From Thiosulfatihalobacter marinus (GTDB lineage Bacteria; Pseudomonadota; Alphaproteobacteria; Rhodobacterales; Rhodobacteraceae), in contig NZ_JAECRZ010000003.1 of assembly GCF_016019955.1 (NCBI RefSeq), positions 108,892 to 172,891 of the forward strand: a stretch of 64,000 bases of DNA, in the 5' to 3' direction. The notes under the pieces were generated by a model. It was not told the DNA's origin, made no database searches, and saw only the letters and a list, made by a program, of their open reading frames with translations. Below are positions 1 through 64,000 of the stretch, one piece after another (position 1 is the stretch's first letter; every line of letters starts with the position of its first letter). Position numbers and translations under genes: made by a program.

Positions 1-576
1 GGCGAAGACCGCCCGCTGGACGCGCCGTTCCACGTGCTCGCCACCCAGAACCCGATCGAACAGGAAGGCACCTACCCCCTGCCCGAGGCCCAGCTTGACC
101 GCTTCCTCGTGCAGATCGACGTTCCCTACCCGGATCGCGGCACCGAGCGCGACATCCTGCTGGCAACCACTGGGGTCGCCGAAGACGAAGCCCACCAGGT
201 CTTTACCGCCGCCGAGCTGATTGCCGCGCAAACCCTGCTGCGCCGGATGCCGGTGGGCGACAGCGTGATGGAGCTGATCCTGGATCTGGTGCGCGCCTGC
301 CGCCCCGATGACGAGACCGCCACCGACGCAATCCGCGACCATGTCGCCTGGGGTCCGGGGCCACGCGCGGCGCAGGCGTTGATGATGACGGTCCGCGCCC
401 AGGCGCTTTTGCATGGGCGCCTTGCCCCCAACGCACAGGATGTGATCGACATGTCCGAACCCGTACTCAGCCACCGCATGGCCCTGACATTCGCCGCCCG
501 TGCACGCGGCGAATCGCTCTCGGGGCTGATCCGTGAAACCGTCGCCCGCTTCGATCCGGTGGGGGCGGCTGCGTGA
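1..576 (+). CDS. MoxR-family AAA+ ATPase, C-terminal part (cut by window start)
   Basis: The reading frame is open from the first base, so the N-terminus with the Walker A motif lies outside the window. The visible 191 residues begin just before [18 protein letters not shown], the sensor-1/arginine-finger region typical of MoxR ATPases, followed by the helical lid domain. MoxR proteins are thought to act as chaperones that, with von Willebrand-type partners, mature or assemble envelope or metalloprotein complexes. The stop codon overlaps the GTG start of the DUF58 gene (GTGA), and the next two genes encode large membrane proteins, the usual MoxR-DUF58-BatA neighbourhood. The family is certain; the client is unknown. 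Confidence 0.93.
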
Positions 577-1445
577 TCACCTACACCCAGCTGCGCTCCG
601 GCGCCGAATCCGAGGCCGCCAGCCTGCCGCCGCTTCTGGCCCAGGCCGAGCATCTGGCCGGAACCGTGCTGCTGGGGGATCACGGGCGCCGCCGCGCCGG
701 GCTGGGGGATGATTTCTGGCAATACCGCCCGGTACAGCCGGGCGACACGCTGCGCATGATCGACTGGCGCCGCTCGGCCAAGACCGGCGCGCAATTCGTG
801 CGTCAGCGCGAATGGCAGGTGGCGCAATCGGTGATGCTCTGGGTGGATCAGTCGCCCGCGATGAGCTTTGCCAGTGCCCGCGACCTGCCCACCAAGGCCG
901 ACCGCGCGCGCCTTCTTGCGCTGGCCGTGGCGATCCTGCTGATCCGGGGCGGTGAACGTGTGGGCCTGACCGGCACGCAACTGCCGCCGCGCCGGGGCGA
1001 GGGCCAGATCCTTCGCCTGACCGAGATGTTTTTACAAGACGAAGCTGGCGATTACGGCACGCCCGAGGCCCGCGCCATGCTGCCCCATGCCCGCGCCCTG
1101 TTCGTGTCCGATTTCATGGGCGATTTCGACGCGTTCGAGGCGGCGCTGACCAAGGCCGCCGACCGGGGCGTGCGCGGCGTTTGCCTGCAAGTGCTTGATC
1201 CCGCAGAGGAAAGTTTTCCGTTCAAGGGGCGGGCGATCTTTGAAAGCATGGGCCAAAGCGTGATCCATGAAACCAAAAAGGCCGACGATCTGCGCGACCG
1301 CTACCTTGACCGGCTGGCCGAACGCAAGGACCGCCTGCGCACGCTCTGCCGCGTGACCGGCTGGCACCATGGCCTGCACCATACGGGCGATCCGGCCCAG
1401 GGCGCCCTGCTGTGGCTGCACCGCGCGCTGGAGCAGCGGACATGA
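573..1445 (+). CDS. DUF58 domain-containing protein
   Basis: A protein of 290 residues starting at a GTG that overlaps the moxR stop codon. It carries the DUF58 signature YRPVQPGD (51-58) followed by DWRRSAKT (64-71). The rest resembles a von Willebrand A fold, with a VDQSPA segment in the metal-site position. DUF58 proteins are regularly encoded next to MoxR ATPases and are thought to be their adaptor or substrate. No signal peptide is visible, so it is probably cytoplasmic. The stop overlaps the ATG of the next gene (ATGA), so translation of the four genes is probably coupled. The molecular function is unproven for the whole family. Confidence 0.9.
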
Positions 1446-4189
1446 CAGCCGGTCTCTCCTTCGGCTTTGCCACACCCTGGGTGCTTTTGGCCCTGGCCCT
1501 GCTGCCAGTGCTCTGGCTGATCCTGCGTGCCATTCCGCCGGCCCCGGTGCGGCGGCTGTTTCCCGGTGTGGTCCTGCTTCTTGGGCTCAAGGATGACGAT
1601 ACCGTCACCGACCGCACCCCCTGGTGGCTGCTGGTCTTGCGGATGCTGGCGCTGGCGGCGGTGATTGTCGGGCTGGCCGGTCCGGTCCTGAACCCATCGG
1701 ATGACAGTGCCGGGGACAGCCCGCTGCTTGTGGTGATGGATGCCGGCTGGGCCTCTGCCGCAGATTGGGAGGCCCGCCGCACCATGGTCTCTGCCCTGCT
1801 CGAAGAAGCCGCGCGCGATGGCCGCCCGGTTGCGCTGCATCGCCTCAGCGACCCGCAGGAATTGCGGTTCCTTCCGGCCGACACCTGGAAATCCCGCCTC
1901 GCCGGGGTGCTGCCGCAGCCCTGGGAACCGGACACAGATGCGATGGCGCAACTTGCCGATGCCGCCGCAGGGCAACGGTTTGACACGATCTGGCTCTCGG
2001 ACGGGCTGGCGCGCGACGGGCGCAACGCGTTGCTCGCAGCCCTGCAATCCGCCGGGCAGGTGCGCATTGTGGAAGCCGGGAGTGGCGTGCTGGCGCTGGC
2101 GCCCCCGGTGTTCCGGGACGGCAGGGTGCAACTGAGCGCAAAACGCTCGCAATCCGCCCTGCCCCGTGACATCGTCGTGCAGGCGATTGGCCTGGATCCC
2201 GGCGGGGCCGAACGAATTCTGGCCGCGCTCCCCCTGCGCTTTGACGCCCTGTCCGACTCTGCCGAAAACGCACTGGTCCTGCCTGCCGAACTGCGCGCGC
2301 GTCTGTCGCGCTTCGAAATCCAGGGCAATCGATCCGCCGGCGCGGTCAGCCTCACCGATGACAGCCTGCGCCGTCGCGAGGTGGCGCTGATCGCCGGGCG
2401 CGAAGACCGCGAGGGGCTGCAACTGCTTTCGCCCCTGCATTATCTTCGCCAGGCGCTGCAACCTTCCGCCGACCTGCTCGAAGGCACGCTCAAAGACATT
2501 CTGCCGGCCAACCCGGATGTGATTGTTCTGGCCGATGTGGCCGTCCTGTCCTCCGGCGAAGAAGCCGCCGTGCTGGACTGGCTGGACGGTGGTGGCCTTC
2601 TGCTGCGCTTTGCCGGGCCGCGTCTGGCCGCCTCCGATGTCAGCCGGTCAGCCGAAGACCCGCTCCTGCCGGTGCGCCTGCGCGCGGGCGGACGCAGCGT
2701 TGGCGGCGCCATGAGCTGGGGACAGCCGAAATCGCTGGCGCCCTTCCCCGCCGACAGCCCGTTTTTCGGCCTGCCGGTACCGCAGGATGTCACCGTCTCC
2801 GCTCAGGTCATGGCCCAACCCGATCCCACTCTGGCCGATCGCGTGATCGCCGCGCTCAGCGACGGCACACCGCTGGTCACGCGCAAGACCGTGGGTCAGG
2901 GGCAGATCGTGCTGGTGCATGTCACCGCCAATGCCGAATGGTCCGGCCTGCCGCTTTCGGGCCTGTTCGTGCAGATGCTTGACCGGCTTGCCCTGCTGTC
3001 GGACAGCAGCACCGCCCAGGCCGACCGGATGGCGGGCACGATCTGGCAGCCGCTCAGGGTGCTCGACGGTTTCGGACGGATCGAAGACGGCCAGTCGCTG
3101 CCCGGCGTCCCCGGCGAAGACCTGCTGGCCGCCCCGCCCGGGCCGGATCTGCGCCCCGGCCTCTATCGCGACGGCGACCGCCTGATCGCGCGCAATATCC
3201 TGACCGAAGACAGCACCCTGACCTCGGCCCGCTGGCCGCTGGATGTCACCGTCGAGGGCCTGCGCGGCGCTGTCAGCAAGGATCTCACCGGCTATTTTCT
3301 GGCTGCCGCGCTGATCCTTCTGGCGCTGGATGTGCTGGCGTCGCTGGCCGTTTCCGGGCGGCTCTGGGGCGCGCGGGCCGTGGCCGGTCTGGCACTGGCC
3401 GTCATGCTCTTGCCCGCGACCGACGGCGCCCGGGCACAGGAGACCGAGGCACATGCCCGCGACGTGGTGCTGGCGCATGTGCTGACCGGCGACCGGCAGG
3501 TTGACGATACCGCCCGCGCCGGAATGCGGGGCCTTTCCGAAGTGCTGTATTTCCGCACCTCCGTCGAACCCGGCCCGCCCGCCTCGGTTGATCTTGAGCG
3601 TGACGAGCTGGCCTTCTACCCGATCCTCTACTGGCCAATCACCCCGGATCAGCCCACCCCCTCTCGCGAAGCCTATGCCAGGCTCAACGATTACCTGCGC
3701 TCGGGCGGTATGATCCTGTTCGACACCCGCGATGCCGACGTTGCCCGCTTTGGCGCCGCCAGCCCCAACGGGCGCAAGCTGCAACGCCTTGCCGCCGGTC
3801 TCGACATCCCGCCACTGGATCCCCTGCCCGCCGACCACGTGCTCACTCGCACCTTCTACCTGCTCCAGGATTTTCCGGGCCGCTATGACAGCCGCGATGT
3901 CTGGGTCGAAGCCGCGCCGCCGGATGCGGAACTGATCGAGGGAATGCCCTTCCGCAACCTCAACGACGGCGTCACCCCGGTGGTGATCGGCGGCAATGAC
4001 TGGGCCGCCGCCTGGGCGATGGATGATCGCGGCAACAGCCTTTTTCCCGTGGGCCGGGGTCGTTCCGGGGAACGGCAGCGCGAACTGGCCTACAGGTTCG
4101 GCGTGAACATCGTGATGCATGTGCTGACCGGCAACTACAAAAGCGATCAGGTGCACGTGCCGGCCCTGCTGGACAGGCTGGGCCAATGA
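1442..4189 (+). CDS. BatA N-terminal / DUF4159 membrane protein
   Basis: A protein of 915 residues. I chose the ATG at 1442 because it overlaps the DUF58 stop (ATGA); an in-frame ATG 30 bases upstream lies inside that gene. Residues 5-80 form the BatA-type N-terminal region with two membrane helices and the TPWWLLVLRML segment. A soluble part follows, then hydrophobic helices at about 615-665. The C-terminal 230 residues match DUF4159 (LAFYPILYWPITPD, YLRSGGMILFDTRDAD). It is probably anchored in the inner membrane with large soluble domains and works with the upstream MoxR/DUF58 pair. The stop overlaps the next start (ATGA). No enzymatic motif was recognised. Confidence 0.88.
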   Translation: MTAGLSFGFATPWVLLALALLPVLWLILRAIPPAPVRRLFPGVVLLLGLKDDDTVTDRTPWWLLVLRMLALAAVIVGLAGPVLNPSDDSAGDSPLLVVMDAGWASAADWEARRTMVSALLEEAARDGRPVALHRLSDPQELRFLPADTWKSRLAGVLPQPWEPDTDAMAQLADAAAGQRFDTIWLSDGLARDGRNALLAALQSAGQVRIVEAGSGVLALAPPVFRDGRVQLSAKRSQSALPRDIVVQAIGLDPGGAERILAALPLRFDALSDSAENALVLPAELRARLSRFEIQGNRSAGAVSLTDDSLRRREVALIAGREDREGLQLLSPLHYLRQALQPSADLLEGTLKDILPANPDVIVLADVAVLSSGEEAAVLDWLDGGGLLLRFAGPRLAASDVSRSAEDPLLPVRLRAGGRSVGGAMSWGQPKSLAPFPADSPFFGLPVPQDVTVSAQVMAQPDPTLADRVIAALSDGTPLVTRKTVGQGQIVLVHVTANAEWSGLPLSGLFVQMLDRLALLSDSSTAQADRMAGTIWQPLRVLDGFGRIEDGQSLPGVPGEDLLAAPPGPDLRPGLYRDGDRLIARNILTEDSTLTSARWPLDVTVEGLRGAVSKDLTGYFLAAALILLALDVLASLAVSGRLWGARAVAGLALAVMLLPATDGARAQETEAHARDVVLAHVLTGDRQVDDTARAGMRGLSEVLYFRTSVEPGPPASVDLERDELAFYPILYWPITPDQPTPSREAYARLNDYLRSGGMILFDTRDADVARFGAASPNGRKLQRLAAGLDIPPLDPLPADHVLTRTFYLLQDFPGRYDSRDVWVEAAPPDAELIEGMPFRNLNDGVTPVVIGGNDWAAAWAMDDRGNSLFPVGRGRSGERQRELAYRFGVNIVMHVLTGNYKSDQVHVPALLDRLGQ

Positions 4190-6228
4190 CGGGACAGGTG
4201 CTTTTCGATCCGCTTCTGCCGCTCTGGGCGCTTGGCGCGCTGGCCGCGCTCTGCGCGCTGGCCGTATCGGTCGCGCTTTGGCGCGGCCTGTCCGGCTGGG
4301 CCTTTCGCGGGCTGGCCGGGCTGGTCCTGCTGGCCGCCCTGTCCGGCCCCGCCTGGCAAACCGAAAACCGCGCACCACTGAAGGATATCGTCCTGATGCT
4401 GGTCGATCAAAGCGCCTCGCAGCGCCTGGGCGACCGCGCCGAAGCGACAGAATCCGCCGCCCGTACGCTCGCCGCGCGCATCTCGGCGCGTGACAATACC
4501 GAACTGCGCCGCATCGACATACCCGATGGCGCGGGCGACGCGGGCACCGAAATGATGGCGGCACTGACCGAAGCCCTTGCCCAGGAACCCAGCGGGCGCA
4601 TTGCCGGGGTCATCGCCCTCTCGGACGGACGCGTGCATGACATGGAGCGCGCGCCCGACGTGCCCGCCCCCGTGCACCTGCTGCACACCGGCAGGGCCAC
4701 CGACTGGGACCGCCGCCTCAGCGTGAAAAACGCGCCCGCCTTTGCCATTCTGGGCGAACCGGTCACGCTTACCCTGCGGATCGAAGACAGCGGCGCCGCC
4801 CCCGCCGGAGCCGACCGCGCCCCGCTCGATATCTCAATCGATGGCGGCGAACCGGACCGCTACATGGTGCCCATCGGGCGCGATATCGAACTGCCCGTGA
4901 CCCTGCCCCATGGCGGGCGCAACGTGATCCAGTTCACCGTCCCCGGCGAACCGGGCGAGCTGACCGACCGCAACAATGGCGCGCTGGTGCAGATCAACGG
5001 CGTACGCGACCGTCTGCGCGTGCTGCTGGTGTCGGGCGAACCGCATCCTGGAGGGCGCACCTGGCGCAACCTGCTGAAATCCGACGCCTCGGTCGATCTC
5101 GTGCATTTCACCATCCTGCGCCCACCGGAAAAACAGGACGGTGTTCCGGTTTCGGAATTGTCGCTGATCGCCTTTCCCACGCGCGAACTGTTTCTGGAAA
5201 AGATCGACGATTTCGACCTGATCGTGTTCGACCGCTACCAGCGGCGGGGCATCCTTCCGTCGCTCTACCTCGAAAACGTCGCCAATTACGTGCGTGGCGG
5301 CGGCGCCGTTCTGGTGGCGGCCGGGCCGGATTACGCCACCGCCGACAGCCTCTACCGCTCGCCACTGTCACAAATCCTGCCCGCCAGCCCCACCGCGCGC
5401 GTTCTCGACCGGGAATTCGTGCCCGTGGTCTCGGATCTTGGCCAGCGCCACCCGGTCACCGCCGGGCTTCCGGATCAGGGCAATTGGGGGCCGTGGCTGC
5501 GCCAGGTGGATGTGGTGCCGGATGCCGGAACCGTTCTCATGACCGGCTATGAAGAGCGTCCGCTGCTGGTGCTCAATCGCGTCGGGCAGGGCCGTGTCGC
5601 CCTGCTGGCCTCGGATCAGGCCTGGCTCTGGGCGCGCGGCTACAAGGGCGGTGGCCCGCAACTCGAACTCCTGCGCCGCCTGGCCCACTGGATGATGGGC
5701 GAACCGGAACTCGAAGAAGAAGCACTCTGGGCCGAGGCCACCGGCCAGACAATGCGCATCATCCGGCGCAGCCTGAACGACAGTGTCGGCGCCGTGACCA
5801 TCACCACACCATCGGGCGCAACCACCGACTTGCCCATGCAGGAGGTCGCACCAGGCAGGTTCGAGACGTTGTATGATGGTCCGGAAATCGGCCTTTATCG
5901 GCTCGTGAACGAGGATAAACAGGCCGTGATCGGCCTTGGCCCTGCCGCCCCGCGCGAATTCGAACAGACTATCGCCACCGCCGATGTGCTCGCGCCGCTC
6001 GTCGACGCACGCCGCGGCGGCGTTGTCGCCATTGAAGATGGGCTGCCCACGATCCGCAATGTGCGCGAAACACGCCCCGCCGCCGGGCGCGGCTGGATCG
6101 GGCTGACCCCGCGCGGCGCCTATGAAACGCTCGATATCGCGCGTGCGCCGCTGTTGCCTGTCTGGTTGGTGCTGCTTTTGACCGGCGCCTTGATCCTGTC
6201 CGGCTGGCTGCGCGAGGGGCGCCGATGA
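4186..6228 (+). CDS. Inner-membrane protein with vWA-like and glutamine amidotransferase-like regions
   Basis: A protein of 680 residues, last in the MoxR operon, its ATG overlapping the previous stop. Two hydrophobic helices (about 10-57) are followed by VDQSAS (73-78), which fits the DxSxS metal-site motif of von Willebrand A domains. Residues around 340-480 look like the class I amidotransferase-like fold seen in BatA-associated proteins (NYVRGGGAVLVAAGPD), with no obvious catalytic triad. A last membrane helix sits at about 655-675. The topology suggests a large periplasmic domain held by N- and C-terminal anchors. It is probably the vWA partner of the MoxR ATPase; its substrate is unknown. 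Confidence 0.85.
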   Translation: MTGQVLFDPLLPLWALGALAALCALAVSVALWRGLSGWAFRGLAGLVLLAALSGPAWQTENRAPLKDIVLMLVDQSASQRLGDRAEATESAARTLAARISARDNTELRRIDIPDGAGDAGTEMMAALTEALAQEPSGRIAGVIALSDGRVHDMERAPDVPAPVHLLHTGRATDWDRRLSVKNAPAFAILGEPVTLTLRIEDSGAAPAGADRAPLDISIDGGEPDRYMVPIGRDIELPVTLPHGGRNVIQFTVPGEPGELTDRNNGALVQINGVRDRLRVLLVSGEPHPGGRTWRNLLKSDASVDLVHFTILRPPEKQDGVPVSELSLIAFPTRELFLEKIDDFDLIVFDRYQRRGILPSLYLENVANYVRGGGAVLVAAGPDYATADSLYRSPLSQILPASPTARVLDREFVPVVSDLGQRHPVTAGLPDQGNWGPWLRQVDVVPDAGTVLMTGYEERPLLVLNRVGQGRVALLASDQAWLWARGYKGGGPQLELLRRLAHWMMGEPELEEEALWAEATGQTMRIIRRSLNDSVGAVTITTPSGATTDLPMQEVAPGRFETLYDGPEIGLYRLVNEDKQAVIGLGPAAPREFEQTIATADVLAPLVDARRGGVVAIEDGLPTIRNVRETRPAAGRGWIGLTPRGAYETLDIARAPLLPVWLVLLLTGALILSGWLREGRR

Positions 6229-6270
6229 ACCACCCTGCCATGGCAGCGCCCGGTCGGTCGGGTCGGCAGT

Positions 6271-6329
6271 GAGTATTTGAAGAACAATGAAAGATATGGC
6301 CCCGATCTTTCATTGTTCCAAAAATACTC
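6271..6329. repeat. Long imperfect inverted repeat at operon 3' end (dispersed intergenic motif)
   Basis: Two 25-base arms (6271-6295 and 6305-6329) match at 22 positions, with three adjacent internal mismatches, around a 9-base loop. The RNA would form a long hairpin in either direction. The arm contains GAACAATGAAAG and GAGTATTT. The same words recur near 16745-16766 and, in altered form, near 26300-26320. The position, 43 bases after the operon stop and 120 bases before gpmI, suits a transcript end or mRNA-stabilising structure. There is no long U tract. Confidence 0.75.
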
Positions 6330-6448
6330 GAAAACCAGGCTGAGCGGCCGGACATGACGGCCCGTGTTTTGCGGCGCGGTCTCAAAAACCGGTTCCAACA
6401 CGCCTGCGCACGCGATAGAACGCCCTCAGTTTCAAAGGGGAGTTTGTC

Positions 6449-7972
6449 ATGACCGCGCCCAAGCCCGTTGTACTTTGCATTCTGGATGGTTGGGGCCTGT
6501 CCGCGCGCACCGACGACAATGCGCCCGTTCTGGCCAATACCCCCGCTTTTGACGCGATGATGAAAGATTGCCCCAATGCAACGCTGATCACCCACGGCCC
6601 CGATGTCGGGCTGCCCAGCGGTCAAATGGGCAATTCGGAAGTCGGCCATACCAATATCGGAGCGGGCCGGGTGGTGGCGATGGATCTTGGTCAGATAGAC
6701 CTGGCCATCGAGGATGGGTCGTTTTTTGAGAATGGCGCGCTGCAGGCATTCATCTCGCGGCTGAAACAGACCGGTGGCACCGCGCATCTGATGGGCATGA
6801 TCTCGGACGGGGGCGTGCATGGCCATATCTCCCATATCCTCGCCGCCATGCGCGTGCTCACCGATGCCGGTATCCCTGTGGTGCTTCACGCGATCACCGA
6901 CGGGCGCGACGTGCCGCCGAAATCCGCCTTCACCTATCTCGAAACCCTGGCCGCCGGATTGCCGGAGGGCGCAGGCATCGCCACTCTGACAGGGCGCTAT
7001 TTCGCAATGGATCGCGACAACCGCTGGGCCCGCGTGGCCGAAGCCTTCAACGCGTGGATCAAGGGCGAAGGCCACAAGGCCTCCAGCGCGCACGAGGCCG
7101 TGTCAAACGCCTACGAACGCTCGGAAACTGACGAGTTCATCTCGGCCACCGTGGTCGGCGGTTACACCGGGGCACAGGACGGGGACGGTTTCTTCTGCCT
7201 CAACTTCCGCGCCGACCGCGCCCGCGAGATCCTGTCCGCCATCGGCCAGCCCGATTTCGATGCGTTTGACACCGGTCCGCGCCCCGGCTGGGCCGCGCTT
7301 CTGGGCATGGTGGATTATTCCGAAGCCCACAACGCCTTCATGACCACCGCCTATCCCAAACAGAACATCGTCAACACGCTGGGCGAATGGGTCGCCAGGC
7401 AGGGCCTGCGCCAGTTCCATCTGGCCGAGACCGAGAAATACCCGCATGTGACCTTTTTCCTAAATGGCGGCAAGGAAGAGCCGGAAACCGGCGAAGACCG
7501 CTACATGGCCGCTTCGCCCAAGGTGGCCACCTATGATCTTCAGCCCGAGATGTCGGCTGCCGAGGTGACACGGCATTTCGTTGCCGCCATCGAACAGGGC
7601 TATGACCTGATCGTCACCAATTATGCCAACCCCGACATGGTGGGCCATACCGGCAGCCTTGAGGCCGCGATCAAAGCCTGCGAAGCAGTGGACGAAGGGC
7701 TGGCCGCCGTGCGCGCTGCGCTGGAAAAGGCGGGGGGCGCGATGATCGTCACCGCCGATCACGGCAATTGCGAAACCATGATCGACCCCGAAACAGGCGG
7801 ACCGCATACCGCGCACACCCTCAACCCGGTGCCGGTCATTCTGGTCAACGGCCCCGACGGGGCAGGCCTGCGCGGCGGCGGGCGGCTGGCTGATCTTGCC
7901 CCCACCCTGCTTGAACTGATGGGTCTGGACCAACCGGTCGAAATGACCGGGCAAAGCCTGATGACCCGATGA
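6449..7972 (+). CDS. gpmI: 2,3-bisphosphoglycerate-independent phosphoglycerate mutase
   Basis: A protein of 507 residues, the normal length for the cofactor-independent enzyme, which interconverts 3- and 2-phosphoglycerate in glycolysis and gluconeogenesis. LDGWG (12-16) supplies a metal-binding Asp. GNSEVGH (61-67) holds the phosphoserine nucleophile at Ser63. TADHGN (about 435) is the second metal site of the alkaline-phosphatase superfamily. The ATG at 6449 has a purine-rich site (AAGGGGAG) a few bases upstream. The stop overlaps the start of the EnvC-like gene (ATGA), so this is the first gene of a gpmI-envC-ctpA unit. Confidence 0.97.
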   Translation: MTAPKPVVLCILDGWGLSARTDDNAPVLANTPAFDAMMKDCPNATLITHGPDVGLPSGQMGNSEVGHTNIGAGRVVAMDLGQIDLAIEDGSFFENGALQAFISRLKQTGGTAHLMGMISDGGVHGHISHILAAMRVLTDAGIPVVLHAITDGRDVPPKSAFTYLETLAAGLPEGAGIATLTGRYFAMDRDNRWARVAEAFNAWIKGEGHKASSAHEAVSNAYERSETDEFISATVVGGYTGAQDGDGFFCLNFRADRAREILSAIGQPDFDAFDTGPRPGWAALLGMVDYSEAHNAFMTTAYPKQNIVNTLGEWVARQGLRQFHLAETEKYPHVTFFLNGGKEEPETGEDRYMAASPKVATYDLQPEMSAAEVTRHFVAAIEQGYDLIVTNYANPDMVGHTGSLEAAIKACEAVDEGLAAVRAALEKAGGAMIVTADHGNCETMIDPETGGPHTAHTLNPVPVILVNGPDGAGLRGGGRLADLAPTLLELMGLDQPVEMTGQSLMTR

Positions 7973-9105
7973 AACTTTCGGCGCTGCTCCTTCCGATGCT
8001 CCTTGCTGCGGGTCTGGTCCGGGCCGCATCCGATCCGGCGGCGGACGCACGCGCCGCCTCCAGTCAGCTTCAGGACGCCTCCGTCGCTCTTGCCCAGACC
8101 GACAGCGCCCGCGACCGGGTCAAGGCGCTTACTGCCGTCGTGCAGGCCTACGAGGCCGGGTTGACGGCCTTGCGCGCCGGCCTGCGCCGCGCGGCCATCC
8201 GCGAAGCCCAGCTGGGCCGCCAGCTCAAGGCCCAGGAAGTAGAGATCGCCCGTCTGCTGGGCGCGCTGCAATCCATCGGCTCTGGCCCGCCCCCCGTGAT
8301 GCTGCTGCACCCCGCCGGTCCCGAAGGCACGGCCCGGGCCGGTATGCTCCTGGCCGACGTGACCCCGGCGCTGGAAACCCAGGTCAGCAAACTGCGCCGC
8401 GACCTGGAAGAGGTGGTCATTCTGCGCACCCTTCAGGAAGGCGCCGCCGAAACGCTCCAGAATGGGCTGGCCGGGGTGCAGGCGGCGCGCACCCAGCTCA
8501 GCAAGGCGATTGCCGACCGCACCGATCTGCCCCGCCGCTACGCCGATGATCCGGTGCAGACTGCATTGCTGATCGCATCCACCGAAACGCTCGAAGGCTT
8601 TGCCAGCGCGCTGGTGGACCTTCAGGTAGAAGGTATGGACGAGATTGCCCTCCCTGATCTGTCCGCAGTCAAGGGCGCACTGCCCCTGCCTGTCGAGTCG
8701 CGCGTGCTGCGCCGCTCGGGCGAGGCCGACGCCGCCGGAATTCGCCGCCCGGGCCTGGTGCTGGCCACCCGGCCCAACGCGCTTGTCGTCACCCCCACGG
8801 CGGCCACGATTCGCTATCGTGGCCCGCTGCTGGACTACGGCAATGTCATGATCCTCGAACCCCAGCCCGGGCTGTTATTCGTGCTGGCGGGCATGGCGCA
8901 GGTGTTCGGCGCGCCCGGGCAGGTGCTGCCCGAAGGCTCTCCCATCGGATTGATGGGTGGAAACGACCCCGAAATTGATGCCATTCTCTCACAGTCGAGT
9001 GATGGGTCTGGTCATGGCCGCACAGAAACGCTCTATATGGAAGTCAGAGAAGGCAAATCGCCGGTGGACCCGGAAACGTGGTTCCGCACGAACAAGGATG
9101 GATAA
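7969..9105 (+). CDS. EnvC-like murein hydrolase activator with degenerate LytM domain
   Basis: A protein of 378 residues with an N-terminal signal peptide (about 1-20), a long region rich in Ala, Gln, Glu and Arg predicted as coiled coil (about 25-220), and a C-terminal LytM/M23-like domain. Where active M23 peptidases have the zinc-binding His residues, this domain reads YGNVMILEPQPGLLFVLAGM, with no His at the HxH position. It still ends in the EnvC-like TLYMEVREGKSPVDPETWF. It therefore probably activates a periplasmic amidase during cell separation instead of cutting peptidoglycan. It is translationally coupled to gpmI, and ctpA follows after 3 bases. Confidence 0.85.
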   Translation: MKLSALLLPMLLAAGLVRAASDPAADARAASSQLQDASVALAQTDSARDRVKALTAVVQAYEAGLTALRAGLRRAAIREAQLGRQLKAQEVEIARLLGALQSIGSGPPPVMLLHPAGPEGTARAGMLLADVTPALETQVSKLRRDLEEVVILRTLQEGAAETLQNGLAGVQAARTQLSKAIADRTDLPRRYADDPVQTALLIASTETLEGFASALVDLQVEGMDEIALPDLSAVKGALPLPVESRVLRRSGEADAAGIRRPGLVLATRPNALVVTPTAATIRYRGPLLDYGNVMILEPQPGLLFVLAGMAQVFGAPGQVLPEGSPIGLMGGNDPEIDAILSQSSDGSGHGRTETLYMEVREGKSPVDPETWFRTNKDG

Positions 9106-9108
9106 CCC

Positions 9109-10449
9109 ATGAAGAAATTCTTCGCAGCTGCCGCAGGCGGTGTGCTGGCCGGGCTGCTTGTCACCACCCAGGTGGCCGGCCCGCTTCTTGCGCAGGAAGG
9201 CGCTCGCAAAACCAATGTCTACGAACAGCTTGACCTGTTTGGCGACATCTTTGAACGGATCCGGGCGCAATATGTCGAAGAGGTGGACGAAGCCGACCTG
9301 ATCGAGGCGGCCATCAACGGGATGCTGACCTCTCTGGATCCGCATTCCAGCTATTTGTCGCCCGACGATGCCGCCGACATGCGCGTGCAAACGCGCGGTG
9401 AATTCGGCGGCCTGGGTATCGAGGTCACTCAGGAAGACGGGCTGGTCAAGGTGGTTTCGCCGATCGACGGCACCCCGGCGGATGCGGCCGGGATCGAGGC
9501 GGGCGATTATATCACCCATGTCGACGGCGAGGGTGTGCTTGGCCTGACCCTGGACCAGGCTGTGGAAATGATGCGCGGACCGGTCGGGTCGGAGATCGTG
9601 ATCACCGTGCTGCGCGAGGGCGAGCCCGAACCATTCGACGTGTCGATCATCCGTGACACGATCAAGCTTACCGCCGTGCGCACACGATCCGTGGGCAATT
9701 CGGTGGTGCTGCGCGTGACCACGTTCAACGACCAGACCACCCCCAATCTCGAAGCCGGTCTCAAGAAGCAGGTCGAAGAGCTGGGCGGCATGGAAAACGT
9801 CAGCGGTATCGTTCTGGATCTGCGCAACAACCCCGGCGGGCTTTTGACACAGGCGATCAAGGTCTCCGACAGTTTCCTTGAAAAGGGCGAAATCGTCTCG
9901 ACCCGCGGCCGCAATCCTGCCGATGGCGACCGCTACAATGCCACGCCAGGCGATCTGGCCGAGGGCAAGCCCATCGTCGTGCTGATCAACGGCGGCTCGG
10001 CCTCGGCGTCCGAAATCGTGGCCGGCGCGCTTCAGGATCACCGCCGCGCCATCGTGGTAGGCACCAAATCCTTCGGCAAGGGCTCGGTGCAAACCGTCAT
10101 GCCCCTGCGCAGCAATGGCGCCATGCGCCTGACGACGGCGCGCTACTACACGCCCTCTGGCCGTTCGATCCAGGCCCTAGGTGTCAGCCCCGACATCGTG
10201 GTCCAGCAACCCCGCCGCGCCCCGGCTGGCTCCGAAGAGGCCGAGGAAACCCCAAAGCGCGCCATTCGCGGCGAGGCCGATCTGCGTGGCAGCCTCAACA
10301 ATGACAGCCTGACCGAAGACGAAATCCGCCAGATCGAAGAAGATCGCGCCAAGGCCGAAGAGGCCGCAAAGCTGCGGGAAGAGGATTATCAACTGGCCTA
10401 TGCCATCGATATCCTCACTGGCCTGAATGCGCTGGGCCCGGGCAAGTAG
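9109..10449 (+). CDS. ctpA: S41 family C-terminal processing peptidase
   Basis: A protein of 446 residues with an N-terminal signal or anchor segment (1-25), a PDZ domain at about 85-165 (FGGLGIEV, TPADAAGIEAGDYI) and an S41 catalytic domain. The nucleophile region is GGSASASEI (295-303) and the general-base Lys324 lies in KSFGKGSVQT. CtpA-type proteases act in the periplasm on C-terminal tails and often control peptidoglycan hydrolases, which fits the EnvC-like neighbour. The C-terminal 60 residues are charged and probably helical. The gene starts 3 bases after the previous stop, and an intrinsic terminator follows at 10518-10554. Confidence 0.95.
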   Translation: MKKFFAAAAGGVLAGLLVTTQVAGPLLAQEGARKTNVYEQLDLFGDIFERIRAQYVEEVDEADLIEAAINGMLTSLDPHSSYLSPDDAADMRVQTRGEFGGLGIEVTQEDGLVKVVSPIDGTPADAAGIEAGDYITHVDGEGVLGLTLDQAVEMMRGPVGSEIVITVLREGEPEPFDVSIIRDTIKLTAVRTRSVGNSVVLRVTTFNDQTTPNLEAGLKKQVEELGGMENVSGIVLDLRNNPGGLLTQAIKVSDSFLEKGEIVSTRGRNPADGDRYNATPGDLAEGKPIVVLINGGSASASEIVAGALQDHRRAIVVGTKSFGKGSVQTVMPLRSNGAMRLTTARYYTPSGRSIQALGVSPDIVVQQPRRAPAGSEEAEETPKRAIRGEADLRGSLNNDSLTEDEIRQIEEDRAKAEEAAKLREEDYQLAYAIDILTGLNALGPGK

Positions 10450-10825
10450 GCCCCCGGCCATTTAGGACCGGTCAAGCCACGCCAGGCATCGTCGGTTGTC
10501 TGACAGCGCACCATGAAAGCGACCCGTCGATGATCCGGCGGGTCGCTGCATTTTCGAATGGCTCCGGATCGCGGCGCAACCGGTGGCATGGCATACCGAA
10601 CCGCTCGCGCCCGGCAACATCCGCCCGGCTTCATCGGTCTTGACGGCCCCGTTTGACGGCCCCCGTTGCCCCCGGCTGTTGCCCCGATGACAGACACCGG
10701 TGGTGCTGCAACGTCGGGATCACCCGGCAGGCGCCGCGCCGGGCACAAGGCGCGACACGTTTTTCGGCGTCCGCGCAACCGGCGTGTCATGAACCATTCG
10801 GCTCAGCGCCGGGCCGCGCCGGGCC
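10450..10825. other. Non-coding convergent region between ctpA and the Trm112-like gene
   Basis: This 376-base stretch lies between two converging transcripts. Apart from the ctpA terminator I see only GC-rich sequence with short simple repeats of GCCCC and CGGC type. The short open frames that cross it show no conserved motif and no ribosome binding site. I see no RNA gene. Confidence 0.55.
10518..10554 (+). terminator. Intrinsic terminator after ctpA
   Basis: A 9-bp perfect GC-rich stem (AGCGACCCG pairing with CGGGTCGCT, 10518-10526 and 10539-10547) with a 12-base loop, followed after 3 bases by TTTT. It lies 69 bases past the ctpA stop. Confidence 0.7.
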
Positions 10826-11008
10826 TCATTCAAGCACCCGGGCCTCGTCGATCAGCATCACCGGTATCCCGTTGCGGATCGGAAAAGCCAGCCCTGCGGC
10901 CCTGGAAATCAGTTCCTGCGCCTTGGCGTCATATTCCAGTGTCGTGCGCGTCTGCGGACAGATCAGCGCCTCAAGCATCCGCCGGTCGAACTCGGTTTCG
11001 TCACTCAT
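10826..11008 (-). CDS. Trm112 family protein (YcaR-like)
   Basis: A small protein of 60 residues. A longer frame runs upstream, but I chose the ATG at 11008 because it overlaps the stop of the Lon-domain gene (ATGA) and the protein from there aligns in full with the family: an [16 protein letters not shown] zinc-ribbon-like start, then [19 protein letters not shown]. Bacterial Trm112/YcaR proteins have no settled role; eukaryotic and archaeal relatives activate methyltransferases. It has only one of the usual cysteines, so zinc binding is doubtful. It is last in a minus-strand group with the Lon-like and thioredoxin genes. Confidence 0.88.
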
Positions 11009-11649
11009 TGCATCATGTCCTCTCCGGCGCCGCCCCGCAGCGCGAATTCGATCAGCGTCACCAGCGTTTCGCGCCGTGTCGCCAGCGATGGCGCCTCCAG
11101 AAGCGCCTGTTTGTCCTCGGCGGCAAAGTCCAGCAGCATGGAAAGCGAGTTGATCAACAACTCGTCCCCCGCCTCCTTCAGCGTATCCCAATCCGTCGCC
11201 AGGTCCAGAGTTTCGAAATAGCGTTGCAACAACGCCATGAACGCCGCGCGGTCAAAGCCCGGATCCTGTTCTGCCCCCCCCAGATCCCGCTCGAACCCGT
11301 CCCAGCTTACGTCGCAGCGGCGATAAGGCGTGAACCCGTCCACCTCGTTCAGGATACGAAACCGTGACAGCCCCGTCAGCGTGACCAGATAGCGGTGGTC
11401 CTCGGTCTCGCTGAACTGGGTGATCCGCCCGACACATCCGATCCGTTGCAACCCCGTGCCCTCGCGCCCGGGGATCTCGTTGGGTTGCACCATGCCAATC
11501 AGCCGGTTGCCCGATTTCAGCGCATCATCCAGCATCGCCAGATATCGCGGCTCGAAAATATGCAGGGGCAATCGCGCGCGCGGCAGCATCAGCGCCCCCG
11601 TCAAAGGAAACACCGGCACCACGTCTGGCAGGTCCGCAGCCTTTATCAT
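11005..11649 (-). CDS. Lon N-terminal (LON substrate-binding) domain protein
   Basis: A protein of 214 residues. It begins with the conserved LON-domain pattern [30 protein letters not shown] and contains GCVGRI, but has no AAA+ or protease domain. It is therefore the stand-alone LON-domain protein common in alphaproteobacteria. Such proteins are presumed to bind peptides or a partner protease; their function is not established. It overlaps the Trm112-like gene by 4 bases, and the thioredoxin gene ends 27 bases upstream of its start, so the three are probably co-transcribed. Confidence 0.92.
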
Positions 11650-11676
11650 GGGATCAGCCTAACCCGGTTTCCCGGA

Positions 11677-12594
11677 TCAGGCAAAGATCATCGAACTCAG
11701 CTTGCGCCGCCCGTTCAGCACGATCGGATCGTTGGGCTTGAGCGCCTCGAAGATCGTGAACAACTGGGCCTTAGCCGCACCGTCATTCCACTCGCGGTCG
11801 CGCCGGAACAGATCCAGCAACTCGTCCACCGCCGCCTCCACCTCGCCGGCGGCGTGCAGGGCCTGCGCCAGGTCCAACCGCGCCGCGTGATCATTCGGAT
11901 CGGCCTCCACCCTGGCCCGCAGCTCGGTCACCGGCCCGGCATTCTCGGCCTGGCGCGCCAGCTCCAGCTGCGCATGGGCGGCTTCGATCTCGGGCGCATT
12001 GGCAAATTCGGCGGGCGTGCCGTTCAGCACGGCTTCGGCCTGATCCAGCGCCCCAAGCGCGATATTGGCCCGCGCCAGCCCGCCAAACGCCGCCACATTG
12101 GCGTTGTCCTGCTCGATGATCGCGGCAAAGGTTTCCGCCGCGGATTGCGCGTCGCCTTCGGTCAGCATTTCCTCTGCCGCCGCCAACGCATCGTCCAGCC
12201 CGTTATCGGGCACCTGCCCGCCCCCGGCCTCGACCACCCGCGCCACAAAGGCGTCGATCTCGCTGGCCGGCAGCGCCCCCTGAAACCCGTCCACCGGCTG
12301 GCCCTGCCAAAAGGCATAGACGGTCGGAATCGACTGCACCCGCATCTGCCCGGCAATCATCTGGTTCTCGTCCACATTGACCTTGGCCATCTTCACGGCC
12401 CCGCCAGCCGCCGTCACGGCAGCCTCAAGCGCCGGGCCCAGCGTCTTGCAAGGCCCGCACCACGGCGCCCAGAAATCAACGATCACCGGCACCGACATCG
12501 AGGCATCCACCACCTCGGTCATGAAATCCGCTTCGCCGACATCCCTGATCAGATCGCCCGCAGGCGCCGTCGCGCCCTGTCCCAGTTCAAGCAT
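11677..12594 (-). CDS. Thioredoxin domain protein with TPR tail (CnoX/YbbN-like)
   Basis: A protein of 305 residues: an N-terminal thioredoxin domain (about 15-120) with the active site WCGPC at 45-49 in FWAPWCGPCK, then an Ala/Glu-rich helical region of TPR-like repeats to the C-terminus. This is the architecture of CnoX/YbbN, a holdase-type thioredoxin that protects proteins under oxidative stress and hands them to chaperonins. There is no signal peptide, so it acts in the cytoplasm. Whether this one is an active reductase or a redox-sensing chaperone cannot be read from the sequence; both active-site Cys are present. Confidence 0.92.
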   Translation of the reverse strand: MLELGQGATAPAGDLIRDVGEADFMTEVVDASMSVPVIVDFWAPWCGPCKTLGPALEAAVTAAGGAVKMAKVNVDENQMIAGQMRVQSIPTVYAFWQGQPVDGFQGALPASEIDAFVARVVEAGGGQVPDNGLDDALAAAEEMLTEGDAQSAAETFAAIIEQDNANVAAFGGLARANIALGALDQAEAVLNGTPAEFANAPEIEAAHAQLELARQAENAGPVTELRARVEADPNDHAARLDLAQALHAAGEVEAAVDELLDLFRRDREWNDGAAKAQLFTIFEALKPNDPIVLNGRRKLSSMIFA

Positions 12595-12666
12595 CTCGTC
12601 TTTCCTTATCTCTGTTGGCCCCTATATGACCTCCCCAACCGGGGTTTCAAAGGGCCAATTCGGAAT

Positions 12667-13155
12667 TTACGCGCCATTCGATTCGTCATACGGCAAACCG
12701 AACGGCACCCCGTCAAATGTATGTGTGCAACAGGCACAATCCGGGCGCAATCGCGCGGCATCCAGCCTCGGATCGACCTTGGCCAGCATACCGTCCGGAT
12801 CCACATAAAGCCCGCTGAACCAGGTCGACGCACCCGTGCGCACCTTCGGCGCCCGCGGTCCGCCGCCGCGCGCCGCAAGATGCCAGATCGGCGCTTCGTG
12901 ATCCAGACGCGCCACCGCCTCGGAATACACCGCGTCCCACGCCCGGCCCACCCGTGACACAAGGAACCGGTAAAGCGGCGTATAGTCCAACCCGTGCCGC
13001 ACCCCCTGCCGCATCCCCTGCTGTCTGCCCTCATCCTTGCGCGCCGCCTTGCTGTTGCGTGCCCGCCCGGCCATCCGGTCACACCCGTGCCGCACCCCAT
13101 GCGTGCGGGTATTGACCTTGCGATACAGCGGCTTGGGGCGATGATCGCGTGCCAT
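12667..13155 (-). CDS. Conserved protein of unknown function
   Basis: A protein of 162 residues. I chose the ATG at 13155 because it overlaps the xthA stop by one base (TAATG), which implies translational coupling. The frame runs further upstream inside xthA, but that part is a shadow. Its first 55 residues are very basic (many Arg, Lys and Gln). Then come TPLYRFLVSRVGRAWDAV, an STWFSGLYVDPDG segment and, near the C-terminus, CACCTHTF. The basic start and Cys cluster could suit RNA or metal binding, but that is a guess. I do not recognise the family. The coupling to exonuclease III may only reflect operon order. Confidence 0.72.
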   Translation of the reverse strand: MARDHRPKPLYRKVNTRTHGVRHGCDRMAGRARNSKAARKDEGRQQGMRQGVRHGLDYTPLYRFLVSRVGRAWDAVYSEAVARLDHEAPIWHLAARGGGPRAPKVRTGASTWFSGLYVDPDGMLAKVDPRLDAARLRPDCACCTHTFDGVPFGLPYDESNGA

Positions 13156-13943
13156 TACAGGTCGAAAGAGGCAAATACCGGCGCATGATCGCTGGGCTTC
13201 TCCCAGCCGCGTACCGCGCGCAACACCCGGCTGGAATGACCCGCATTCGCAATATCCGCCGTCGCCCAGACATGATCCAGCCGCCGCCCCTTGTCCGCCA
13301 AATCCCAATCCCGCGCGCGATAACTCCACCAGCTGTAAAGCGGCCCCTCCGGTATATCCTGCCGGGTAATGTCCACAAATCCGCCCGCCTCCCGGGTCTC
13401 GGCCAGCTGCGCCACCTCCACCGGCGTATGGCTGACCACCTTCAACAACTGCTTGTGGCTCCAAACGTCGTCCTCGCGCGGGGCAATGTTCAAATCTCCC
13501 ACAAGAATCGACTTCCCTGGCCTGTCACCATGAAACCAGTCCCGCATCCCGGTCAGATAATCCAACTTCTGGCCGAACTTCTCATTCACCTCCCGGTCCG
13601 GCACATCCCCGCCCGCCGGCACGTAAAAGTTGTGAATCACCACCCCGTTCTCCAGCCGCCCGGCGACATGGCGCGCGTGGCCCAGCCCGGCAAAATCCTT
13701 GTCGCCAACGTCCTCGATCGGAAGCCTGGACAGGATCGCCACCCCGTTATAGCCCTTCTGCCCCCGCGCGATCATGTGCCGATACCCCAGCGCCGCGAAC
13801 CCCTCGGTCGGGATCTTGTCGACAGGGCTCTTGCACTCCTGAAGGCACAACACGTCCGGCGCCTCTTCCTTCAGCAATTTCAATACGATAGGCTCCCGCA
13901 ACCGCACTGAATTGATGTTCCATGTCGCCAGCGAAAAACCCAT
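13155..13943 (-). CDS. xthA: Exodeoxyribonuclease III
   Basis: A protein of 262 residues of the AP endonuclease/exonuclease III family, which cuts DNA at abasic sites and trims 3' blocking groups in base excision repair. Visible motifs are WNINSVR (8-14), LQECK with the metal-binding Glu36, GDLNIAP near the middle and SDHAPV with the catalytic His253 near the end. The start at 13943 (MGFSLATWNINS) gives the usual length; the longer upstream frame has no homology features. The stop overlaps the start of the unknown downstream gene by one base. Confidence 0.96.
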   Translation of the reverse strand: MGFSLATWNINSVRLREPIVLKLLKEEAPDVLCLQECKSPVDKIPTEGFAALGYRHMIARGQKGYNGVAILSRLPIEDVGDKDFAGLGHARHVAGRLENGVVIHNFYVPAGGDVPDREVNEKFGQKLDYLTGMRDWFHGDRPGKSILVGDLNIAPREDDVWSHKQLLKVVSHTPVEVAQLAETREAGGFVDITRQDIPEGPLYSWWSYRARDWDLADKGRRLDHVWATADIANAGHSSRVLRAVRGWEKPSDHAPVFASFDL

Positions 13944-14020
13944 GCCGCACTCCCATTTACCCTGTCCCGGCACCCTACCCCGCACACCCGCCGCTTGCCA
14001 ACAACAAGCACCGCGCCCTG

Positions 14021-14083
14021 CCTTCTTTTGGCCGAAAATATCCTGGGGGAGTCGCGGCCCGCCGCGACGGGGGCAACGCCCCC
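14021..14083. repeat. Dispersed intergenic hairpin element
   Basis: A composite of a CTTCTTTTGGCCGAAAATAT block, GGGGGAG, a 7-bp stem (GTCGCGG/CCGCGAC, 14051-14068) and a second stem GGGGGC-aac-GCCCCC (14069-14083). The same modules in reverse order occur at 26246-26320. It lies between the CenR-like gene's 3' end and the xthA start. Confidence 0.6.
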
Positions 14084-14090
14084 AACCCGC

Positions 14091-14122
14091 CAAACAAAAA
14101 AGAGCCCGGAACAAGTCCGGGC
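14091..14122 (-). terminator. Intrinsic terminator of the CenR-like gene
   Basis: A 7-bp stem (GCCCGGA/TCCGGGC, 14104-14110 and 14116-14122, loop ACAAG). Read on the minus strand it is followed by TCTTTTTTGTTTG. It is 160 bases downstream of the response regulator stop. Confidence 0.75.
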
Positions 14123-14281
14123 CCAGTCCAACAGGGAGGTGCATATCATAACCCGGATATGCGCGGGATCCGTACAACCTGCATATAAGGTACTCCCCAT
14201 ATGCCTCTTTGATTCATATCAAGGACTTCAACACCCTGTCACCTGCCTGTTGCCAAATTGTTGCAAACTGCGACATCCACG

Positions 14282-14968
14282 TCACGCCACCAATCGGTAG
14301 CCACCGGATTCGGTGATCAGCAACCGGGCATTTGACGGGTCCGGCTCGATCTTCTGACGCAACCGGTAGATATGGGTTTCAAGCGTATGCGTCGTGACTC
14401 CCGCGTTATACCCCCAAACCTCGTGCAGCAACACGTCGCGCGCCACCACACCATCCGTCGACCGGTACAGGAATTTCAGAATATTGGTTTCCTTCTCGGT
14501 CAGGCGGATCTTGCGCTCGTCCTCGGTGATCAGCATCTTCATGCTCGGCTTGAACGTATACGGCCCCAGCTGGAACACGGCGTCCTCGCTCTGCTCGTGC
14601 TGGCGCAACTGGGCGCGGATACGCGCCAGAAGCACCGGAAACTTGAACGGTTTGGTCACATAATCATTCGCCCCGGAATCCAACCCCAGGATGGTATCGG
14701 CGTCACTGTCATGGCCGGTCAGCATCAGGATCGGGCTCTTGACCCCCTGCTTGCGCATCAACCGGCAAAGTTCGCGCCCGTCCGTGTCGGGCAGCCCCAC
14801 GTCCAGGATGACCATGTCATACAGCCCCTCCTTGATCCGGCCCATCGCCTCGGCCCCGGTGCCGGCTTCGAACACGTCGAAATCCTCGGTCATGATCAGT
14901 TGCTCGGACAGGGCCTCGCGCAGGTCCTCATCGTCATCCACCAACAGGAGTCTCTTCAACTGGGCCAT
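14282..14968 (-). CDS. cenR: OmpR-family response regulator, CenR-like
   Basis: A protein of 228 residues: a receiver domain with acidic residues DDDED (11-15), phospho-acceptor Asp56 in VILDVGLPD and Lys106 in YVTKPF, then a C-terminal winged helix (about 130-226) containing RLTEKETNILKFLYRS and THTLETHIYRLRQKI. The very conserved DNA-binding domain and the linker QLRQHEQSEDA resemble CenR, the cell-envelope regulator of Caulobacter and Rhodobacter, but the name rests on memory of that family and not on a search. No histidine kinase gene is adjacent, so its partner is encoded elsewhere. It is a single-gene transcript with its own terminator. Confidence 0.85.
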   Translation of the reverse strand: MAQLKRLLLVDDDEDLREALSEQLIMTEDFDVFEAGTGAEAMGRIKEGLYDMVILDVGLPDTDGRELCRLMRKQGVKSPILMLTGHDSDADTILGLDSGANDYVTKPFKFPVLLARIRAQLRQHEQSEDAVFQLGPYTFKPSMKMLITEDERKIRLTEKETNILKFLYRSTDGVVARDVLLHEVWGYNAGVTTHTLETHIYRLRQKIEPDPSNARLLITESGGYRLVA

Positions 14969-15153
14969 TTGACCTCCTCACCTTCGTGTTTGCCGCCTTC
15001 ACTGTCCCACCGATGTGGCGCCGCCTCACGCGGGCGGCAAGATTTGCTGCAATTCCCTCACGTCCTCGTGTACCTGTGGCGCTAAATGTTTCACATTCCT
15101 GCCACCGCCGGGTATATCCGATACGCCTTGCACCCTGAACTGGACCACTTTGC

Positions 15154-16245
15154 ATGAGCTTTTCGCCCGATATCGTCGAACGCCTTGCCCGCGCCCGTGC
15201 CGATCTGCGCATGGGGGTACCGATCGTGCTGACCGGGGGCGGCACCGCGCTCCTGGTTCAGGCGGTCGAAACCCTGTCTGCGACACGGCTGACCGATCTG
15301 CGCGCCCTTCCGGGCACACCGGCGCTGGTGATCACCGCGCGCCGCGCCGAAACGCTCAAGGCCCGTGTCTATGATACCGATATCGCCCGCCTGCGCCTGC
15401 CCGCCGATGCCGGGCTGGACTGGCTGTCAGGTGTCGCCAATCCCGATGACGATCTGCGGGCGCCCATGAAAGGCCCGTTCTCCTGCTTTCGCGACGGACC
15501 GGCCGACCTGCACCGCGCCGCCATGCGGCTGGTGAAATCGGCACAGCTTCTGCCCGCCGCGCTGGTGACGCCGCTGGACAATGCCGCGCCCTTCGCGCTG
15601 GACCACGGCCTCACCGCGATCCCCGCCGATCTGGCCGCCCCCCACCTGACCGATACCAGCCCCCTGCATCCGGTGGTCCATGCCCGCCTGCCCATGGCCC
15701 TGGCCGGGGCCGGCCGGCTGCACATATTCCGCCCCGAGGATGGTGGCTCGGAACATTACGCGATCGAGATCGGGCGCCCGCCCCGCGACATGCCCGTTCT
15801 GGTGCGGCTGCACTCGGCCTGCTTTACCGGCGATGTTCTGGGCAGCCTTAAATGTGACTGCGGGCCGCAACTGCACGCCGCCCTGGCCCAGATGGGACAA
15901 GAGGGCGCCGGGCTTCTGCTCTATCTCAATCAGGAAGGGCGCGGCATCGGGCTGGCCAACAAGATGCGCGCCTATTCGCTCCAGGATCAGGGGTTTGACA
16001 CGGTTCAGGCCAATCACCGCCTCGGCTTCGAGGATGACGAACGTGATTTCCGCATCGGATCCAATATCCTGAAAGAGATGGGGTTTTCGCAGGTACGCCT
16101 GCTCACCAACAACCCGCGCAAGATCGACATGATGGAAAACGCCGGCCTGCGCGTGACCGAACGCGTGGCGCTCAAGGTTGGCGAAAACACCCATAACCGC
16201 GCCTATCTCGCCACCAAGGCCGCCAAGTCCGGCCACCTGTTGTGA
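15154..16245 (+). CDS. ribA: GTP cyclohydrolase II with N-terminal extension
   Basis: A protein of 363 residues. The C-terminal 200 are a complete GTP cyclohydrolase II, the first step of riboflavin synthesis. Zinc ligands Cys223, Cys234 and Cys236 have the standard Cx10CxC spacing. LYLNQEGRGIGLANKMRAY is the catalytic GTP-binding segment, and LLTNNPRK follows. The N-terminal 150 residues look like a degenerate version of the partner domain seen in bifunctional RibBA proteins; I see no intact RibB active-site acidic motif, so only the GTP cyclohydrolase activity is expected. The stop overlaps the GTG of the next gene. Confidence 0.94.
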   Translation: MSFSPDIVERLARARADLRMGVPIVLTGGGTALLVQAVETLSATRLTDLRALPGTPALVITARRAETLKARVYDTDIARLRLPADAGLDWLSGVANPDDDLRAPMKGPFSCFRDGPADLHRAAMRLVKSAQLLPAALVTPLDNAAPFALDHGLTAIPADLAAPHLTDTSPLHPVVHARLPMALAGAGRLHIFRPEDGGSEHYAIEIGRPPRDMPVLVRLHSACFTGDVLGSLKCDCGPQLHAALAQMGQEGAGLLLYLNQEGRGIGLANKMRAYSLQDQGFDTVQANHRLGFEDDERDFRIGSNILKEMGFSQVRLLTNNPRKIDMMENAGLRVTERVALKVGENTHNRAYLATKAAKSGHLL

Positions 16246-16736
16246 TCCCCGCGGATCTCGTCCTCACCCCCACCGGGCTGCGCTTCAAGGGTCGGCGGTT
16301 TCCCTGCACCATCGGACGCGGCGGGCTGACCTGCGACAAACGCGAAGGCGACAGCGCCACGCCACGCGGCATCCACCACATCACCGGCCTGCTCTACCGC
16401 CCCGACAGGCTGGCGTTGCCCGCGCCCTGGGCCATGCCAATCACCAAGGATGATCTGTGGTCCGACGCGCCCGGCGATCCCGCCTATAACCACCTGGTGC
16501 GCGCGCCCTATGCGCCCAGCCATGAAAAACTGCGCCGCGCCGATCCGCTCTATGATGTGATCCTTCTGACAGACTGGAACTGGCCCGATGCCACGCCCGG
16601 TGCCGGATCGGCAATCTTCCTGCATCAATGGCGCCGCCCGGGCTTTCCCACCGAAGGCTGCCTCGGCCTGGCCCGCGCCCATATCCACTGGATCTGCACA
16701 AACGCCCCTCCCGGCACGCGCCTGATCATTCCCTGA
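16242..16736 (+). CDS. L,D-transpeptidase (YkuD) family protein
   Basis: A protein of 164 residues starting at a GTG that overlaps the ribA stop. It carries a YkuD-type catalytic signature with His128 in IFLHQWR and Cys140 in GFPTEGCLGL. The canonical SHGC is TEGC here, a variant seen in one YkuD subgroup. No signal peptide is visible from this start, although the family normally acts in the periplasm on peptidoglycan cross-links or lipoprotein attachment. Either the start is further upstream inside ribA or the protein is exported in another way. The coupling to riboflavin synthesis looks positional. Confidence 0.85.
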   Translation: MIPADLVLTPTGLRFKGRRFPCTIGRGGLTCDKREGDSATPRGIHHITGLLYRPDRLALPAPWAMPITKDDLWSDAPGDPAYNHLVRAPYAPSHEKLRRADPLYDVILLTDWNWPDATPGAGSAIFLHQWRRPGFPTEGCLGLARAHIHWICTNAPPGTRLIIP

Positions 16737-16744
16737 TCCCGCGC

Positions 16745-16766
16745 TTTCATTGTTCCCCAAATACTC
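16745..16766. repeat. Copy of dispersed 3'-end motif
   Basis: TTTCATTGTTCCCCAAATAC followed by TC, nearly the same as the right arm of the inverted repeat at 6305-6329. It sits between convergent genes, 9 bases after the L,D-transpeptidase stop and 20 before the YggS stop. It is followed by a GC-rich inverted repeat (GGCGCGCCGCGC). Confidence 0.65.
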
Positions 16767-16785
16767 TCGCCGAAGGCGCGCCGCG

Positions 16786-17433
16786 CTAGCCGCGCGCGCC
16801 GAAGATCGCGGAACCCACCCGCACATGGGTCGCGCCCAGCGCCACGGCGCGTTCGAAATCGCCGCTCATGCCCATGCTCAGCCCCTCCAGCCCGTTACGC
16901 GCCGCGATCTTGCCCAACAGCGCGAAATGCAAGGACGGCTCCTCCTCCACCGGCGGGATGCACATCAGCCCGGCAATCGGCAAATCCAGCGCCCGGCACT
17001 CTGCCACAAACCCATCCGCATCATCGGGCAGCACCCCCGATTTCTGCGGTTCCTCACCGGTGTTGACCTGAATGAACAGCTGCGGGCAATGCCCCAGCTC
17101 CTGCGCCAGCCGTGCCAGCATGTTGGCCAGCCTCGGCCGGTCCAGCGAATGAATGGCGTCGAACAGTCCCATCGACTGGCGCGCCTTGTTGGTCTGCAAC
17201 GGCCCCAGAAGATGCAGTTCCACGCCATCGAACCGGGCACGGAAATCCGGCCATTTTCCCGCCGCCTCCTTAACCTGGTTTTCACCGAATACCCGGTGCC
17301 CCTGCTCAAGCACATCCACAACCCGCGCATCCGGCTGACGCTTGCTGACCGCGATCAAACAGGTATCGCCCTCCGCCCGCCCGGCAGCGGATTCGGCCTT
17401 GTGAAGTCGCGTGATGATTTCTGCCAACGACAT
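16786..17433 (-). CDS. YggS family PLP-binding protein
   Basis: A protein of 215 residues. I chose the ATG at 17433 (MSLAEIITRL), which gives the family length; the frame extends upstream without homology. Lys31 in LIAVSKRQPD is the pyridoxal phosphate lysine. FGENQVKEA, HLLGPLQTNKAR, IQVNTGEEPQKSG and LSMGMSGDF are the family signature blocks. These cytoplasmic proteins keep free PLP and some amino acid pools balanced and have no known catalytic turnover. The gene stands alone, with a porin upstream on the same strand separated by a strong terminator. Confidence 0.95.
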   Translation of the reverse strand: MSLAEIITRLHKAESAAGRAEGDTCLIAVSKRQPDARVVDVLEQGHRVFGENQVKEAAGKWPDFRARFDGVELHLLGPLQTNKARQSMGLFDAIHSLDRPRLANMLARLAQELGHCPQLFIQVNTGEEPQKSGVLPDDADGFVAECRALDLPIAGLMCIPPVEEEPSLHFALLGKIAARNGLEGLSMGMSGDFERAVALGATHVRVGSAIFGARG

Positions 17434-17481
17434 GCGCTCGCTCCCTCTGGTGATCCGTCGGCAAGGAACACCAATCGCGCG

Positions 17482-17515
17482 CAAAAGAAAAGGGCAGGTC
17501 CGATGGACCTGCCCT
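17482..17515 (-). terminator. Strong intrinsic terminator after the porin gene
   Basis: An 11-bp perfect stem (AGGGCAGGTCC/GGACCTGCCCT, 17491-17501 and 17505-17515) closed by a GAT loop. On the minus strand it is followed by TTTTCTTTTG. It lies 25 bases past the porin stop, as expected for an abundant transcript. Confidence 0.88.
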
Positions 17516-17539
17516 CTGTAAGGTATGTTTTTCGTTCGA

Positions 17540-18439
17540 TCAGAACGAGAAACGAACACCCAGGTCTGCCAGCGTTTCGCCCGACGGGCCGCCAACGACG
17601 CCACCGGCCAGAACTGCGCCGCCCAGCGAGTGGGTGAAGCCGAGGCCCCAGCCAGTGTCGGTTGCGGTCGAGGCTGCGCCGCCTTCGTCTGCGACATATG
17701 CGGTCACGGTGGTGCCTGCACCGAAGGTGTAGGAGCCGTTGATGCGCCACTTGGTGATGTCGTTGTTGTCGCCATATGCAGCGCCAACGCCGAAGTCACC
17801 AATGTTGCCGCCGAAGGTGATCAGCCACTTGTCATCAGCAACAGTGTCGGAGTCCTGGTAAGCAGCGGCTGCGGTCCAGTCGCCAAAGGTGTAGGACACG
17901 TTAGCTGCGATGCGGGTGTCTGCCTGCACGTCCGACCACGACACGTGTGCGCCAAAGCCAGCGTTCGAGTAGATCACTTCCAAGCCGTTCGAGCCAGCGC
18001 CAGCCGACGAGAACGAATCCCATGCAAAGCGGTTGCCAACAACGTTGCCCGGCAGGTTGTGCCAGCCCAGGCCGGTCAGACCGACAGAACCGTCATACAG
18101 GCCAGGTGCGCTTTCGTAGGCGCCCAGGATGTTGCCGGTTGCCAGGGTGAAGTTGTTGTACGAAACACCAACGCGCGGTGCCGAAACGCCCGATGCGCCC
18201 AGGCCCTGGGTGCCGGTGTTGCCGCCACGGATACGAACGCGTGCGAAGAAGTCCAGACCGGTGTCGGTCGACGCCGAACCGTCGATGTTCAGCGTGAAAC
18301 GGTTGTGGATCTGCAGTTCGTTCGGTTTGGTGTCGTTGTAGGTGACGCCGAAACGTGCCGAGCCGCCCAGGCTCAGCTCTGCTGCTGCGACGCCTGCGGT
18401 GGCGACCAGAGCAGTCGTAGCGAAGAGAACTTTTTTCAT
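17540..18439 (-). CDS. Outer-membrane porin (Rhodobacter type)
   Basis: A protein of 299 residues. MKKVLFATTALVATAGVAAA is a clear signal peptide with cleavage before Glu21. The rest is beta-rich, with alternating Gly, Ser and Thr and aromatic residues. It starts ELSLGGSARFGVTY and ends GVRFSF with a terminal Phe, the usual outer-membrane beta-barrel end signal. This matches the small trimeric general porins of Rhodobacterales. The start at 18439 has GAGGG about 7 bases upstream; an earlier in-frame ATG would spoil the signal peptide. Codon use is clean and highly biased, in line with strong expression, and a strong terminator follows. Confidence 0.92.
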   Translation of the reverse strand: MKKVLFATTALVATAGVAAAELSLGGSARFGVTYNDTKPNELQIHNRFTLNIDGSASTDTGLDFFARVRIRGGNTGTQGLGASGVSAPRVGVSYNNFTLATGNILGAYESAPGLYDGSVGLTGLGWHNLPGNVVGNRFAWDSFSSAGAGSNGLEVIYSNAGFGAHVSWSDVQADTRIAANVSYTFGDWTAAAAYQDSDTVADDKWLITFGGNIGDFGVGAAYGDNNDITKWRINGSYTFGAGTTVTAYVADEGGAASTATDTGWGLGFTHSLGGAVLAGGVVGGPSGETLADLGVRFSF

Positions 18440-18752
18440 CGTTTTTCCCTCGGGTTTCCAATTCATGCGCCCAGTCAGGAGAATCCCGAACTGGGTATGC
18501 GTAGTCTCTCGCTCTTTTGAGGGTCACTTTGCAAGCGCGCTGCCCTTCGCCCGGGCAAAGTCAGCCAAAATGGTGCAGACATGTCACAGTCCTGCCACAC
18601 CCGCCGGAGCAAGGATCAGTCTCCCGCCGCCATCGCGCGCGCGGTTGCGACAGGTGCCGCCCTGGACGCCGCCTTGTCGCGAATCCGCTCAAGAGCCTTG
18701 CTCAACCCGGCCTGCTTGGCTAGGACGGGACAGACATGTTTCAAGAGGCCAC
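18440..18752. other. Divergent promoter region between porin and DUF3576 genes
   Basis: This 313-base region has no convincing gene. It must hold the promoters of the porin (minus) and of the DUF3576 lipoprotein (plus). The first 100 bases next to the porin are less GC-rich and probably include its 5' untranslated leader. I could not place a -35/-10 pair with confidence and saw no clear operator palindrome. Confidence 0.5.
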
Positions 18753-19271
18753 ATGATGACCTATCTCCGCCGCCCTGCTGCCGTTCTGGTGATGTTGTCG
18801 CTGTTCGCGCTTGGCGCCTGCGGCACCCGCTCGGCCAACCCGTATGAAAATCCCGGCTCGGATCTGGAAAAGCGTGTAGATGTCGGCAACCCGATCGACG
18901 GCTACTACACGACCGAACAGAAAGAGGGCAACACCATCTGGGAAATCTTCAATACCGGCGATGACGACGTAAAGCTGGAGGTCAACAAATACCTCTGGGC
19001 CGGCGCGCTGGAAGTTCTGGATTTCCTGCCGGTGCAGACGGTTGATCCCTTCTCCGGCGTGATCACCACCGGCTATGGCACCCCGCCGGGCGGGGGGCGC
19101 AGCTATCGCGCCACGGTCTATATCCGCGATCCCGCGCTCGAAGCCCGCTCACTGAATGTCGCGCTGCAAACCCGCGGCGGCGCCCCGGTCAGCGCCGGCA
19201 CGGCCCGCGCGGTCGAAGACGCCATCCTGGCCCGCGCCCGTCAGTTGCGGATCGCCGACAGCAAACTTTGA
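18753..19271 (+). CDS. DUF3576 lipoprotein
   Basis: A protein of 172 residues with a lipoprotein signal: MMTYLRRP, a hydrophobic stretch, then the lipobox LGAC at about 21-24, so the mature protein starts at a lipidated Cys. The mature part contains NTIWEIFNTGDDDVKLEVNKYLWAGALEVLDFLP, typical of DUF3576, a family limited to alphaproteobacteria. It is probably an outer-membrane lipoprotein of unknown role. Both ATGs at 18753 and 18756 are usable; AGAGG lies just upstream. In relatives this gene usually precedes leuS-lptE-holA, as here apart from an intervening minus-strand glycosyltransferase. Confidence 0.9.
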   Translation: MMTYLRRPAAVLVMLSLFALGACGTRSANPYENPGSDLEKRVDVGNPIDGYYTTEQKEGNTIWEIFNTGDDDVKLEVNKYLWAGALEVLDFLPVQTVDPFSGVITTGYGTPPGGGRSYRATVYIRDPALEARSLNVALQTRGGAPVSAGTARAVEDAILARARQLRIADSKL

Positions 19272-19332
19272 TCCAAGGCAACCCCGCATTAAGCGCCGCG
19301 CGCCTCCGGGCGCGGCCTTTCCCTTTCGCCGG

Positions 19333-20592
19333 CTACGTACGCACCGGGCCGGGCGCCATCGCATAAAGCCGGTCGATCCAGTCCATCTGACGTGGCAGGC
19401 AGCGGCTTTGCAGATCATACCTGTCCACGGCAAAGGCGCGCGCCGCCGCCCCCAGCCGCGCCCGCATCGCACCGTCATCCAGCACCGTGTTCAGTTCGGA
19501 CACCAGCGCCGCGCCGTCAAAGAACGGAAACAGCCGCCCGGTTTCGTCATGCCGGATCGCCTCGCGCAACGGCGCGGTGTCGCTGGCCACGATCGGCGCC
19601 CCCGCCGACATCGCCTCGATCAGCGACCAGCTCAGCACGAACGGATAGGTCAGATAGACATGCGCCCGGCTGACCTGCAACAGGCGCAGAAACCGGTCAT
19701 AAGGGATACGGCCCAGGAAATGCACCCGCTCCCAGCTTGATGTCGGAATGCGGCCCCGCACCTCGTCGATATAGATCTGCTTCCAGGTCTGCCCCTTGGG
19801 CGGGCGGGCGCCATAGCTCACCTCGTCGCCGCCCACGATCAGCACATGCGCATCGGGCCGGCTTTTCAGGATATCGGGCAGCGCCCGCATGAACACGTGA
19901 TAGCCGCGATACGGCTCCAGGTTGCGGTTGACAAAGGTAATCACCTCGTCGGACCGGTCCAGCGCCGCCCCGCCCTCCAGTCCGAACCGCACATCCGGGT
20001 CCGGGCGCACGGCGTCCGTGTCGATCCCGTCATGGATCACATCGATGATTCGCCGATACTCCTCGGGGAAACTCGCCGCCTGGAACTCGGTCGGGCTCAG
20101 CCCCATGTCACCAACCTGCAAATGCATCATGTTGTTGAGATTCTTCAGCCGCAGCCGGACGGTATCGGCCACGGGATCCGGCTTGGGGAATTCCGGGTCG
20201 AACCCCACATCGTTGTCCTTGTGCGAATAATACAGCTCGTAATACAGCCCGATCCGCGCCTCCGGCCACAAATCGCGCAGGAACATGCTCTCGCCCCAGC
20301 CCGGATGCGCCACGATGATATCGGGCGCATAGCCCTCTGCCTTCAGCCTGCGCGCCGCCGCAAAGCAGGATTCGGCCCGCAGCAGCTTGGTTTCGAAATC
20401 CACCAGCCACGGGTGCAGCCCCTGCCCCGGTTTGCGCTGGATCGTATAGGGCAGAATGCGCACGCCACTCCAGGACGCCGCCTCCTTGACCCGCAGCGTC
20501 AGCGCCGTCACCTCGTCGCCACGCGCCGCAAGCGCCGGGGCAAGATGTTTGAACTGGCCGGGGAAATTCTGGTGTATGAAAAGTACTTTCAT
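19333..20592 (-). CDS. Glycosyltransferase family 4 protein
   Basis: A protein of 419 residues with a GT-B fold. The N-terminal MKVLFIHQNFPGQFKHLAPA is the usual Rossmann start, and AHPGWGES and YYELYYSHKD follow. The C-terminal nucleotide-sugar domain has NRNLEPYRGYHVFMRALP, VHFLGRIPYDRF and SWSLIEAMSAGAPIVASDT (the E-x7-E-type region). There is no signal peptide, so it works on the cytoplasmic face. The acceptor is unknown; an exopolysaccharide or surface glycan is likely. It lies on the opposite strand between the DUF3576 gene and leuS, which are normally adjacent, so it may be an insertion or a later acquisition. Confidence 0.9.
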   Translation of the reverse strand: MKVLFIHQNFPGQFKHLAPALAARGDEVTALTLRVKEAASWSGVRILPYTIQRKPGQGLHPWLVDFETKLLRAESCFAAARRLKAEGYAPDIIVAHPGWGESMFLRDLWPEARIGLYYELYYSHKDNDVGFDPEFPKPDPVADTVRLRLKNLNNMMHLQVGDMGLSPTEFQAASFPEEYRRIIDVIHDGIDTDAVRPDPDVRFGLEGGAALDRSDEVITFVNRNLEPYRGYHVFMRALPDILKSRPDAHVLIVGGDEVSYGARPPKGQTWKQIYIDEVRGRIPTSSWERVHFLGRIPYDRFLRLLQVSRAHVYLTYPFVLSWSLIEAMSAGAPIVASDTAPLREAIRHDETGRLFPFFDGAALVSELNTVLDDGAMRARLGAAARAFAVDRYDLQSRCLPRQMDWIDRLYAMAPGPVRT

Positions 20593-20773
20593 GGAAATGG
20601 CCTGAAATATCCTGTGTTTTTCCCTGTATAGCCCAGAATTCGCCCCGGCAAAGCCCACTCCGCGCGGAATTTGCCCACCTCTGCACTGGACCGCAGCCGC
20701 ACGGGCGCATATCACCGCTGGCGAGTTTCGCCGCATCGCCGCGGCCTGTCAGAATTGAAAGGGTGACTTTTCC

Positions 20774-23323
20774 ATGTCGCGCTACACCACCGCCGAGATC
20801 GAATCCAAGTGGCAGGAAGCCTGGGCCAGGGCCGGGACATTTACGGCCGTCCGGGACGAGAGCAAGCCGAAATACTATGTGCTGGAAATGTTCCCCTACC
20901 CGTCGGGCAAGTTGCATATCGGCCATGTGCGCAACTACACGATGGGCGATGTGGTGGCGCGCTACAAGATGGCCACCGGCCATAACGTACTGCATCCGAT
21001 GGGGTTCGACGCCTTTGGAATGCCCGCCGAAAACGCCGCCATGGCCATCGGCGGCCACCCCAAGGACTGGACCTATTCCAATATCGACACGATGGTCGAA
21101 CAGATGAAGCCGCTGGGCCTGTCGCTCGACTGGTCGCGCATGTTCGCCACCTGCGATCCCGAATATTACGGTCAGCAACAGGCGCTGTTCCTCGATTTCC
21201 TCGAAAAGGGTCTGGTCTACCGCAAGAACGCGGTGGTGAACTGGGATCCGGTCGACATGACCGTTCTGGCCAATGAACAGGTGGAAAACGGGCGCGGCTG
21301 GCGCTCGGGCGCGCTGGTGGAACGGCGCGAACTGACCCAGTGGTTCTTCAGGATCTCCGATTATTCCGAAGAACTGCTCGACGCGCTCGACACTCTTGAA
21401 AACTGGCCCGCCAAGGTCCGCCTGATGCAGGAAAACTGGATCGGCAAGTCGCGCGGGCTCGAATTCTCCTTTGACCGCACCGACGGCGGCGACCCGATCA
21501 CCGTCTACACCACCCGCCCCGACACGCTCATGGGCGCGTCCTTTGTCGGCATCTCGCCGGACCACCCGATTGCCAAACAATTAGAAGCGGACAATCCCGA
21601 ACTGGCCGGTTTCCTTGCCGAATGCCGCAAGGGCGGCACCACCGAAGAAGCCATCGAAACCGCGGAAAAGCTGGGCTATGACACCGGCATCCGCGTCAAA
21701 CACCCGCTCGATCCCAACTGGGAACTGCCGGTCTGGATCGCCAATTTCATCCTGATGGATTACGGCACCGGCGCCATTTTCGCCTGCCCGGCCCATGACC
21801 AGCGCGACCTTGATTTCTGCCGCAAATACGACCTGCCGGTGATCGATACCTTCCTTGACCTCGACGATCCCAAGCCGGTCGAAAACGAAGCCTTCGTGCC
21901 CCCCAAGGAGCAAAAGGTGAAATGGATCAACCACTTCGCCGGGCTTGACACGGCCACCGGGCAAGAGGCGATCAACGCCACCATCGACTTTGCCGAAAAG
22001 GCCGGCTGGGGCAAGGGCGTGACCAGGTTCCGCCTGCGCGACTGGGGCCTCAGCCGCCAGCGTTACTGGGGCTGCCCGATTCCGGTGGTGCATTGCGACA
22101 CCTGCGGCGTGGTGCCGGAAAAGAAAGAAAACCTGCCCATCGAGCTGCCCGACGATGTCACTTTCGACAAACCCGGCAACCCGCTGGATCGCCACCCTAC
22201 ATGGCGCGACTGCGCCTGCCCGAAATGCGGCGCCCCGGCGAAGCGCGAAACCGATACGATGGACACGTTCGTAGACAGCTCGTGGTATTTCGCCCGCTTC
22301 ACCGCGCCCCGCGCCACCACCCCCACCGTGGCCGAAGACGCCGACTACTGGATGAATGTCGATCAATATATCGGCGGTATCGAACACGCGATCCTGCACC
22401 TGCTCTATTCGCGCTTCTTCGCCCGGGCGATGCATATCTGCGGCCACCTGCCCGAAAAATCCCGGGAACCGTTCGACGCGCTCTTTACCCAGGGCATGGT
22501 CACGCACGCGATCTACCAGACCACCGGCGGCAATGGCCGCCCGGTCTATCACTACCCCGAAGAGGTGGACCTGCGCGACGGCAAGGCGTTTCTGAAGGAA
22601 ACCGGCGCCCAGGTGACGGTGATTCCCTCGGCCAAGATGTCCAAATCCAAGAACAACGTGGTCGATCCGGTCGATATCATCTCGTCCTACGGGGCCGACA
22701 CCGCGCGCTGGTTCGTGCTTTCGGACAGCCCGCCCGAACGCGACGTGGAATGGACAGCCGCCGGGGCCGAGGCCGCCTACAAGCATCTCTCCCGCGTACA
22801 CCGAATCGCCACCGAAATCGCCGCCGACGAGGACGGCCCGCAAGGGTCGGACGAGGCCCTGCTGCGCGAGATGCACAAAACCATCCGTGACGTGACGCTG
22901 GGCGTCGAATCCTTCGGCTTCAACGCCTCCATCGCCAAGCTGTACGCCTTCACCAACACACTCGCCAAATCCAAGTCAGGCAGCGCGGCCAGGCGGGAAG
23001 CGGCAAAAACACTGGCCCAGCTCATGTCCCCCATGACACCCCACCTCTCCGAGGAAATCTGGGCCATGCTGGGCGGCGACGGCCTGATCGTGAACGCACC
23101 ATGGCCGGTTGCCGATGACGCCATGCTGGTTGACTCCACCGTCACCCTGCCGATCCAGATCAACGGCAAACGCCGCGCGGAAATCAGCGTGCCCGCAGAC
23201 ATGCCCAAGGAAGAGGTTGAAAAACTGGTCCTCACCCACGAAGCTGTCACCAGCCGGCTGGACGGGGCCCAGCCCAGGAAACTTATCGTAGTGCCCGGTC
23301 GGATCGTGAATGTCGTCCTTTAA
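20774..23323 (+). CDS. leuS: Leucyl-tRNA synthetase
   Basis: A protein of 849 residues, a full-length class I enzyme that charges tRNA-Leu. The HIGH motif is HIGH at 48-51 in [17 protein letters not shown]. The editing domain includes [14 protein letters not shown] lies at 621-625 in [14 protein letters not shown]. The C-terminal anticodon-binding domain ends [13 protein letters not shown]. The start follows a purine-rich site, and the gene overlaps lptE by 14 bases, so leuS-lptE-holA is an operon. Confidence 0.98.
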
Positions 23324-23804
23324 TCGCCGCCTGTTCCTGCTGTCCGCCACCGCCTTTGTCGGCGCCTGCGGCTTTACCCCGGTCTACGGGCCAAATGGCG
23401 GCGCCCGCCCGCTTTTGAACAATGTCCGCGTGGACGAACCCACCGACAACGGCACCTATTTTCTGACGCGCGAACTCGAAGACCGTCTTGGGCGCGGCAC
23501 GGGGGCGGAAAAATTCGCCCTCTCTCTCGCGCTAACAACCGAACAACGCTCGGTCGGCAAGACGGTGGCCCAGATCACCTCGCGTTATGACATCGTTGGG
23601 CGGGTCACGTATGACCTGCGCGATACAACTTCCAACAAGGTCATCACCTCGGGTGAAGCCGACAGTTTCACGGGCTACTCTGCCACCGGCACAACCGTGT
23701 CGGAACTGGCGGCGGAAACAGATGCCTATGAACGGCTGATGGTGATCCTGGCCGACAGGATCGTTAGCCAGTTACAGGCCTATGCCACGTCGAACCAGCT
23801 ATGA
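23310..23804 (+). CDS. lptE: LPS-assembly lipoprotein LptE
   Basis: A protein of 164 residues with a lipoprotein signal peptide (lipobox VGAC at about 17-20, then GFTPVYGP), typical of alphaproteobacterial LptE. LptE plugs the LptD beta-barrel that inserts lipopolysaccharide into the outer membrane. Conserved features include the LLNNVRV strand near the start and the helical C-terminus with [10 protein letters not shown]. It overlaps leuS by 14 bases and holA by 4 bases. This order is standard for the class. Confidence 0.93.
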
Positions 23805-24829
23805 AGCTTTCAACCCGCGACAGTGCCCGGTATTTCGCAAAACCCGAGCCGGATCGCACCGGGCTGCTGATCTACGGCGCCGACGCCATGCGCAATGCGC
23901 TCAAGCGGCAAGAGGTGATCGCCGCCCTGATCGGTCCGCGGGGCGAAGAGGAAATGCGCCTCACCCGCATTCCCGGTGCCGATCTGCGCAAGGATCCCGC
24001 GCGCCTGGGCGACGCCATCAAGGAAATCAGCTTTTTCCCCGGCCCCCGTGTGGCCTTTGTCGAAGACGCCACCGACGCCGCCGCGCCCGCGATCCTCGCC
24101 GCGCTCCAGGACTGGGCGCCCGGAGATGCCCAGATCATCGTCACCGCCGGATCGCTCAAGGCCAGCTCAAAGATTCGCAAAGCCTTTGAAACCCATCCCA
24201 ACGCCTATGCCGTGGGCATCTACAACGATCCGCCCTCGCGCGACGAGATCGAGGCGGAACTGGCCCGCTCCGGGCTGAAACATATCGACCGCGAGGCGAT
24301 GACCGACCTCACCAATCTTTCGCGCGAACTGGATCCCGGCGACTTTCGGCAAACGCTTGAAAAACTGGCACTCTTCAAGCTGAACGACGACCTGCCGGTG
24401 ACATCCGCCGATGTGATCGCCTGTGCGCCCGTGTCCACCGAGGCCGCGCTGGACGACATCCTCAACATCGTGGCCGAGGGCCGCGCCCAGGATCTCGCCC
24501 CGGTGCTGCGCAAGCTTCAGGCGCAGGGGGTGAACCCGGTGTCGCTGATCATCTCGGCCACCCGCCATTTTCGCGCCCTCTACACCGCGGCGGCCGATCC
24601 CGGCGGTGCCGCGGCGGGCATCGCCCGGATGCGCCCCCCGATCTTCGGCCCGCGCCGCGATCGTATGCTGCGCCAGGCTCAGACCTGGGGCGCGGACAAG
24701 CTGGAACAGGCCCTCACCGGCCTGACCGACACCGATCTGAAACTCCGCTCCGCCGGTCAGCACGCCCCGGCCATGGCGCTGGTCGAACGGCTGTTTCTGC
24801 GGCTGGCCATGCTGGGGCGCCAACGCTGA
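23801..24829 (+). CDS. holA: DNA polymerase III subunit delta
   Basis: A protein of 342 residues, the clamp-loader delta subunit that opens the beta clamp. The N-terminal domain has LLIYGADAMRNALKRQEVI, followed by FFPGPRVAFVEDATD. The C-terminal helical domain contains QTLEKLALFK, LDDILNIVAEG and NPVSLIISATRHFRALY. The Walker A site is degenerate, as normal for delta. The ATG overlaps the lptE stop (ATGA). It is last in the leuS-lptE-holA operon and converges on a short minus-strand kinase gene. Confidence 0.95.
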   Translation: MKLSTRDSARYFAKPEPDRTGLLIYGADAMRNALKRQEVIAALIGPRGEEEMRLTRIPGADLRKDPARLGDAIKEISFFPGPRVAFVEDATDAAAPAILAALQDWAPGDAQIIVTAGSLKASSKIRKAFETHPNAYAVGIYNDPPSRDEIEAELARSGLKHIDREAMTDLTNLSRELDPGDFRQTLEKLALFKLNDDLPVTSADVIACAPVSTEAALDDILNIVAEGRAQDLAPVLRKLQAQGVNPVSLIISATRHFRALYTAAADPGGAAAGIARMRPPIFGPRRDRMLRQAQTWGADKLEQALTGLTDTDLKLRSAGQHAPAMALVERLFLRLAMLGRQR

Positions 24830-24881
24830 CCCCACGCCCGCGCCGGACGTGAACCGGGGCCGCTTGCCTTACGTGCCGGTC

Positions 24882-25379
24882 TCATGGGCCGGTCTCATGT
24901 TCCACGATCGTGAACCCCTCCTCCGCTGTCGGCGGCTCGAAATGCCGCGAAAACCGGTGAAACTGCGCCTCGCTCACCGCAAACGGATGGGCACCTCCCG
25001 CATTGCGCGCCGCCAGACGGGCCAGGCATTGCGCCTCCGTCGCGCGCAGCAGGTGCAATTGGTGCGCCGCGCCGGTCCCCTCCAGGAGCGACCGCATCCA
25101 GGCCCGGTTCTGAACCGTGTTGGCCGGAAAATCCAGAACCACCGAAATCCCCGCCTTCAGCAATCCCGTCACATGTGGCCCAATGGCCTGGCGCAGCCTG
25201 TGCGAACAGCGCAGGTAATCCGCGCCGCTTGTCATCTCCCCGGAAAACAACGCAGCCAGCCACGCGTCTTCGCTAATCACAACCGTTGCCGGCGCACGGG
25301 CCAGCCGGCCGGCCAGCGTGGATTTTCCGGCCGCGATTTTTCCGCAAAGCATATGCAGCACAGGCGTTTCAGAAGACAT
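24882..25379 (-). CDS. P-loop ATP-binding kinase-like protein
   Basis: A protein of 165 residues with a Walker A motif GKIAAGKST at 13-21 and a ISEDAWL segment where small-molecule kinases place an acidic residue. VVLDFPANT (about 80-88) is the Walker B-like strand. This resembles the AAA_33 group of small P-loop kinases that phosphorylate a sugar, nucleoside or antibiotic. The substrate cannot be told. The gene stands alone, divergent from the GST gene across 276 bases. Confidence 0.8.
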   Translation of the reverse strand: MSSETPVLHMLCGKIAAGKSTLAGRLARAPATVVISEDAWLAALFSGEMTSGADYLRCSHRLRQAIGPHVTGLLKAGISVVLDFPANTVQNRAWMRSLLEGTGAAHQLHLLRATEAQCLARLAARNAGGAHPFAVSEAQFHRFSRHFEPPTAEEGFTIVEHETGP

Positions 25380-25655
25380 GGGACACCCCCGGTTTCAGCG
25401 CGTCGCGCAATGGACAGACATGGCTCACAATCCCGGCCCGACAGGTCAGGCCGGGTTGGTAATTCGCGCGCCATGCAGCGCGACACATATCCGTTTCAGG
25501 GTCGTCATGGCGTGTGATTGCCACAAAAGCCAATGCCGTTCCACCTTTGAGCAGGTGCGCGCCGCGCGCGACCCGGCGTCATGGCGCGCCTTTGGGCTTG
25601 CTGCGCCGGTCGTCGCCTGCCACCCTCGCCTGCAAAACGACGCAGGGAGCACGTC

Positions 25656-26237
25656 ATGTACGAAGTCATAGGCAACCCGGGCAGCCGCGCGTTCCGGGTG
25701 ATGTGGATGCTCGAAGAGCTGGGCCAGCCCTATACGCTCAGCCCGGACAAGCCGCGCACCGAACGGGTCAATGCCCTCAATCCCACCGGCAAGATACCGG
25801 TTCTTCTGGATGATGGCGTACCGATCACCGACAGCACCGCCATCCTGACCTATCTCGCCGACAAGCACGGCGCGCTGACCTATCCGGCCGGCACGATCGA
25901 ACGCGCCCATCAGGAAAGCGTCACCCACCAGATCCTGGACGAGATCGACGCCGTGCTCTGGACCGCTGCCCGCCATAGTTTCATCCTGCCGCAGGAGCAC
26001 CGCGTGCCCGAGGTCAAACCCTCCTTGATGTGGGAATATCAGCGCAATCTGGATCATGTGCTGGCACGCATGAAAGGCCCTTACCTGATGGGCGAGGAGA
26101 TGACCGTGCCCGACATCATCCTCGCCCATTGTGGTGGTTGGGCAAGATCGGCCAAGTTCCCGATCGACAATGCCGCTTTCAAGACCTACCTCACGCATGT
26201 TCGCGCCCGCCCGGCCTTTCAGAAGCTGGTGCGATAG
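25656..26237 (+). CDS. Glutathione S-transferase family protein
   Basis: A protein of 193 residues. The N-terminal thioredoxin-like domain carries NPGSRAFRVMWMLEELG (the catalytic Ser/Tyr region), NPTGKIPVLLDDG and ITDSTAILTYLADKHG, the glutathione-binding signature. The C-terminal domain is helical, with a VPDIILAHCGGWA segment. I chose the ATG at 25656 because it follows GCAGGGAGC and gives a normal GST length. The substrate is unknown. Confidence 0.93.
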   Translation: MYEVIGNPGSRAFRVMWMLEELGQPYTLSPDKPRTERVNALNPTGKIPVLLDDGVPITDSTAILTYLADKHGALTYPAGTIERAHQESVTHQILDEIDAVLWTAARHSFILPQEHRVPEVKPSLMWEYQRNLDHVLARMKGPYLMGEEMTVPDIILAHCGGWARSAKFPIDNAAFKTYLTHVRARPAFQKLVR

Positions 26238-26245
26238 CGGCTGGC

Positions 26246-26320
26246 AGGGGGCGCTGCCCCCTCGTTCGAAAATCCGGGGATTTTCAAACTTCACCCCCGG
26301 AGTATTTGGGGCAAAATGAA
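26246..26320. repeat. Dispersed intergenic hairpin element between convergent genes
   Basis: Three parts: stem AGGGGGC-gct-GCCCCCT (26246-26262); stem GAAAATCC/GGATTTTC (26268-26285), extended by GTT/AAC with one mismatch; then CCCCCGGAGTATTTGGGGCA followed by AAATGAAG (26294-26321). It reads as the reverse complement of the modules at 14021-14083 and shares GAGTATTT with 6271 and 16745. It probably ends both flanking transcripts. Confidence 0.65.
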
Positions 26321-26322
26321 GA

Positions 26323-27477
26323 TCAGGACCGGTTCAGCCAGTCCAGCGCGCCCTGACCGGCCCAGCGCCCCGTGGCCAGGCAGGCTGTCAGCAGGTAGCC
26401 GCCTGTCGGGGCCTCCCAGTCCAGCATTTCCCCGGCGGCAAACGTGCCGGGGCGGTCGCGCAGCATCAGCCGGCTGTCCAGCGCCGCGAATGGCACGCCG
26501 CCCGCCGTGGAGATTGCCTCGTCCATCGGGCGCGGCCCGGCATGGCGTATGGGCAGGGCCTTGATCAGCGGCGCCAGATCGTCCGGCAGGGGGCGGGCGA
26601 ATTCCAACAAAAGCGCCTGTTTCACCGGGTCCAGCTTCAGCACCTTGCGCAGATGGTTGGTCAGGCTGGTCTTGCCGCGCGGGCGCGCCAGCCGCGCGCG
26701 CACCTGCGCCACGTCCATATCCGGCAGCAGGTCCAGTATCAGCCCGTGCCCCTCGCGCATCCGGCGCGACACCGCATAGATGCCGCCACCTTCCAGCCCG
26801 CGCGCCGACACCACGCATTCCGCGCGCACCGACATATCCCCGGCCGTCAGCCGCAGGTTTTTCACCGGCGTTCCGAAATGGCGCGCCATATGCGCCGACC
26901 AATCCACGCAAAACCCCATATTCGCCGGCTGGAACGGTGCCACCGGCACGCCGATCCAGTCCGCCCAGGCGCCATCCGATCCCAGCCGTGCCCAACTGGC
27001 CCCGCCACAGGCCAGCACACAGACATCCGGCGCGACGGCGCGCGCGCCGTCTGGCGTGTCAAACGCGAACGCGCCACCGGTCCAGCGCCAGCGGGTGCGC
27101 AGGTCCACGCCCCGCGCCGCCAGCCGCCCCAGCCAGACCCGCAGCAGCGGCGAGGCTTTCATGGCGCGCGGGAAGACCCGGCCCGATGTGCCGGTGAACA
27201 TCTCCTGCCCCCGCGCTTCGGCCCAGCGCCGCACATCTTGCGGCCCGAACGCTTGCAGCATGGGGCGCAGGTGTGGCGCGGCCTCTTCATAGGCTGCCAG
27301 AAAGGTTTCAAACGGCGCATCCCTGGTCAGGTTCAGCCCCGATTTGCCCGCCATCAACAGTTTGCGCGCGGGCGAGGGCCTGGCCTCGGCCACCATCACC
27401 GATACTCCGGCCGCCGACAGCATGTCCGCCGCCATCAGCCCCGCCGGCCCGGCCCCGATGACAAGCGCCCGCGTCAT
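26323..27477 (-). CDS. FAD-dependent oxidoreductase, TIGR03862/BaiN-like flavoprotein
   Basis: A protein of 384 residues. The N-terminus has the dinucleotide-binding motif GAGPAG (8-13). KLLMAGKSGLNLTRD is characteristic of the HI0933/YhiN-like flavoproteins. The C-terminus has GTFAAGEMLDWEAPTGGYLL, the second FAD contact. The biological substrate of this group is unknown. Its ATG overlaps the MscS stop (ATGA), so it is the second gene of that operon. Confidence 0.9.
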   Translation of the reverse strand: MTRALVIGAGPAGLMAADMLSAAGVSVMVAEARPSPARKLLMAGKSGLNLTRDAPFETFLAAYEEAAPHLRPMLQAFGPQDVRRWAEARGQEMFTGTSGRVFPRAMKASPLLRVWLGRLAARGVDLRTRWRWTGGAFAFDTPDGARAVAPDVCVLACGGASWARLGSDGAWADWIGVPVAPFQPANMGFCVDWSAHMARHFGTPVKNLRLTAGDMSVRAECVVSARGLEGGGIYAVSRRMREGHGLILDLLPDMDVAQVRARLARPRGKTSLTNHLRKVLKLDPVKQALLLEFARPLPDDLAPLIKALPIRHAGPRPMDEAISTAGGVPFAALDSRLMLRDRPGTFAAGEMLDWEAPTGGYLLTACLATGRWAGQGALDWLNRS

Positions 27478-28787
27478 TTTTCCGGGAACCCGCCCTTCAG
27501 TTCGACCACGCGATGCGGATAGGGGATCTGGATGTCATGTTCTTTCAATGCGTTCCAGATCAGAAACAGCACATCCGACATGAACTTGTTCTTGCCGTCA
27601 TCAATCCCTTCCACCCAGAATTCCACCGCGAAATCCACGCCGCTTTCGCCAAAGCCGCGCAGTTCGCAATCGGGTGGAAACGGCGCGTCCAGAACGCCGG
27701 GATGCCGGGCCACCGCCGCCTCGACAATATCGGGCACAAGGTTGATATCCGTGTCATAGCTTACCGAAAACGGCGCCTCGTAGCGGTTGGCGCTGCCCTG
27801 GTCAGAGTAATTCACCACCCGCGTGGTGATGAAATCCTCGTTGGGCACCACGATCCAGCGCCCATCATAGGTCTCCAGAATTGTGGCGCGCGCGGTCATC
27901 TTCACGATGGTGCCCGCCTCGCCCCCGTCCAGCTCGACATAATCGCCCACCGTGGCCTGCCCTTCCAACAGCAGGATCACCCCCGAGATGAAATTCGACG
28001 CGATCTTTTGCAGGCCAAAGCCAAGCCCCACGCCGATTACCCCGGTCAGCACCGCCAGCGAGGTCAGCGAAATGCCCATGATGTTCATCACCAACAGGAA
28101 GGCGATGCCGAAAATGGCAATCTCGATCGCCTTGGCGGCCAGTTCGCGCATGGCCGGGCGCATGTCTTCCTGTTTCTTGATGAACTGCGTGGACTGGTCA
28201 TTCGACCAGCGGCCCAGCCAGAAAATCGCCCCCCCCACGATCAGAAAGCGGATCGCGAACATCAACGAAAAGGACAGGTTGCCCAGCGGCACGATGGTTT
28301 CGTCCAGCTTCTGCATCGCCGGATCCAGCAGCCCCACGGCATAAAGCGCGGCCACGGGGATCAGCACATATCGCCCCAGCACCTTCATCATCGGATCGGC
28401 GATGATCTCGCGCACCAGGATGCGCACCGCCAGGAACAGGAACACCCGCTTGCCAAAGGCGATCACCGCGCCCGATCCGAACAGGGACCGGGTGACGCTT
28501 TCGCCGATGCCGGTAAAGACCCAGGCCAGCAGGGGCAGCATCAGCGGCACGAAGATCAGCACGAAACGGCGCGCGCGCGCCAGCGGGCCATCCTGCGCCC
28601 CGGCCGGGGTCAGCAAACGGGTGGCCAGCGGGCGCAACCGTTTCGTGGCCACCAGCGCCAAAAGATAGGCCACCACCAGCAGGGCGAATTGCGACCAGGC
28701 GGCGGGGCTTATCAGCCATCCTTCCGCGCTTTCCCACAGGCGCGCGCCCTCGCTCAGCGCCTGGTCCAGAATCTCGGTTGTTTCCAT
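27474..28787 (-). CDS. MscS-family mechanosensitive channel
   Basis: A protein of 437 residues. I chose the ATG at 28787 (METTEILDQ); the upstream frame is a shadow of the divergent HNH gene. Several N-terminal membrane helices lead to the pore helix and beta domain: LTGVIGVGLGFGLQKIASNF, then ILLLEGQATVGDYVEL, VPNEDFITTRVVNYS and a C-terminal alpha/beta cage domain. It should open under membrane tension and release solutes on osmotic downshift. It is the first gene of a two-gene operon with the flavoprotein. Confidence 0.93.
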   Translation of the reverse strand: METTEILDQALSEGARLWESAEGWLISPAAWSQFALLVVAYLLALVATKRLRPLATRLLTPAGAQDGPLARARRFVLIFVPLMLPLLAWVFTGIGESVTRSLFGSGAVIAFGKRVFLFLAVRILVREIIADPMMKVLGRYVLIPVAALYAVGLLDPAMQKLDETIVPLGNLSFSLMFAIRFLIVGGAIFWLGRWSNDQSTQFIKKQEDMRPAMRELAAKAIEIAIFGIAFLLVMNIMGISLTSLAVLTGVIGVGLGFGLQKIASNFISGVILLLEGQATVGDYVELDGGEAGTIVKMTARATILETYDGRWIVVPNEDFITTRVVNYSDQGSANRYEAPFSVSYDTDINLVPDIVEAAVARHPGVLDAPFPPDCELRGFGESGVDFAVEFWVEGIDDGKNKFMSDVLFLIWNALKEHDIQIPYPHRVVELKGGFPEK

Positions 28788-28823
28788 GCGACCCTCACCC
28801 ACATACTCATGACAGGAAACCTC

Positions 28824-29153
28824 ATGCCCGCGCCCTTGGCCAGACACAACCGGGAAAAGCCCGTGTCCGATCCCCTCTGCCCGCTCTGCGGCCGCCCCAT
28901 TCCGCCTGACGTGCCACAAAGCCAGCACCACCTTGTGCCCCGGCTCAAGGGCGGCAAGGGCGGGCCAACCGTGCTTTTGCACCACATCTGCCACAAGGAA
29001 ATCCACGCCACGCTTTCCGAGGCAGACCTGGCCCGCGACTATGCCACGCCCGAGGCCCTGCGCGCCCATCCCCGGCTTGCCAAATTCATCCGCTGGGTCG
29101 CCAAACGCCCACCCGAATTCCTGTCAAGAACCACGGGCCGGCGGCGGCGGTAA
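28824..29153 (+). CDS. HNH endonuclease-like protein
   Basis: A protein of 109 residues from the ATG at 28824, which has AGGAAAC 5 bases upstream; a GTG at 28863 would give 96 residues. It has CPLCGRPIPPD, then HHLVPRLKGGKGGP and LHHICHKEIHA, the Cys pair and His residues of a compact HNH nuclease. The protein has only this domain. It is not next to a restriction system or prophage, so a housekeeping or nuclease role in repair is possible but unproven. A long open frame upstream on this strand is antisense to the MscS gene and was not used. Confidence 0.82.
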   Translation: MPAPLARHNREKPVSDPLCPLCGRPIPPDVPQSQHHLVPRLKGGKGGPTVLLHHICHKEIHATLSEADLARDYATPEALRAHPRLAKFIRWVAKRPPEFLSRTTGRRRR

Positions 29154-29224
29154 GAACCCCGTATCCAGGGCCGGGTTTTCCGCGTAACCTGATGCGGATC
29201 GCCTGTGTTTGGGAAACCCGCGCC

Positions 29225-30424
29225 ATGCAGACACGCCCCGAAATCACGGCCGCTGTCGTTGCGGGCTGTCTCGTCGCCTTCATCAGCTTCGGCTTTGCCG
29301 CCACCTTCGGCGTATTCCTGCGCCCGATGTCGCAAGAGCTTGGATGGGGACGCGAGGTGTTTTCGCTGTCGATGGCAATCCAGGCCCTGTGCTGGGGCCT
29401 GACCCAGCCCCTCGCCGGCATGGTCGCCGACCGCCATGGCACCGCCCGCGTGCTCGGGTTTGGCGCGGTGGTGGCGGCGCTTGGGTTCTTCCTGCGCGGC
29501 ACCGTGATCGACCCCGCCATCTTTGTCGCCTCGGGCGTGATCGTCGGGATCGGAACCGGCGCCTGCTCGTTCCCGGTGGTGATCATCGCGCTGGGCAAAG
29601 TCGTCACCCCGCAACAACGCAGCTTCGTGCTTGGCCTTGGCACCGCCGCCGCCTCGACCGGCATGTTCGTGGCCGCGCCGCTTTCGGCGCTGTTCCTGCG
29701 CGTGGTCGGATGGCAAAGCGCGATCCTGCTCATCGCGGCCAGTTTCCTGTTGATCCTTCCGGCGCTGGTGTTCATCGCGCGGGTGTCGCAGCCCACGGCG
29801 GCCGGGGCCGGGGCCGCCGGGTTCGGCCATGCGCTGCGCACCGCCTTTGGCGACCGCGCCTTCGTGCTGCTGTTCTTCGGCTTCTTCGTCTGCGGCTTCC
29901 ATGTCGCCTTTATCCAGACCCACCTGCCGGCCTATATCGCCGACCGGGGGCTGGCCCCGGCCATCGGCGCCTGGTCGCTGGCGCTCATCGGGCTGTTCAA
30001 CATCGCCGGGTCTTTCCTTTCGGGCTGGTCCGGCCAGCGTCACTCCAAGAAAACCGTGCTGGCGGGTATCTATGCCGCGCGGGCGGTGATCATCGCGGCC
30101 TTCATCCTGATCCCGCTCACGCCAGCCAATGTCTACCTGTTCTCCGCCGCGATGGGGCTGCTCTGGCTTTCGACCGTGCCTTTGACCACCGGGCTGGTCG
30201 CACAAACGCAAGGTCTGCGCTTTCTGTCCACGCTGGCCGGTCTGGTGTTCTTCAGCCACCAGACCGGCGCCTTCATCGGCGCCTGGCTGGGCGGACGGAT
30301 CTACGACGCGACCGGGGACTACACCGCGATGTGGTGGGCCGCGGTTGCGCTGGGGCTGCTGGCGACGCTGATCCACCTGCCGATCCGCGAATCCCCCGGG
30401 CCGCTGGCGCAGTCCGACCCATAG
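29225..30424 (+). CDS. MFS transporter
   Basis: A protein of 399 residues with 12 predicted membrane helices. The loop between helices 2 and 3 reads GMVADRHGTARVLGFG, the major facilitator motif. The helices are rich in Gly and Ala, and FGVFLRPMSQELGWGRE resembles the oxalate/monocarboxylate-type subfamily (MFS_1). The substrate is unknown. I chose the ATG at 29225 (MQTRPEITAAV); an ATG 33 bases upstream is also possible. It is a single gene whose 3' end faces the enoyl-CoA hydratase gene across the 11-bp repeat array. Confidence 0.88.
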   Translation: MQTRPEITAAVVAGCLVAFISFGFAATFGVFLRPMSQELGWGREVFSLSMAIQALCWGLTQPLAGMVADRHGTARVLGFGAVVAALGFFLRGTVIDPAIFVASGVIVGIGTGACSFPVVIIALGKVVTPQQRSFVLGLGTAAASTGMFVAAPLSALFLRVVGWQSAILLIAASFLLILPALVFIARVSQPTAAGAGAAGFGHALRTAFGDRAFVLLFFGFFVCGFHVAFIQTHLPAYIADRGLAPAIGAWSLALIGLFNIAGSFLSGWSGQRHSKKTVLAGIYAARAVIIAAFILIPLTPANVYLFSAAMGLLWLSTVPLTTGLVAQTQGLRFLSTLAGLVFFSHQTGAFIGAWLGGRIYDATGDYTAMWWAAVALGLLATLIHLPIRESPGPLAQSDP

Positions 30425-30482
30425 GTTGCCAGGCCCTCTATCCGCCGCTCGCGCCTTTTAAGCCCCGGTTTCACGATATTGC

Positions 30483-30563
30483 ACCGACGCAATGCCGACA
30501 CGATACCGACGTTATGCCGACACGGGGTTTTCCCGCGATTTCAGCCTGTTAATCCATGATTCG
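30483..30563 (+). repeat. 11-bp-period tandem array with conserved flank, copy 1
   Basis: Four successive 11-base units, ACCGACGCAAT, GCCGACACGAT, ACCGACGTTAT and GCCGACACGGG (30483-30526), then a CGCGATTTC block and GTTAATCCATGATTCG (30548-30563), which contains a GANTC methylation site. A second copy lies at 57136-57215 in the opposite orientation with the same array-to-flank spacing. Both copies lie between convergent genes. No hairpin or coding potential explains the period. Confidence 0.85.
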
Positions 30564-30612
30564 CCCCGCATCCGTTGCGCGGTGAAAAACGGCGCGTTAG
30601 GCACTTGGCAAC

Positions 30613-31224
30613 CTATCGGCACAGCGCCTTGATGCCCCTCGCGACGCCCGGATCGGCGGCCAGCGTGTCGGCGGCAATCTCGCGCGCCGCCTCCAGCAGC
30701 GTCTCGCGCTCCACGATCCGGTCCACCAGCCCGAACCCCAGCGCCTCCTCGGCGTTCAGCTTTTGTCCCCCCATCAGGACCAGCCGGGTGCGCGCCGGCC
30801 CGATCAGCGCCGCCATCCGCGCCGGATCAGAGGGTTGTGGCAAAAACCCAAGTTTCATAACGGGATAGAAGAACTTCGCCCCCGGCACCGCCAGCCGGAT
30901 ATCACAGGCCAGCGCCATGCCCATGGCGCCCCCGGCCAGGGTTCCGTTCAGCGCCGCGATGGTCAGGCCCGGCAGCGCCGCGATGGCGCCTGACAGCCGT
31001 TCCCAAACGTCGCTCCCGGCCAGTCCGGCGCGCGCCTCGTCCAGGTCGGCGCCGGCGGAAAACACTTTGCCCGCACCGGTCAGGATCAGCACCCGCGCCT
31101 CTTGCGCGCCCTCGGCGATCCCGGCCAGCTCGCTCAGCATGTCATGGGTCAGGGAATTGGCCTTGTCGGGCCGGTTGATCGTCACGATCCAAAGCCCGTC
31201 CGCACCCTTGACCAGATCGATCAT
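30613..31224 (-). CDS. Enoyl-CoA hydratase/isomerase family protein
   Basis: A protein of 203 residues of the crotonase fold: VTINRPDKANSLTHDML near the start, GAGKVFSAGADLDEA and NGTLAGGAMGMALACDIRLA, the oxyanion-hole signature. It is shorter than typical hydratases (about 260) and lacks most of the C-terminal helices. One of the two catalytic Glu residues is not obvious, so hydratase activity is uncertain. Its ATG overlaps the stop of the SDR gene (ATGA), suggesting a small acyl-CoA or alcohol pathway. Confidence 0.88.
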   Translation of the reverse strand: MIDLVKGADGLWIVTINRPDKANSLTHDMLSELAGIAEGAQEARVLILTGAGKVFSAGADLDEARAGLAGSDVWERLSGAIAALPGLTIAALNGTLAGGAMGMALACDIRLAVPGAKFFYPVMKLGFLPQPSDPARMAALIGPARTRLVLMGGQKLNAEEALGFGLVDRIVERETLLEAAREIAADTLAADPGVARGIKALCR

Positions 31225-31973
31225 ATCAGACCAACCTTCCTCCTAATCCCTTCATCTCTCAGGGAAATTTCATCCCCAAGCCAGGCATCGGCCTCGGCGC
31301 CACACATCCACATCAGGCATTTTGCGGGCCACTCGGGCGGCACGTGATCCGACCAGTCAAGCTGGCTTACCGGGTTGATCCCGCTGGCCTTGATCTCGCG
31401 CTGCATCTGGGTTGCGACGGTTCCGGGCGACAACCCGATTGCGCGAATGCCCTTGTCGCGCGCTTCCTTGTCGACACAGCGGGTCAGCATGGCCACCGCG
31501 GCCTTGGACGCACAGTAATGGCTCCATGCCTCGACCGGGCCATGCGCGGCGCCGGAACTGATGGTCAGGATGCTGCCGCCCCCGGCCTGTTCCATCACCG
31601 GCATCGCGGCGCGCATCCCGTGGTAGACGCCCTTCAGATTGATATCGATCACCCGCCCCCAATCGGCCGGAACCGATTGATCCAGATGGGAAATCGGCTC
31701 CACCACACCGGCATTGTTGATCAGGATGTCCAATCCGCCAAAGGCCGCCACGGCCTTCTCTACCGCTCCGGCCACCTGGCCGTAATCGGCCACGTCCACC
31801 GGTATGGCCAGCGCGCCGGGGCCGATCTCCTCGGCGATCCGCCCGATCGCATCACCGCACCGTGCGGTCAGCACCACATTTGCGCCCGCCTCGGCAAAAA
31901 GCCGGGCCGCACTTTCGCCGATCCCCCGGCTGGCGCCCGTGATCAAAACCGTCTTTCCGGAAACGTCCGCCAT
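31221..31973 (-). CDS. Short-chain dehydrogenase/reductase
   Basis: A protein of 250 residues, classical SDR. The cofactor motif TGASRGIG is at 12-19, NNAG at 86-89, and the catalytic Ser140, Tyr153 and Lys157 (SHYCASK) are all present. I chose the ATG at 31973 because GGAGG lies 6 bases upstream on this strand. NAD(P)H-linked oxidation or reduction of a hydroxyl/keto substrate is certain in type, not in identity. The next gene is the short enoyl-CoA hydratase. Confidence 0.94.
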   Translation of the reverse strand: MADVSGKTVLITGASRGIGESAARLFAEAGANVVLTARCGDAIGRIAEEIGPGALAIPVDVADYGQVAGAVEKAVAAFGGLDILINNAGVVEPISHLDQSVPADWGRVIDINLKGVYHGMRAAMPVMEQAGGGSILTISSGAAHGPVEAWSHYCASKAAVAMLTRCVDKEARDKGIRAIGLSPGTVATQMQREIKASGINPVSQLDWSDHVPPEWPAKCLMWMCGAEADAWLGDEISLRDEGIRRKVGLI

Positions 31974-32101
31974 ATCATCCTCCACGCGCATGTTTCGCCC
32001 ACAGGTAATCGCCAACTGCCCGGTGGTCCACCCCCTTGGCCCTTGACCCTACCGCGGCATCGTCAGAAGCTGTCCGGGATGATTTGAAGAGGGATGTCCC
32101 A

Positions 32102-33604
32102 ATGAATTGCGCTGCTCGAATTGCCAGTTCCGGCCTGTTGGCTTCGTTTTTGCTATCAACCACCGCGCTCGCCGAAGTCAGCGCGCGCGATGTCTGGGAA
32201 AGCTGGCGCGGCTATCTCGGCGGCTTTGGATACGATATTTCCGCGTCGGAACAAACAGTTGGCAATACGCTCACTGTTTCGGACGTTACCCTCGGCCTGC
32301 CCCTGCCCGAGGACGAAGGCAGCGTTTCCGTGACCATGGGCGATCTGAAATTCGTCGAAATTGGCGATGGTACCGTGGCGATCGTCATGGCCGACAAGAT
32401 GCCCATGCAGATCAACACCCGGGCCGATGACGAAACAGTCGATATCTCGCTTCTGTTCAGCCACGCCAATCTCAGCACCATCGTATCGGGCACGCCCGAG
32501 GAAATGACCTATGCCTACAACGCCGCCGAAATCGGCGTCGACCTGGAAAAGATCGTTGTCAACGGCGCGGAAATTCCTGATCTGGTTGCCAACGCAATCC
32601 TGGCCGGGATCCTTGGCACCTCCACCATGTCCGTCGGCGAAACCGTTGCCACGACACAGAAAATGAGTGTCGACAGCCTGACTTACACGTTTCAGGGCAC
32701 CGATCCCGCAGGCAGCGGCGAGATTGACATGCAAGGCAGCGCATCCGGTATCGAGATCGACGCCGACGCCGTGATCCCGCTGGGTGATTACGCCGATGAC
32801 CCGGCGGCATTGTTCACGGCCGGCTTTGACATCGCAGGCAGCTATTCGTTGCAAGCATCCGAATTTGATCTGACGTTCGTGGACGAGGGCGCGCCGGGCA
32901 GCGTTTCCTCCACATCCGGCGGCGGCTCGGTTGCACTTCAGATGAATGACAGCGTTCTGGCCTATGGCGGCGGAATCTCGGATGTGCAAATCAGCGCCAT
33001 GGGGCCCGACATTCCGCTTCCCATCGATATCAGTTTTGGCGAACTGGCCTTCGGGTTTGAAATGCCGCTCATGGCCGACGAGGCTCCCCAGGACTTCGCC
33101 CTCAACCTGACCGTTGCCGATCTGGGCGTGTCGGAAATGATCTGGGGCATGTTCGATCCCGGACAGGTTCTTCCGCAAGACCCGGCCACCCTGATCGTCG
33201 AACTGATGGGCAAGGCGACCGTGTTCACCGACATCATGACGCTGGACGAGGACTCTGACGAAATTCCCGGCGAGTTGAACGCGCTGACGCTGAAGGATCT
33301 GCAATTGCGATTTGCCGGGGCCAGCGTGACGGGCAAGGGCGATTTCGTTTTTGACAATTCGGACATGCAAAGCTTTGACGGCCTGCCCCGTCCCGAAGGC
33401 GCCCTGGATCTCAACATCACCGGACTCAACGGGCTGTTGGACAAGCTTGTTCAGATGGGTCTTGTGCCCGAAGAACAGGTCATGGGCGCGCGCATGATGC
33501 TTAGCATGTTCTCGGTGCCCGGTGACGGCGAGGACACGCTGAATTCGCGTATCGAGGTCAACGAGCAGGGCCATGTTCTGGCCAATGGTCAACGCCTGAA
33601 ATAG
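32102..33604 (+). CDS. DUF2125 secreted protein
   Basis: A protein of 500 residues with a signal peptide cleaved after Ala24 (TALA-EVSARD). The rest is beta-rich and acidic, with repeated patterns such as VTLGLPLPEDEG, ISFGELAFGFEMPL and a C-terminal helix before VPGDGEDTLNSRIEVN. This fits DUF2125, periplasmic or outer-membrane proteins found mainly in alphaproteobacteria, whose function is unknown. It is a single gene followed by an intrinsic terminator. Confidence 0.85.
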   Translation: MNCAARIASSGLLASFLLSTTALAEVSARDVWESWRGYLGGFGYDISASEQTVGNTLTVSDVTLGLPLPEDEGSVSVTMGDLKFVEIGDGTVAIVMADKMPMQINTRADDETVDISLLFSHANLSTIVSGTPEEMTYAYNAAEIGVDLEKIVVNGAEIPDLVANAILAGILGTSTMSVGETVATTQKMSVDSLTYTFQGTDPAGSGEIDMQGSASGIEIDADAVIPLGDYADDPAALFTAGFDIAGSYSLQASEFDLTFVDEGAPGSVSSTSGGGSVALQMNDSVLAYGGGISDVQISAMGPDIPLPIDISFGELAFGFEMPLMADEAPQDFALNLTVADLGVSEMIWGMFDPGQVLPQDPATLIVELMGKATVFTDIMTLDEDSDEIPGELNALTLKDLQLRFAGASVTGKGDFVFDNSDMQSFDGLPRPEGALDLNITGLNGLLDKLVQMGLVPEEQVMGARMMLSMFSVPGDGEDTLNSRIEVNEQGHVLANGQRLK

Positions 33605-33625
33605 GTGGCCGGCCCACCGGTCACG

Positions 33626-33650
33626 GGGTCGCCTGCGGGCGGCCCTTTTT
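33626..33650 (+). terminator. Intrinsic terminator after the DUF2125 gene
   Basis: An 8-bp stem with one G-U pair (GGGTCGCC/GGCGGCCC, 33626-33633 and 33638-33645, loop TGCG) followed directly by TTTTT (33646-33650). Confidence 0.85.
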
Positions 33651-33724
33651 CATGGCACGCCATGACAGGCTTGCGCCGGGGCCTGCCGCGGTCTACCTCA
33701 GGCCAAACGACTTACGGGAACGTC

Positions 33725-35071
33725 ATGAGACAGGATATTGAACTTCTCGCGCACCGCCTGCTGGACGCCGCCAGGGCTGCGGGGGCCGACGCCGCGGATT
33801 CTATCGTGATGCAGGGCACCTCGCTGTCCATTGATGTGCGCGCGGGCCGGTTGGAACAGGCGGACAGATCCGAGGGGCTGGATCTGGGCCTGAGGGTTCT
33901 CGTGGGGCAGCGGCAGGCAAACGTATCGGTATCCGACGCGCGCGACGCCACACTTGTCGCCATGGCCGAACGCGCGGTTGCCATGGCGCGCGAAGCGCCC
34001 GAGGATGACTGCATCGGATTGGCCGACCCGGCGCAACTGGCCAGCGGCTGGGATCTGGACGCACTGGAACTTGCCGATCCGACAGCCGAACCGGACCCGG
34101 CCGCGCTGCAAGCCGATGCGCTTGCCGCCGAAGCCGCCGCCATGGCGGTTTCCGGCGTCACGCAGGTTCAATCCGCCACCGCCGGGTATAGCCGCACACA
34201 GGTGCATCTTGCCGCAACCAACGGGTTTTCCGGTGGGTATTCACGTTCTTCGCGGGCCACCTATTGTACTGCCATCGCGGGCACCGGCGACAGTATGGAG
34301 CGCGATTACGACGGCGACAGCCGGGTGTTTCAGGCCGATCTGCGCAGCCCGCAGGACATCGGCACCACGGCCGGGGCCCGTGCGGTGGAACGGCTGGCCG
34401 CGCGAAAGCCCGTCACCGGCACCTTTCCTGTCCTGTTCGACGAACGCATTTCCTCTTCTCTGGTCGGGCATCTTCTGGTGGCCGCCAACGGCGCCATGGT
34501 GGCGCGCGGATCGTCCTGGCTGCGCGACCGGCTGGGCCAGCCAGTGCTTCCCGATGGGCTCTCTCTGATCGAAGACCCGCACCGCCCGCGCGTTGGCGCC
34601 TCGCGTCCCTTCGATGCCGAGGGCCTGCCGACGCGCTGCCGCAACATCGTGGAAAACGGTGTCCTGACAGGCTGGACGCTGGATCTTGCCAATGGGCGCA
34701 AGCTGGGTATGCCCTCAACCGCCAACGCCGCGCGTGGCGTCGCCGGACCACCTTCCCCCACCGCGTGGAACATTTCCCTGACCCAGGGCAGTCACGATCG
34801 CGAAGACCTGATCCGCGACATGGGAACCGGGCTTCTGGTGACTTCCCTGATCGGCTCTACCATCAATCCCAACACTGGCGATTATTCCCGTGGCGCCGCC
34901 GGGTTCTGGGTCGAGAATGGCCGGATCTCCCACGCCGTGAACGAATGCACGATCGCGGGCAATCTGCATGACATGCTGCGCAGCATCGTTCCTGCCAACG
35001 ATGCGCGTGCGCACCTGTCCCGCGTGGTTCCATCGCTTCTTGTCGAGGGTATGACCCTTGCCGGCAGCTGA
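33725..35071 (+). CDS. pmbA: TldE/PmbA metalloprotease-family protein
   Basis: A protein of 448 residues, the TldE subunit type. Signature parts are DAADSIVMQGTSLSIDVR near the start, EGLDLGLRVLVGQR, and the C-terminal domain with STINPNTGDYSRGAAGFWVEN. TldD-TldE complexes unwind and cleave peptides, for example microcin or PQQ-type precursors; TldE itself lacks the zinc site. The gene for TldD is not in this window. The ATG at 33725 was chosen for length; the frame extends upstream into non-coding sequence. It overlaps the cysQ start by 14 bases. Confidence 0.94.
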   Translation: MRQDIELLAHRLLDAARAAGADAADSIVMQGTSLSIDVRAGRLEQADRSEGLDLGLRVLVGQRQANVSVSDARDATLVAMAERAVAMAREAPEDDCIGLADPAQLASGWDLDALELADPTAEPDPAALQADALAAEAAAMAVSGVTQVQSATAGYSRTQVHLAATNGFSGGYSRSSRATYCTAIAGTGDSMERDYDGDSRVFQADLRSPQDIGTTAGARAVERLAARKPVTGTFPVLFDERISSSLVGHLLVAANGAMVARGSSWLRDRLGQPVLPDGLSLIEDPHRPRVGASRPFDAEGLPTRCRNIVENGVLTGWTLDLANGRKLGMPSTANAARGVAGPPSPTAWNISLTQGSHDREDLIRDMGTGLLVTSLIGSTINPNTGDYSRGAAGFWVENGRISHAVNECTIAGNLHDMLRSIVPANDARAHLSRVVPSLLVEGMTLAGS

Positions 35072-35834
35072 TGATCTTCGCCTGCTGATCGACGCCGCCC
35101 AGGAGGCCGGTCGGATCGCCACCAGCTATTCCGGCCCCGAAGCCCAGGCCTGGCACAAGCCCGAGGGTGCCGGCCCCGTGACCGAGGCCGATCTGGCCGT
35201 GAACGACATGCTGGAGCGCGAGTTGCGCGCGGCGCGGCCCGATTACGGCTGGCTCAGCGAGGAATCGCTGGATGGGCGCGACCGGCTGGCGGCGGACAAG
35301 GTGTTCATTGTCGATCCCATCGACGGCACCCGCAGCTTCATCGACGGCGCGCGCACCTGGGCACATGCGTTGGCCGTTGCCGAAAAAGGCGAGGTGACAG
35401 CGGCAGTGATCTACCTGCCCCTGCGGGACATGCTGTATTCGGCGGTGCGCGGCCAGGGCGCCACGCTGAACGGCAATCCGATCCGGCCTGCAACACGTGA
35501 CCGCCTGACCGGCGCGAACCTGCTTGTCGCGCGTCCGGTGATGGAACCGCGCCACTGGAAGAACGGTGCGCCAAACGTCTTTCGCAGTTATCGCCCCTCG
35601 CTGGCCTACCGGCTCGCGCTGGTGGCCGAGGGGCGCTATGACGCGATGCTGACGATCCGGCCAACCTGGGAATGGGACGTGGCCGCCGGTGATCTGATCC
35701 TGCGCGAGGCCGGGGCGGTTACTTCGGACCGGATTGGCGCACCGCTGCGTTTCAACAATGCGGACCCGCGTGTCAAAGGCGTGGTCGCCGCCAACGCAGC
35801 GGTGCATCGCGACATCTGCGCGGCGCTGGCCTGA
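35058..35834 (+). CDS. cysQ: 3'(2'),5'-bisphosphate nucleotidase / inositol monophosphatase family
   Basis: A protein of 258 residues starting at a TTG (35058) with GAGGG 8 bases upstream, inside the pmbA end. It has the Mg-dependent phosphatase motifs: Glu68 in SEES, DPIDGTRSF (86-94) and WEWDVAAGD (204-212). The CysQ group removes the 3' phosphate of PAP from sulfate assimilation; inositol-phosphatase activity cannot be excluded from sequence. No in-frame ATG lies near the start, so a non-ATG start is required. Confidence 0.9.
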   Translation: MPAADDLRLLIDAAQEAGRIATSYSGPEAQAWHKPEGAGPVTEADLAVNDMLERELRAARPDYGWLSEESLDGRDRLAADKVFIVDPIDGTRSFIDGARTWAHALAVAEKGEVTAAVIYLPLRDMLYSAVRGQGATLNGNPIRPATRDRLTGANLLVARPVMEPRHWKNGAPNVFRSYRPSLAYRLALVAEGRYDAMLTIRPTWEWDVAAGDLILREAGAVTSDRIGAPLRFNNADPRVKGVVAANAAVHRDICAALA

Positions 35835-36572
35835 TCAGGCGCGATACCGCGCCACGAAATTCCGCAACACCAACTCGGGCGCGTGCACGTCCGCCGCGCG
35901 GCACATCGCGATCAGACGGTCGGCATCCTCTGGCGGGAAATACCCGCGGTGCTTGTAGATGTTGATCCGCACCTCGAACCCGTCGCTGTCGGCCTCGGGG
36001 TGGAACTGAGTTGCGTACACGTTGCGCCCATGACGGATCATCTGAAAGGGGCATGCCGGGGAACTGATCAGGTGAACACAGTCTTCCGGCAGATGCTGCA
36101 CCGCTTCCTTGTGGCCGACAAATGCGTCGAACCGCTCCGGCAGCCCGGCCAGAACCGGATCGGCCAGACCTGCCTCTGTCAGGGAACAGGCCGAGGTGCC
36201 GACCGGTTCGGAATACTTGTCCTTGCTGACGACACGGCCCAGATGGTGGCCCAGAATCCCGATACCGTAACAACAGCCCAGAAATGGAAAATCCCGCGCC
36301 GTAATCTCGGGCATCAGGCCCAGGACCGCCGCCTCGATCCGGGCCTCGACCGGGGTTTTCCTGTCTTCCGGGTCACTTACACAACCCGGCCCGCCCCCCA
36401 CGATCACGCCCGCATAATTCTCCAGCCTCAGGTCATCCGGCAGGGATTGCTGATCCAGCCTGATGCGATGCACGTCCGACATACTCAGCCCGCCCTTGCG
36501 CAGAATCGCCTGGAATTCGTCGTCAGAAGCCTCGGTTTCGGGGCGCAGTTGCAGGATCAGGAATGGTTTCAT
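35835..36572 (-). CDS. Class I glutamine amidotransferase-like protein
   Basis: A protein of 245 residues with a complete class I amidotransferase triad: nucleophile Cys101 in GCCYGIG, and His191 and Glu193 in ATQFHPEAD. The synthetase partner domain is absent. It resembles stand-alone gamma-glutamyl hydrolase-like or GMP synthase-like glutaminases. I chose the ATG at 36572 (MKPFLILQLRP). It interrupts the plus-strand pmbA-cysQ-DUF4170-waaA-lpxK order. Confidence 0.9.
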   Translation of the reverse strand: MKPFLILQLRPETEASDDEFQAILRKGGLSMSDVHRIRLDQQSLPDDLRLENYAGVIVGGGPGCVSDPEDRKTPVEARIEAAVLGLMPEITARDFPFLGCCYGIGILGHHLGRVVSKDKYSEPVGTSACSLTEAGLADPVLAGLPERFDAFVGHKEAVQHLPEDCVHLISSPACPFQMIRHGRNVYATQFHPEADSDGFEVRINIYKHRGYFPPEDADRLIAMCRAADVHAPELVLRNFVARYRA

Positions 36573-36710
36573 GGCGGCATGTTCCGAATTGGCGTTGCCC
36601 GTGGTTGCCCGATCGGCGCACATGCGTCAACCGGGCATCGGTCAAAGCCTTGAGGCGGCGGCGCAACAGGCATAGGTTGCCCCCGAAACGCACAGCTTTG
36701 GAGCCCCCGC

Positions 36711-36953
36711 ATGACCCAGCGCCTGCATCTCGTCTTTGGCGGCGAACTGGTGGATCCCACCAAATCGGTATTTAAGAACGTTGACGATATCCATATTGTC
36801 GGCATCTACCCCAACTATCAGGCCGCGTTCGACGCCTGGCGGGCAGAGGCGCAACGCACCGTGGACAACGCGCATATGCGCTATTTCATCGCGCATCTGC
36901 ATCGTTTACGCGACGAGAAGGCCGAAGCTTCGTCAACCGAAGAGCTGGGCTGA
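36711..36953 (+). CDS. DUF4170 domain protein
   Basis: A protein of 80 residues: LVFGGELVDPTKSVFKNVDD, GIYPNYQAAFDAW and NAHMRYFIAHLHRLRD. It is a small alphaproteobacterial family regularly found just before waaA-lpxK. Its function is unknown; it is cytoplasmic by sequence. It ends 8 bases before the Kdo transferase start, so the two are almost certainly co-transcribed. Confidence 0.88.
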   Translation: MTQRLHLVFGGELVDPTKSVFKNVDDIHIVGIYPNYQAAFDAWRAEAQRTVDNAHMRYFIAHLHRLRDEKAEASSTEELG

Positions 36954-36961
36954 CACCTTTC

Positions 36962-38185
36962 ATGGCGCGCTCGATCAGCCTGGCGGCCTATCTGGCCTTT
37001 GCGCGCCGCGAGCCGGCCACTCTGAAAAAGATTACCGTGCCGCGCCCCGGCGGCGAGCTGGTGTGGCTGCATTGCGCCGACCCGGCGCGCGCGCGTGCCC
37101 TGGCGCAGCTTGCCTTGCGCCTGTCCGCACAGCGTACCGGCGTTCGGTTTCTTCTGACGACCTCGCCCGGCACCGTGCGCCCCGACAACCTGCCTTCTGA
37201 TCTGGTCTGGATGCCGTGCCCCTCCGAAAACCCCCTGGACATAAGGGGTTTCCTTGACCATTGGCGCCCCGACCTGATGATCTGGCTTGGTCCCTGGCTG
37301 CGCCCGGCCCTGATCGATGCCGCCCATGGCCGGGGTATCGCCACGCTGTTGCTTGAAGCGGACACGCCGGGTCTGGAAAACCGCCGCTGGCGCTGGATGC
37401 CGGAACCCACCCGCGCCACGCTGGCGCGATTCACGGCGGTGTTGACGCTGGACAAAGGCGCAGCCGACCGGTTCCGCAGAATTTTGCCGGATGGCGGACC
37501 CAACGTGATCGAAAGCGGAAAGCTGCTTGAAGAAAGTCATGCGCTGCCCTGCAACGAAACAGATCTGGAAGACCTGCGCGCCGCTTTGGGCGGGCGCCCG
37601 GTCTGGCTGGCGGCGCGGGTACAGCCCCAGGAAATCCCCCTGGTGCTGCAAGCCTACCGCGCGGTCCTGCGGCTGTCGCATCGCATGTTGCTGATTGTCG
37701 TTCCGGACCGGGCCGAAGATTTTGCCGCTATCCGAACGCCGCTGGCCAAGAGTGGATTGCGGCTCGCCAATTGGGATGATGGCGTATTCCCGGATGACAA
37801 CACGCATGTCCTGCTTGCCGAATCCCCATCCGAGCTGGGCTTGTGGTACCGCGCCGCGCCGGTAACATTGATGGGGTCTTCGCTGGCGGCTGGCCATGGC
37901 GGGCGCGACCCGCTCGAACCGGCCGCGCTTGGGTCGGCGGTGCTTTACGGTCCTGGTGTGCGATGGCATCTTGATGCATACAGCCGCCTTGCACAGGCGG
38001 GGGGCGCGCGTATCGTGAAGGATTCCGATAGCCTGACCGCTGCGGTGACACATCTGATTGCGCCAGACGAAGTGGCCGCGATGGCCCATGCCGGCTGGCA
38101 AATCGTGTCGGAAGGCGCGGAAGTATCCGATCAGATCGTGGCCTTGGCGCAGGACTTGCTTGATACACGGGGGAAGCCGAAATGA
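36962..38185 (+). CDS. waaA: 3-deoxy-D-manno-octulosonic acid (Kdo) transferase
   Basis: A protein of 407 residues, GT-B fold, that transfers Kdo from CMP-Kdo to lipid IVA. It is placed by its neighbour lpxK and by [46 protein letters not shown] and [28 protein letters not shown], the C-terminal CMP-binding region. The N-terminal [13 protein letters not shown] lacks the long hydrophobic anchor found in E. coli, so membrane attachment is probably peripheral. It is divergent enough from the E. coli enzyme that the number of Kdo units added is unknown. The stop overlaps the lpxK start (ATGA). Confidence 0.88.
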
Positions 38186-39183
38186 GACCACCGCGGTTCT
38201 GGCATAACCCACCGGATCGCCCCGGCTGGCAAGCGCGACTGCTGGCGCCCTTGGGCGCGCTTTATGCGCATGGCACACGCCGGCGCGTTGCCCGCGCCGA
38301 TACCGGGTTTCGCGCCGATATCCCGGTGATTTGCGTCGGCAACCTGAATGCGGGTGGCACGGGAAAGACGCCGACAACCATCGCGATGGCGCAGCATTTG
38401 CAGGCGCGCGGGTTGAAGCCGCATGTGGTGTCGCGTGGCTATGGTGGTCGCCTGAACGGCCCGCTGCGGGTGGATGAAATGCGCCATAGCGCGCCCGAAA
38501 CCGGCGACGAGCCTCTTTTGCTGGCAGCCTTCGCACCGACGTGGGTATCCAGAGACCGCGCCGCCGGAGTCGCGGCGGCCCGGCAGGCCGGGGCGGAAGT
38601 GATCCTCCTGGATGACGGGTTTCAGAACCCGGGCGTGTACAAGGATCTGTCAATTGTTGTGGTGGATGCCGCGCTCGGTTTCGGCAACGGGCGCTGCATT
38701 CCGGCGGGGCCACTGCGCGAACCGGTAGGTGCTGGCCTGGCCAGGGCCGATCTGGTGCTGTCAATCGGCGACCCGGCTGCCCAGAAACGGTTCGCCGAAC
38801 GCTGGGGAGCGGAACTGTCAGTACCACACGCGACCGGCGCGCTGACCCCGCTGCAAACCGGGATGGATTGGTCCGGCGCCCGGTTCCTGGCTTTCGCGGG
38901 AATTGGGCACCCGGAAAAATTCTTTGCCACGCTGCGCGGCCTTGGCGCCAATGTGGTGCGCGAACAGCCGCTGGATGACCATCAGGAACTCAGCCCCGCC
39001 TTGCTGACCCGTCTGGCTGCCGAGGCCGATCGCGCCGGCGCGCAGCTTGTCACCACCGAAAAGGACGCCGTGCGCCTGCCGCGCGAGATGCGCCCCCGCG
39101 TGCTGACCTTGCCGGTGCGTCTAGAAATTGATGACTGGTGCCCGGTCGACTCGGCACTTGACCGCCTGTTCGCCACCGGTTGA
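38182..39183 (+). CDS. lpxK: Tetraacyldisaccharide 4'-kinase
   Basis: A protein of 333 residues with the LpxK-specific P-loop [10 protein letters not shown] (56-65) after VICVGNL, the SRGYGG segment, [20 protein letters not shown], and the C-terminal [12 protein letters not shown]. LpxK phosphorylates the 4' position of the lipid A disaccharide at the inner membrane and precedes Kdo addition by the product of the coupled upstream gene. It is last in the plus-strand run; a weak bidirectional hairpin separates it from the convergent DsbA-like gene. Confidence 0.96.
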
Positions 39184-39196
39184 CCAAAAGACAAAC

Positions 39197-39216
39197 GCCG
39201 CCCGATGGCGGCATTT
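39197..39216. terminator. Possible bidirectional terminator between lpxK and the DsbA-like gene
   Basis: A 6-bp stem GCCGCC/GGCGGC (39197-39202 and 39207-39212, loop CGAT) with ATTT on one side and CAAA on the other (GTTTG read on the minus strand). The stem is short and the U tract weak. Confidence 0.45.
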
Positions 39217-39238
39217 GCACAGGCGTTGGCAACTGGAG

Positions 39239-39904
39239 TCAGCCCTCCAGTTCGGCATCCAGGATCTTCTTGAGATCCTCATAGCTCATGTTGCTGTGTT
39301 TGGTGCCGTTGACAATCAATGTCGGCGTACTGGAAATATCGTCCGCGCCCGCGTTGGTCTGGTACCACTTGATCAGCGCCTTGGCCTTGTCCTCGTCGCG
39401 CAAACAGGCCTGAAGCTGCGCATCTTCGATTCCGGCAAGGCGCCCGGTTTTGCGCAAGGCGTCGGCAATCGCGACGGGATCGCCGGCCCGGCTCCATTCA
39501 TCTTGCTTGGAAAGCAGCAGGTCGGCGATGCCAAAGAACCGCTCGGGCCCGTCACAACGCGCCACCATAGATGCCCACAGGCCAAACCGGTCAAAATAGA
39601 CATCGCGGAAGATGAATTTCACTTTTCCGGTGTCGATGTAGTTGGCTTTCAATTCGCCAAAGACGTTTTCCTGGAAGCTCGCACAATGCGGGCAGGTAAA
39701 CGACGCATATTCGATCAGCGTAATCGGCGCGTCCTCGGCGCCCATTACCATCTCCACAATACCCGAAGACTCCGCCTCTGCCGCGCCATCCGACGAGACC
39801 AGCTGAACATTTGTAACAGCCCGGTTGCTCTCGGGTGCATTCGCAAAAGCGGCGCCTGTCATCGTCAGGGCGCCGACCAGAATCACGGAAACAATGCGGT
39901 TCAT
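39239..39904 (-). CDS. DsbA-family thiol:disulfide protein
   Basis: A protein of 221 residues with a signal peptide (1-22, FANA). The active site is CPHC (71-74) in YASFTCPHCASF, followed by a helical insertion and the cis-proline region SSTPTLIVNGTKHSN. This matches DsbA/ScsC-like periplasmic oxidoreductases of alphaproteobacteria that introduce or shuffle disulfide bonds. Its start overlaps the DUF721 stop (ATGA), a common pairing in Rhodobacterales. Whether it works with a DsbB or a DsbD-type partner is not visible here. Confidence 0.92.
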   Translation of the reverse strand: MNRIVSVILVGALTMTGAAFANAPESNRAVTNVQLVSSDGAAEAESSGIVEMVMGAEDAPITLIEYASFTCPHCASFQENVFGELKANYIDTGKVKFIFRDVYFDRFGLWASMVARCDGPERFFGIADLLLSKQDEWSRAGDPVAIADALRKTGRLAGIEDAQLQACLRDEDKAKALIKWYQTNAGADDISSTPTLIVNGTKHSNMSYEDLKKILDAELEG

Positions 39905-40434
39905 TCAGAAACCTTTCTTTTCACTTCTTGCTTTGTAAGCACGTTTTCCGCCAGACGTTCAAGCGCATGGCGCAACTCGGAATTCTCCACGGGGGCGGCC
40001 ACCGCCATTGCCCGGGCCTGCGTTTTGGCGTCCGGTGTCGGAGCGGTCTTTCTGGGCGCCGGGGCAAAGCTGGCCTGCCCGTCGGCAAACCCGGTTGGCG
40101 CGGTCTGGGTGATGCGCAGCCGTGCGATGGCGTTATAGCCATAGGCCGCGTTCACCCGCGCGCGCAGCGTTTCCTTCTGCATCTCCAGCATCGGTGCCTG
40201 CGCGCCGGTTGTCAGCACCGTCAAAGTCGCGCCAAAACCCTGGCGCCCGTATTTGACATCGACGGGTTTGCAGATACGGGCAACGTCCTCGCCAACGATC
40301 TCGGCCCAGTGGGTCAGCACCCGTGTCACCGCGAAACCACGGCTTTCGCCGGCCTTGCGGATCCGGTCGCGCAACAGCGATGACGTACGTGTAAATCCTT
40401 TGGTCGTTGCGCGGCGCATCTCTTGCTCTTGCAT
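39901..40434 (-). CDS. DUF721 domain protein
   Basis: A protein of 177 residues. The DUF721 region occupies the middle: FAVTRVLTHWAEIVGEDVARICKPVDVKY, LTVLTTGAQAPMLEMQKETLRARVNAAYGY. DUF721 proteins (DciA-like) include DciA, which loads the replicative helicase in many bacteria, so a replication role is plausible but not shown for this one. I used the ATG at 40434; the next ATG at 40419 is nearly as good, and neither has a strong ribosome site. It is divergent from mutY and coupled to the DsbA-like gene. Confidence 0.85.
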   Translation of the reverse strand: MQEQEMRRATTKGFTRTSSLLRDRIRKAGESRGFAVTRVLTHWAEIVGEDVARICKPVDVKYGRQGFGATLTVLTTGAQAPMLEMQKETLRARVNAAYGYNAIARLRITQTAPTGFADGQASFAPAPRKTAPTPDAKTQARAMAVAAPVENSELRHALERLAENVLTKQEVKRKVSE

Positions 40435-40507
40435 CCTCGTTTCAGGCGCTATCTTAGTGTCGCGGGCGGGCCATGCCAGCGAAACCGTTCGGGCGGAGGA
40501 ACAAAAA

Positions 40508-41560
40508 TTGCGGAAAACGAATTTGGCCGCCGATCTTCTGGAATGGTACGACACGCACGCGCGCAAACTGCCTTGGCGCGTTGGCCCGGCGGCGCGGTCC
40601 GGTGGGCAAAGGCCCGATCCATACCGGGTCTGGCTGTCCGAGATCATGCTGCAACAAACCACCGTGGCCGCTGTCAGTGACTATTTTCAGCGGTTCACGA
40701 CACGCTGGCCCGATATTCACGCGCTTGCCGCAGCGCCAGACGACGAGGTCATGGCCGCCTGGGCCGGGCTGGGCTATTACGCCCGTGCCCGCAACCTGCT
40801 GAAATGCGCCCGCGCGGTCAGTGTCGGGCATGACGGGCGGTTTCCGGACACCCGGTCCGATTTGCTGACGCTGCCGGGGATCGGACCCTATACAGCGGCG
40901 GCAATCGCAGCCATTGCCTTTGAGCGGCCCGAAACCGTGGTGGACGGGAATGTCGAACGGGTTATGGCGCGCCTGTTTGATTGTCACACGCCCCTGCCCG
41001 CCGCCAAGCCCGAACTCACGGCCCTGGCCGAAACACTGACCCCTTCGGAACGGCCCGGCGACTATGCCCAGGCGGTGATGGATCTGGGCGCAACGATCTG
41101 CACCCCGCGCAACCCGGCTTGCGGTATCTGCCCCTGGCGCGCGCCCTGTTTGGCACGAGACCGGGGCACGGCCGCGCAGCTCCCGAAAAAAACGCCGAAA
41201 AAGCCCAAGCCGGTTCGGCTGGGCACGGCCTATATCGCCCGCCGGATTGACGGCGCCCTGTTGCTGGAGCGCCGCCCCGACAAGGGTTTGCTGGGCGGAA
41301 TGCTGGGCTGGCCCGGCTCTGAATGGCAGGAAGGCAGCGTGCCGAACCATGCCCCACCGATCCGCGCGGAATGGAAAACCCTCCCCGCCGAGGCACGCCA
41401 TACCTTCACGCATTTCCACCTGCGCCTGAGCGTCCGCACCGCGCTGGTGCCGATGGACCGCGCGCCCGGAACCGGAGAGTTCTTCGCGCCGGACCGGTTT
41501 CGCCCATCCGATCTGCCCACCGTCATGCGCAAGGCATTCGACCTGAGCCTGAACACCTGA
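40508..41560 (+). CDS. mutY: A/G-specific adenine glycosylase
   Basis: A protein of 350 residues starting at a TTG (40508) with GGAGGA 7 bases upstream; no ATG in frame is near. The catalytic Glu45 lies in SEIMLQQTT, the helix-hairpin-helix is TLPGIGPYTAAAIAA, the catalytic Asp146 lies in VVDGNVERV, and the iron-sulfur cysteines are C198, C205, C208 and C214 (Cx6Cx2Cx5C). The C-terminal NUDIX-like domain recognises 8-oxoG. It removes A opposite 8-oxoG. The segment GPAARSGGQRPD is a small insertion near the start that is common in alphaproteobacteria. Confidence 0.95.
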   Translation: MRKTNLAADLLEWYDTHARKLPWRVGPAARSGGQRPDPYRVWLSEIMLQQTTVAAVSDYFQRFTTRWPDIHALAAAPDDEVMAAWAGLGYYARARNLLKCARAVSVGHDGRFPDTRSDLLTLPGIGPYTAAAIAAIAFERPETVVDGNVERVMARLFDCHTPLPAAKPELTALAETLTPSERPGDYAQAVMDLGATICTPRNPACGICPWRAPCLARDRGTAAQLPKKTPKKPKPVRLGTAYIARRIDGALLLERRPDKGLLGGMLGWPGSEWQEGSVPNHAPPIRAEWKTLPAEARHTFTHFHLRLSVRTALVPMDRAPGTGEFFAPDRFRPSDLPTVMRKAFDLSLNT

Positions 41561-41627
41561 TCGCGATTGCAGCGCCCCGCCGCGCGCCCCATACTGGTGC
41601 CGCGCGATTCACTACGGAGTTCTGACC

Positions 41628-42761
41628 ATGATCGCCTCGTCACAAGTTGCCAAACTGTCCAGCGCCTTGCCATTCTGGCTGTCGCTCTTGCTGATCCCGC
41701 TGATCTGGATCGTGGCGGGGCTTGGCTCCTGGTGGGTGCTGCTGGTGCCGGCCGCAACATGGTATCTGTTTTCCGCGCTGGACGCTGTCGTCGGGCTCAA
41801 CCTGGAAAACGCGGACCTGGAGACAACCGAGGAAGATCTTTACTGGTATCGCCTGATCACCATGATCTGGCCCTTCATCCAGTTTGTCACGGTCTTCGGC
41901 CTGATCTGGTACGCCACCCAATCCGAAGACCTGTCCGTCGCCGCCAGAATCGGCTTGTTCTTTGGCGTCGGGGTCATTTCCGGCACCGTGGGCATCGTCT
42001 ATTCCCACGAACTCATGCATCAGAAGAACAGGACCGAACGATGGCTGGGCGACATCCTGATGGCGATGGTGTTGTATTCGCATTTCCGCTCCGAGCATCT
42101 TCTGGTGCATCACCGCTATGTCGGTACCCCCCGCGATCCGGTCACTGCCCGCTACAATGAAGGCTTCCACCGGTTTTTCCCGCGCGTTCTGCTCGGCTCG
42201 CTGAAGTCATCCTTCAGGGCCGAAAAGGAGATGCTGGCGCGCAAGGATCTGCCATGGACGGATCGCTCCAACCCGTTCTGGCGTTACTGGGGCTTGCAGG
42301 GGGGGATGCTGCTGCTTGCACTTCTGATCGGTGGCTGGGCGGGGTTTTTCCTGTTCCTGTGGCAGGCCTTTATCGCGATCTGGCAGCTTGAAATCGTCAA
42401 CTATGTCGAACATTACGGCCTGACGCGCAAACATCTGGGCAAGGGCAAATATGAACACGTCAAACCGCACCATTCCTGGAATGCGGCGCACATGGCGTCG
42501 AACTGGCTGCTGATCAACCTGCAACGCCACTCGGATCACCATTACAAGCCAGGCCGGCGTTTTCCTCTGTTGCAGAACTATACCGAGGCCGACGCCCCGC
42601 AATTGCCCTATGGTTATCCATTGATGACCATGTTCGCGATGGTGCCGCCGCTGTGGAAACGGGCCATGAACCCGAAGGTGCGCAAATGGCGGGCGATGTA
42701 TTACCCCGAAATCACCGACTGGAAACCCTATTCCAAGGCCAGCAACCCGATGCCGCGCTAA
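41628..42761 (+). CDS. alkB: AlkB-type alkane 1-monooxygenase
   Basis: A protein of 377 residues, an integral-membrane di-iron hydroxylase with about six helices. The His boxes are HELMH (127-131), EHLLVHH (156-162; usual EHxxGHH, with Val for Gly) and LQRHSDHH (298-305), plus NYVEHYG. These coordinate the iron pair that oxidises terminal methyl groups of alkanes. Neither rubredoxin nor rubredoxin reductase is encoded nearby, so electron supply must come from elsewhere. It may act on medium-chain alkanes or fatty acid derivatives. The gene stands alone between mutY and a convergent cyclase gene. Confidence 0.93.
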   Translation: MIASSQVAKLSSALPFWLSLLLIPLIWIVAGLGSWWVLLVPAATWYLFSALDAVVGLNLENADLETTEEDLYWYRLITMIWPFIQFVTVFGLIWYATQSEDLSVAARIGLFFGVGVISGTVGIVYSHELMHQKNRTERWLGDILMAMVLYSHFRSEHLLVHHRYVGTPRDPVTARYNEGFHRFFPRVLLGSLKSSFRAEKEMLARKDLPWTDRSNPFWRYWGLQGGMLLLALLIGGWAGFFLFLWQAFIAIWQLEIVNYVEHYGLTRKHLGKGKYEHVKPHHSWNAAHMASNWLLINLQRHSDHHYKPGRRFPLLQNYTEADAPQLPYGYPLMTMFAMVPPLWKRAMNPKVRKWRAMYYPEITDWKPYSKASNPMPR

Positions 42762-42767
42762 CGCGGC

Positions 42768-44183
42768 TCAGACCGGGGCGGTGCGCTCAAAGGCCCAGAC
42801 CGTCAGCTTGTCCTCGACCCCGCGAATGTCCTGCCCGTCAAAGCGCAGCAGGCCGTCAAGGCAGGCATGGCCCCCCTCGCGGATCACCTCTTCGCGCATG
42901 CTGTCGCTGATCACCAGCCGCGCGTTCAGCCCGCGCGTCAGCGCCTCCAGCCGGGAGGCCACGTTGACCGTGTTACCGACCACGGCAAATTCCAGCCGGT
43001 TGGCGCCGATATCGGCCAGAACCGCCGGCCCGTAATGCGCGCCGAACCCGACGCGCAAGGGCGGTTGCGCACGGGCGATCCTGCCCGCGTTCCACTTGTC
43101 CATCTCGTCCATCATCTCATGCACACATTCCAGCGCGTTGATCGCGTCCTGCTTGGTAGGCTCTGGCGTGCCGAACGTCGCCATCAGCCCGTCACCCAGA
43201 TACTTGTCCAATGTGCCGCCATGGCCAAAGACCGCCTTTTCCATCAACACGTGAAATTCGCGCAGGGTTTCGATCACTTCCTCTGGTCTGCGGGTTGCCG
43301 CGAATTCGGTAAAGCCCACGATATCCACGAACAGCACCGCGATTTCGTGGCTGCGTATCTTCTTGAGCGGTTCGTCATTTGTTGACAGCGCCTCGACAAC
43401 ATTGGGCGAAAAATAGCGGCTCAGGTTGGTCCGCTCCCGCTCCAGCGCGGCATTGCTGCGCAACAATCCGTTGAAGCGGCGCACCGATACCGCCATGGCA
43501 AGTGCAACAATCAGGAATACGGCTATCTCCTGGATGCGCAGGTCCACCCGGTAACTGTTCGGATCCAGAAGCCAGGCCATGTCGGGCTGATCCGGGAAGG
43601 CCGCGCGCATGTCTTCTGTCAGGCCCGGCACGGGCTCGACAAGCCAGACTGACAGGCCCAGCCCAATCGCCCACAGCCCGGTTGTCCACGTACCTATGGC
43701 CACCACCGTGCGCCAGGAATAGGCCAGCGCCCCGCCTGCAAGGATGATGTAGAAATACTGAAAATTGCCGAACCGGTACTGCATGGCATGGGGCCATGTC
43801 TGATCGCTCAGCGGGTTGGGCCCGACCATGCCGATGGTCATCAGAGCCAGGTCAATGAACAACAAAAGCAATTCGGCACGCGACTGCCCGACCTTCCCCA
43901 AACGGCGCATGAACCATCCGTTGATCGCCAGCGCCAGCAGGATCAGTTCGTAATACCAGACATCCGGCATCGGAATGAGAAACAGCAGCAGCACCCCGAC
44001 AATGGCCATCGCAACCCAGCGCACATGCACGGCCAGTTCCAGCCCTTCTTTCTTGTGCGCGGCCAGAACCGCTTCGGTATATTGGTATTCCGGGCTGGAC
44101 TTGTCCGGAAAATCATCCGCCCGGCGTCGGGAAAACAGGGAAAGAAAAGGGCGAGTCGTGGCCATGGGCTGCGCAGCTTTCAT
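42768..44183 (-). CDS. Membrane adenylate/guanylate cyclase (class III)
   Basis: A protein of 471 residues. Two groups of hydrophobic helices (about 55-185 and 215-235) form a membrane sensor, followed by a HAMP-less linker and a class III cyclase domain (about 275-450) with metal-binding Asp287 (LFVDIVGF) and Asp331 (KYLGDGLMATF). The usual purine-specifying Asp of VGDTVN is Asn here (VVGNTVNVASR), so substrate preference is unclear. I chose the ATG at 44183; 44165 is also possible. A strong terminator 46 bases upstream belongs to ccrM. Confidence 0.9.
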   Translation of the reverse strand: MKAAQPMATTRPFLSLFSRRRADDFPDKSSPEYQYTEAVLAAHKKEGLELAVHVRWVAMAIVGVLLLFLIPMPDVWYYELILLALAINGWFMRRLGKVGQSRAELLLLFIDLALMTIGMVGPNPLSDQTWPHAMQYRFGNFQYFYIILAGGALAYSWRTVVAIGTWTTGLWAIGLGLSVWLVEPVPGLTEDMRAAFPDQPDMAWLLDPNSYRVDLRIQEIAVFLIVALAMAVSVRRFNGLLRSNAALERERTNLSRYFSPNVVEALSTNDEPLKKIRSHEIAVLFVDIVGFTEFAATRRPEEVIETLREFHVLMEKAVFGHGGTLDKYLGDGLMATFGTPEPTKQDAINALECVHEMMDEMDKWNAGRIARAQPPLRVGFGAHYGPAVLADIGANRLEFAVVGNTVNVASRLEALTRGLNARLVISDSMREEVIREGGHACLDGLLRFDGQDIRGVEDKLTVWAFERTAPV

Positions 44184-44228
44184 AAATTGATTTGCCCTAG
44201 ATAGTCGCACATCCCGACAGTTAAAGCC

Positions 44229-44257
44229 AAAAAAGCCCCGCCGATGAACGGCGGGGC
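44229..44257 (-). terminator. Intrinsic terminator after ccrM
   Basis: An 8-bp GC stem (GCCCCGCC/GGCGGGGC, 44235-44242 and 44250-44257, loop GATGAAC). On the minus strand it is followed by TTTTTT from the A run at 44229-44234. It lies 74 bases past the ccrM stop. Confidence 0.88.
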
Positions 44258-44330
44258 AAGTCAAGGTGCCTGTTTTGAAACGTCAGGCCACAGGCACCGG
44301 CGGTATTCTGTCTCGGGGTATGGGGTGTAA

Positions 44331-45458
<1,128 letters not shown>

Positions 45459-45503
45459 TCACGGCGCGGATTTTTTTGATGCGCTCGTTGATGAGACAAG
45501 GAT

Positions 45504-45542
45504 GAGTCAAACGCGATTCGGCGTCAAATTCTTTTTTGAATC
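45504..45542 (-). promoter_or_regulatory. Cluster of three GANTC sites upstream of ccrM
   Basis: GAGTC (45504-45508), GATTC (45515-45519) and GAATC (45538-45542) lie within 39 bases in the 109-base gap between rnhB and ccrM. GANTC is the CcrM target, and in Caulobacter methylation near its own promoter contributes to ccrM control. The region is also A/T rich, as expected for a promoter. The -10/-35 elements could not be fixed. Confidence 0.7.
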
Positions 45543-45555
45543 AAGAGGTTACATT

Positions 45556-46173
45556 TTACCCTTGATACAAGATATTGTGGACCGGCCTGAACGAACGTCT
45601 ATGATGTGGGGTCACCCCCAGATTTTGGAGGGCTGCTTTGTGGCTTTTCGAAGGATAACCGGCATTTGTCTCCCAGCCATAGCCGGGGAACTGTTGCGCC
45701 AAATCCATCATGATGCGATCGCGGGTGATCTTGGCCACGATCGACGCCGCCGCGATCGACAGCGAACGGGCATCTCCCTTGACCACGGCAAGCGCGGATA
45801 TTCGATTGCCGGCCGGGATCATATTGCCGTCGATCAACAGGTGGTCAGGTCTGCGCGACAGCCCGTCGACCGCGCGCAGCATGGCCAGGTGACTGGCGCG
45901 CAGGATGTTGATTTCGTCGATCTCTTCGACGCTGGCATGAGCCACTGACACGTCGGCGCAGGCCATGATCGCGTCAAAAACAGCGGCGCGCCGTTTGGCG
46001 GTCAGCTTCTTGGAATCATTCAGCCCTTCGGGGATGTTGCCCGGATCCAAAACCACGGCGGCGGCCGTCACAGGACCGGCCAGCGGGCCGCGCCCCACTT
46101 CATCCACCCCACCCACGCGAGAGGCTCCTTGCGCAAACGCGCTCTTTTCCAGCGAATAATCCGGCATATCCAT
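45556..46173 (-). CDS. rnhB: Ribonuclease HII
   Basis: A protein of about 205 residues. GVDEVGRGPLAGPV carries the first catalytic Asp and Glu, LNDSKKL follows, and AAASIVAKITRDRIM is the conserved helix. It removes RNA from RNA-DNA hybrids and single ribonucleotides from DNA. The start is uncertain: ATGs at 46173 and 46167 and an upstream TTG are all usable; 46173 was chosen. It is upstream of ccrM on the same strand, a conserved alphaproteobacterial pairing. Confidence 0.95.
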   Translation of the reverse strand: MDMPDYSLEKSAFAQGASRVGGVDEVGRGPLAGPVTAAAVVLDPGNIPEGLNDSKKLTAKRRAAVFDAIMACADVSVAHASVEEIDEINILRASHLAMLRAVDGLSRRPDHLLIDGNMIPAGNRISALAVVKGDARSLSIAAASIVAKITRDRIMMDLAQQFPGYGWETNAGYPSKSHKAALQNLGVTPHHRRSFRPVHNILYQG

Positions 46174-46212
46174 CCCCACTGACAATCACGCCGCATGCCC
46201 CGGTGCAACATG

Positions 46213-46244
46213 AAAAACCGGGCGGACCAAGGGCCGCCCGGTTT
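46213..46244 (-). terminator. Intrinsic terminator after the secreted 161-residue protein gene
   Basis: An 11-bp stem (AAACCGGGCGG/CCGCCCGGTTT, 46215-46225 and 46234-46244, 8-base loop). On the minus strand it runs into TTTTTCA from the A run at 46213-46217. Confidence 0.8.
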
Positions 46245-46280
46245 CATGGCCGATCCGCAATCGGCCCGATGCTCGACGAA

Positions 46281-46766
46281 TTATCGCCCGCTGACGCGAT
46301 AGCCGCTACGGCTCAGGCACTGCGCGGCATACACGGTACCGACACCCCTGCGTGTATTCACGCGGCGCGCGCAATCGCGCGGCAACTGGCGAACGGCGAA
46401 ATCGGCCCGCGTCAGACAGTTCTGTCCATAGCCACGAATACGCTCGCCGCGTACGGTAACATAGTTCTGCGCACATTCGGCGGGCAGCCAGAGTGTATTG
46501 CGATGCGGGGGCTTCCAGGTATCTCGGCGCGGATGCACCGGGTGCACCGGCACCGGTTCATAGCGCCGGGTCGGTGCCGTATAGGTCGGGCGCGGTTTGT
46601 CGTTTGCGTCCTCTATGGCTTTGCCGATAATCACGATGGCCGCGGTCCCGAACAGGATCTTGGCGATGTCCTCGGCATCGGGCGCGGCACTGGCACGCGT
46701 TCCGGATATTCCGGTGATGGTCAGTGCGGCGGCAAGTACGGTGCTGATAAAGTGGCGGGGTTGCAT
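46281..46766 (-). CDS. Secreted protein of unknown function
   Basis: A protein of 161 residues with a signal peptide (about 1-28, TRASA-AP), a hydrophobic segment DIAKILFGTAAIVIIGKAI, a Pro/Thr/His-rich linker (PTYTAPTRRYEPVPVHPVHP) and a C-terminal part with four Cys (AECAQNY, QNCLTRADF, RDCARRV, AQCLSRSGY) that could form two disulfides. I chose the ATG at 46766 for its strong AGGAGG. No domain was recognised. It has its own terminator and faces the next gene set across a divergent promoter. Confidence 0.8.
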   Translation of the reverse strand: MQPRHFISTVLAAALTITGISGTRASAAPDAEDIAKILFGTAAIVIIGKAIEDANDKPRPTYTAPTRRYEPVPVHPVHPRRDTWKPPHRNTLWLPAECAQNYVTVRGERIRGYGQNCLTRADFAVRQLPRDCARRVNTRRGVGTVYAAQCLSRSGYRVSGR

Positions 46767-46873
46767 GGCGGTTGTCCTCCTGACATTGGTTTGCAATCGC
46801 CCCGGCACAGATTGCGAGGCGTCATGGAGCAACTCTCGGCCGAATTGCGAAAGCCGCACAATATCAGAGACTT

Positions 46874-46916
46874 GTTATTGAATATCGGGCCTTCGTGCGC
46901 AGGCCGTTATTGAATA
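46874..46916. promoter_or_regulatory. Direct repeat GTTATTGAATA in a divergent promoter region
   Basis: GTTATTGAATA occurs at 46874-46884 and again at 46906-46916, 32 bases apart (about three helical turns). It lies in the 179-base gap between the minus-strand secreted protein and the plus-strand set starting at 46946. The second copy is also part of a palindrome (GTTATTGAATAAC). A binding site for a regulator of one or both genes is likely. Confidence 0.5.
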
Positions 46917-46945
46917 ACAGCCCAATTCGGCGCACAGTCAGCGCC

Positions 46946-47248
46946 ATGACATATACGCTCAGACATATCGCCCTCATGGCGGCCATGCTCCTGGCCCTGG
47001 CATTGCCCGGCCCGGCATTGGCGGCTGAATGCTATGCCGACTACAAGGCCAAGAAGGATCAGCCGCTGCGCCTGCATTACGGGGTCATTCAGCTGTATCA
47101 GGGATGTTCGAAAAAGGCCGCCCAAAAAGAAATCGCCGCCCGGATCGGCGCCGAGGGCTGGACATTGCTGAACGTCTTGTCAGTGTTCGAGGCTCCCCAG
47201 CTTTCGGGAAAGGAATCCAGTGCCGGACAATTCTACCTCCGCTATTGA
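46946..47248 (+). CDS. Small secreted protein of unknown function
   Basis: A protein of 100 residues with a signal peptide (about 1-27, PALAA) and a mature part of about 73 residues with two Cys (AECYADY near the start and YQGCSKK) that could form one disulfide. It is rich in Lys, Ala and Gln: KKAAQKEIAARIGAEGWTLL. No domain was recognised. Its 3' end overlaps the next gene by 29 bases, so the two proteins are probably made in fixed proportion. It could be a periplasmic partner of the membrane winged-helix protein, which is inference only. Confidence 0.78.
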   Translation: MTYTLRHIALMAAMLLALALPGPALAAECYADYKAKKDQPLRLHYGVIQLYQGCSKKAAQKEIAARIGAEGWTLLNVLSVFEAPQLSGKESSAGQFYLRY

Positions 47249-47924
47249 AGCGCGGCGCCACGGCGGCCGAGTGGTGGCGTTCGGTCTTGCCGCGATTGTC
47301 GCGATCCTGTTGGGCGCGGCCATCGTGCTTGTGCTGACCCTGCCGGATGCCAACGCGTTCAACGCCCGTGTCGAACAGCTGTTCCTGGAAAACGATACCC
47401 TGACCGGGCAGGCCGAGATCAAGCTTCTGGAAATCCTCGCGCAATCGGGCACGGCCTTTGCCGATACGCTGGCCAGCTATCGGGTGGTGATCCTGGTTCT
47501 GCTGGTCTTTGCCACGGGCATGATGATCGCGGCGCTTGTGTTTCTGCTCATGCTGATCACCATGAACCGCCGCATGGCCCAGATCGAACGCGCCGGTATT
47601 CAGGTCAATTCGCTGTTGATCAGCCGTGACGAGAAAACCGTGTACCTCAACAATATGGGCTTCAAGCTGACCGACGCGGCGATGGAAACGCTTTCGGTTC
47701 TGGCCGAGGCGCGCATGGATGACGAAATGTTGTCCGGGGTCGAGATCGAATCCGTTATCTCGGGCAAGGCCAGCAGCGATTGCGACGAGGCCGCCGGGGC
47801 GACCCGCATCAAACGCCTGCGCGACAGCCTTGGCAACCAGATCGTCAGCGAATTGCTGGTCAAGAATATCGCGCGCAAGGGGTATATGCTGGCCATCGAC
47901 AAGGACGTGATCCGGGTTCTGTAG
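47220..47924 (+). CDS. Inner-membrane protein with C-terminal OmpR-type winged helix
   Basis: A protein of 234 residues from a GTG start. The topology is clear: a positively charged N-terminus, helix 1 (18-41), a periplasmic loop of about 45 residues, helix 2 (89-115), then NRRMAQ on the inside. The cytoplasmic part (130-228) matches an OmpR/PhoB-type winged helix: VYLNNMGFKLTDAAMETLSV, IKRLRDSLG and LVKNIARKGYML. This looks like a ToxR/CadC-like one-component regulator with reversed order (membrane first, DNA-binding domain last). The DNA-binding function is inferred from fold resemblance. It overlaps the secreted protein gene upstream. Confidence 0.75.
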   Translation: MPDNSTSAIEARRHGGRVVAFGLAAIVAILLGAAIVLVLTLPDANAFNARVEQLFLENDTLTGQAEIKLLEILAQSGTAFADTLASYRVVILVLLVFATGMMIAALVFLLMLITMNRRMAQIERAGIQVNSLLISRDEKTVYLNNMGFKLTDAAMETLSVLAEARMDDEMLSGVEIESVISGKASSDCDEAAGATRIKRLRDSLGNQIVSELLVKNIARKGYMLAIDKDVIRVL

Positions 47925-48043
47925 CCGCGCGCCGGGGGGCTATGTTTCGCACCGGGCGGCCGGGACGCCGCTTGGATAATTTGGCGCACACCCCATATAT
48001 CCTCCATCCGCCCCGCGACAGTCCGCCACAAGAAAGGCCGCCC

Positions 48044-49594
48044 ATGGAAGGTTCCCGATTCGGCAGCAATGCCGGCTATGGCATCCGCATCGAACCTCTG
48101 GACTCGCGGGTGCGCGTACTGCGCGACGGTCAGGTTCTTGCCGAAAGCCTTCGTGCGCGGGTGATGTACGAAACCCGTCTGGCGCCACAAATCTACGTGC
48201 CGCTTGAAGATCTGCGCGTGCCGGTATCCGACCCGACCGATTTGCAAACCTTCTGTCCCTTCAAGGGCACCGCCCGCTATCGCAATGTCGAACTGGACGG
48301 CGAAACCATCGTCAACGCCCTGTGGTCCTATGACGATGCTCTGCCCGAAAGCCGCGAGATCAATGGGTTTGTCGGCTTCATGCCCTCGGCCTATACCGAG
48401 CTTGATTTCGGCAATGCCAAGCTGAACCCCGACGACCCCAGCAATATTGCCGGCCCTTTGGTGGACTGGCTGATGCGTGGGGCCTCCACGTTGCCCACGC
48501 CCGAAGATTTCACCCGTGCGCTGGCGGAAAAGATGCTGGAAAGCGGCATCGCGCTGTCCCGGATGAGCCTGATGATCTGGTCCCTCCATCCGCTGATCGC
48601 GGGCAAGAATTACATCTGGCAAAAAGACAAGGGCGAGATCGCCACCTTCGCGCCCTCCTACGAGCTTTACGACCACCCGACCTATATCAACAGTCCGCTG
48701 CGCCACGTCGCCGCCGGTTTGGGCGGTGTACGTCAAAAGCTGGACGTACCGGTCGGGCAGATGCAGTTTCCCATCATGCAGGATCTGAAAAAGGAGGGGC
48801 ATACCGACTATGTCGCCATGCCGCTGACCTTTTCCAACGGCCAGATCAACGTGCTTACCCTGGCCAGCGATCACCCTGACGGTTTCACCACCGCCAATCT
48901 TGGCCTGATCTTCGAGGTCTCCTCGGTCATCAGCCGGTTTTTCGAGGTGTTCACCCAAAAGGAAAACGCCCAGTCCCTGCTGGAAACCTATGTGGGGCGG
49001 CGCACCGGCGCGCGGGTGCTGGGGGGCGATATTCGTCGCGGTGATGGCGACGAGATCGACGCGGCGATCATGTTCTGCGATCTGCGCGGCTCGACCCGGC
49101 TGGAACAGGAGATGGGGCGCGGCGCCTATATCGAGATGCTGAACGCCTTTTTCGATACCGTATCGGCCGTGGTCAACGCGCATGGCGGGGAAGTGTTGAA
49201 ATTCATCGGCGACGCGGTTCTGGCAGTGTTTCCCAGCGACACGAAGGGCGCGCGCGCCTGCGCCGAGGCGCTGGCCGCCGCCAAGGATATCGTGCGCGAC
49301 CTGCACGTTCTGGCCCGCGAAAGCCAGCTGGAAACGCACTGTTCCGTCGGTATTGCCTATGGGCGCGTGACCTATGGCAATGTCGGCTCGCGCGAGCGGC
49401 TGGATTTCACCGTGATCGGACAGCCCGCCAACGTTGCCGCCCGGTTGGGTGACTATGGCAAAACGGTCGGGCACCGTATCGTGGTGTCTTCGGAAATTGC
49501 CGCGCATGACACGGCGGCGCAGCCCCTGGGCGCGATCCGTTTGCACAATGTGGTGCAACCTGTCCAAAGCTTTGCCGTTTCCGCCGACACCTGA
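48044..49594 (+). CDS. DUF427 and class III cyclase fusion protein
   Basis: A protein of 516 residues. Residues 18-115 match DUF427 (RVRVLRDGQVLAESLRARV, YVPLEDL, FCPFKGTARYRNV), a domain usually found alone. A middle region (about 160-320) resembles a GAF/CHASE-like sensor (MIWSLHPLIAGKNYIWQKD). The C-terminal cyclase domain has metal-binding Asp346 (MFCDLRGSTRL) and Asp390 (KFIGDAVLAVF); the residue for purine choice is Gln (VIGQPANVAAR), not Asp. No signal peptide or membrane helix is visible, so it is cytoplasmic. I chose the ATG at 48044, which has AGAAAGG upstream. It is followed by an intrinsic terminator. Confidence 0.85.
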   Translation: MEGSRFGSNAGYGIRIEPLDSRVRVLRDGQVLAESLRARVMYETRLAPQIYVPLEDLRVPVSDPTDLQTFCPFKGTARYRNVELDGETIVNALWSYDDALPESREINGFVGFMPSAYTELDFGNAKLNPDDPSNIAGPLVDWLMRGASTLPTPEDFTRALAEKMLESGIALSRMSLMIWSLHPLIAGKNYIWQKDKGEIATFAPSYELYDHPTYINSPLRHVAAGLGGVRQKLDVPVGQMQFPIMQDLKKEGHTDYVAMPLTFSNGQINVLTLASDHPDGFTTANLGLIFEVSSVISRFFEVFTQKENAQSLLETYVGRRTGARVLGGDIRRGDGDEIDAAIMFCDLRGSTRLEQEMGRGAYIEMLNAFFDTVSAVVNAHGGEVLKFIGDAVLAVFPSDTKGARACAEALAAAKDIVRDLHVLARESQLETHCSVGIAYGRVTYGNVGSRERLDFTVIGQPANVAARLGDYGKTVGHRIVVSSEIAAHDTAAQPLGAIRLHNVVQPVQSFAVSADT

Positions 49595-49632
49595 CATTTT
49601 CCCGGCAATCCCCCGCGCACCTGCCCCGCTGC

Positions 49633-49654
49633 AACCCTTGACGCCAAGGGTTTT
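49633..49654 (+). terminator. Intrinsic terminator after the DUF427-cyclase gene
   Basis: An 8-bp stem (AACCCTTG/CAAGGGTT, 49633-49640 and 49645-49652, loop ACGC) running into TTTT. It lies 39 bases past the stop. Confidence 0.75.
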
Positions 49655-49726
49655 AGGGGAAAGAAGGGGCTTCCATTTTGCCGGTGGCCGCTTGACGCGC
49701 CGCGCGGCCTCCCGAAAGGTGCCTTC

Positions 49727-50473
49727 ATGCACGAGCAGCCTGACATCTCGGTGATCGTTCCCGCCAAGAACGAAGAAACCAACCTGCCGACCCTGATCGC
49801 GGGGATCCAGTCGGCCTTTGATGCCACCGGTTCAGTGATCGAAATCGTGATCGTTGATGACGGGTCGGATGACGGCACATTGTCCCGGCTTCGCGAGCTT
49901 CAGGGAGACATGCCCAACCTGCGTGTGCTGCACCACCCGCAATCGGGCGGCCAAAGCGCGGCGGTGCATTCGGGCGTGCGCGCGGCCCGCGCGCCGATCT
50001 GTTGCACGCTGGATGGTGATGGACAGAACCCGCCCTCCGAATTGCCCGGACTTGTCGCACCGCTGTTGGACGGAGATGCGCCCGCATCGCTTGCGCTGGT
50101 TGCGGGACAAAGGGTGAAACGTCAGGACACGCTGTCCAAAAAGCTGGCATCCAGGGCGGCGAACGGCATCCGTTCCTTCATCCTCAAGGACAAGACACGG
50201 GATACGGGCTGTGGGCTGAAGGCGTTTCGCCGCGATGCCTTTCTGGAGTTGCCGTATTTCGATCACATGCACCGGTACCTGCCGGCGCTGTTTTCGATGA
50301 ATGGTCACGATGTCGCCCATGTCGATGTCGCGCACCAAGCGCGCCATTCGGGACGGTCGAACTATTCCAATTTTCAGCGCGCCCTTGTCGGGGCGGTCGA
50401 TCTTCTGGGCGTTGCCTGGCTGATCCGCCGCCGCAAGAAGGCGCGCGCAACTGAAATCAACGAGGCGGGCTGA
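49727..50473 (+). CDS. Glycosyltransferase family 2 (polyprenyl-phosphate type)
   Basis: A protein of 248 residues, GT-A fold: SVIVPAKNEETNLP, IVIVDDGSDDGT, and the metal motif in TLDGDGQNPP. It resembles dolichol/undecaprenyl-phosphate mannosyl or glucosyl transferases (ArnC-like) that load a sugar on a lipid carrier, and ends with an amphipathic, basic tail. No membrane helices are apparent. It is first of a four-gene cluster with overlaps, next to a GT39 transferase that would use the lipid-linked sugar. Confidence 0.92.
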   Translation: MHEQPDISVIVPAKNEETNLPTLIAGIQSAFDATGSVIEIVIVDDGSDDGTLSRLRELQGDMPNLRVLHHPQSGGQSAAVHSGVRAARAPICCTLDGDGQNPPSELPGLVAPLLDGDAPASLALVAGQRVKRQDTLSKKLASRAANGIRSFILKDKTRDTGCGLKAFRRDAFLELPYFDHMHRYLPALFSMNGHDVAHVDVAHQARHSGRSNYSNFQRALVGAVDLLGVAWLIRRRKKARATEINEAG

Positions 50474-50784
50474 TGGAAGCGCTTTTGTCATTCCTCAAGG
50501 TCGACAGCTGGGTCGAATTCTGGTGGGTCATGTTCGGCCTGTTCGGGCAACTGATGTTTTCGGGCCGCTTCATCGTACAGTGGATCGCCTCGGAAAAGGC
50601 GCGCCGTTCCACGGTGCCGCTGGCCTTCTGGTATTTTTCCATGGGCGGTGGCGTGATCCTGTTCACCTATGCTGTCTACCGTGCCGATCCGGTGTTCATC
50701 CTTGGCCAGTCGCTGGGATTGTTCATCTATTCCCGCAACCTTTACCTGATCTACCGCGAGCGCCGCGAAAATGCCGCTGGCTGA
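50473..50784 (+). CDS. Lipid-A-disaccharide synthase N-terminal-like membrane protein
   Basis: A protein of 103 residues with three hydrophobic segments: WVMFGLFGQLMFSGRFIVQWIASEK, FWYFSMGGGVILFTYAVY and GQSLGLFIYSRNLYLIYR. This is the small LABN (lipid-A-disaccharide synthase N-terminal) membrane family, which occurs with glycan-carrier genes. It is thought to help flip or present the lipid-linked sugar, as ArnE/F-like proteins do; this is inference. Its start overlaps the GT2 stop by one base and its end overlaps the GT39 gene by 14 bases. Confidence 0.88.
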   Translation: MEALLSFLKVDSWVEFWWVMFGLFGQLMFSGRFIVQWIASEKARRSTVPLAFWYFSMGGGVILFTYAVYRADPVFILGQSLGLFIYSRNLYLIYRERRENAAG

Positions 50785-52228
50785 GACGCAAAACGCCTGG
50801 GTGAAACCTGCGCTGATCGGCGTTGGTCTTGTCACGCTGTTGCGGGTGCTGGCGTTGTGGGGCAGCCCGACCGACCTGTATGTCGATGAATCGCAGTATT
50901 GGCTTTGGGGTCAGTCTCTGGATTTCGGCTATTATTCCAAGCCGCCGATGATTGGCTGGGTGCTGCGGCTGTTCGACGAACTGACCCCGGTGCGCAGCGC
51001 CTTTTCCGTGCGCCTGCCCGCGCCCCTGATCCACGGTGTCACCGCGATGATCCTGGGCGCCTGGGCGGCCCGGATCGCCCCGGCGCATCGTTTCGTCGGG
51101 TTGTGGGCGGCAATGGCCTATCTCAGCCTGCCGATCGTGGCCGTGGGCAGTTTCCTGATCTCGACCGACACGATCATGGCGCCGTTCTTTATCGGGGCAC
51201 TGGCGCTATATTGGCGCCTTTGTGCAGGCGGCGGTGCACGCCATGCCGTGTTCGGCGGGCTGCTTCTGGGCCTCGCCTTCCTGTCGAAATACGCGGCGGT
51301 GTATTTTGTGCCAGGTGCCGTGATTGCCTATGCGCTTTACCCGTCCATGCGCCCGCGAGGCAAACATCTGGCCGTGTTCGCGTTCGCGTTCCTGATCGCC
51401 GCCGCCCCCAATATCCTGTGGAATATCGCCAACGACCTGACAACGGTCAGCCACACGATGGACAATGCAGCCTGGCTCAAATCCGAGAGCGTCGGCCCCC
51501 GGCCCAGCGTCACCCGCGCCCTGGAATTCGTGGCAAGCCAGTTTGGCGTGATCGGGCCGGTCCTTATGGTCCTGTGGATCGCGGCGCTGCGCGCGCCGGC
51601 CCCGGGCCGACAGCGGGCCCTGATCTGGGTCTCGATCCCGGTCTGGGCCATTGTGCTGATCCAGGCCTACCTTTCGCGCGCCTATGCGAACTGGGCCTTT
51701 GCCGCCATTCCCGCCGCCACGATCACCGCGATCCTGTTCGCGCTGGACACAAACCGCCGCCGCGCGCTTTGGGCGGCACTGGGGCTGAACGCGGCGCTGA
51801 GCCTGCTGATCCCGCTGCTGACCCTGTTTCCCCTGTGGATCAAGGACGGCAACGGCCAGCCGCTGGCCAAACGTTATGTGAATGTCGCGGCCATCACACA
51901 GGATGCCATCGCCCTGGCGCGTGCCAACGGCATCACCACCATCACCGCCACCAATCGCGGCATTCTGGCCGATTTCTTCTTTACCGGCGCCGATAGCGGG
52001 CTGGCCTTTTACGCCGCCCCGCCCAAGGGCGCGCCTCGGCATTATTACGAACAGGAAAAACCCTTGCCGCCAGATGTGACCGGGCCGGTTCTGTATGTCG
52101 GCTACAACGACACGCTGAACTGCGGCGGCACGCCGGTTGTTCCCGTCGCCTCGCTGACCCAAGAGGTTGGCAGCTGGGCCAACAAGGCCCTGCCCGCCTA
52201 TATCGTCAACGCCGAGTGTCTGCGATGA
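50771..52228 (+). CDS. ArnT-like glycosyltransferase (GT39/PMT family)
   Basis: A protein of 485 residues with about 11 membrane helices. The N-terminal DLYVDESQYWLWGQSLDFGYYSKPP contains the acidic pair typical of PMT/ArnT enzymes that move a sugar from a lipid phosphate carrier to a periplasmic acceptor. SKPPMIGWVLRL and FLSKYAAVYFVPG are also characteristic. The acceptor is probably lipid A, but a protein or other glycan is possible. It overlaps the LABN gene and the PAP2 gene (ATGA), so the four are one operon. Confidence 0.92.
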   Translation: MPLAETQNAWVKPALIGVGLVTLLRVLALWGSPTDLYVDESQYWLWGQSLDFGYYSKPPMIGWVLRLFDELTPVRSAFSVRLPAPLIHGVTAMILGAWAARIAPAHRFVGLWAAMAYLSLPIVAVGSFLISTDTIMAPFFIGALALYWRLCAGGGARHAVFGGLLLGLAFLSKYAAVYFVPGAVIAYALYPSMRPRGKHLAVFAFAFLIAAAPNILWNIANDLTTVSHTMDNAAWLKSESVGPRPSVTRALEFVASQFGVIGPVLMVLWIAALRAPAPGRQRALIWVSIPVWAIVLIQAYLSRAYANWAFAAIPAATITAILFALDTNRRRALWAALGLNAALSLLIPLLTLFPLWIKDGNGQPLAKRYVNVAAITQDAIALARANGITTITATNRGILADFFFTGADSGLAFYAAPPKGAPRHYYEQEKPLPPDVTGPVLYVGYNDTLNCGGTPVVPVASLTQEVGSWANKALPAYIVNAECLR

Positions 52229-52914
52229 GCCGCAATCGCAAGGCGCTGCAAGAGGTGATCATTGCCATCGTGGTTCTGGCGATGGTCTTCTCGATCTGGC
52301 CGGCGCTGGATATCTATGTGTCGCGCCAGTTCTACGCCGATATTCATGGCTTCTGGCTGAACCGGCAGCCCGCCGTACAGGCCCTGCGCGAGATGATCTG
52401 GGCCCTGATCCTGCTTACCTTCCTTGTCGCACTGGCCGGGCTGGTGTTTTCGCGGATCTTCCGCACCACCGCGCCGGCGATGAACAAGGTCTGGGAGGTC
52501 ATCGTGATGACCTACCTGCTGGGTCCGGCGCTGCTGGTCGATGGGATCCTCAAGGCACAGTGGGGCCGCGCACGCCCGGCCAACATCACGGAATTCGGTG
52601 GCCCGCAGGAGTTTTCGCCGGCCCTGCGCCTGTCCGATCAATGCCCGTCGAACTGCTCTTTCGTGTCCGGCGAAGGTGCGGGGGCGACGGCCATGCTGAT
52701 CGCGGTCATGCTGGTGCTGCGCAACCAGAAATCCGGGCGTTATTCACGGCTGGCCGGGCGGATCGCGATCGCCATAGCCGTGACCGGCCTGGGCCTGCGC
52801 ATTGTCATGGGGCGGCATTTTCTTTCGGACACATTGTTTGCCGTGCTGTTCGTCACCCTGATCGCGCTGCTGCTGTTGCAGTTGAAACGCTACCGCAACA
52901 TTCGCCTTTTCTAG
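52225..52914 (+). CDS. PAP2-family phosphatase
   Basis: A protein of 229 residues with five or six membrane helices. Phosphatase motif 1 is KAQWGRARP (110-118), and motif 3 is Arg192-x5-His198-x3-Asp202 (RIVMGRHFLSD). Motif 2, normally PSGH, reads FVSGE (146-150), so His is replaced by Glu150; Cys140 and Cys144 lie just before. PAP2 enzymes of this kind remove phosphates from lipid A or undecaprenyl diphosphate in the periplasm. The start overlaps the GT39 stop. It is last of the GT2-LABN-GT39-PAP2 operon and converges on rppH. Confidence 0.9.
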   Translation: MSRNRKALQEVIIAIVVLAMVFSIWPALDIYVSRQFYADIHGFWLNRQPAVQALREMIWALILLTFLVALAGLVFSRIFRTTAPAMNKVWEVIVMTYLLGPALLVDGILKAQWGRARPANITEFGGPQEFSPALRLSDQCPSNCSFVSGEGAGATAMLIAVMLVLRNQKSGRYSRLAGRIAIAIAVTGLGLRIVMGRHFLSDTLFAVLFVTLIALLLLQLKRYRNIRLF

Positions 52915-52923
52915 GGTCAGGCA

Positions 52924-53406
52924 TCACAGCCTGTCGGCAAACTCTGCCAGCACCTGCTCGTAGACCGCGCGTTTGAACGGCACGATATTGGCCACAAGCC
53001 GATCGGCGGGCAACCAGCGCCAGGTCGAAAACTCGGGGTGGTCGCTGTCAATCCGTACCTGATCGTCGCGCCCATGAAACCGCAGCAGGAACCATTTCTG
53101 CTCTTGGCCCTTGTAGCGCCCTTTCCAGATGCGCGGCACGATGTCGTGGGGCAGGTCATAGGCGATCCAGCCTTCGGTTTCGGCCTCGACCGTCACCAGA
53201 TCGCGCGAAACGCCGGTTTCTTCCTCCAACTCGCGCAACGCCGCCTCTTGGGCGGTTTCGCCCTTGTCGATCCCGCCCTGAGGCATCTGCCAGGCGGGTA
53301 ATTCGGTATCGATCCGCTGCCCGACAAAGGCATGGCCCTCACGGTTGACCAGCATCACACCGACATTGCGGCGATAGGGCAGTTTGGCGATGTCTTCGGG
53401 TGTCAT
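52924..53406 (-). CDS. rppH: RNA pyrophosphohydrolase
   Basis: A protein of 160 residues. [14 protein letters not shown] and [12 protein letters not shown] precede the Nudix box, which runs 44-66 and ends in RELEEETGV with its metal-binding Glu residues. RppH removes pyrophosphate from the 5' end of mRNA and starts decay. In several relatives it follows the gpmI-envC-ctpA set; here it is in a different place. I chose the ATG at 53406 ([14 protein letters not shown]). Confidence 0.96.
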
Positions 53407-53527
53407 GGCGGCTCGCAAATGTTGGAATGTGCCACAGACCTACCCAATGCCGCCGCCCCGCGCAATGCGGCAAAGCCCGCCGGAAGATGGTGGCAGAATC
53501 AAACTGGAACGTGCTAGGTTTTGCGCC

Positions 53528-55381
53528 ATGCCACTTACAGACCCCAAGATAAGCCAATCCCACCCCGTCATCCGCCAACTGGATGACGCCGCGATCAACC
53601 GCATCGCGGCTGGTGAGGTGATCGAACGCCCGGCCTCTGCCGTCAAGGAATTGATGGAGAACGCCATCGACGCTGGCGCGCGGCGGATTGACGTGGCCGT
53701 GGCCGATGGCGGCAAAACCCTGATCCGCGTCACGGATGACGGCTGTGGGATCGAGGCAGACGCGCTGCCGCTGGCGCTGGCGCGTCACGCAACATCCAAG
53801 ATTGACGGCTCGGACCTGCTGGATATCCACACGTTCGGTTTCCGGGGCGAGGCCCTGCCCAGTCTGGGCGCGGTCGGGCGGCTGACCATCACCTCGCGGG
53901 TGCAGGGCACTGACGCGGCCACGATCAAAGTGGAGGGCGGGCGCATGGGGCCTGTCAGGCCGGCCGCGCTTTCCGGCGGCACTATCGTGGAACTGCGCGA
54001 TTTGTTCTTTGCCACACCCGCGCGGCTGAAATTCATGCGCTCGGACCGGGCCGAGGCGCAGGCGGTGGGCGACGTGGTCAGGCGGCTGGCCATGGCGGAG
54101 CCGTTTGTCGGCATTACCCTGCGCGACGTTTCCGGCGGCGGCGAAGGCCGCGTGACATTCCGCGCCGAGGCGGAAAACGGCGATCTGTTTGATGCGCTGC
54201 ACGGGCGGCTGGGGCGCATCCTGGGCAACGAATTCGCGGAAAACGCCTTGCGCATCGATGCAACCCGCGACGGGCTGCGGCTGATCGGGTATGCCGCGCT
54301 GCCAACCTACTCGCGTGGGTCTTCGGTGGCGCAATACCTGTTCGTCAACGGGCGCCCGGTGCGTGACAAGCTGCTTTACGGGGCGCTGCGGGCGGCCTAT
54401 TTCGATTTCCTTAGCCGCGACCGGCACCCGGCGGCGGCGCTGTTCATCGATTGTGATCCGCATCTGGTGGACGTGAACGTGCACCCCGCCAAATCCGAGG
54501 TGCGGTTTCGCGATCCCGGACTGGCGCGTGGCCTGATTGTCAGCGCGCTGCGCCATGCGCTGGCCGAGGCCGGGCACAGGGCCTCTACCACCGTGGCCGG
54601 GGCCGCGCTGGGGGCGTTTCGCCCCGAACCGACCGGGCCGGGCCGCGTCTATCAGATGGACCGCCCCTCAGCCGGCGCGCGCATGGCTGCCTATCAGGCC
54701 CAGGCCCCCGGCTTTGCCGATTTGTCCGACAGTTACAGCGCCCGCGTGGAACCCGTGACCGGGGACGCGGCGCAATCGGTTGATCCGGCCATGGACCAAC
54801 ACCTGCCGCTGGGCGCCGCGCGGGCGCAAGTGCACGAGAACTATATCATCGCGCAGACGGAAACCGGCATGGTGATCGTCGATCAGCACGCCGCCCATGA
54901 ACGGCTGGTTTACGAGAAACTCAAGCACCAGATGGCCGAGAACGGCGTGGCCGCGCAGGCGCTTCTGATCCCGGAAATCGTTGATCTGTCCGAGGGAGAC
55001 TGCACCCGCCTGCTGGCGGTGGCCGGGGAATTGTCGCGGCTGGGCCTGACAATCGAGCCATTCGGCGGCAGCGCCGTGGCGGTTCGCGAAACCCCCGCCG
55101 TTCTGGGCGAGGTCAACGCGCGCGCCATGGTGCTGGACATTCTTGACGAACTGGACGACCAGGGCGAAAGCAATCTGGTGCAGGCCCGGATCGAGGCCAT
55201 TCTGAGCCGCGTGGCCTGTCATGGCTCGATCCGCTCGGGGCGCCGGATGCGGGCGGATGAAATGAACGCCCTGCTGCGCGAGATGGAGGCGACGCCGCAT
55301 TCCGGCCAGTGCAATCACGGGCGGCCCACCTATGTGGAGCTGAAACTGTCCGATATCGAACGCCTGTTCGGGCGCACATGA
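53528..55381 (+). CDS. mutL: DNA mismatch repair protein MutL
   Basis: A protein of 617 residues. The N-terminal GHKL ATPase shows [20 protein letters not shown] with Glu41 and Asn45, then DDGCGI (70-75) and FGFRGEAL (103-110). The C-terminal domain has [12 protein letters not shown] starting at Asp452, the metal-dependent endonuclease motif DQHA(x)2E(x)4E. This is the nicking type of MutL used by bacteria without MutH. The ATG at 53528 gives the standard start (MPLTDPK). RmuC follows after 84 bases. Confidence 0.97.
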
Positions 55382-55465
55382 CACGTGTCCCCTGCCCCCG
55401 CGAAGGGGCCGGGGGACACGGCCCGACCAGAGGGCCGGGCGGACACAACGCAGAGGGATCAGCGT

Positions 55466-56617
55466 ATGATCGCAATTGGAGACACAATCCTTGGCCCCCT
55501 CGAACTGACCGCGCTTGGCATTGCCGCGCTGGTCCTTGTTCTGTTGCTGATGACCGTGCGTGCGGCGGGGCGATCGGCCCGCATGGCCGAACCGCTGGCG
55601 CATCAGATGGGCGCGCTGGGGCAGCGGGTACAGGCGCTGGGGGACGGGCAGCAACAGCTTGCCGGCGGGTTGAATCAGGTGGTCGAAAGCCAGGCCGCCG
55701 CACAGGCCAACCTGTTGCAGCACCTGGAAAAACGCCTGGCCCAGGTAAACCAGCAGATGGGAGAGAACCTGCAAGGATCCGCGCGCCGCACCGCCCATTC
55801 GCTGGGCGAATTGCAGGAGCGGCTCAAGACCATCGACAAGGCCCAGGAAAACATCACCCGCCTGTCGGGTGACGTGCTGAGCCTGCAAGACATCCTGTCC
55901 AACAAACAGACCCGCGGCGCCTTTGGCGAGATCCAGCTGAACGATATCGTGTCCAAGGCGCTGCCCGCTGACAGCTACAAGCTTCAGCATACGCTGTCCA
56001 ACGGCAAGCGCGCGGATTGCCTGATCCATCTGCCCAACCCGCCGGGACCGATCGTGATCGACAGCAAGTTTCCGCTAGAGGCCTATGAGGCGCTGCGCAA
56101 TGCCGGGAACCAGGCGCAGCTGAACGAGGCCGCGCGCCTGTTGCGCACATCGGTCAAGAAACACATCAAGGACATCTCGGATCGCTACATCCTGGAAGGC
56201 GAAACCGCCGATGGTGCGCTGATGTTCCTGCCCTCCGAGGCGGTTTATGCCGAGCTGCACGCGAATTTTCCCGAGCTGGTACGCGAAGGGTTTGCCGCGC
56301 GGGTGTGGATCGTTTCGCCCACCACCTGCATGGCCACGCTGAACACGATGCGGGCGATTCTCAAGGATGCGCGGATGCGCGAACAGGCCGGGGCGATCCG
56401 GCGCGAGCTGGGCCTGCTTTATTCCGATGTCGAGCGGCTGGGCACCCGTGTCGAGAATCTTGACCGGCATTTCGGACAGGCGGCAAAGGATATTTCGGAT
56501 ATCAAGATCAGTGCCGACAAGGCCGGGCGCCGGGCGCGGCGGCTGGATAATTTCGATTTCGAGGAACTGGCGCCCGAAGAAAACAAGATCGTCCCGCTGA
56601 CCAAGCCTGACAGTTAG
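55466..56617 (+). CDS. rmuC: DNA recombination protein RmuC
   Basis: A protein of 383 residues with one N-terminal membrane helix (13-32), a Gln/Ala/Leu-rich coiled coil (about 40-130) and the RmuC nuclease-like domain: TRGAFGEIQLNDIVSKALP, VIDSKFPLEAYEAL, HIKDISDRYI and MFLPSEAVYAEL. RmuC limits some inversions and recombination events; it is anchored to the membrane. I chose the ATG at 55466, which follows AGAGGGA. It is 84 bases after mutL on the same strand and may share its transcript. Confidence 0.94.
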   Translation: MIAIGDTILGPLELTALGIAALVLVLLLMTVRAAGRSARMAEPLAHQMGALGQRVQALGDGQQQLAGGLNQVVESQAAAQANLLQHLEKRLAQVNQQMGENLQGSARRTAHSLGELQERLKTIDKAQENITRLSGDVLSLQDILSNKQTRGAFGEIQLNDIVSKALPADSYKLQHTLSNGKRADCLIHLPNPPGPIVIDSKFPLEAYEALRNAGNQAQLNEAARLLRTSVKKHIKDISDRYILEGETADGALMFLPSEAVYAELHANFPELVREGFAARVWIVSPTTCMATLNTMRAILKDARMREQAGAIRRELGLLYSDVERLGTRVENLDRHFGQAAKDISDIKISADKAGRRARRLDNFDFEELAPEENKIVPLTKPDS

Positions 56618-56804
56618 CCACAGTTACAAATGGCCCTGCGGCGCTTGCGCATGGCCCGTCGGGGCATGTGAGCACGCCTGAGGGGATCGGCGGCGGAGCG
56701 CGGTCGGTTTCGGGCTGGTGCAAGATTTGAATTGCGCAAGATCAAGGACGGTGCGCACAATAGCGGATGAGATAGGGCCCGGAATGCAATTTAGGAGGCG
56801 CGAC

Positions 56805-57131
56805 ATGCTGGAAATCACCCCTTGGAAAGTAGCGCAGGTGGTGTTGATGTCCCGGGAGCTGAACCGGGCCGAAGGCGAGCTGCGCGGGTTCATCGAGCGG
56901 CTGAACGAGGATGAACAGGCCAGCCTTGTCGCGATCATGTGGATCGGACGGGATGCGTTCGCAGCGGACGAGCTGGCCGAAGCGATCAACACCGCCAAGA
57001 CCGAGGCCACCACGCCAACAGCCGATTACCTGTTGGGCACGCCGCACCTGTCGGATCATCTTGAGAACGGCATGGAAGAGCTGGGCATTTCCCTGTCGGA
57101 TGAAGAGGATGATCTGGTGCGGCGCGGCTAG
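56805..57131 (+). CDS. DUF3775 domain protein
   Basis: A protein of 108 residues with AGGAGG 6 bases before its ATG. It starts MLEITPWKVAQVVLMSRELN and contains EASLVAIMWIGRD-like text (ASLVAIMWIGRDAF) and LLGTPHLSDHLENGMEELG. This acidic, mostly helical family is widespread in alphaproteobacteria with no known function. It has no signal peptide. It stands alone between rmuC and the second 11-bp repeat array. Confidence 0.88.
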   Translation: MLEITPWKVAQVVLMSRELNRAEGELRGFIERLNEDEQASLVAIMWIGRDAFAADELAEAINTAKTEATTPTADYLLGTPHLSDHLENGMEELGISLSDEEDDLVRRG

Positions 57132-57135
57132 GGGC

Positions 57136-57215
57136 GCGAATCACGGTTAACGCCCCGAAATCGCTGAAAAATACCGGATCGGCATTGCGTCGGTATCACG
57201 TCGGTATTGCGTCGG
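57136..57215 (-). repeat. 11-bp-period tandem array with conserved flank, copy 2
   Basis: Read on the minus strand: ACCGACGCAAT, ACCGACGTGAT, ACCGACGCAAT and GCCGATCCGGT (57215 down to 57172), then CAGCGATTTC and GTTAACCGTGATTCG (57150 down to 57136), with a GANTC site. The distance from the array to GTTAA is the same 32 bases as in the copy at 30483-30563. It sits 5 bases after the DUF3775 stop, between convergent genes. Confidence 0.85.
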
Positions 57216-57268
57216 TGTAGCAGCGCGGAAATCGCGGGATTAACGGCCCGCGCGCCTGTCGTTGCATT

Positions 57269-57847
57269 TTATCGCGCCGGCATCAGCCAGGCATCGAGAT
57301 ACTGTGCCAGCCGGGCGCGCAGGTCGGTGTCGTTATGCAGCGCGCAGAACTTCAGCGCCATTGCCTGCACCGCGAAGGCCTGGATACCCTCGGCCAGCAG
57401 GTCGCCCGCCACGTCCTTGCGGAACGGGCCGCGTTCCAGCCACGGTATCATGATCTCGATCTGGCGGCCGAACGTGGTGGCGATGGGGCCGATTTCGGCG
57501 CGGGCCGCGGCCCCCGAATGGCGCAGGATCACGTCAAACACATAGCGTTCGCAGGTCATGAACCGCAGCAACGGCATCAGCGCATCCGTCACCTGAGCGG
57601 CGGTGCGCGGCGGGTCAGAGGTAACCATACGGTCAAGAATGGAATCCATCCGCGCCCCGATCAGCAGGTCCATCAGCGCATCCTTGTCCGGGAAATGCGC
57701 AAAGAACGTGCCCTTGGCCACCCCGGCCTGCTGTACCACCTGTTCCACGCGCAGCCCCTCGAAACTGCCCGCATCAATCACCTCTTGCGCCGCGGCGACC
57801 AGGCGGGCGCGGGTTTCCAATCTGCGTTTCTGAACGGCTCTGGCCAT
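57269..57847 (-). CDS. TetR-family transcriptional repressor
   Basis: A protein of 192 residues. The N-terminal helix-turn-helix reads GLRVEQVVQQAGVAKGTFFAHFPDKDAL. The rest is the helical ligand-binding domain. I chose the ATG at 57847 (MARAVQKRR). It is divergent from an NAD(P)H:quinone-type oxidoreductase, with three copies of a palindrome between them, so it almost surely represses both genes until a ligand, perhaps a quinone or electrophile, binds. Confidence 0.93.
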   Translation of the reverse strand: MARAVQKRRLETRARLVAAAQEVIDAGSFEGLRVEQVVQQAGVAKGTFFAHFPDKDALMDLLIGARMDSILDRMVTSDPPRTAAQVTDALMPLLRFMTCERYVFDVILRHSGAAARAEIGPIATTFGRQIEIMIPWLERGPFRKDVAGDLLAEGIQAFAVQAMALKFCALHNDTDLRARLAQYLDAWLMPAR

Positions 57848-57868
57848 GCCCCTGACTGGCACAATTTC

Positions 57869-57933
57869 TGACCGTGGTCAAATTTAATATTGACCGTGGT
57901 CACTTTTTGCGTCACTTAAATTGACCACGGTCA
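57869..57933. promoter_or_regulatory. Three palindromic TetR operators
   Basis: Near-perfect palindromes TGACCGTGGTCA (57869-57880), TGACCGTGGTCA (57891-57902) and TGACCACGGTCA (57922-57933) with AT-rich spacers, 22 and 31 bases apart. They lie in the 110-base gap between the TetR and oxidoreductase starts and cover the likely promoters of both. Confidence 0.88.
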
Positions 57934-57957
57934 CTTTAATGAGTCGAGGAGAGAGAC

Positions 57958-58551
57958 ATGACCCCCAAACGGATTTTTGTACTGGACGGGCATCCGGCCG
58001 CCAGTTCGCTGACGCGCAGTCTTGCCGAAAGCTATGCCAACGCCGCGCGCGGCGCCGGGCATCAGGTTCGGCTGACCCATCTGCATGATCTGGAGTTCGA
58101 TCCGGATTACGGCTTTGGCGGCTACGTGAACCAGAAGCCGCTGGAACCGGGGCTGGAACAGGTCTTGCAGGATATCGAATGGGCCGAGCATGTGGTGATG
58201 GCAACCCCGGTCTGGTGGGGCGGGTTCCCGGCCAAACTCAAGGGGTTGATCGACCGGGCATTCCTGCCGGGGCGGACGTTTGATACCCGAAAAACCACGG
58301 CGATCGGCCTGCCTGCTCCGCTATTGACGGGGCGCACGGGACGGGTGCTGATGCTGTCGGACACACCGAACTGGGTGTTCCGGCTGTTCTATCGCAACGC
58401 GCTGATGGTGCAGTTGCGCGGTCAGGTGCTGGGCTTTGTCGGGATCAGGCCGCTGAAGATCACCCAGTTCGCGGGCGCCAGTCATCCCAGGGACGGGGTT
58501 GTGCAAAAATGGTTGCAAAGGGCCGCGGCGATCGGGGCGATTGCCGGGTGA
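57958..58551 (+). CDS. NAD(P)H:quinone-type oxidoreductase (flavodoxin fold)
   Basis: A protein of 197 residues: RIFVLDGHPAASSLTRSLAESY is the flavin phosphate-binding start, and VVMATPVWWGGFPAKLKGLIDRAF is the NQO1/YwrO/Kef-ancillary signature. It is a cytoplasmic FMN/FAD reductase that probably reduces quinones or other electrophiles by two electrons. AGGAGAGAG lies before the ATG. It is controlled by the adjacent TetR protein and its operators. Confidence 0.92.
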   Translation: MTPKRIFVLDGHPAASSLTRSLAESYANAARGAGHQVRLTHLHDLEFDPDYGFGGYVNQKPLEPGLEQVLQDIEWAEHVVMATPVWWGGFPAKLKGLIDRAFLPGRTFDTRKTTAIGLPAPLLTGRTGRVLMLSDTPNWVFRLFYRNALMVQLRGQVLGFVGIRPLKITQFAGASHPRDGVVQKWLQRAAAIGAIAG

Positions 58552-58649
58552 TGCCGCCGGGGGGCGGGCGGCCAGGGACGTACCGATCGCCGCAATCTGG
58601 TGCCGGGGCGAACGCGCGCGAAGCCGCGGGCGCTCGTATTCAAGTCCGC

Positions 58650-59792
58650 TCAGGCGGTGTGATCCACCACCTCAAGATGCTGCGCCAGTTTGGCGACCTC
58701 GGCCAGCCAAGCGTTGACCAGCGCCGGATCGCTGGGCGCGGCGTGCACGCCGGGGGCGATGTCGCCGTTCAGCACCGCCTCGACCGCCAGCGAGACAGGC
58801 ACCGACACCAACCGCGCCATGGCGGTACCGGCCTCGTCGCCCCAGGCATCCATCACGTAGGTCTTGTGCCAGACGCTTGCACCGCCCTTTTCGGCCTTGA
58901 GGCCCACGCACAGAACCACGCGGTCCGGCTCGCCCTCGTCATAGGCGTTTTCGGCCCAGAACTGATCGGACATGTCCTTGAGGCGGGCGTCGCCCTGTGG
59001 TCCCGACAGGGTTTCGATCTCGCGGAACACGTCGGCCCACGCCCTGGCCCAGCCATTCAGGCGCAGGGTGCCGCGCACGAATTCCTTTACGGTCCAATCG
59101 GGGGCGAATTTGTAGTCTTCCATGAAAGGGATCGAATCGCGGTTGGGGTAAACCTCGAAACTTTCGGGCGTGGGCAGCGGGGCCGCATAGCTGCTGATTG
59201 CATCCCAGGGGCGGGCCACGTCCAGCGGCTTGTGATCGCGGATCGAGCGCGAGGGCGAGCGCAGCGCCTTGAGCACGCCAAGCGGCGACCAGCTGAACTT
59301 GTAGCGGAACGGGTTGGGGTGTTTGGGGATGCCCCCGCAATAAGAGATGAACGACAGGGTGTTGTCCGCCGCGAAAACGCCCGAGGCGCGGTAATCGGCA
59401 ACCAGCGCGTGGGCCATCAGGTGGTCGATACCCGGATCAAGGCCCACTTCGTTGACACAGGCGACACCGGCGGCGTCTGCCCTGTCGGCAAGCGCCTTCA
59501 TCTCGGGGGCGATATAGGACGAACTGACAAAATTGGCGCCTCTTGCGATGCACAGCTCGGCCAGCGGCACGTGCCAGTCGCCGGGCAGCATGGACACCAC
59601 CACGTCGCCCGTGTTCAGCGCCGCGCCCAGCGTGTCGATATCAAAGGCGCGAATGTCATCGGTCAGGTCGCCCACGGTTTCACGGGCCTTTTCGACGGTC
59701 CGGTTCCAGACGGTAACGGGGTGGCCCGCCGCGATCAGGCGGCGCAGGCCGGGAATGGCCGAGAGGCCGGTGCCACACCAGTGAATGGTCAT
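58650..59792 (-). CDS. Saccharopine dehydrogenase-like protein (glutamate-forming type)
   Basis: A protein of 380 residues with a Rossmann start (IHWCGTGLSAIPGLRRLIAAGH), VSMLPGDWHVPLAELCIARG, NEVGLDPGIDHLMAHAL and SFISYCGGIPKHPNPFRYKFSWSP. This is the LYS9-like saccharopine dehydrogenase (NADP, L-glutamate forming), which releases aminoadipate semialdehyde. It starts 14 bases after the NAD, L-lysine-type enzyme, so the two form one lysine-degradation unit. The upstream frame in front of 59792 shows no homology. Confidence 0.9.
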   Translation of the reverse strand: MTIHWCGTGLSAIPGLRRLIAAGHPVTVWNRTVEKARETVGDLTDDIRAFDIDTLGAALNTGDVVVSMLPGDWHVPLAELCIARGANFVSSSYIAPEMKALADRADAAGVACVNEVGLDPGIDHLMAHALVADYRASGVFAADNTLSFISYCGGIPKHPNPFRYKFSWSPLGVLKALRSPSRSIRDHKPLDVARPWDAISSYAAPLPTPESFEVYPNRDSIPFMEDYKFAPDWTVKEFVRGTLRLNGWARAWADVFREIETLSGPQGDARLKDMSDQFWAENAYDEGEPDRVVLCVGLKAEKGGASVWHKTYVMDAWGDEAGTAMARLVSVPVSLAVEAVLNGDIAPGVHAAPSDPALVNAWLAEVAKLAQHLEVVDHTA

Positions 59793-59805
59793 ATGCGCGT
59801 TCCTT

Positions 59806-60861
59806 TCAGAGGTCTTTGGAGTGCGTGATGAAATCGGCCCTGGCGCGGGTCCAGACGCCCGAGGCGAGGTCATCGAGGCTCAGCAGCGTGTCGAGCAACT
59901 GCCCGGCGTAATCCATCGAGGATTCCACCGGCAGCATCGAGGGCAGGTTGTCGATGGCCATGACATCCAGCACCGGATCGGTGGCCACGCGCAGGGCGGG
60001 TGCGTCCCAGGTCGTGGCGCGGTCATAAACCGGGACAGGGTTGTAATCGCTGTCCGGGTCACAGGCCACATCGCCAATCGCGCTGAGCGCGCGTGGGGCG
60101 GTCAGGGCCTCGCGGGGTACGAAGACAGGCGTGCCGGGGCGGGCAAGGATACAGTTCAGGAACAGGTTGTGATCCAGGATTTCGGGGAACGGGCCACCGG
60201 TGGCGGTTTCGGCCATGTCCCATTTGGTGACGGCACAGCCCATGGCGGTCAGCAGGTCGGCGGCGCCGCTGCCCACGCGCCCCAGCGCGCCGATGACGAT
60301 GGCGTTGGGGCGGGCGGTGTTCAGCGCGTCCAGCTCGGCGCCAAGATCGGCCAGAAGCGCGTCCTTGCCCGCGTAAACCCCGACAGGGCCGCAGATTTCG
60401 CCGCGCCGCTGGGCGGCCCATGTCTTGAGCGTGACCGCCGCGCCGGCATAGCCCGCCCAATAGCCAAAGGCCGCAACGCGCCGCCCGGTTTCGTCAACGA
60501 GATATTCGAGATCGTAAAGCGTGCCGCCGCCGGCCCTGAAACGCGCAAGCAGCGCCTTGCCGGAATGCTGACCCTTGAAGGCATGGCCGAACATGATGTG
60601 GCGATGGGGCAGCGGGGTGCCGTCCTCGGGCAGTTCCTTGAGGCCGAAGATGATCGCGTCGCGCGGCGCATCGGGCCAGCTGTTTTCCGGCGCGATGGCA
60701 CAGCCGGCATCGCGATAGCCGTCAATCGGGATCGCTCGCACCGCGCTTTGCTCGACCGTGACGCGGATGCCCTTGTCCAGCAGCGCCCTGGCGCCTTGCG
60801 GGGTCAGCCCCACGCGCTCTTCGTTGGGCCGTTGTTCGGCCCGCACCCACAAATGTGTCAT
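59806..60861 (-). CDS. Saccharopine dehydrogenase (NAD, L-lysine-forming type)
   Basis: A protein of 351 residues: THLWVRAEQRPNEERVGLTPQGARALLDKG resembles alanine dehydrogenase/saccharopine dehydrogenase N-domains. Then IIFGLKELPEDGTPLPHRHIMFGHAFKGQ, and IVIGALGRVGSGAADLL for the nucleotide. This is the LYS1-like enzyme that links lysine and 2-oxoglutarate. With the downstream partner it degrades lysine through saccharopine. I chose the ATG at 60861 (MTHLWVRAEQR). Confidence 0.9.
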   Translation of the reverse strand: MTHLWVRAEQRPNEERVGLTPQGARALLDKGIRVTVEQSAVRAIPIDGYRDAGCAIAPENSWPDAPRDAIIFGLKELPEDGTPLPHRHIMFGHAFKGQHSGKALLARFRAGGGTLYDLEYLVDETGRRVAAFGYWAGYAGAAVTLKTWAAQRRGEICGPVGVYAGKDALLADLGAELDALNTARPNAIVIGALGRVGSGAADLLTAMGCAVTKWDMAETATGGPFPEILDHNLFLNCILARPGTPVFVPREALTAPRALSAIGDVACDPDSDYNPVPVYDRATTWDAPALRVATDPVLDVMAIDNLPSMLPVESSMDYAGQLLDTLLSLDDLASGVWTRARADFITHSKDL

Positions 60862-60947
60862 CCGCCTGTCCCCGACTGATTTCGCGCCCACCGGTAGACC
60901 AGCCGCGCAGCCGGAAGGCAAGACCCTGGCATGGCCAGAAGCATCGG

Positions 60948-60976
60948 GTCTGGCGCGGATGTCTTCCGCGCCAGAC
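60948..60976. other. Perfect 12-bp inverted repeat between the DapA-family and lysine-degradation genes
   Basis: GTCTGGCGCGGA (60948-60959) and TCCGCGCCAGAC (60965-60976) form a stem with a 5-base loop. It lies 13 bases past the DapA-family stop and 87 bases before the saccharopine dehydrogenase start on the same strand. It lacks a T run on either side, so it may be a Rho-linked 3' end or an mRNA processing structure. Confidence 0.55.
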
Positions 60977-60989
60977 GGGGCGTCTTGGG

Positions 60990-61907
60990 CTATTTGCCCC
61001 AGCGCAGCGCGATCAGGTCAAGCTCGCCAGCCAGTTGCAGCAATCTGTCCCGGGTGCGCGCGGTCATCGGTTTCAGAGGATGGCGCACATGGTCCGACCC
61101 GATGACCCCCCCGGCCATCATCACGGCTTTGGCCGCGCGCAGGCCGCATTGCCGGTTTTCGTGGTTGATCAGCGGCAGGCACAGCTTCCATTGCGTCAGC
61201 GCGCCGTCATGATCGCCCGCCAGATACCGGGTCACGATGGGCCTGATCCGCTCGGGTTGCAGCGCCGAGGTCATGGTTCCGGTTGCCCCGGCATCGAGAT
61301 CGGCCAACAGTGTCGCCGCCTCTTCGCCGTCGAAAGGGCCGACGATATCGTCGCCCCCCGCCGCGATCAACGCGGCCAGCTTGTCGGCGGCGAACGGTGT
61401 TTCGATCTTGAAATAGCTCAGGTTCTCGATGTCGCGCGCCATTTTCACCAGCGTGGGCACCGGCAATGCCACGCCCGAGAGCGGCGCGTCCTGCACCATG
61501 ATCGGGATGGTGATCGCATCGGACACGGCCTGAAAATGCTCCAGGATACCGGCCTCGTTCGGGACCAGCCCGACCCCGTGATAGGGCGGCATCATCATCA
61601 CCATCGCGGCGCCCATTGCCTGCGCCTGCCGCGCGCGCGCCACCACGATTTCGGTTGCGAAATGGCTGATCGTCACGATTACCGGAACCCGTCCGGCCAC
61701 ATGTTCCAGGCTGATCCGGGTCAGCGCGGCACGCTCGTCATCCGACAAAAGGAACTGTTCGGAATAATTGGCAAGGATACAGATCGCATCGACCCCCTGA
61801 TCGATCATGCAATCAAGAACACGGCGCATGCCGTCCTCGTCAACCCGCCCATCGGCATGGAACGGTGTGGGGGCAACTGGCAAGATACCGGTCAGTCGGC
61901 CTTTCAT
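60990..61907 (-). CDS. DapA-family dehydratase/aldolase, probably 2-keto-3-deoxy-sugar-acid dehydratase
   Basis: A protein of 305 residues, a TIM-barrel of the dihydrodipicolinate synthase family. Lys167 in SYFKIETPF is the Schiff-base lysine and Tyr109 lies in MMPPYHG. The usual GTTGE is ANYSEQ here (46-51), so it is not a standard DapA. Next to a sugar dehydrogenase and an IlvD/Edd sugar-acid dehydratase, it probably converts 2-keto-3-deoxy-L-arabonate to 2-oxoglutarate semialdehyde. AAGGAGA precedes the ATG on this strand. Confidence 0.85.
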   Translation of the reverse strand: MKGRLTGILPVAPTPFHADGRVDEDGMRRVLDCMIDQGVDAICILANYSEQFLLSDDERAALTRISLEHVAGRVPVIVTISHFATEIVVARARQAQAMGAAMVMMMPPYHGVGLVPNEAGILEHFQAVSDAITIPIMVQDAPLSGVALPVPTLVKMARDIENLSYFKIETPFAADKLAALIAAGGDDIVGPFDGEEAATLLADLDAGATGTMTSALQPERIRPIVTRYLAGDHDGALTQWKLCLPLINHENRQCGLRAAKAVMMAGGVIGSDHVRHPLKPMTARTRDRLLQLAGELDLIALRWGK

Positions 61908-61998
61908 TTCAGGTCTCCTTGTGCGTCCTTCTGGGACATGGGGGATGCACGACTCCGGTCGCGATCTCGTCAGGGTCTGTGCGGCTGTCGGATCGCCG

Positions 61999-62928
61999 TC
62001 ACTCGATAAAGGGCGCGGTATTTACCCGCCGACCCAGGCAAAGCGCATCAAAGACATGGCGCATGGGCGACAAATCCACATCCATGGCCCCGTCTTTCAC
62101 AAGCCGGGCCATCCTGGCGTACAGGCGCGGATATTCACCGGTCAGGGTCAGCCCGGCATCCTGAGCAACCTCTTGCCCATCGATCCAGAGCTGCGCGCCG
62201 CCACCGGTCAGCACCAGCATGCCCTGATCGGTCTCCGCGGAGATGGTCCAGGTTTGTTCGCCTTCTTGCCGGAAATCCAGCTCTGCCGATATCTCCGCGC
62301 CACCGGGATGATGGAATGCGACCGATGCCGCGATCGGTGTCTGGCAGTTTTCAGGAATCTCAAGCCGGGCGCTGCTGACGTGAATCGGATCTGGCAGAAT
62401 GTCCGTGACGATGGAAAGTGCATTGATGCCCGGATCGAAAACACCCATCCCGCCCGGCTGCCAGATCCAGTCCTGTCCGGGATGCCAGCGACGCACGTCT
62501 TCTTTCCATGTCACGCTCAGACGACGCAGGGTCTTGTCCGCCAGCCACGCCCGGGCACCGGCCACGCCCGCCGCCTCGCGCGAGTGCCAGGTGGCGAACA
62601 GCGAGACGCGGTGTTTGCGGGCCAGAGTTTCCAGCGCATGGCATTCGGACAGCGTTGCGCCCGGTGGCTTTTCCAGCATGACGTGGCGCCCGGCCCGGAT
62701 GGCCCTGGCGGCCGCCTCATAGCGCGGCACCGGCGGCAGGCAGAAGGACACAACGCGGATATCGCTGCGCTGTGCCAGCATGTCGTCGATATCAGTAAAG
62801 GCCTGAACCCCGTCGACCGTGCCATGGCGCGATGTTGTCGCAGCCAGTTCCCAATCCGGCGACGCAATGATCGCCGGCACATGTTGATCCAGGGCGATCT
62901 TGCCGATGCCCACAAGTGCCACCTTCAT
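61999..62928 (-). CDS. Gfo/Idh/MocA sugar 1-dehydrogenase, L-arabinose/D-galactose type
   Basis: A protein of 309 residues. The Rossmann start is VALVGIGKIALDQHVPAI, the catalytic Lys lies in MLEKPPGATLSE, and KEDVRRWHPGQDWIWQPGG and GVFDPGINALSIVTDILP are distinctive. The text is close, as I recall it, to the NAD(P)-dependent L-arabinose 1-dehydrogenase of Azospirillum, which has the same length; this is from memory and not from a search. It would oxidise L-arabinose or D-galactose to the lactone. Its ATG overlaps the dehydratase stop by one base (TGATG). A lactonase gene is not seen. Confidence 0.87.
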   Translation of the reverse strand: MKVALVGIGKIALDQHVPAIIASPDWELAATTSRHGTVDGVQAFTDIDDMLAQRSDIRVVSFCLPPVPRYEAAARAIRAGRHVMLEKPPGATLSECHALETLARKHRVSLFATWHSREAAGVAGARAWLADKTLRRLSVTWKEDVRRWHPGQDWIWQPGGMGVFDPGINALSIVTDILPDPIHVSSARLEIPENCQTPIAASVAFHHPGGAEISAELDFRQEGEQTWTISAETDQGMLVLTGGGAQLWIDGQEVAQDAGLTLTGEYPRLYARMARLVKDGAMDVDLSPMRHVFDALCLGRRVNTAPFIE

Positions 62929-64000
62929 CAATGTGAATCCTTTCCGACCGGCGCCCCGCGGCACCCTTTGAGAAAATCGAGGTCCGCGCCGGTATCGGCG
63001 CCTTCGACATGGGCCTGGTGAAGCCAGGCATAGCCGCTTTCCGGCGTTTCGACCGAGGGGCGCCATTCCTTCAGGCGTGCGTCCAGCTCGTGATCCGGGA
63101 TATCCAGGTGAAGCCGGCGGTTTGGCACGTCAAGTTCGATCATGTCCCCGTTGCGGACCACCGCCAATGGCCCGCCGGCGGCGGCCTCGGGCGACGTGTG
63201 CAATACCACGGTGCCATAGGCCGTGCCCGACATGCGCGCATCGGAAATGCGGATCATGTCGGTGATGCCCTTTTTCAGCACCTTGGGGGGCAGGCCCATG
63301 TTCCCGACCTCGGCCATGCCGGGATAGCCCCTGGGGCCGCAATTCTTCAGCACCATGACGCAGGTCTCGTCGATGTCGAGCGCATCGTCGTTGATGCGCG
63401 CCTTGTAGTCGTCGATATCCTCGAACACCACGGCCCGGCCGCGATGCGACAACAGATGCGGCGAGGCAGCTGACGGCTTGAGCACCGCCCCGTTCGGGGC
63501 AAGGTTGCCTTTGACCACAGCGATGCCACCCTGTTGGGTCAGCGCCCGATCGACCGGCAGAATGACATCGGTATTGTGGTTCACGGCATTGCGCACCTCG
63601 TCCCAGATCGCGGTACCCGACACGGTCAGCGCATCCTTGTGCAGCAATCCCGCGTCGCCCAGATGCCGCAGCACCACCGGCAGCCCGCCAGCATAGAAGA
63701 ATTCTTCCATCAGGTATTTTCCGGACGGCATCAGATTGACGATGGTCGCCACGTCACGGCCGCAGCGATCCCAGTCATCCAGCGTGAAATCCACCCCCAC
63801 CCGTCCGGCGATGGCCAGAAGATGCACGACTGCATTGGTTGACCCGCCGATGGCTCCGTTGGTGCGGACCGCGTTTTCAAACGCATGCCGTGTCATGATG
63901 TCGGACGGTTTCAGATCATCCTTGACCATCTGCACAATGCGCCGCCCCGAAAGCTGTGCCATGACCCGGCGCCGGCTGTCCACCGCCGGAATCGCGGCAT
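62928..64000 (-). CDS. IlvD/Edd-family dehydratase, C-terminal part (cut by window end)
   Basis: Reads from the right edge; the visible 356 residues begin [11 protein letters not shown]. They contain [30 protein letters not shown] with one of the iron-sulfur cysteines, and [18 protein letters not shown]. This is the sugar-acid dehydratase family (L-arabonate, xylonate or galactonate dehydratase) or IlvD. The sugar dehydrogenase coupled directly after it favours L-arabonate or D-fuconate over the branched-chain amino acid role. The N-terminal cysteines and start lie beyond the window. Confidence 0.88.

Follow-up and report, generated by a model that had tools for sequence, protein, structure and literature searches.

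Dispersed, polar arrays of 11-bp repeats in Rhodobacteraceae genomes and a putative ribbon-helix-helix partner protein

Comparison of a 64,000-nucleotide stretch of Thiosulfatihalobacter marinus DNA (the window; part of contig NZ_JAECRZ010000003.1) with the rest of its genome and with the genomes of its relatives reveals a family of short tandem arrays, mostly of four 11-bp units, that are dispersed in tens of copies. Computation gives their copy number, their period and unit number, a polarity that follows replication, an even spacing, positions conserved between species, co-occurrence with a gene for a PF14384 protein, and the presence of an array just upstream of that gene. We propose that an autoregulated ribbon-helix-helix (RHH) protein binds these scattered, polar arrays and that they mark the chromosome for its organisation or segregation, a reading to which we assign a probability of about 0.6. 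The parts of this proposal differ in strength. From the sequence comparisons, binding of the arrays by the PF14384 protein is very probable and regulation by that protein of its own gene is probable, and a chromosome-organising role for the arrays stands at roughly even odds. Genomes, contigs and loci are designated by our own G, C and L numbers, G000 being the window's genome.

The window holds two copies, both built on the same plan of a four-unit array followed by a flank (Table 1). Three units of copy 1 are strong and the fourth, GCCGACACGGG, is degenerate. Both copies are flanked by convergent gene pairs, for an MFS transporter and an enoyl-CoA hydratase at copy 1 and for DUF3775 and TetR-type proteins at copy 2. 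The spaced pattern RCCGAC-N5-RCCGAC, with no more than one mismatch, occurs eight times in the window against 3.07 expected, a number reached by none of 100 shuffles (the largest gave 7), and six of the eight matches are supplied by the two arrays. When the window was searched against Rfam the arrays matched no family. A SorX sRNA (RF02784, 81.4 bits) was found in the window at 14097-14169 on the minus strand, unrelated to the arrays.

Table 1. Coordinates of the two arrays, their flanks and neighbours, and of genes discussed in the text. Positions are those of the window unless a contig or locus is named.
Feature	Position	Strand	Remarks
Copy 1, array of four 11-bp units	30483..30526	+	units ACCGACGCAAT GCCGACACGAT ACCGACGTTAT GCCGACACGGG
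Copy 1, flank CGCGATTTC	30534..30542	+	similar flank in part of the copies
Copy 1, GTTAATCC	30548..30555	+	CtrA-half-site-like box; CtrA motifs as quoted in an excerpt of PMC6180460
Copy 1, TGATTCG	30557..30563	+	GANTC site, +75 from first unit; fits YGAKTCG as quoted in an excerpt of PMC7987155
Copy 2, array of four 11-bp units	57173..57216 (read 57216 to 57173)	-	
Copy 2, TTAACC box	57145..57150	-	
Copy 2, GATTC (GANTC)	57138..57142	-	+74
MFS transporter gene (PF07690)	29192..30424	+	left of copy 1; context only
Enoyl-CoA hydratase gene (PF00378)	30613..31224	-	right of copy 1
rmuC (PF02646)	55466..56617	+	near copy 2
DUF3775 gene (PF12616)	56805..57131	+	left of copy 2; context only
TetR-type gene (PF00440)	57269..57820	-	right of copy 2; context only
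PF14384 gene (rhh) of the window's genome	G000 contig C11:24297-24617		outside the window
REP-associated tyrosine transposase (RAYT) gene downstream of rhh	L373, L374, L380, L383, L385, L390, L394; fragments L403, L409	same as rhh	

Copy 1 as a BLAST query has 41 matches in the window's genome, and a sequence-only model built from 43 of its copies finds 78 that score at least 35 bits, the next score being 22 bits. A degenerate pattern of unit pairs gave 64 + 88 matches, and a pattern of the same kind read backwards gave none. Arrays of four units predominate (61 of the 78 copies, and 55 of 60 in the relative G003). It is the array that holds the information, the flank motifs being weak and movable, and no consensus RNA structure or base pairing was found for the arrays.

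Using our own gene calls, 75 of the 78 copies lie outside called genes. Both neighbours could be classed for 73, of which 29 are in convergent, 38 in co-directional and 6 in divergent intergenic regions; the other five comprise three inside called genes and two at ends. The background was taken as all 97 intergenic regions of at least 110 bp in the window and 220 kb of G003, among which 11 are convergent and 35 divergent. Relative to this background the arrays avoid divergent regions (6/73 versus 35/97) and prefer convergent ones (29/73 versus 11/97; P = 2e-5 each), and the arrays of G003 follow the same trend, with 17/55 convergent (P 0.004) and 5/55 divergent (P 0.0002). The first-pass annotation of the window had described the repeat as a row of protein sites sharing one helix face, which is supported, and had held that it is not a promoter, which is likewise supported for the two window copies in their convergent settings. 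It had named, as outcomes that would refute it, a restriction of the element to these two loci or its conservation only as part of a known transposable element or a coding exon; the number of copies and their location outside called genes speak against both. Finally, it knew of no named element of this kind, and neither the Rfam search of the window nor the open-access literature has supplied one: the exact array sequences have no match in open-access full texts, and searches of open-access work on Rhodobacteraceae or Roseobacter repeats, KOPS and nucleoid proteins turned up no description of the element. The polarity, the spacing and the candidate partner protein described below were beyond the reach of that first annotation.

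The orientation of the arrays is closely related to replication. With the array itself masked, the array strand has a negative GC skew at 75 of the 78 loci in the window's genome and at 53 of the 60 in G003. At the first 43 loci of the window's genome the skew is also negative at third codon positions, in genes of both directions, so the polarity reflects replication and not transcription; loci of other genera are weaker in this respect, with negative skew at oppositely facing genes in only 76 of 110. Nor is the polarity simply that of the word ACCGAC, which outside arrays is distributed 85:47, a bias that the 75/78 of the arrays exceeds (P 3.5e-11). The leading strand is the G-rich strand, and at those 75 loci the ACCGAC strand of the arrays is the C-rich (lagging) one; the complementary GTCGGT therefore points from origin to terminus.

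Contig C1 of G003 (2.38 Mb) contains a switch in this orientation. A single switch near 1.53 Mb, the best of 238 positions, fits 50 of its 57 copies with seven exceptions (corrected P about 5e-7). The GC skew reverses at 1.48-1.49 Mb. GGGCAGGG, the orientation of which was examined in G003:C1:1370000-1589999 (L353-L363), turns between 1,492,810 and 1,498,909, with 16 forward copies to the left, 19 reverse copies to the right and none the wrong way around. This turning point is likely the position of dif and the terminus; a simple scan of the terminus region found no dif-like 28-mer. The turn (about 1.48-1.50 Mb) falls inside a 129-kb gap (~1.41-1.54 Mb) that has no match to the model and lies between the last minus and the first plus copy. 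Pairs of parS sites were located in the window's genome (contig C60) and in G003 (contig C4). On C60 the nearest arrays to the left and right of parS are oriented as expected and two of the other four are not, and on C4 the polarity near parS is not clean. On the single 3.6-Mb contig G307:C1 the local GC skew changes sign many times and the arrays turn with it, the picture expected of contigs assembled without regard to their direction or of a heavily inverted chromosome; G307 was left out of the switch test.

The arrays are also spaced more evenly than uniform placement predicts, a null model that ignores gene positions. The 63 gaps in the window's genome have a coefficient of variation of 0.56 versus 0.94, with none of 5000 simulations being as even, and only 5 gaps are shorter than 10 kb where 14.0 are expected (P 0.0014). 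For G003, which has 101 matches extending down to 18.7 bits and in which two copies 1 kb apart were merged, the coefficient is 0.67 versus 0.96 (P 0.0002), with 3 gaps shorter than 10 kb against 19.9 expected and, after merging of that close pair, none shorter than 5 kb. The distance from array to array is some 30-50 kb.

Many positions are common to the two species. Comparison of the 78 and 60 loci gave 37 pairs with common flanking genes, including a few second-gene or paralogue matches, and the G003 unit has drifted in concert, with ACCGACGTTTT and GCAGAC units. The array beside the enoyl-CoA hydratase orthologue is kept in G003 (L291), and two records, one named Sedimentitalea (L137) and one Roseobacter (L177), also have an array next to their orthologue of rmuC. 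The odhB-lpdA locus was compared across 25 genomes (190 bp upstream, with genes named by eye): the array is intact in G000, G013, G023, G014 and G003, partial in G015, decayed in G012 and absent from 15 genomes, and three were not parsed. The decayed copy in G012, a genome that lacks the PF14384 gene described below, scores 24/33 versus a lowest score of 27 among the 78 copies of the window's genome; G012 and G004 each retain a single copy, scoring 29/33 and 28/33 respectively, no worse than the weakest of those 78. A different intergenic repeat (approximately TTCATTTTGGCC..AAATACTCCGGGGGAGTC..GGGGCAGCGCCCCC) is present in the odhB-lpdA spacer of L328, L330 and L336, either before the array or alone. 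One array of the window's genome (L244) has no counterpart at its place in the G003 terminus gap, and in this one case examined for a clean empty site other genes are inserted there and no relic was found.

Within the genus, a pattern search gives at least 21 matches in 21 of 24 genomes and none or one in the other three (G004, G008 and G012), and among 16 other genomes of the class two have one match each. Among the matches listed from a public genome collection, the titles name Rhodobacterales genera (the matched genera being ones that we place in this order) or Rhodobacteraceae or Rhodobacterales bacteria, and two metagenome-assembled genome (MAG) titles say only Alphaproteobacteria. Of 394 family genomes, 36 match a drift-tolerant model with E values no higher than 0.001; under stricter filters, with about 15 candidates scored per genome, 25 of the 394 have six or more arrays, and the distribution is mostly all or none. 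Distant blastn searches with copy 2 gave no match in 72,556 plasmid records and none in phage records. Arrays in L061, L062, L066 and L084 were excluded from models, alignments and neighbour clustering.

Clustering of the genes that adjoin arrays identified a small protein that recurs at L257 of the window's genome, at L166 (the array of which is identical to that of the genus member G018) and at L128 (a record named Sedimentitalea). Two of these three proteins were scanned and both match PF14384, with 43.8 and 48.8 bits against a cut-off of 26.1, a family which we take to be that of BrnA-type antitoxins with an RHH fold, and we refer to the gene as rhh. It was found in 22 of 25 genus genomes and is missing from exactly G004, G008 and G012. 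Across the 24 genomes with both measures (G433 has no array count) it is present in 21 of 21 array-rich and in 0 of 3 array-poor genomes, a fit that has a chance of 1 in 2024 if the genomes are independent, although kinship means that this is overstated. An array on the opposite strand lies 68-101 bp before the rhh start codon in 17 of the 22 genus genomes, with a score of 28 or more, a level reached by one of 400 control windows; four genomes (G013, G002, G433 and G011) have rhh without an upstream array, and G022 was not classed. The rhh gene of G016 (L377), counted as present, has an in-frame TAG that leaves 89 aa, and this genome has 49 matches to the array pattern.

The association extends to the family. 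An rhh match of at least 94 bits is present in 28 of the 394 genomes, the next match having 71 bits, and 19 genomes have both arrays and protein, six have arrays only, nine have the protein only and 360 have neither (Fisher P 1e-20, with thresholds, including that of six or more arrays, that were set after the data were seen). The array-rich genomes with no strong rhh orthologue, judged from at most 11 scored candidates per genome, are G094, G119, G215, G219, G304 and G325. Upstream of the 28 family rhh loci the usual unit is present in 17 and another 11-bp unit in eight more, so that in sum repeats precede rhh at 17/22 genus and 25/28 family loci; the three family loci with no upstream array are those of G324 and G223 and a fragment in G380. 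In eight of the nine protein-only genomes it is a different 11-bp unit, with cores such as TCCGA, CATAC or TGTAC, that lies 54-141 bp upstream. Scored by matches at a lag of 11, six of these eight alternative units reach 17/22 and the other two 15/22, levels seen in one and in 15 of 574 upstream controls, respectively. In G074, which has rhh, the surrounding 400 kb contain a single YCCGAC array, the one before rhh itself, and the protein therefore exists without dispersed sites, at least there. To judge from the sequences, array-based autoregulation may be the older state, with dispersal derived.

Clustering of the neighbours in 48 rhh loci of about 3 kb gave no conserved downstream partner gene; the commonest upstream neighbour, thioesterase-like by eye, is present in 18 of the 48, and no BrnT-like neighbour was noticed by eye among the conserved clusters. 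A sequence search of the PDB with the RHH profile gave nothing convincing, and a structure prediction from two sequences, with a mean pLDDT of 47.7, was set aside.

The flanks had been linked in the first-pass annotation to CcrM methylation through a GANTC site and to CtrA through GTTAA words. For the window's genome this link is statistically real: GANTC occurs at +55..+95 in 50 of 78 copies against 5.1 expected, with 36 of the 54 sites in +45..+100 lying at +72..+75 and 37 of the 54 fitting YGAKTCG, and TTAACC occurs at +40..+75 in 44 of 78 against 0.2 expected. In other genera GANTC falls at +73..+75 in 24 of 45 sites (115 loci), and TTAACC recurs. The link does not hold generally, however. 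In G003 GANTC is not enriched (5/60, 3.4 expected) and TTAACC is weak (5/60, 0.3 expected), and in G307 GANTC is again not enriched (2/22, 1.3 expected), with TTAAC enriched upstream instead (11/22). Since GANTC is not enriched and TTAACC is scarce in G003, the flanks are not the core of the element. Excerpts of published work quote YGAKTCG for Caulobacter GcrA promoters (PMC7987155) and TTAACCAT as a CtrA variant (PMC6180460).

These enrichments, in the window's genome and in other genera, and the fit to YGAKTCG are what would be expected if CtrA, CcrM methylation and GcrA act at the TTAACC/GANTC flank with the array as an accessory. Such a module is nonetheless improbable as the explanation, given that arrays persist in G003 and G307 where GANTC is not enriched and that the array is far more strongly conserved than the flanks. 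The 11-bp period itself recalls response regulators of the OmpR/PhoB type, which bind direct repeats of about 11 bp, but it is hardly credible that the arrays are operators of this class: they are not concentrated at promoters, avoiding divergent and preferring convergent regions, their polarity tracks replication rather than gene direction, and the protein with which they co-occur is an RHH protein and not a response regulator. That they are polar guides for the FtsK translocase, similar to KOPS, seems very improbable. They do share the polarity of GGGCAGGG, toward the terminus, but GGGNAGGG, which we take to be the KOPS-like motif, has a polarity of its own and occurs at high density around the terminus, so that the task of KOPS looks filled; moreover, no array was found in the part of G003 nearest the terminus (about 1.41-1.54 Mb), and most sampled family genomes have no arrays.

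Rather more can be said for the arrays being remains of a mobile repeat that spread by way of the single-stranded DNA of replication forks, with a REP-associated tyrosine transposase (RAYT) as one possible agent and with the RHH protein regulating only that operon. The polarity would follow if insertion took place into the template of the lagging strand, and relatives of the RAYT enzyme are described as lagging-strand-targeting in an excerpt of PMC6006769. At 7 of 48 loci rhh is followed on the same strand, 84-1089 nt further downstream, by a RAYT gene (NCBIfam NF047646; the two tested score 168 and 162 bits), and at two more by fragments of one (ends from tblastn). Recurring flank types in the window's genome look by eye like copied modules. 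The RAYT copy in L373 carries an in-frame stop. We nevertheless consider this origin unlikely. In L128 and L383 the RAYT has its own REP-type hairpins, which carry GTAG/CTAC feet, and in L394 none were seen; the arrays, by contrast, have no consensus structure, inverted matches from flank to flank at the 78 loci of the window's genome are at the level of controls, and the one REP-type hairpin pattern searched for has no match in the 78 + 60 loci. Furthermore, 39 of the 48 rhh loci have no RAYT within the 0.8-1.5 kb examined, and the even spacing, the conserved positions and the decayed copy after gene loss are not expected from mobility alone. RAYT is a candidate for how the arrays were spread.

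Comparison with known systems shows that the arrays resemble a dispersed-site chromosome system but could be assigned to none of those compared. The matS/MatP, SBS/SlmA and NBS/Noc systems each consist of dispersed sites of one protein, and these sites are palindromic, non-polar and regional. The arrays share with them a dedicated, here putative, protein with dispersed chromosomal sites, but are polar direct repeats along the chromosome arms; neither are they confined to the terminus as matS is, being spread over G003 C1 with a gap there. Like the KOPS/FtsK and AIMS octamers they are oriented by replichore and point to the terminus, but they consist of four 11-bp repeats, number tens per genome, are evenly spaced and lineage-specific, and differ in sequence from GGGNAGGG, which is present as well and separately polar. 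With REP/REPIN-RAYT elements they have in common that they are extragenic, lineage-specific and in many copies, sometimes with a RAYT nearby; they differ in that no palindrome or hairpin was found, in having many positions common to two species and in their even spacing. Membership of the BrnA family (PF14384) is indicated by both tested proteins passing the Pfam cut-off, although no neighbour resembling the BrnT toxin of BrnTA was noticed by eye among the clustered genes and the arrays are dispersed. The closest parallel in plan is ParR-parC of type II plasmid partition (ParMRC), in which, according to excerpts of two papers, an RHH protein binds direct repeats of 10-11 bp (11 bp in R1 parC) and represses its own operon (PMC5016525, PMC9426499). 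An RHH-class protein, tandem direct repeats and an array upstream of the binder's gene are common to both. Here, however, the chromosome carries tens of arrays at scattered places, most with four units, no linked ParM or motor gene was seen among the clustered neighbours of the 48 rhh loci, and copy 2 has no BLAST match among the plasmid records.

We therefore return to the proposal that the arrays are binding sites of an autoregulated RHH protein. Each array would accommodate about four RHH dimers, head to tail along a single face of the DNA. The solitary PF14384 protein would be the one that binds, and would repress its own gene through the array just upstream. The other copies would form a chromosome-wide set of sites at intervals of some 30-50 kb, with GTCGGT pointing from ori to ter, and when bound would give the chromosome a directional marking used in its organisation or segregation, with the protein-DNA complex met from one side by whatever moves from ori to ter, be it a loop extruder, a translocase or a fork. 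A more specific version, which we offer tentatively and regard as rather doubtful, is a bacterial counterpart of a polar insulator, in which an antitoxin-family RHH protein recruited from simple autoregulation coats the evenly spaced one-way arrays and stops or steers an SMC extruder or a fork, and in which GANTC methylation and CtrA boxes tie occupancy to fork passage in some lineages.

Not many systems are known in which a dedicated protein and its sites label the whole of a bacterial chromosome. The arrays and their putative RHH partner would add one that has polarity and even spacing, has been lost in part of a genus and involves a protein of an antitoxin family. The genomes G012, G004 and G008, which are without the system, and the G074 lineage, which has the gene and no dispersed sites in the 400-kb sample, are ready comparisons, and bear on the passage from a local repressor to a system spanning the chromosome and on whether arm-wise direction signals are needed.
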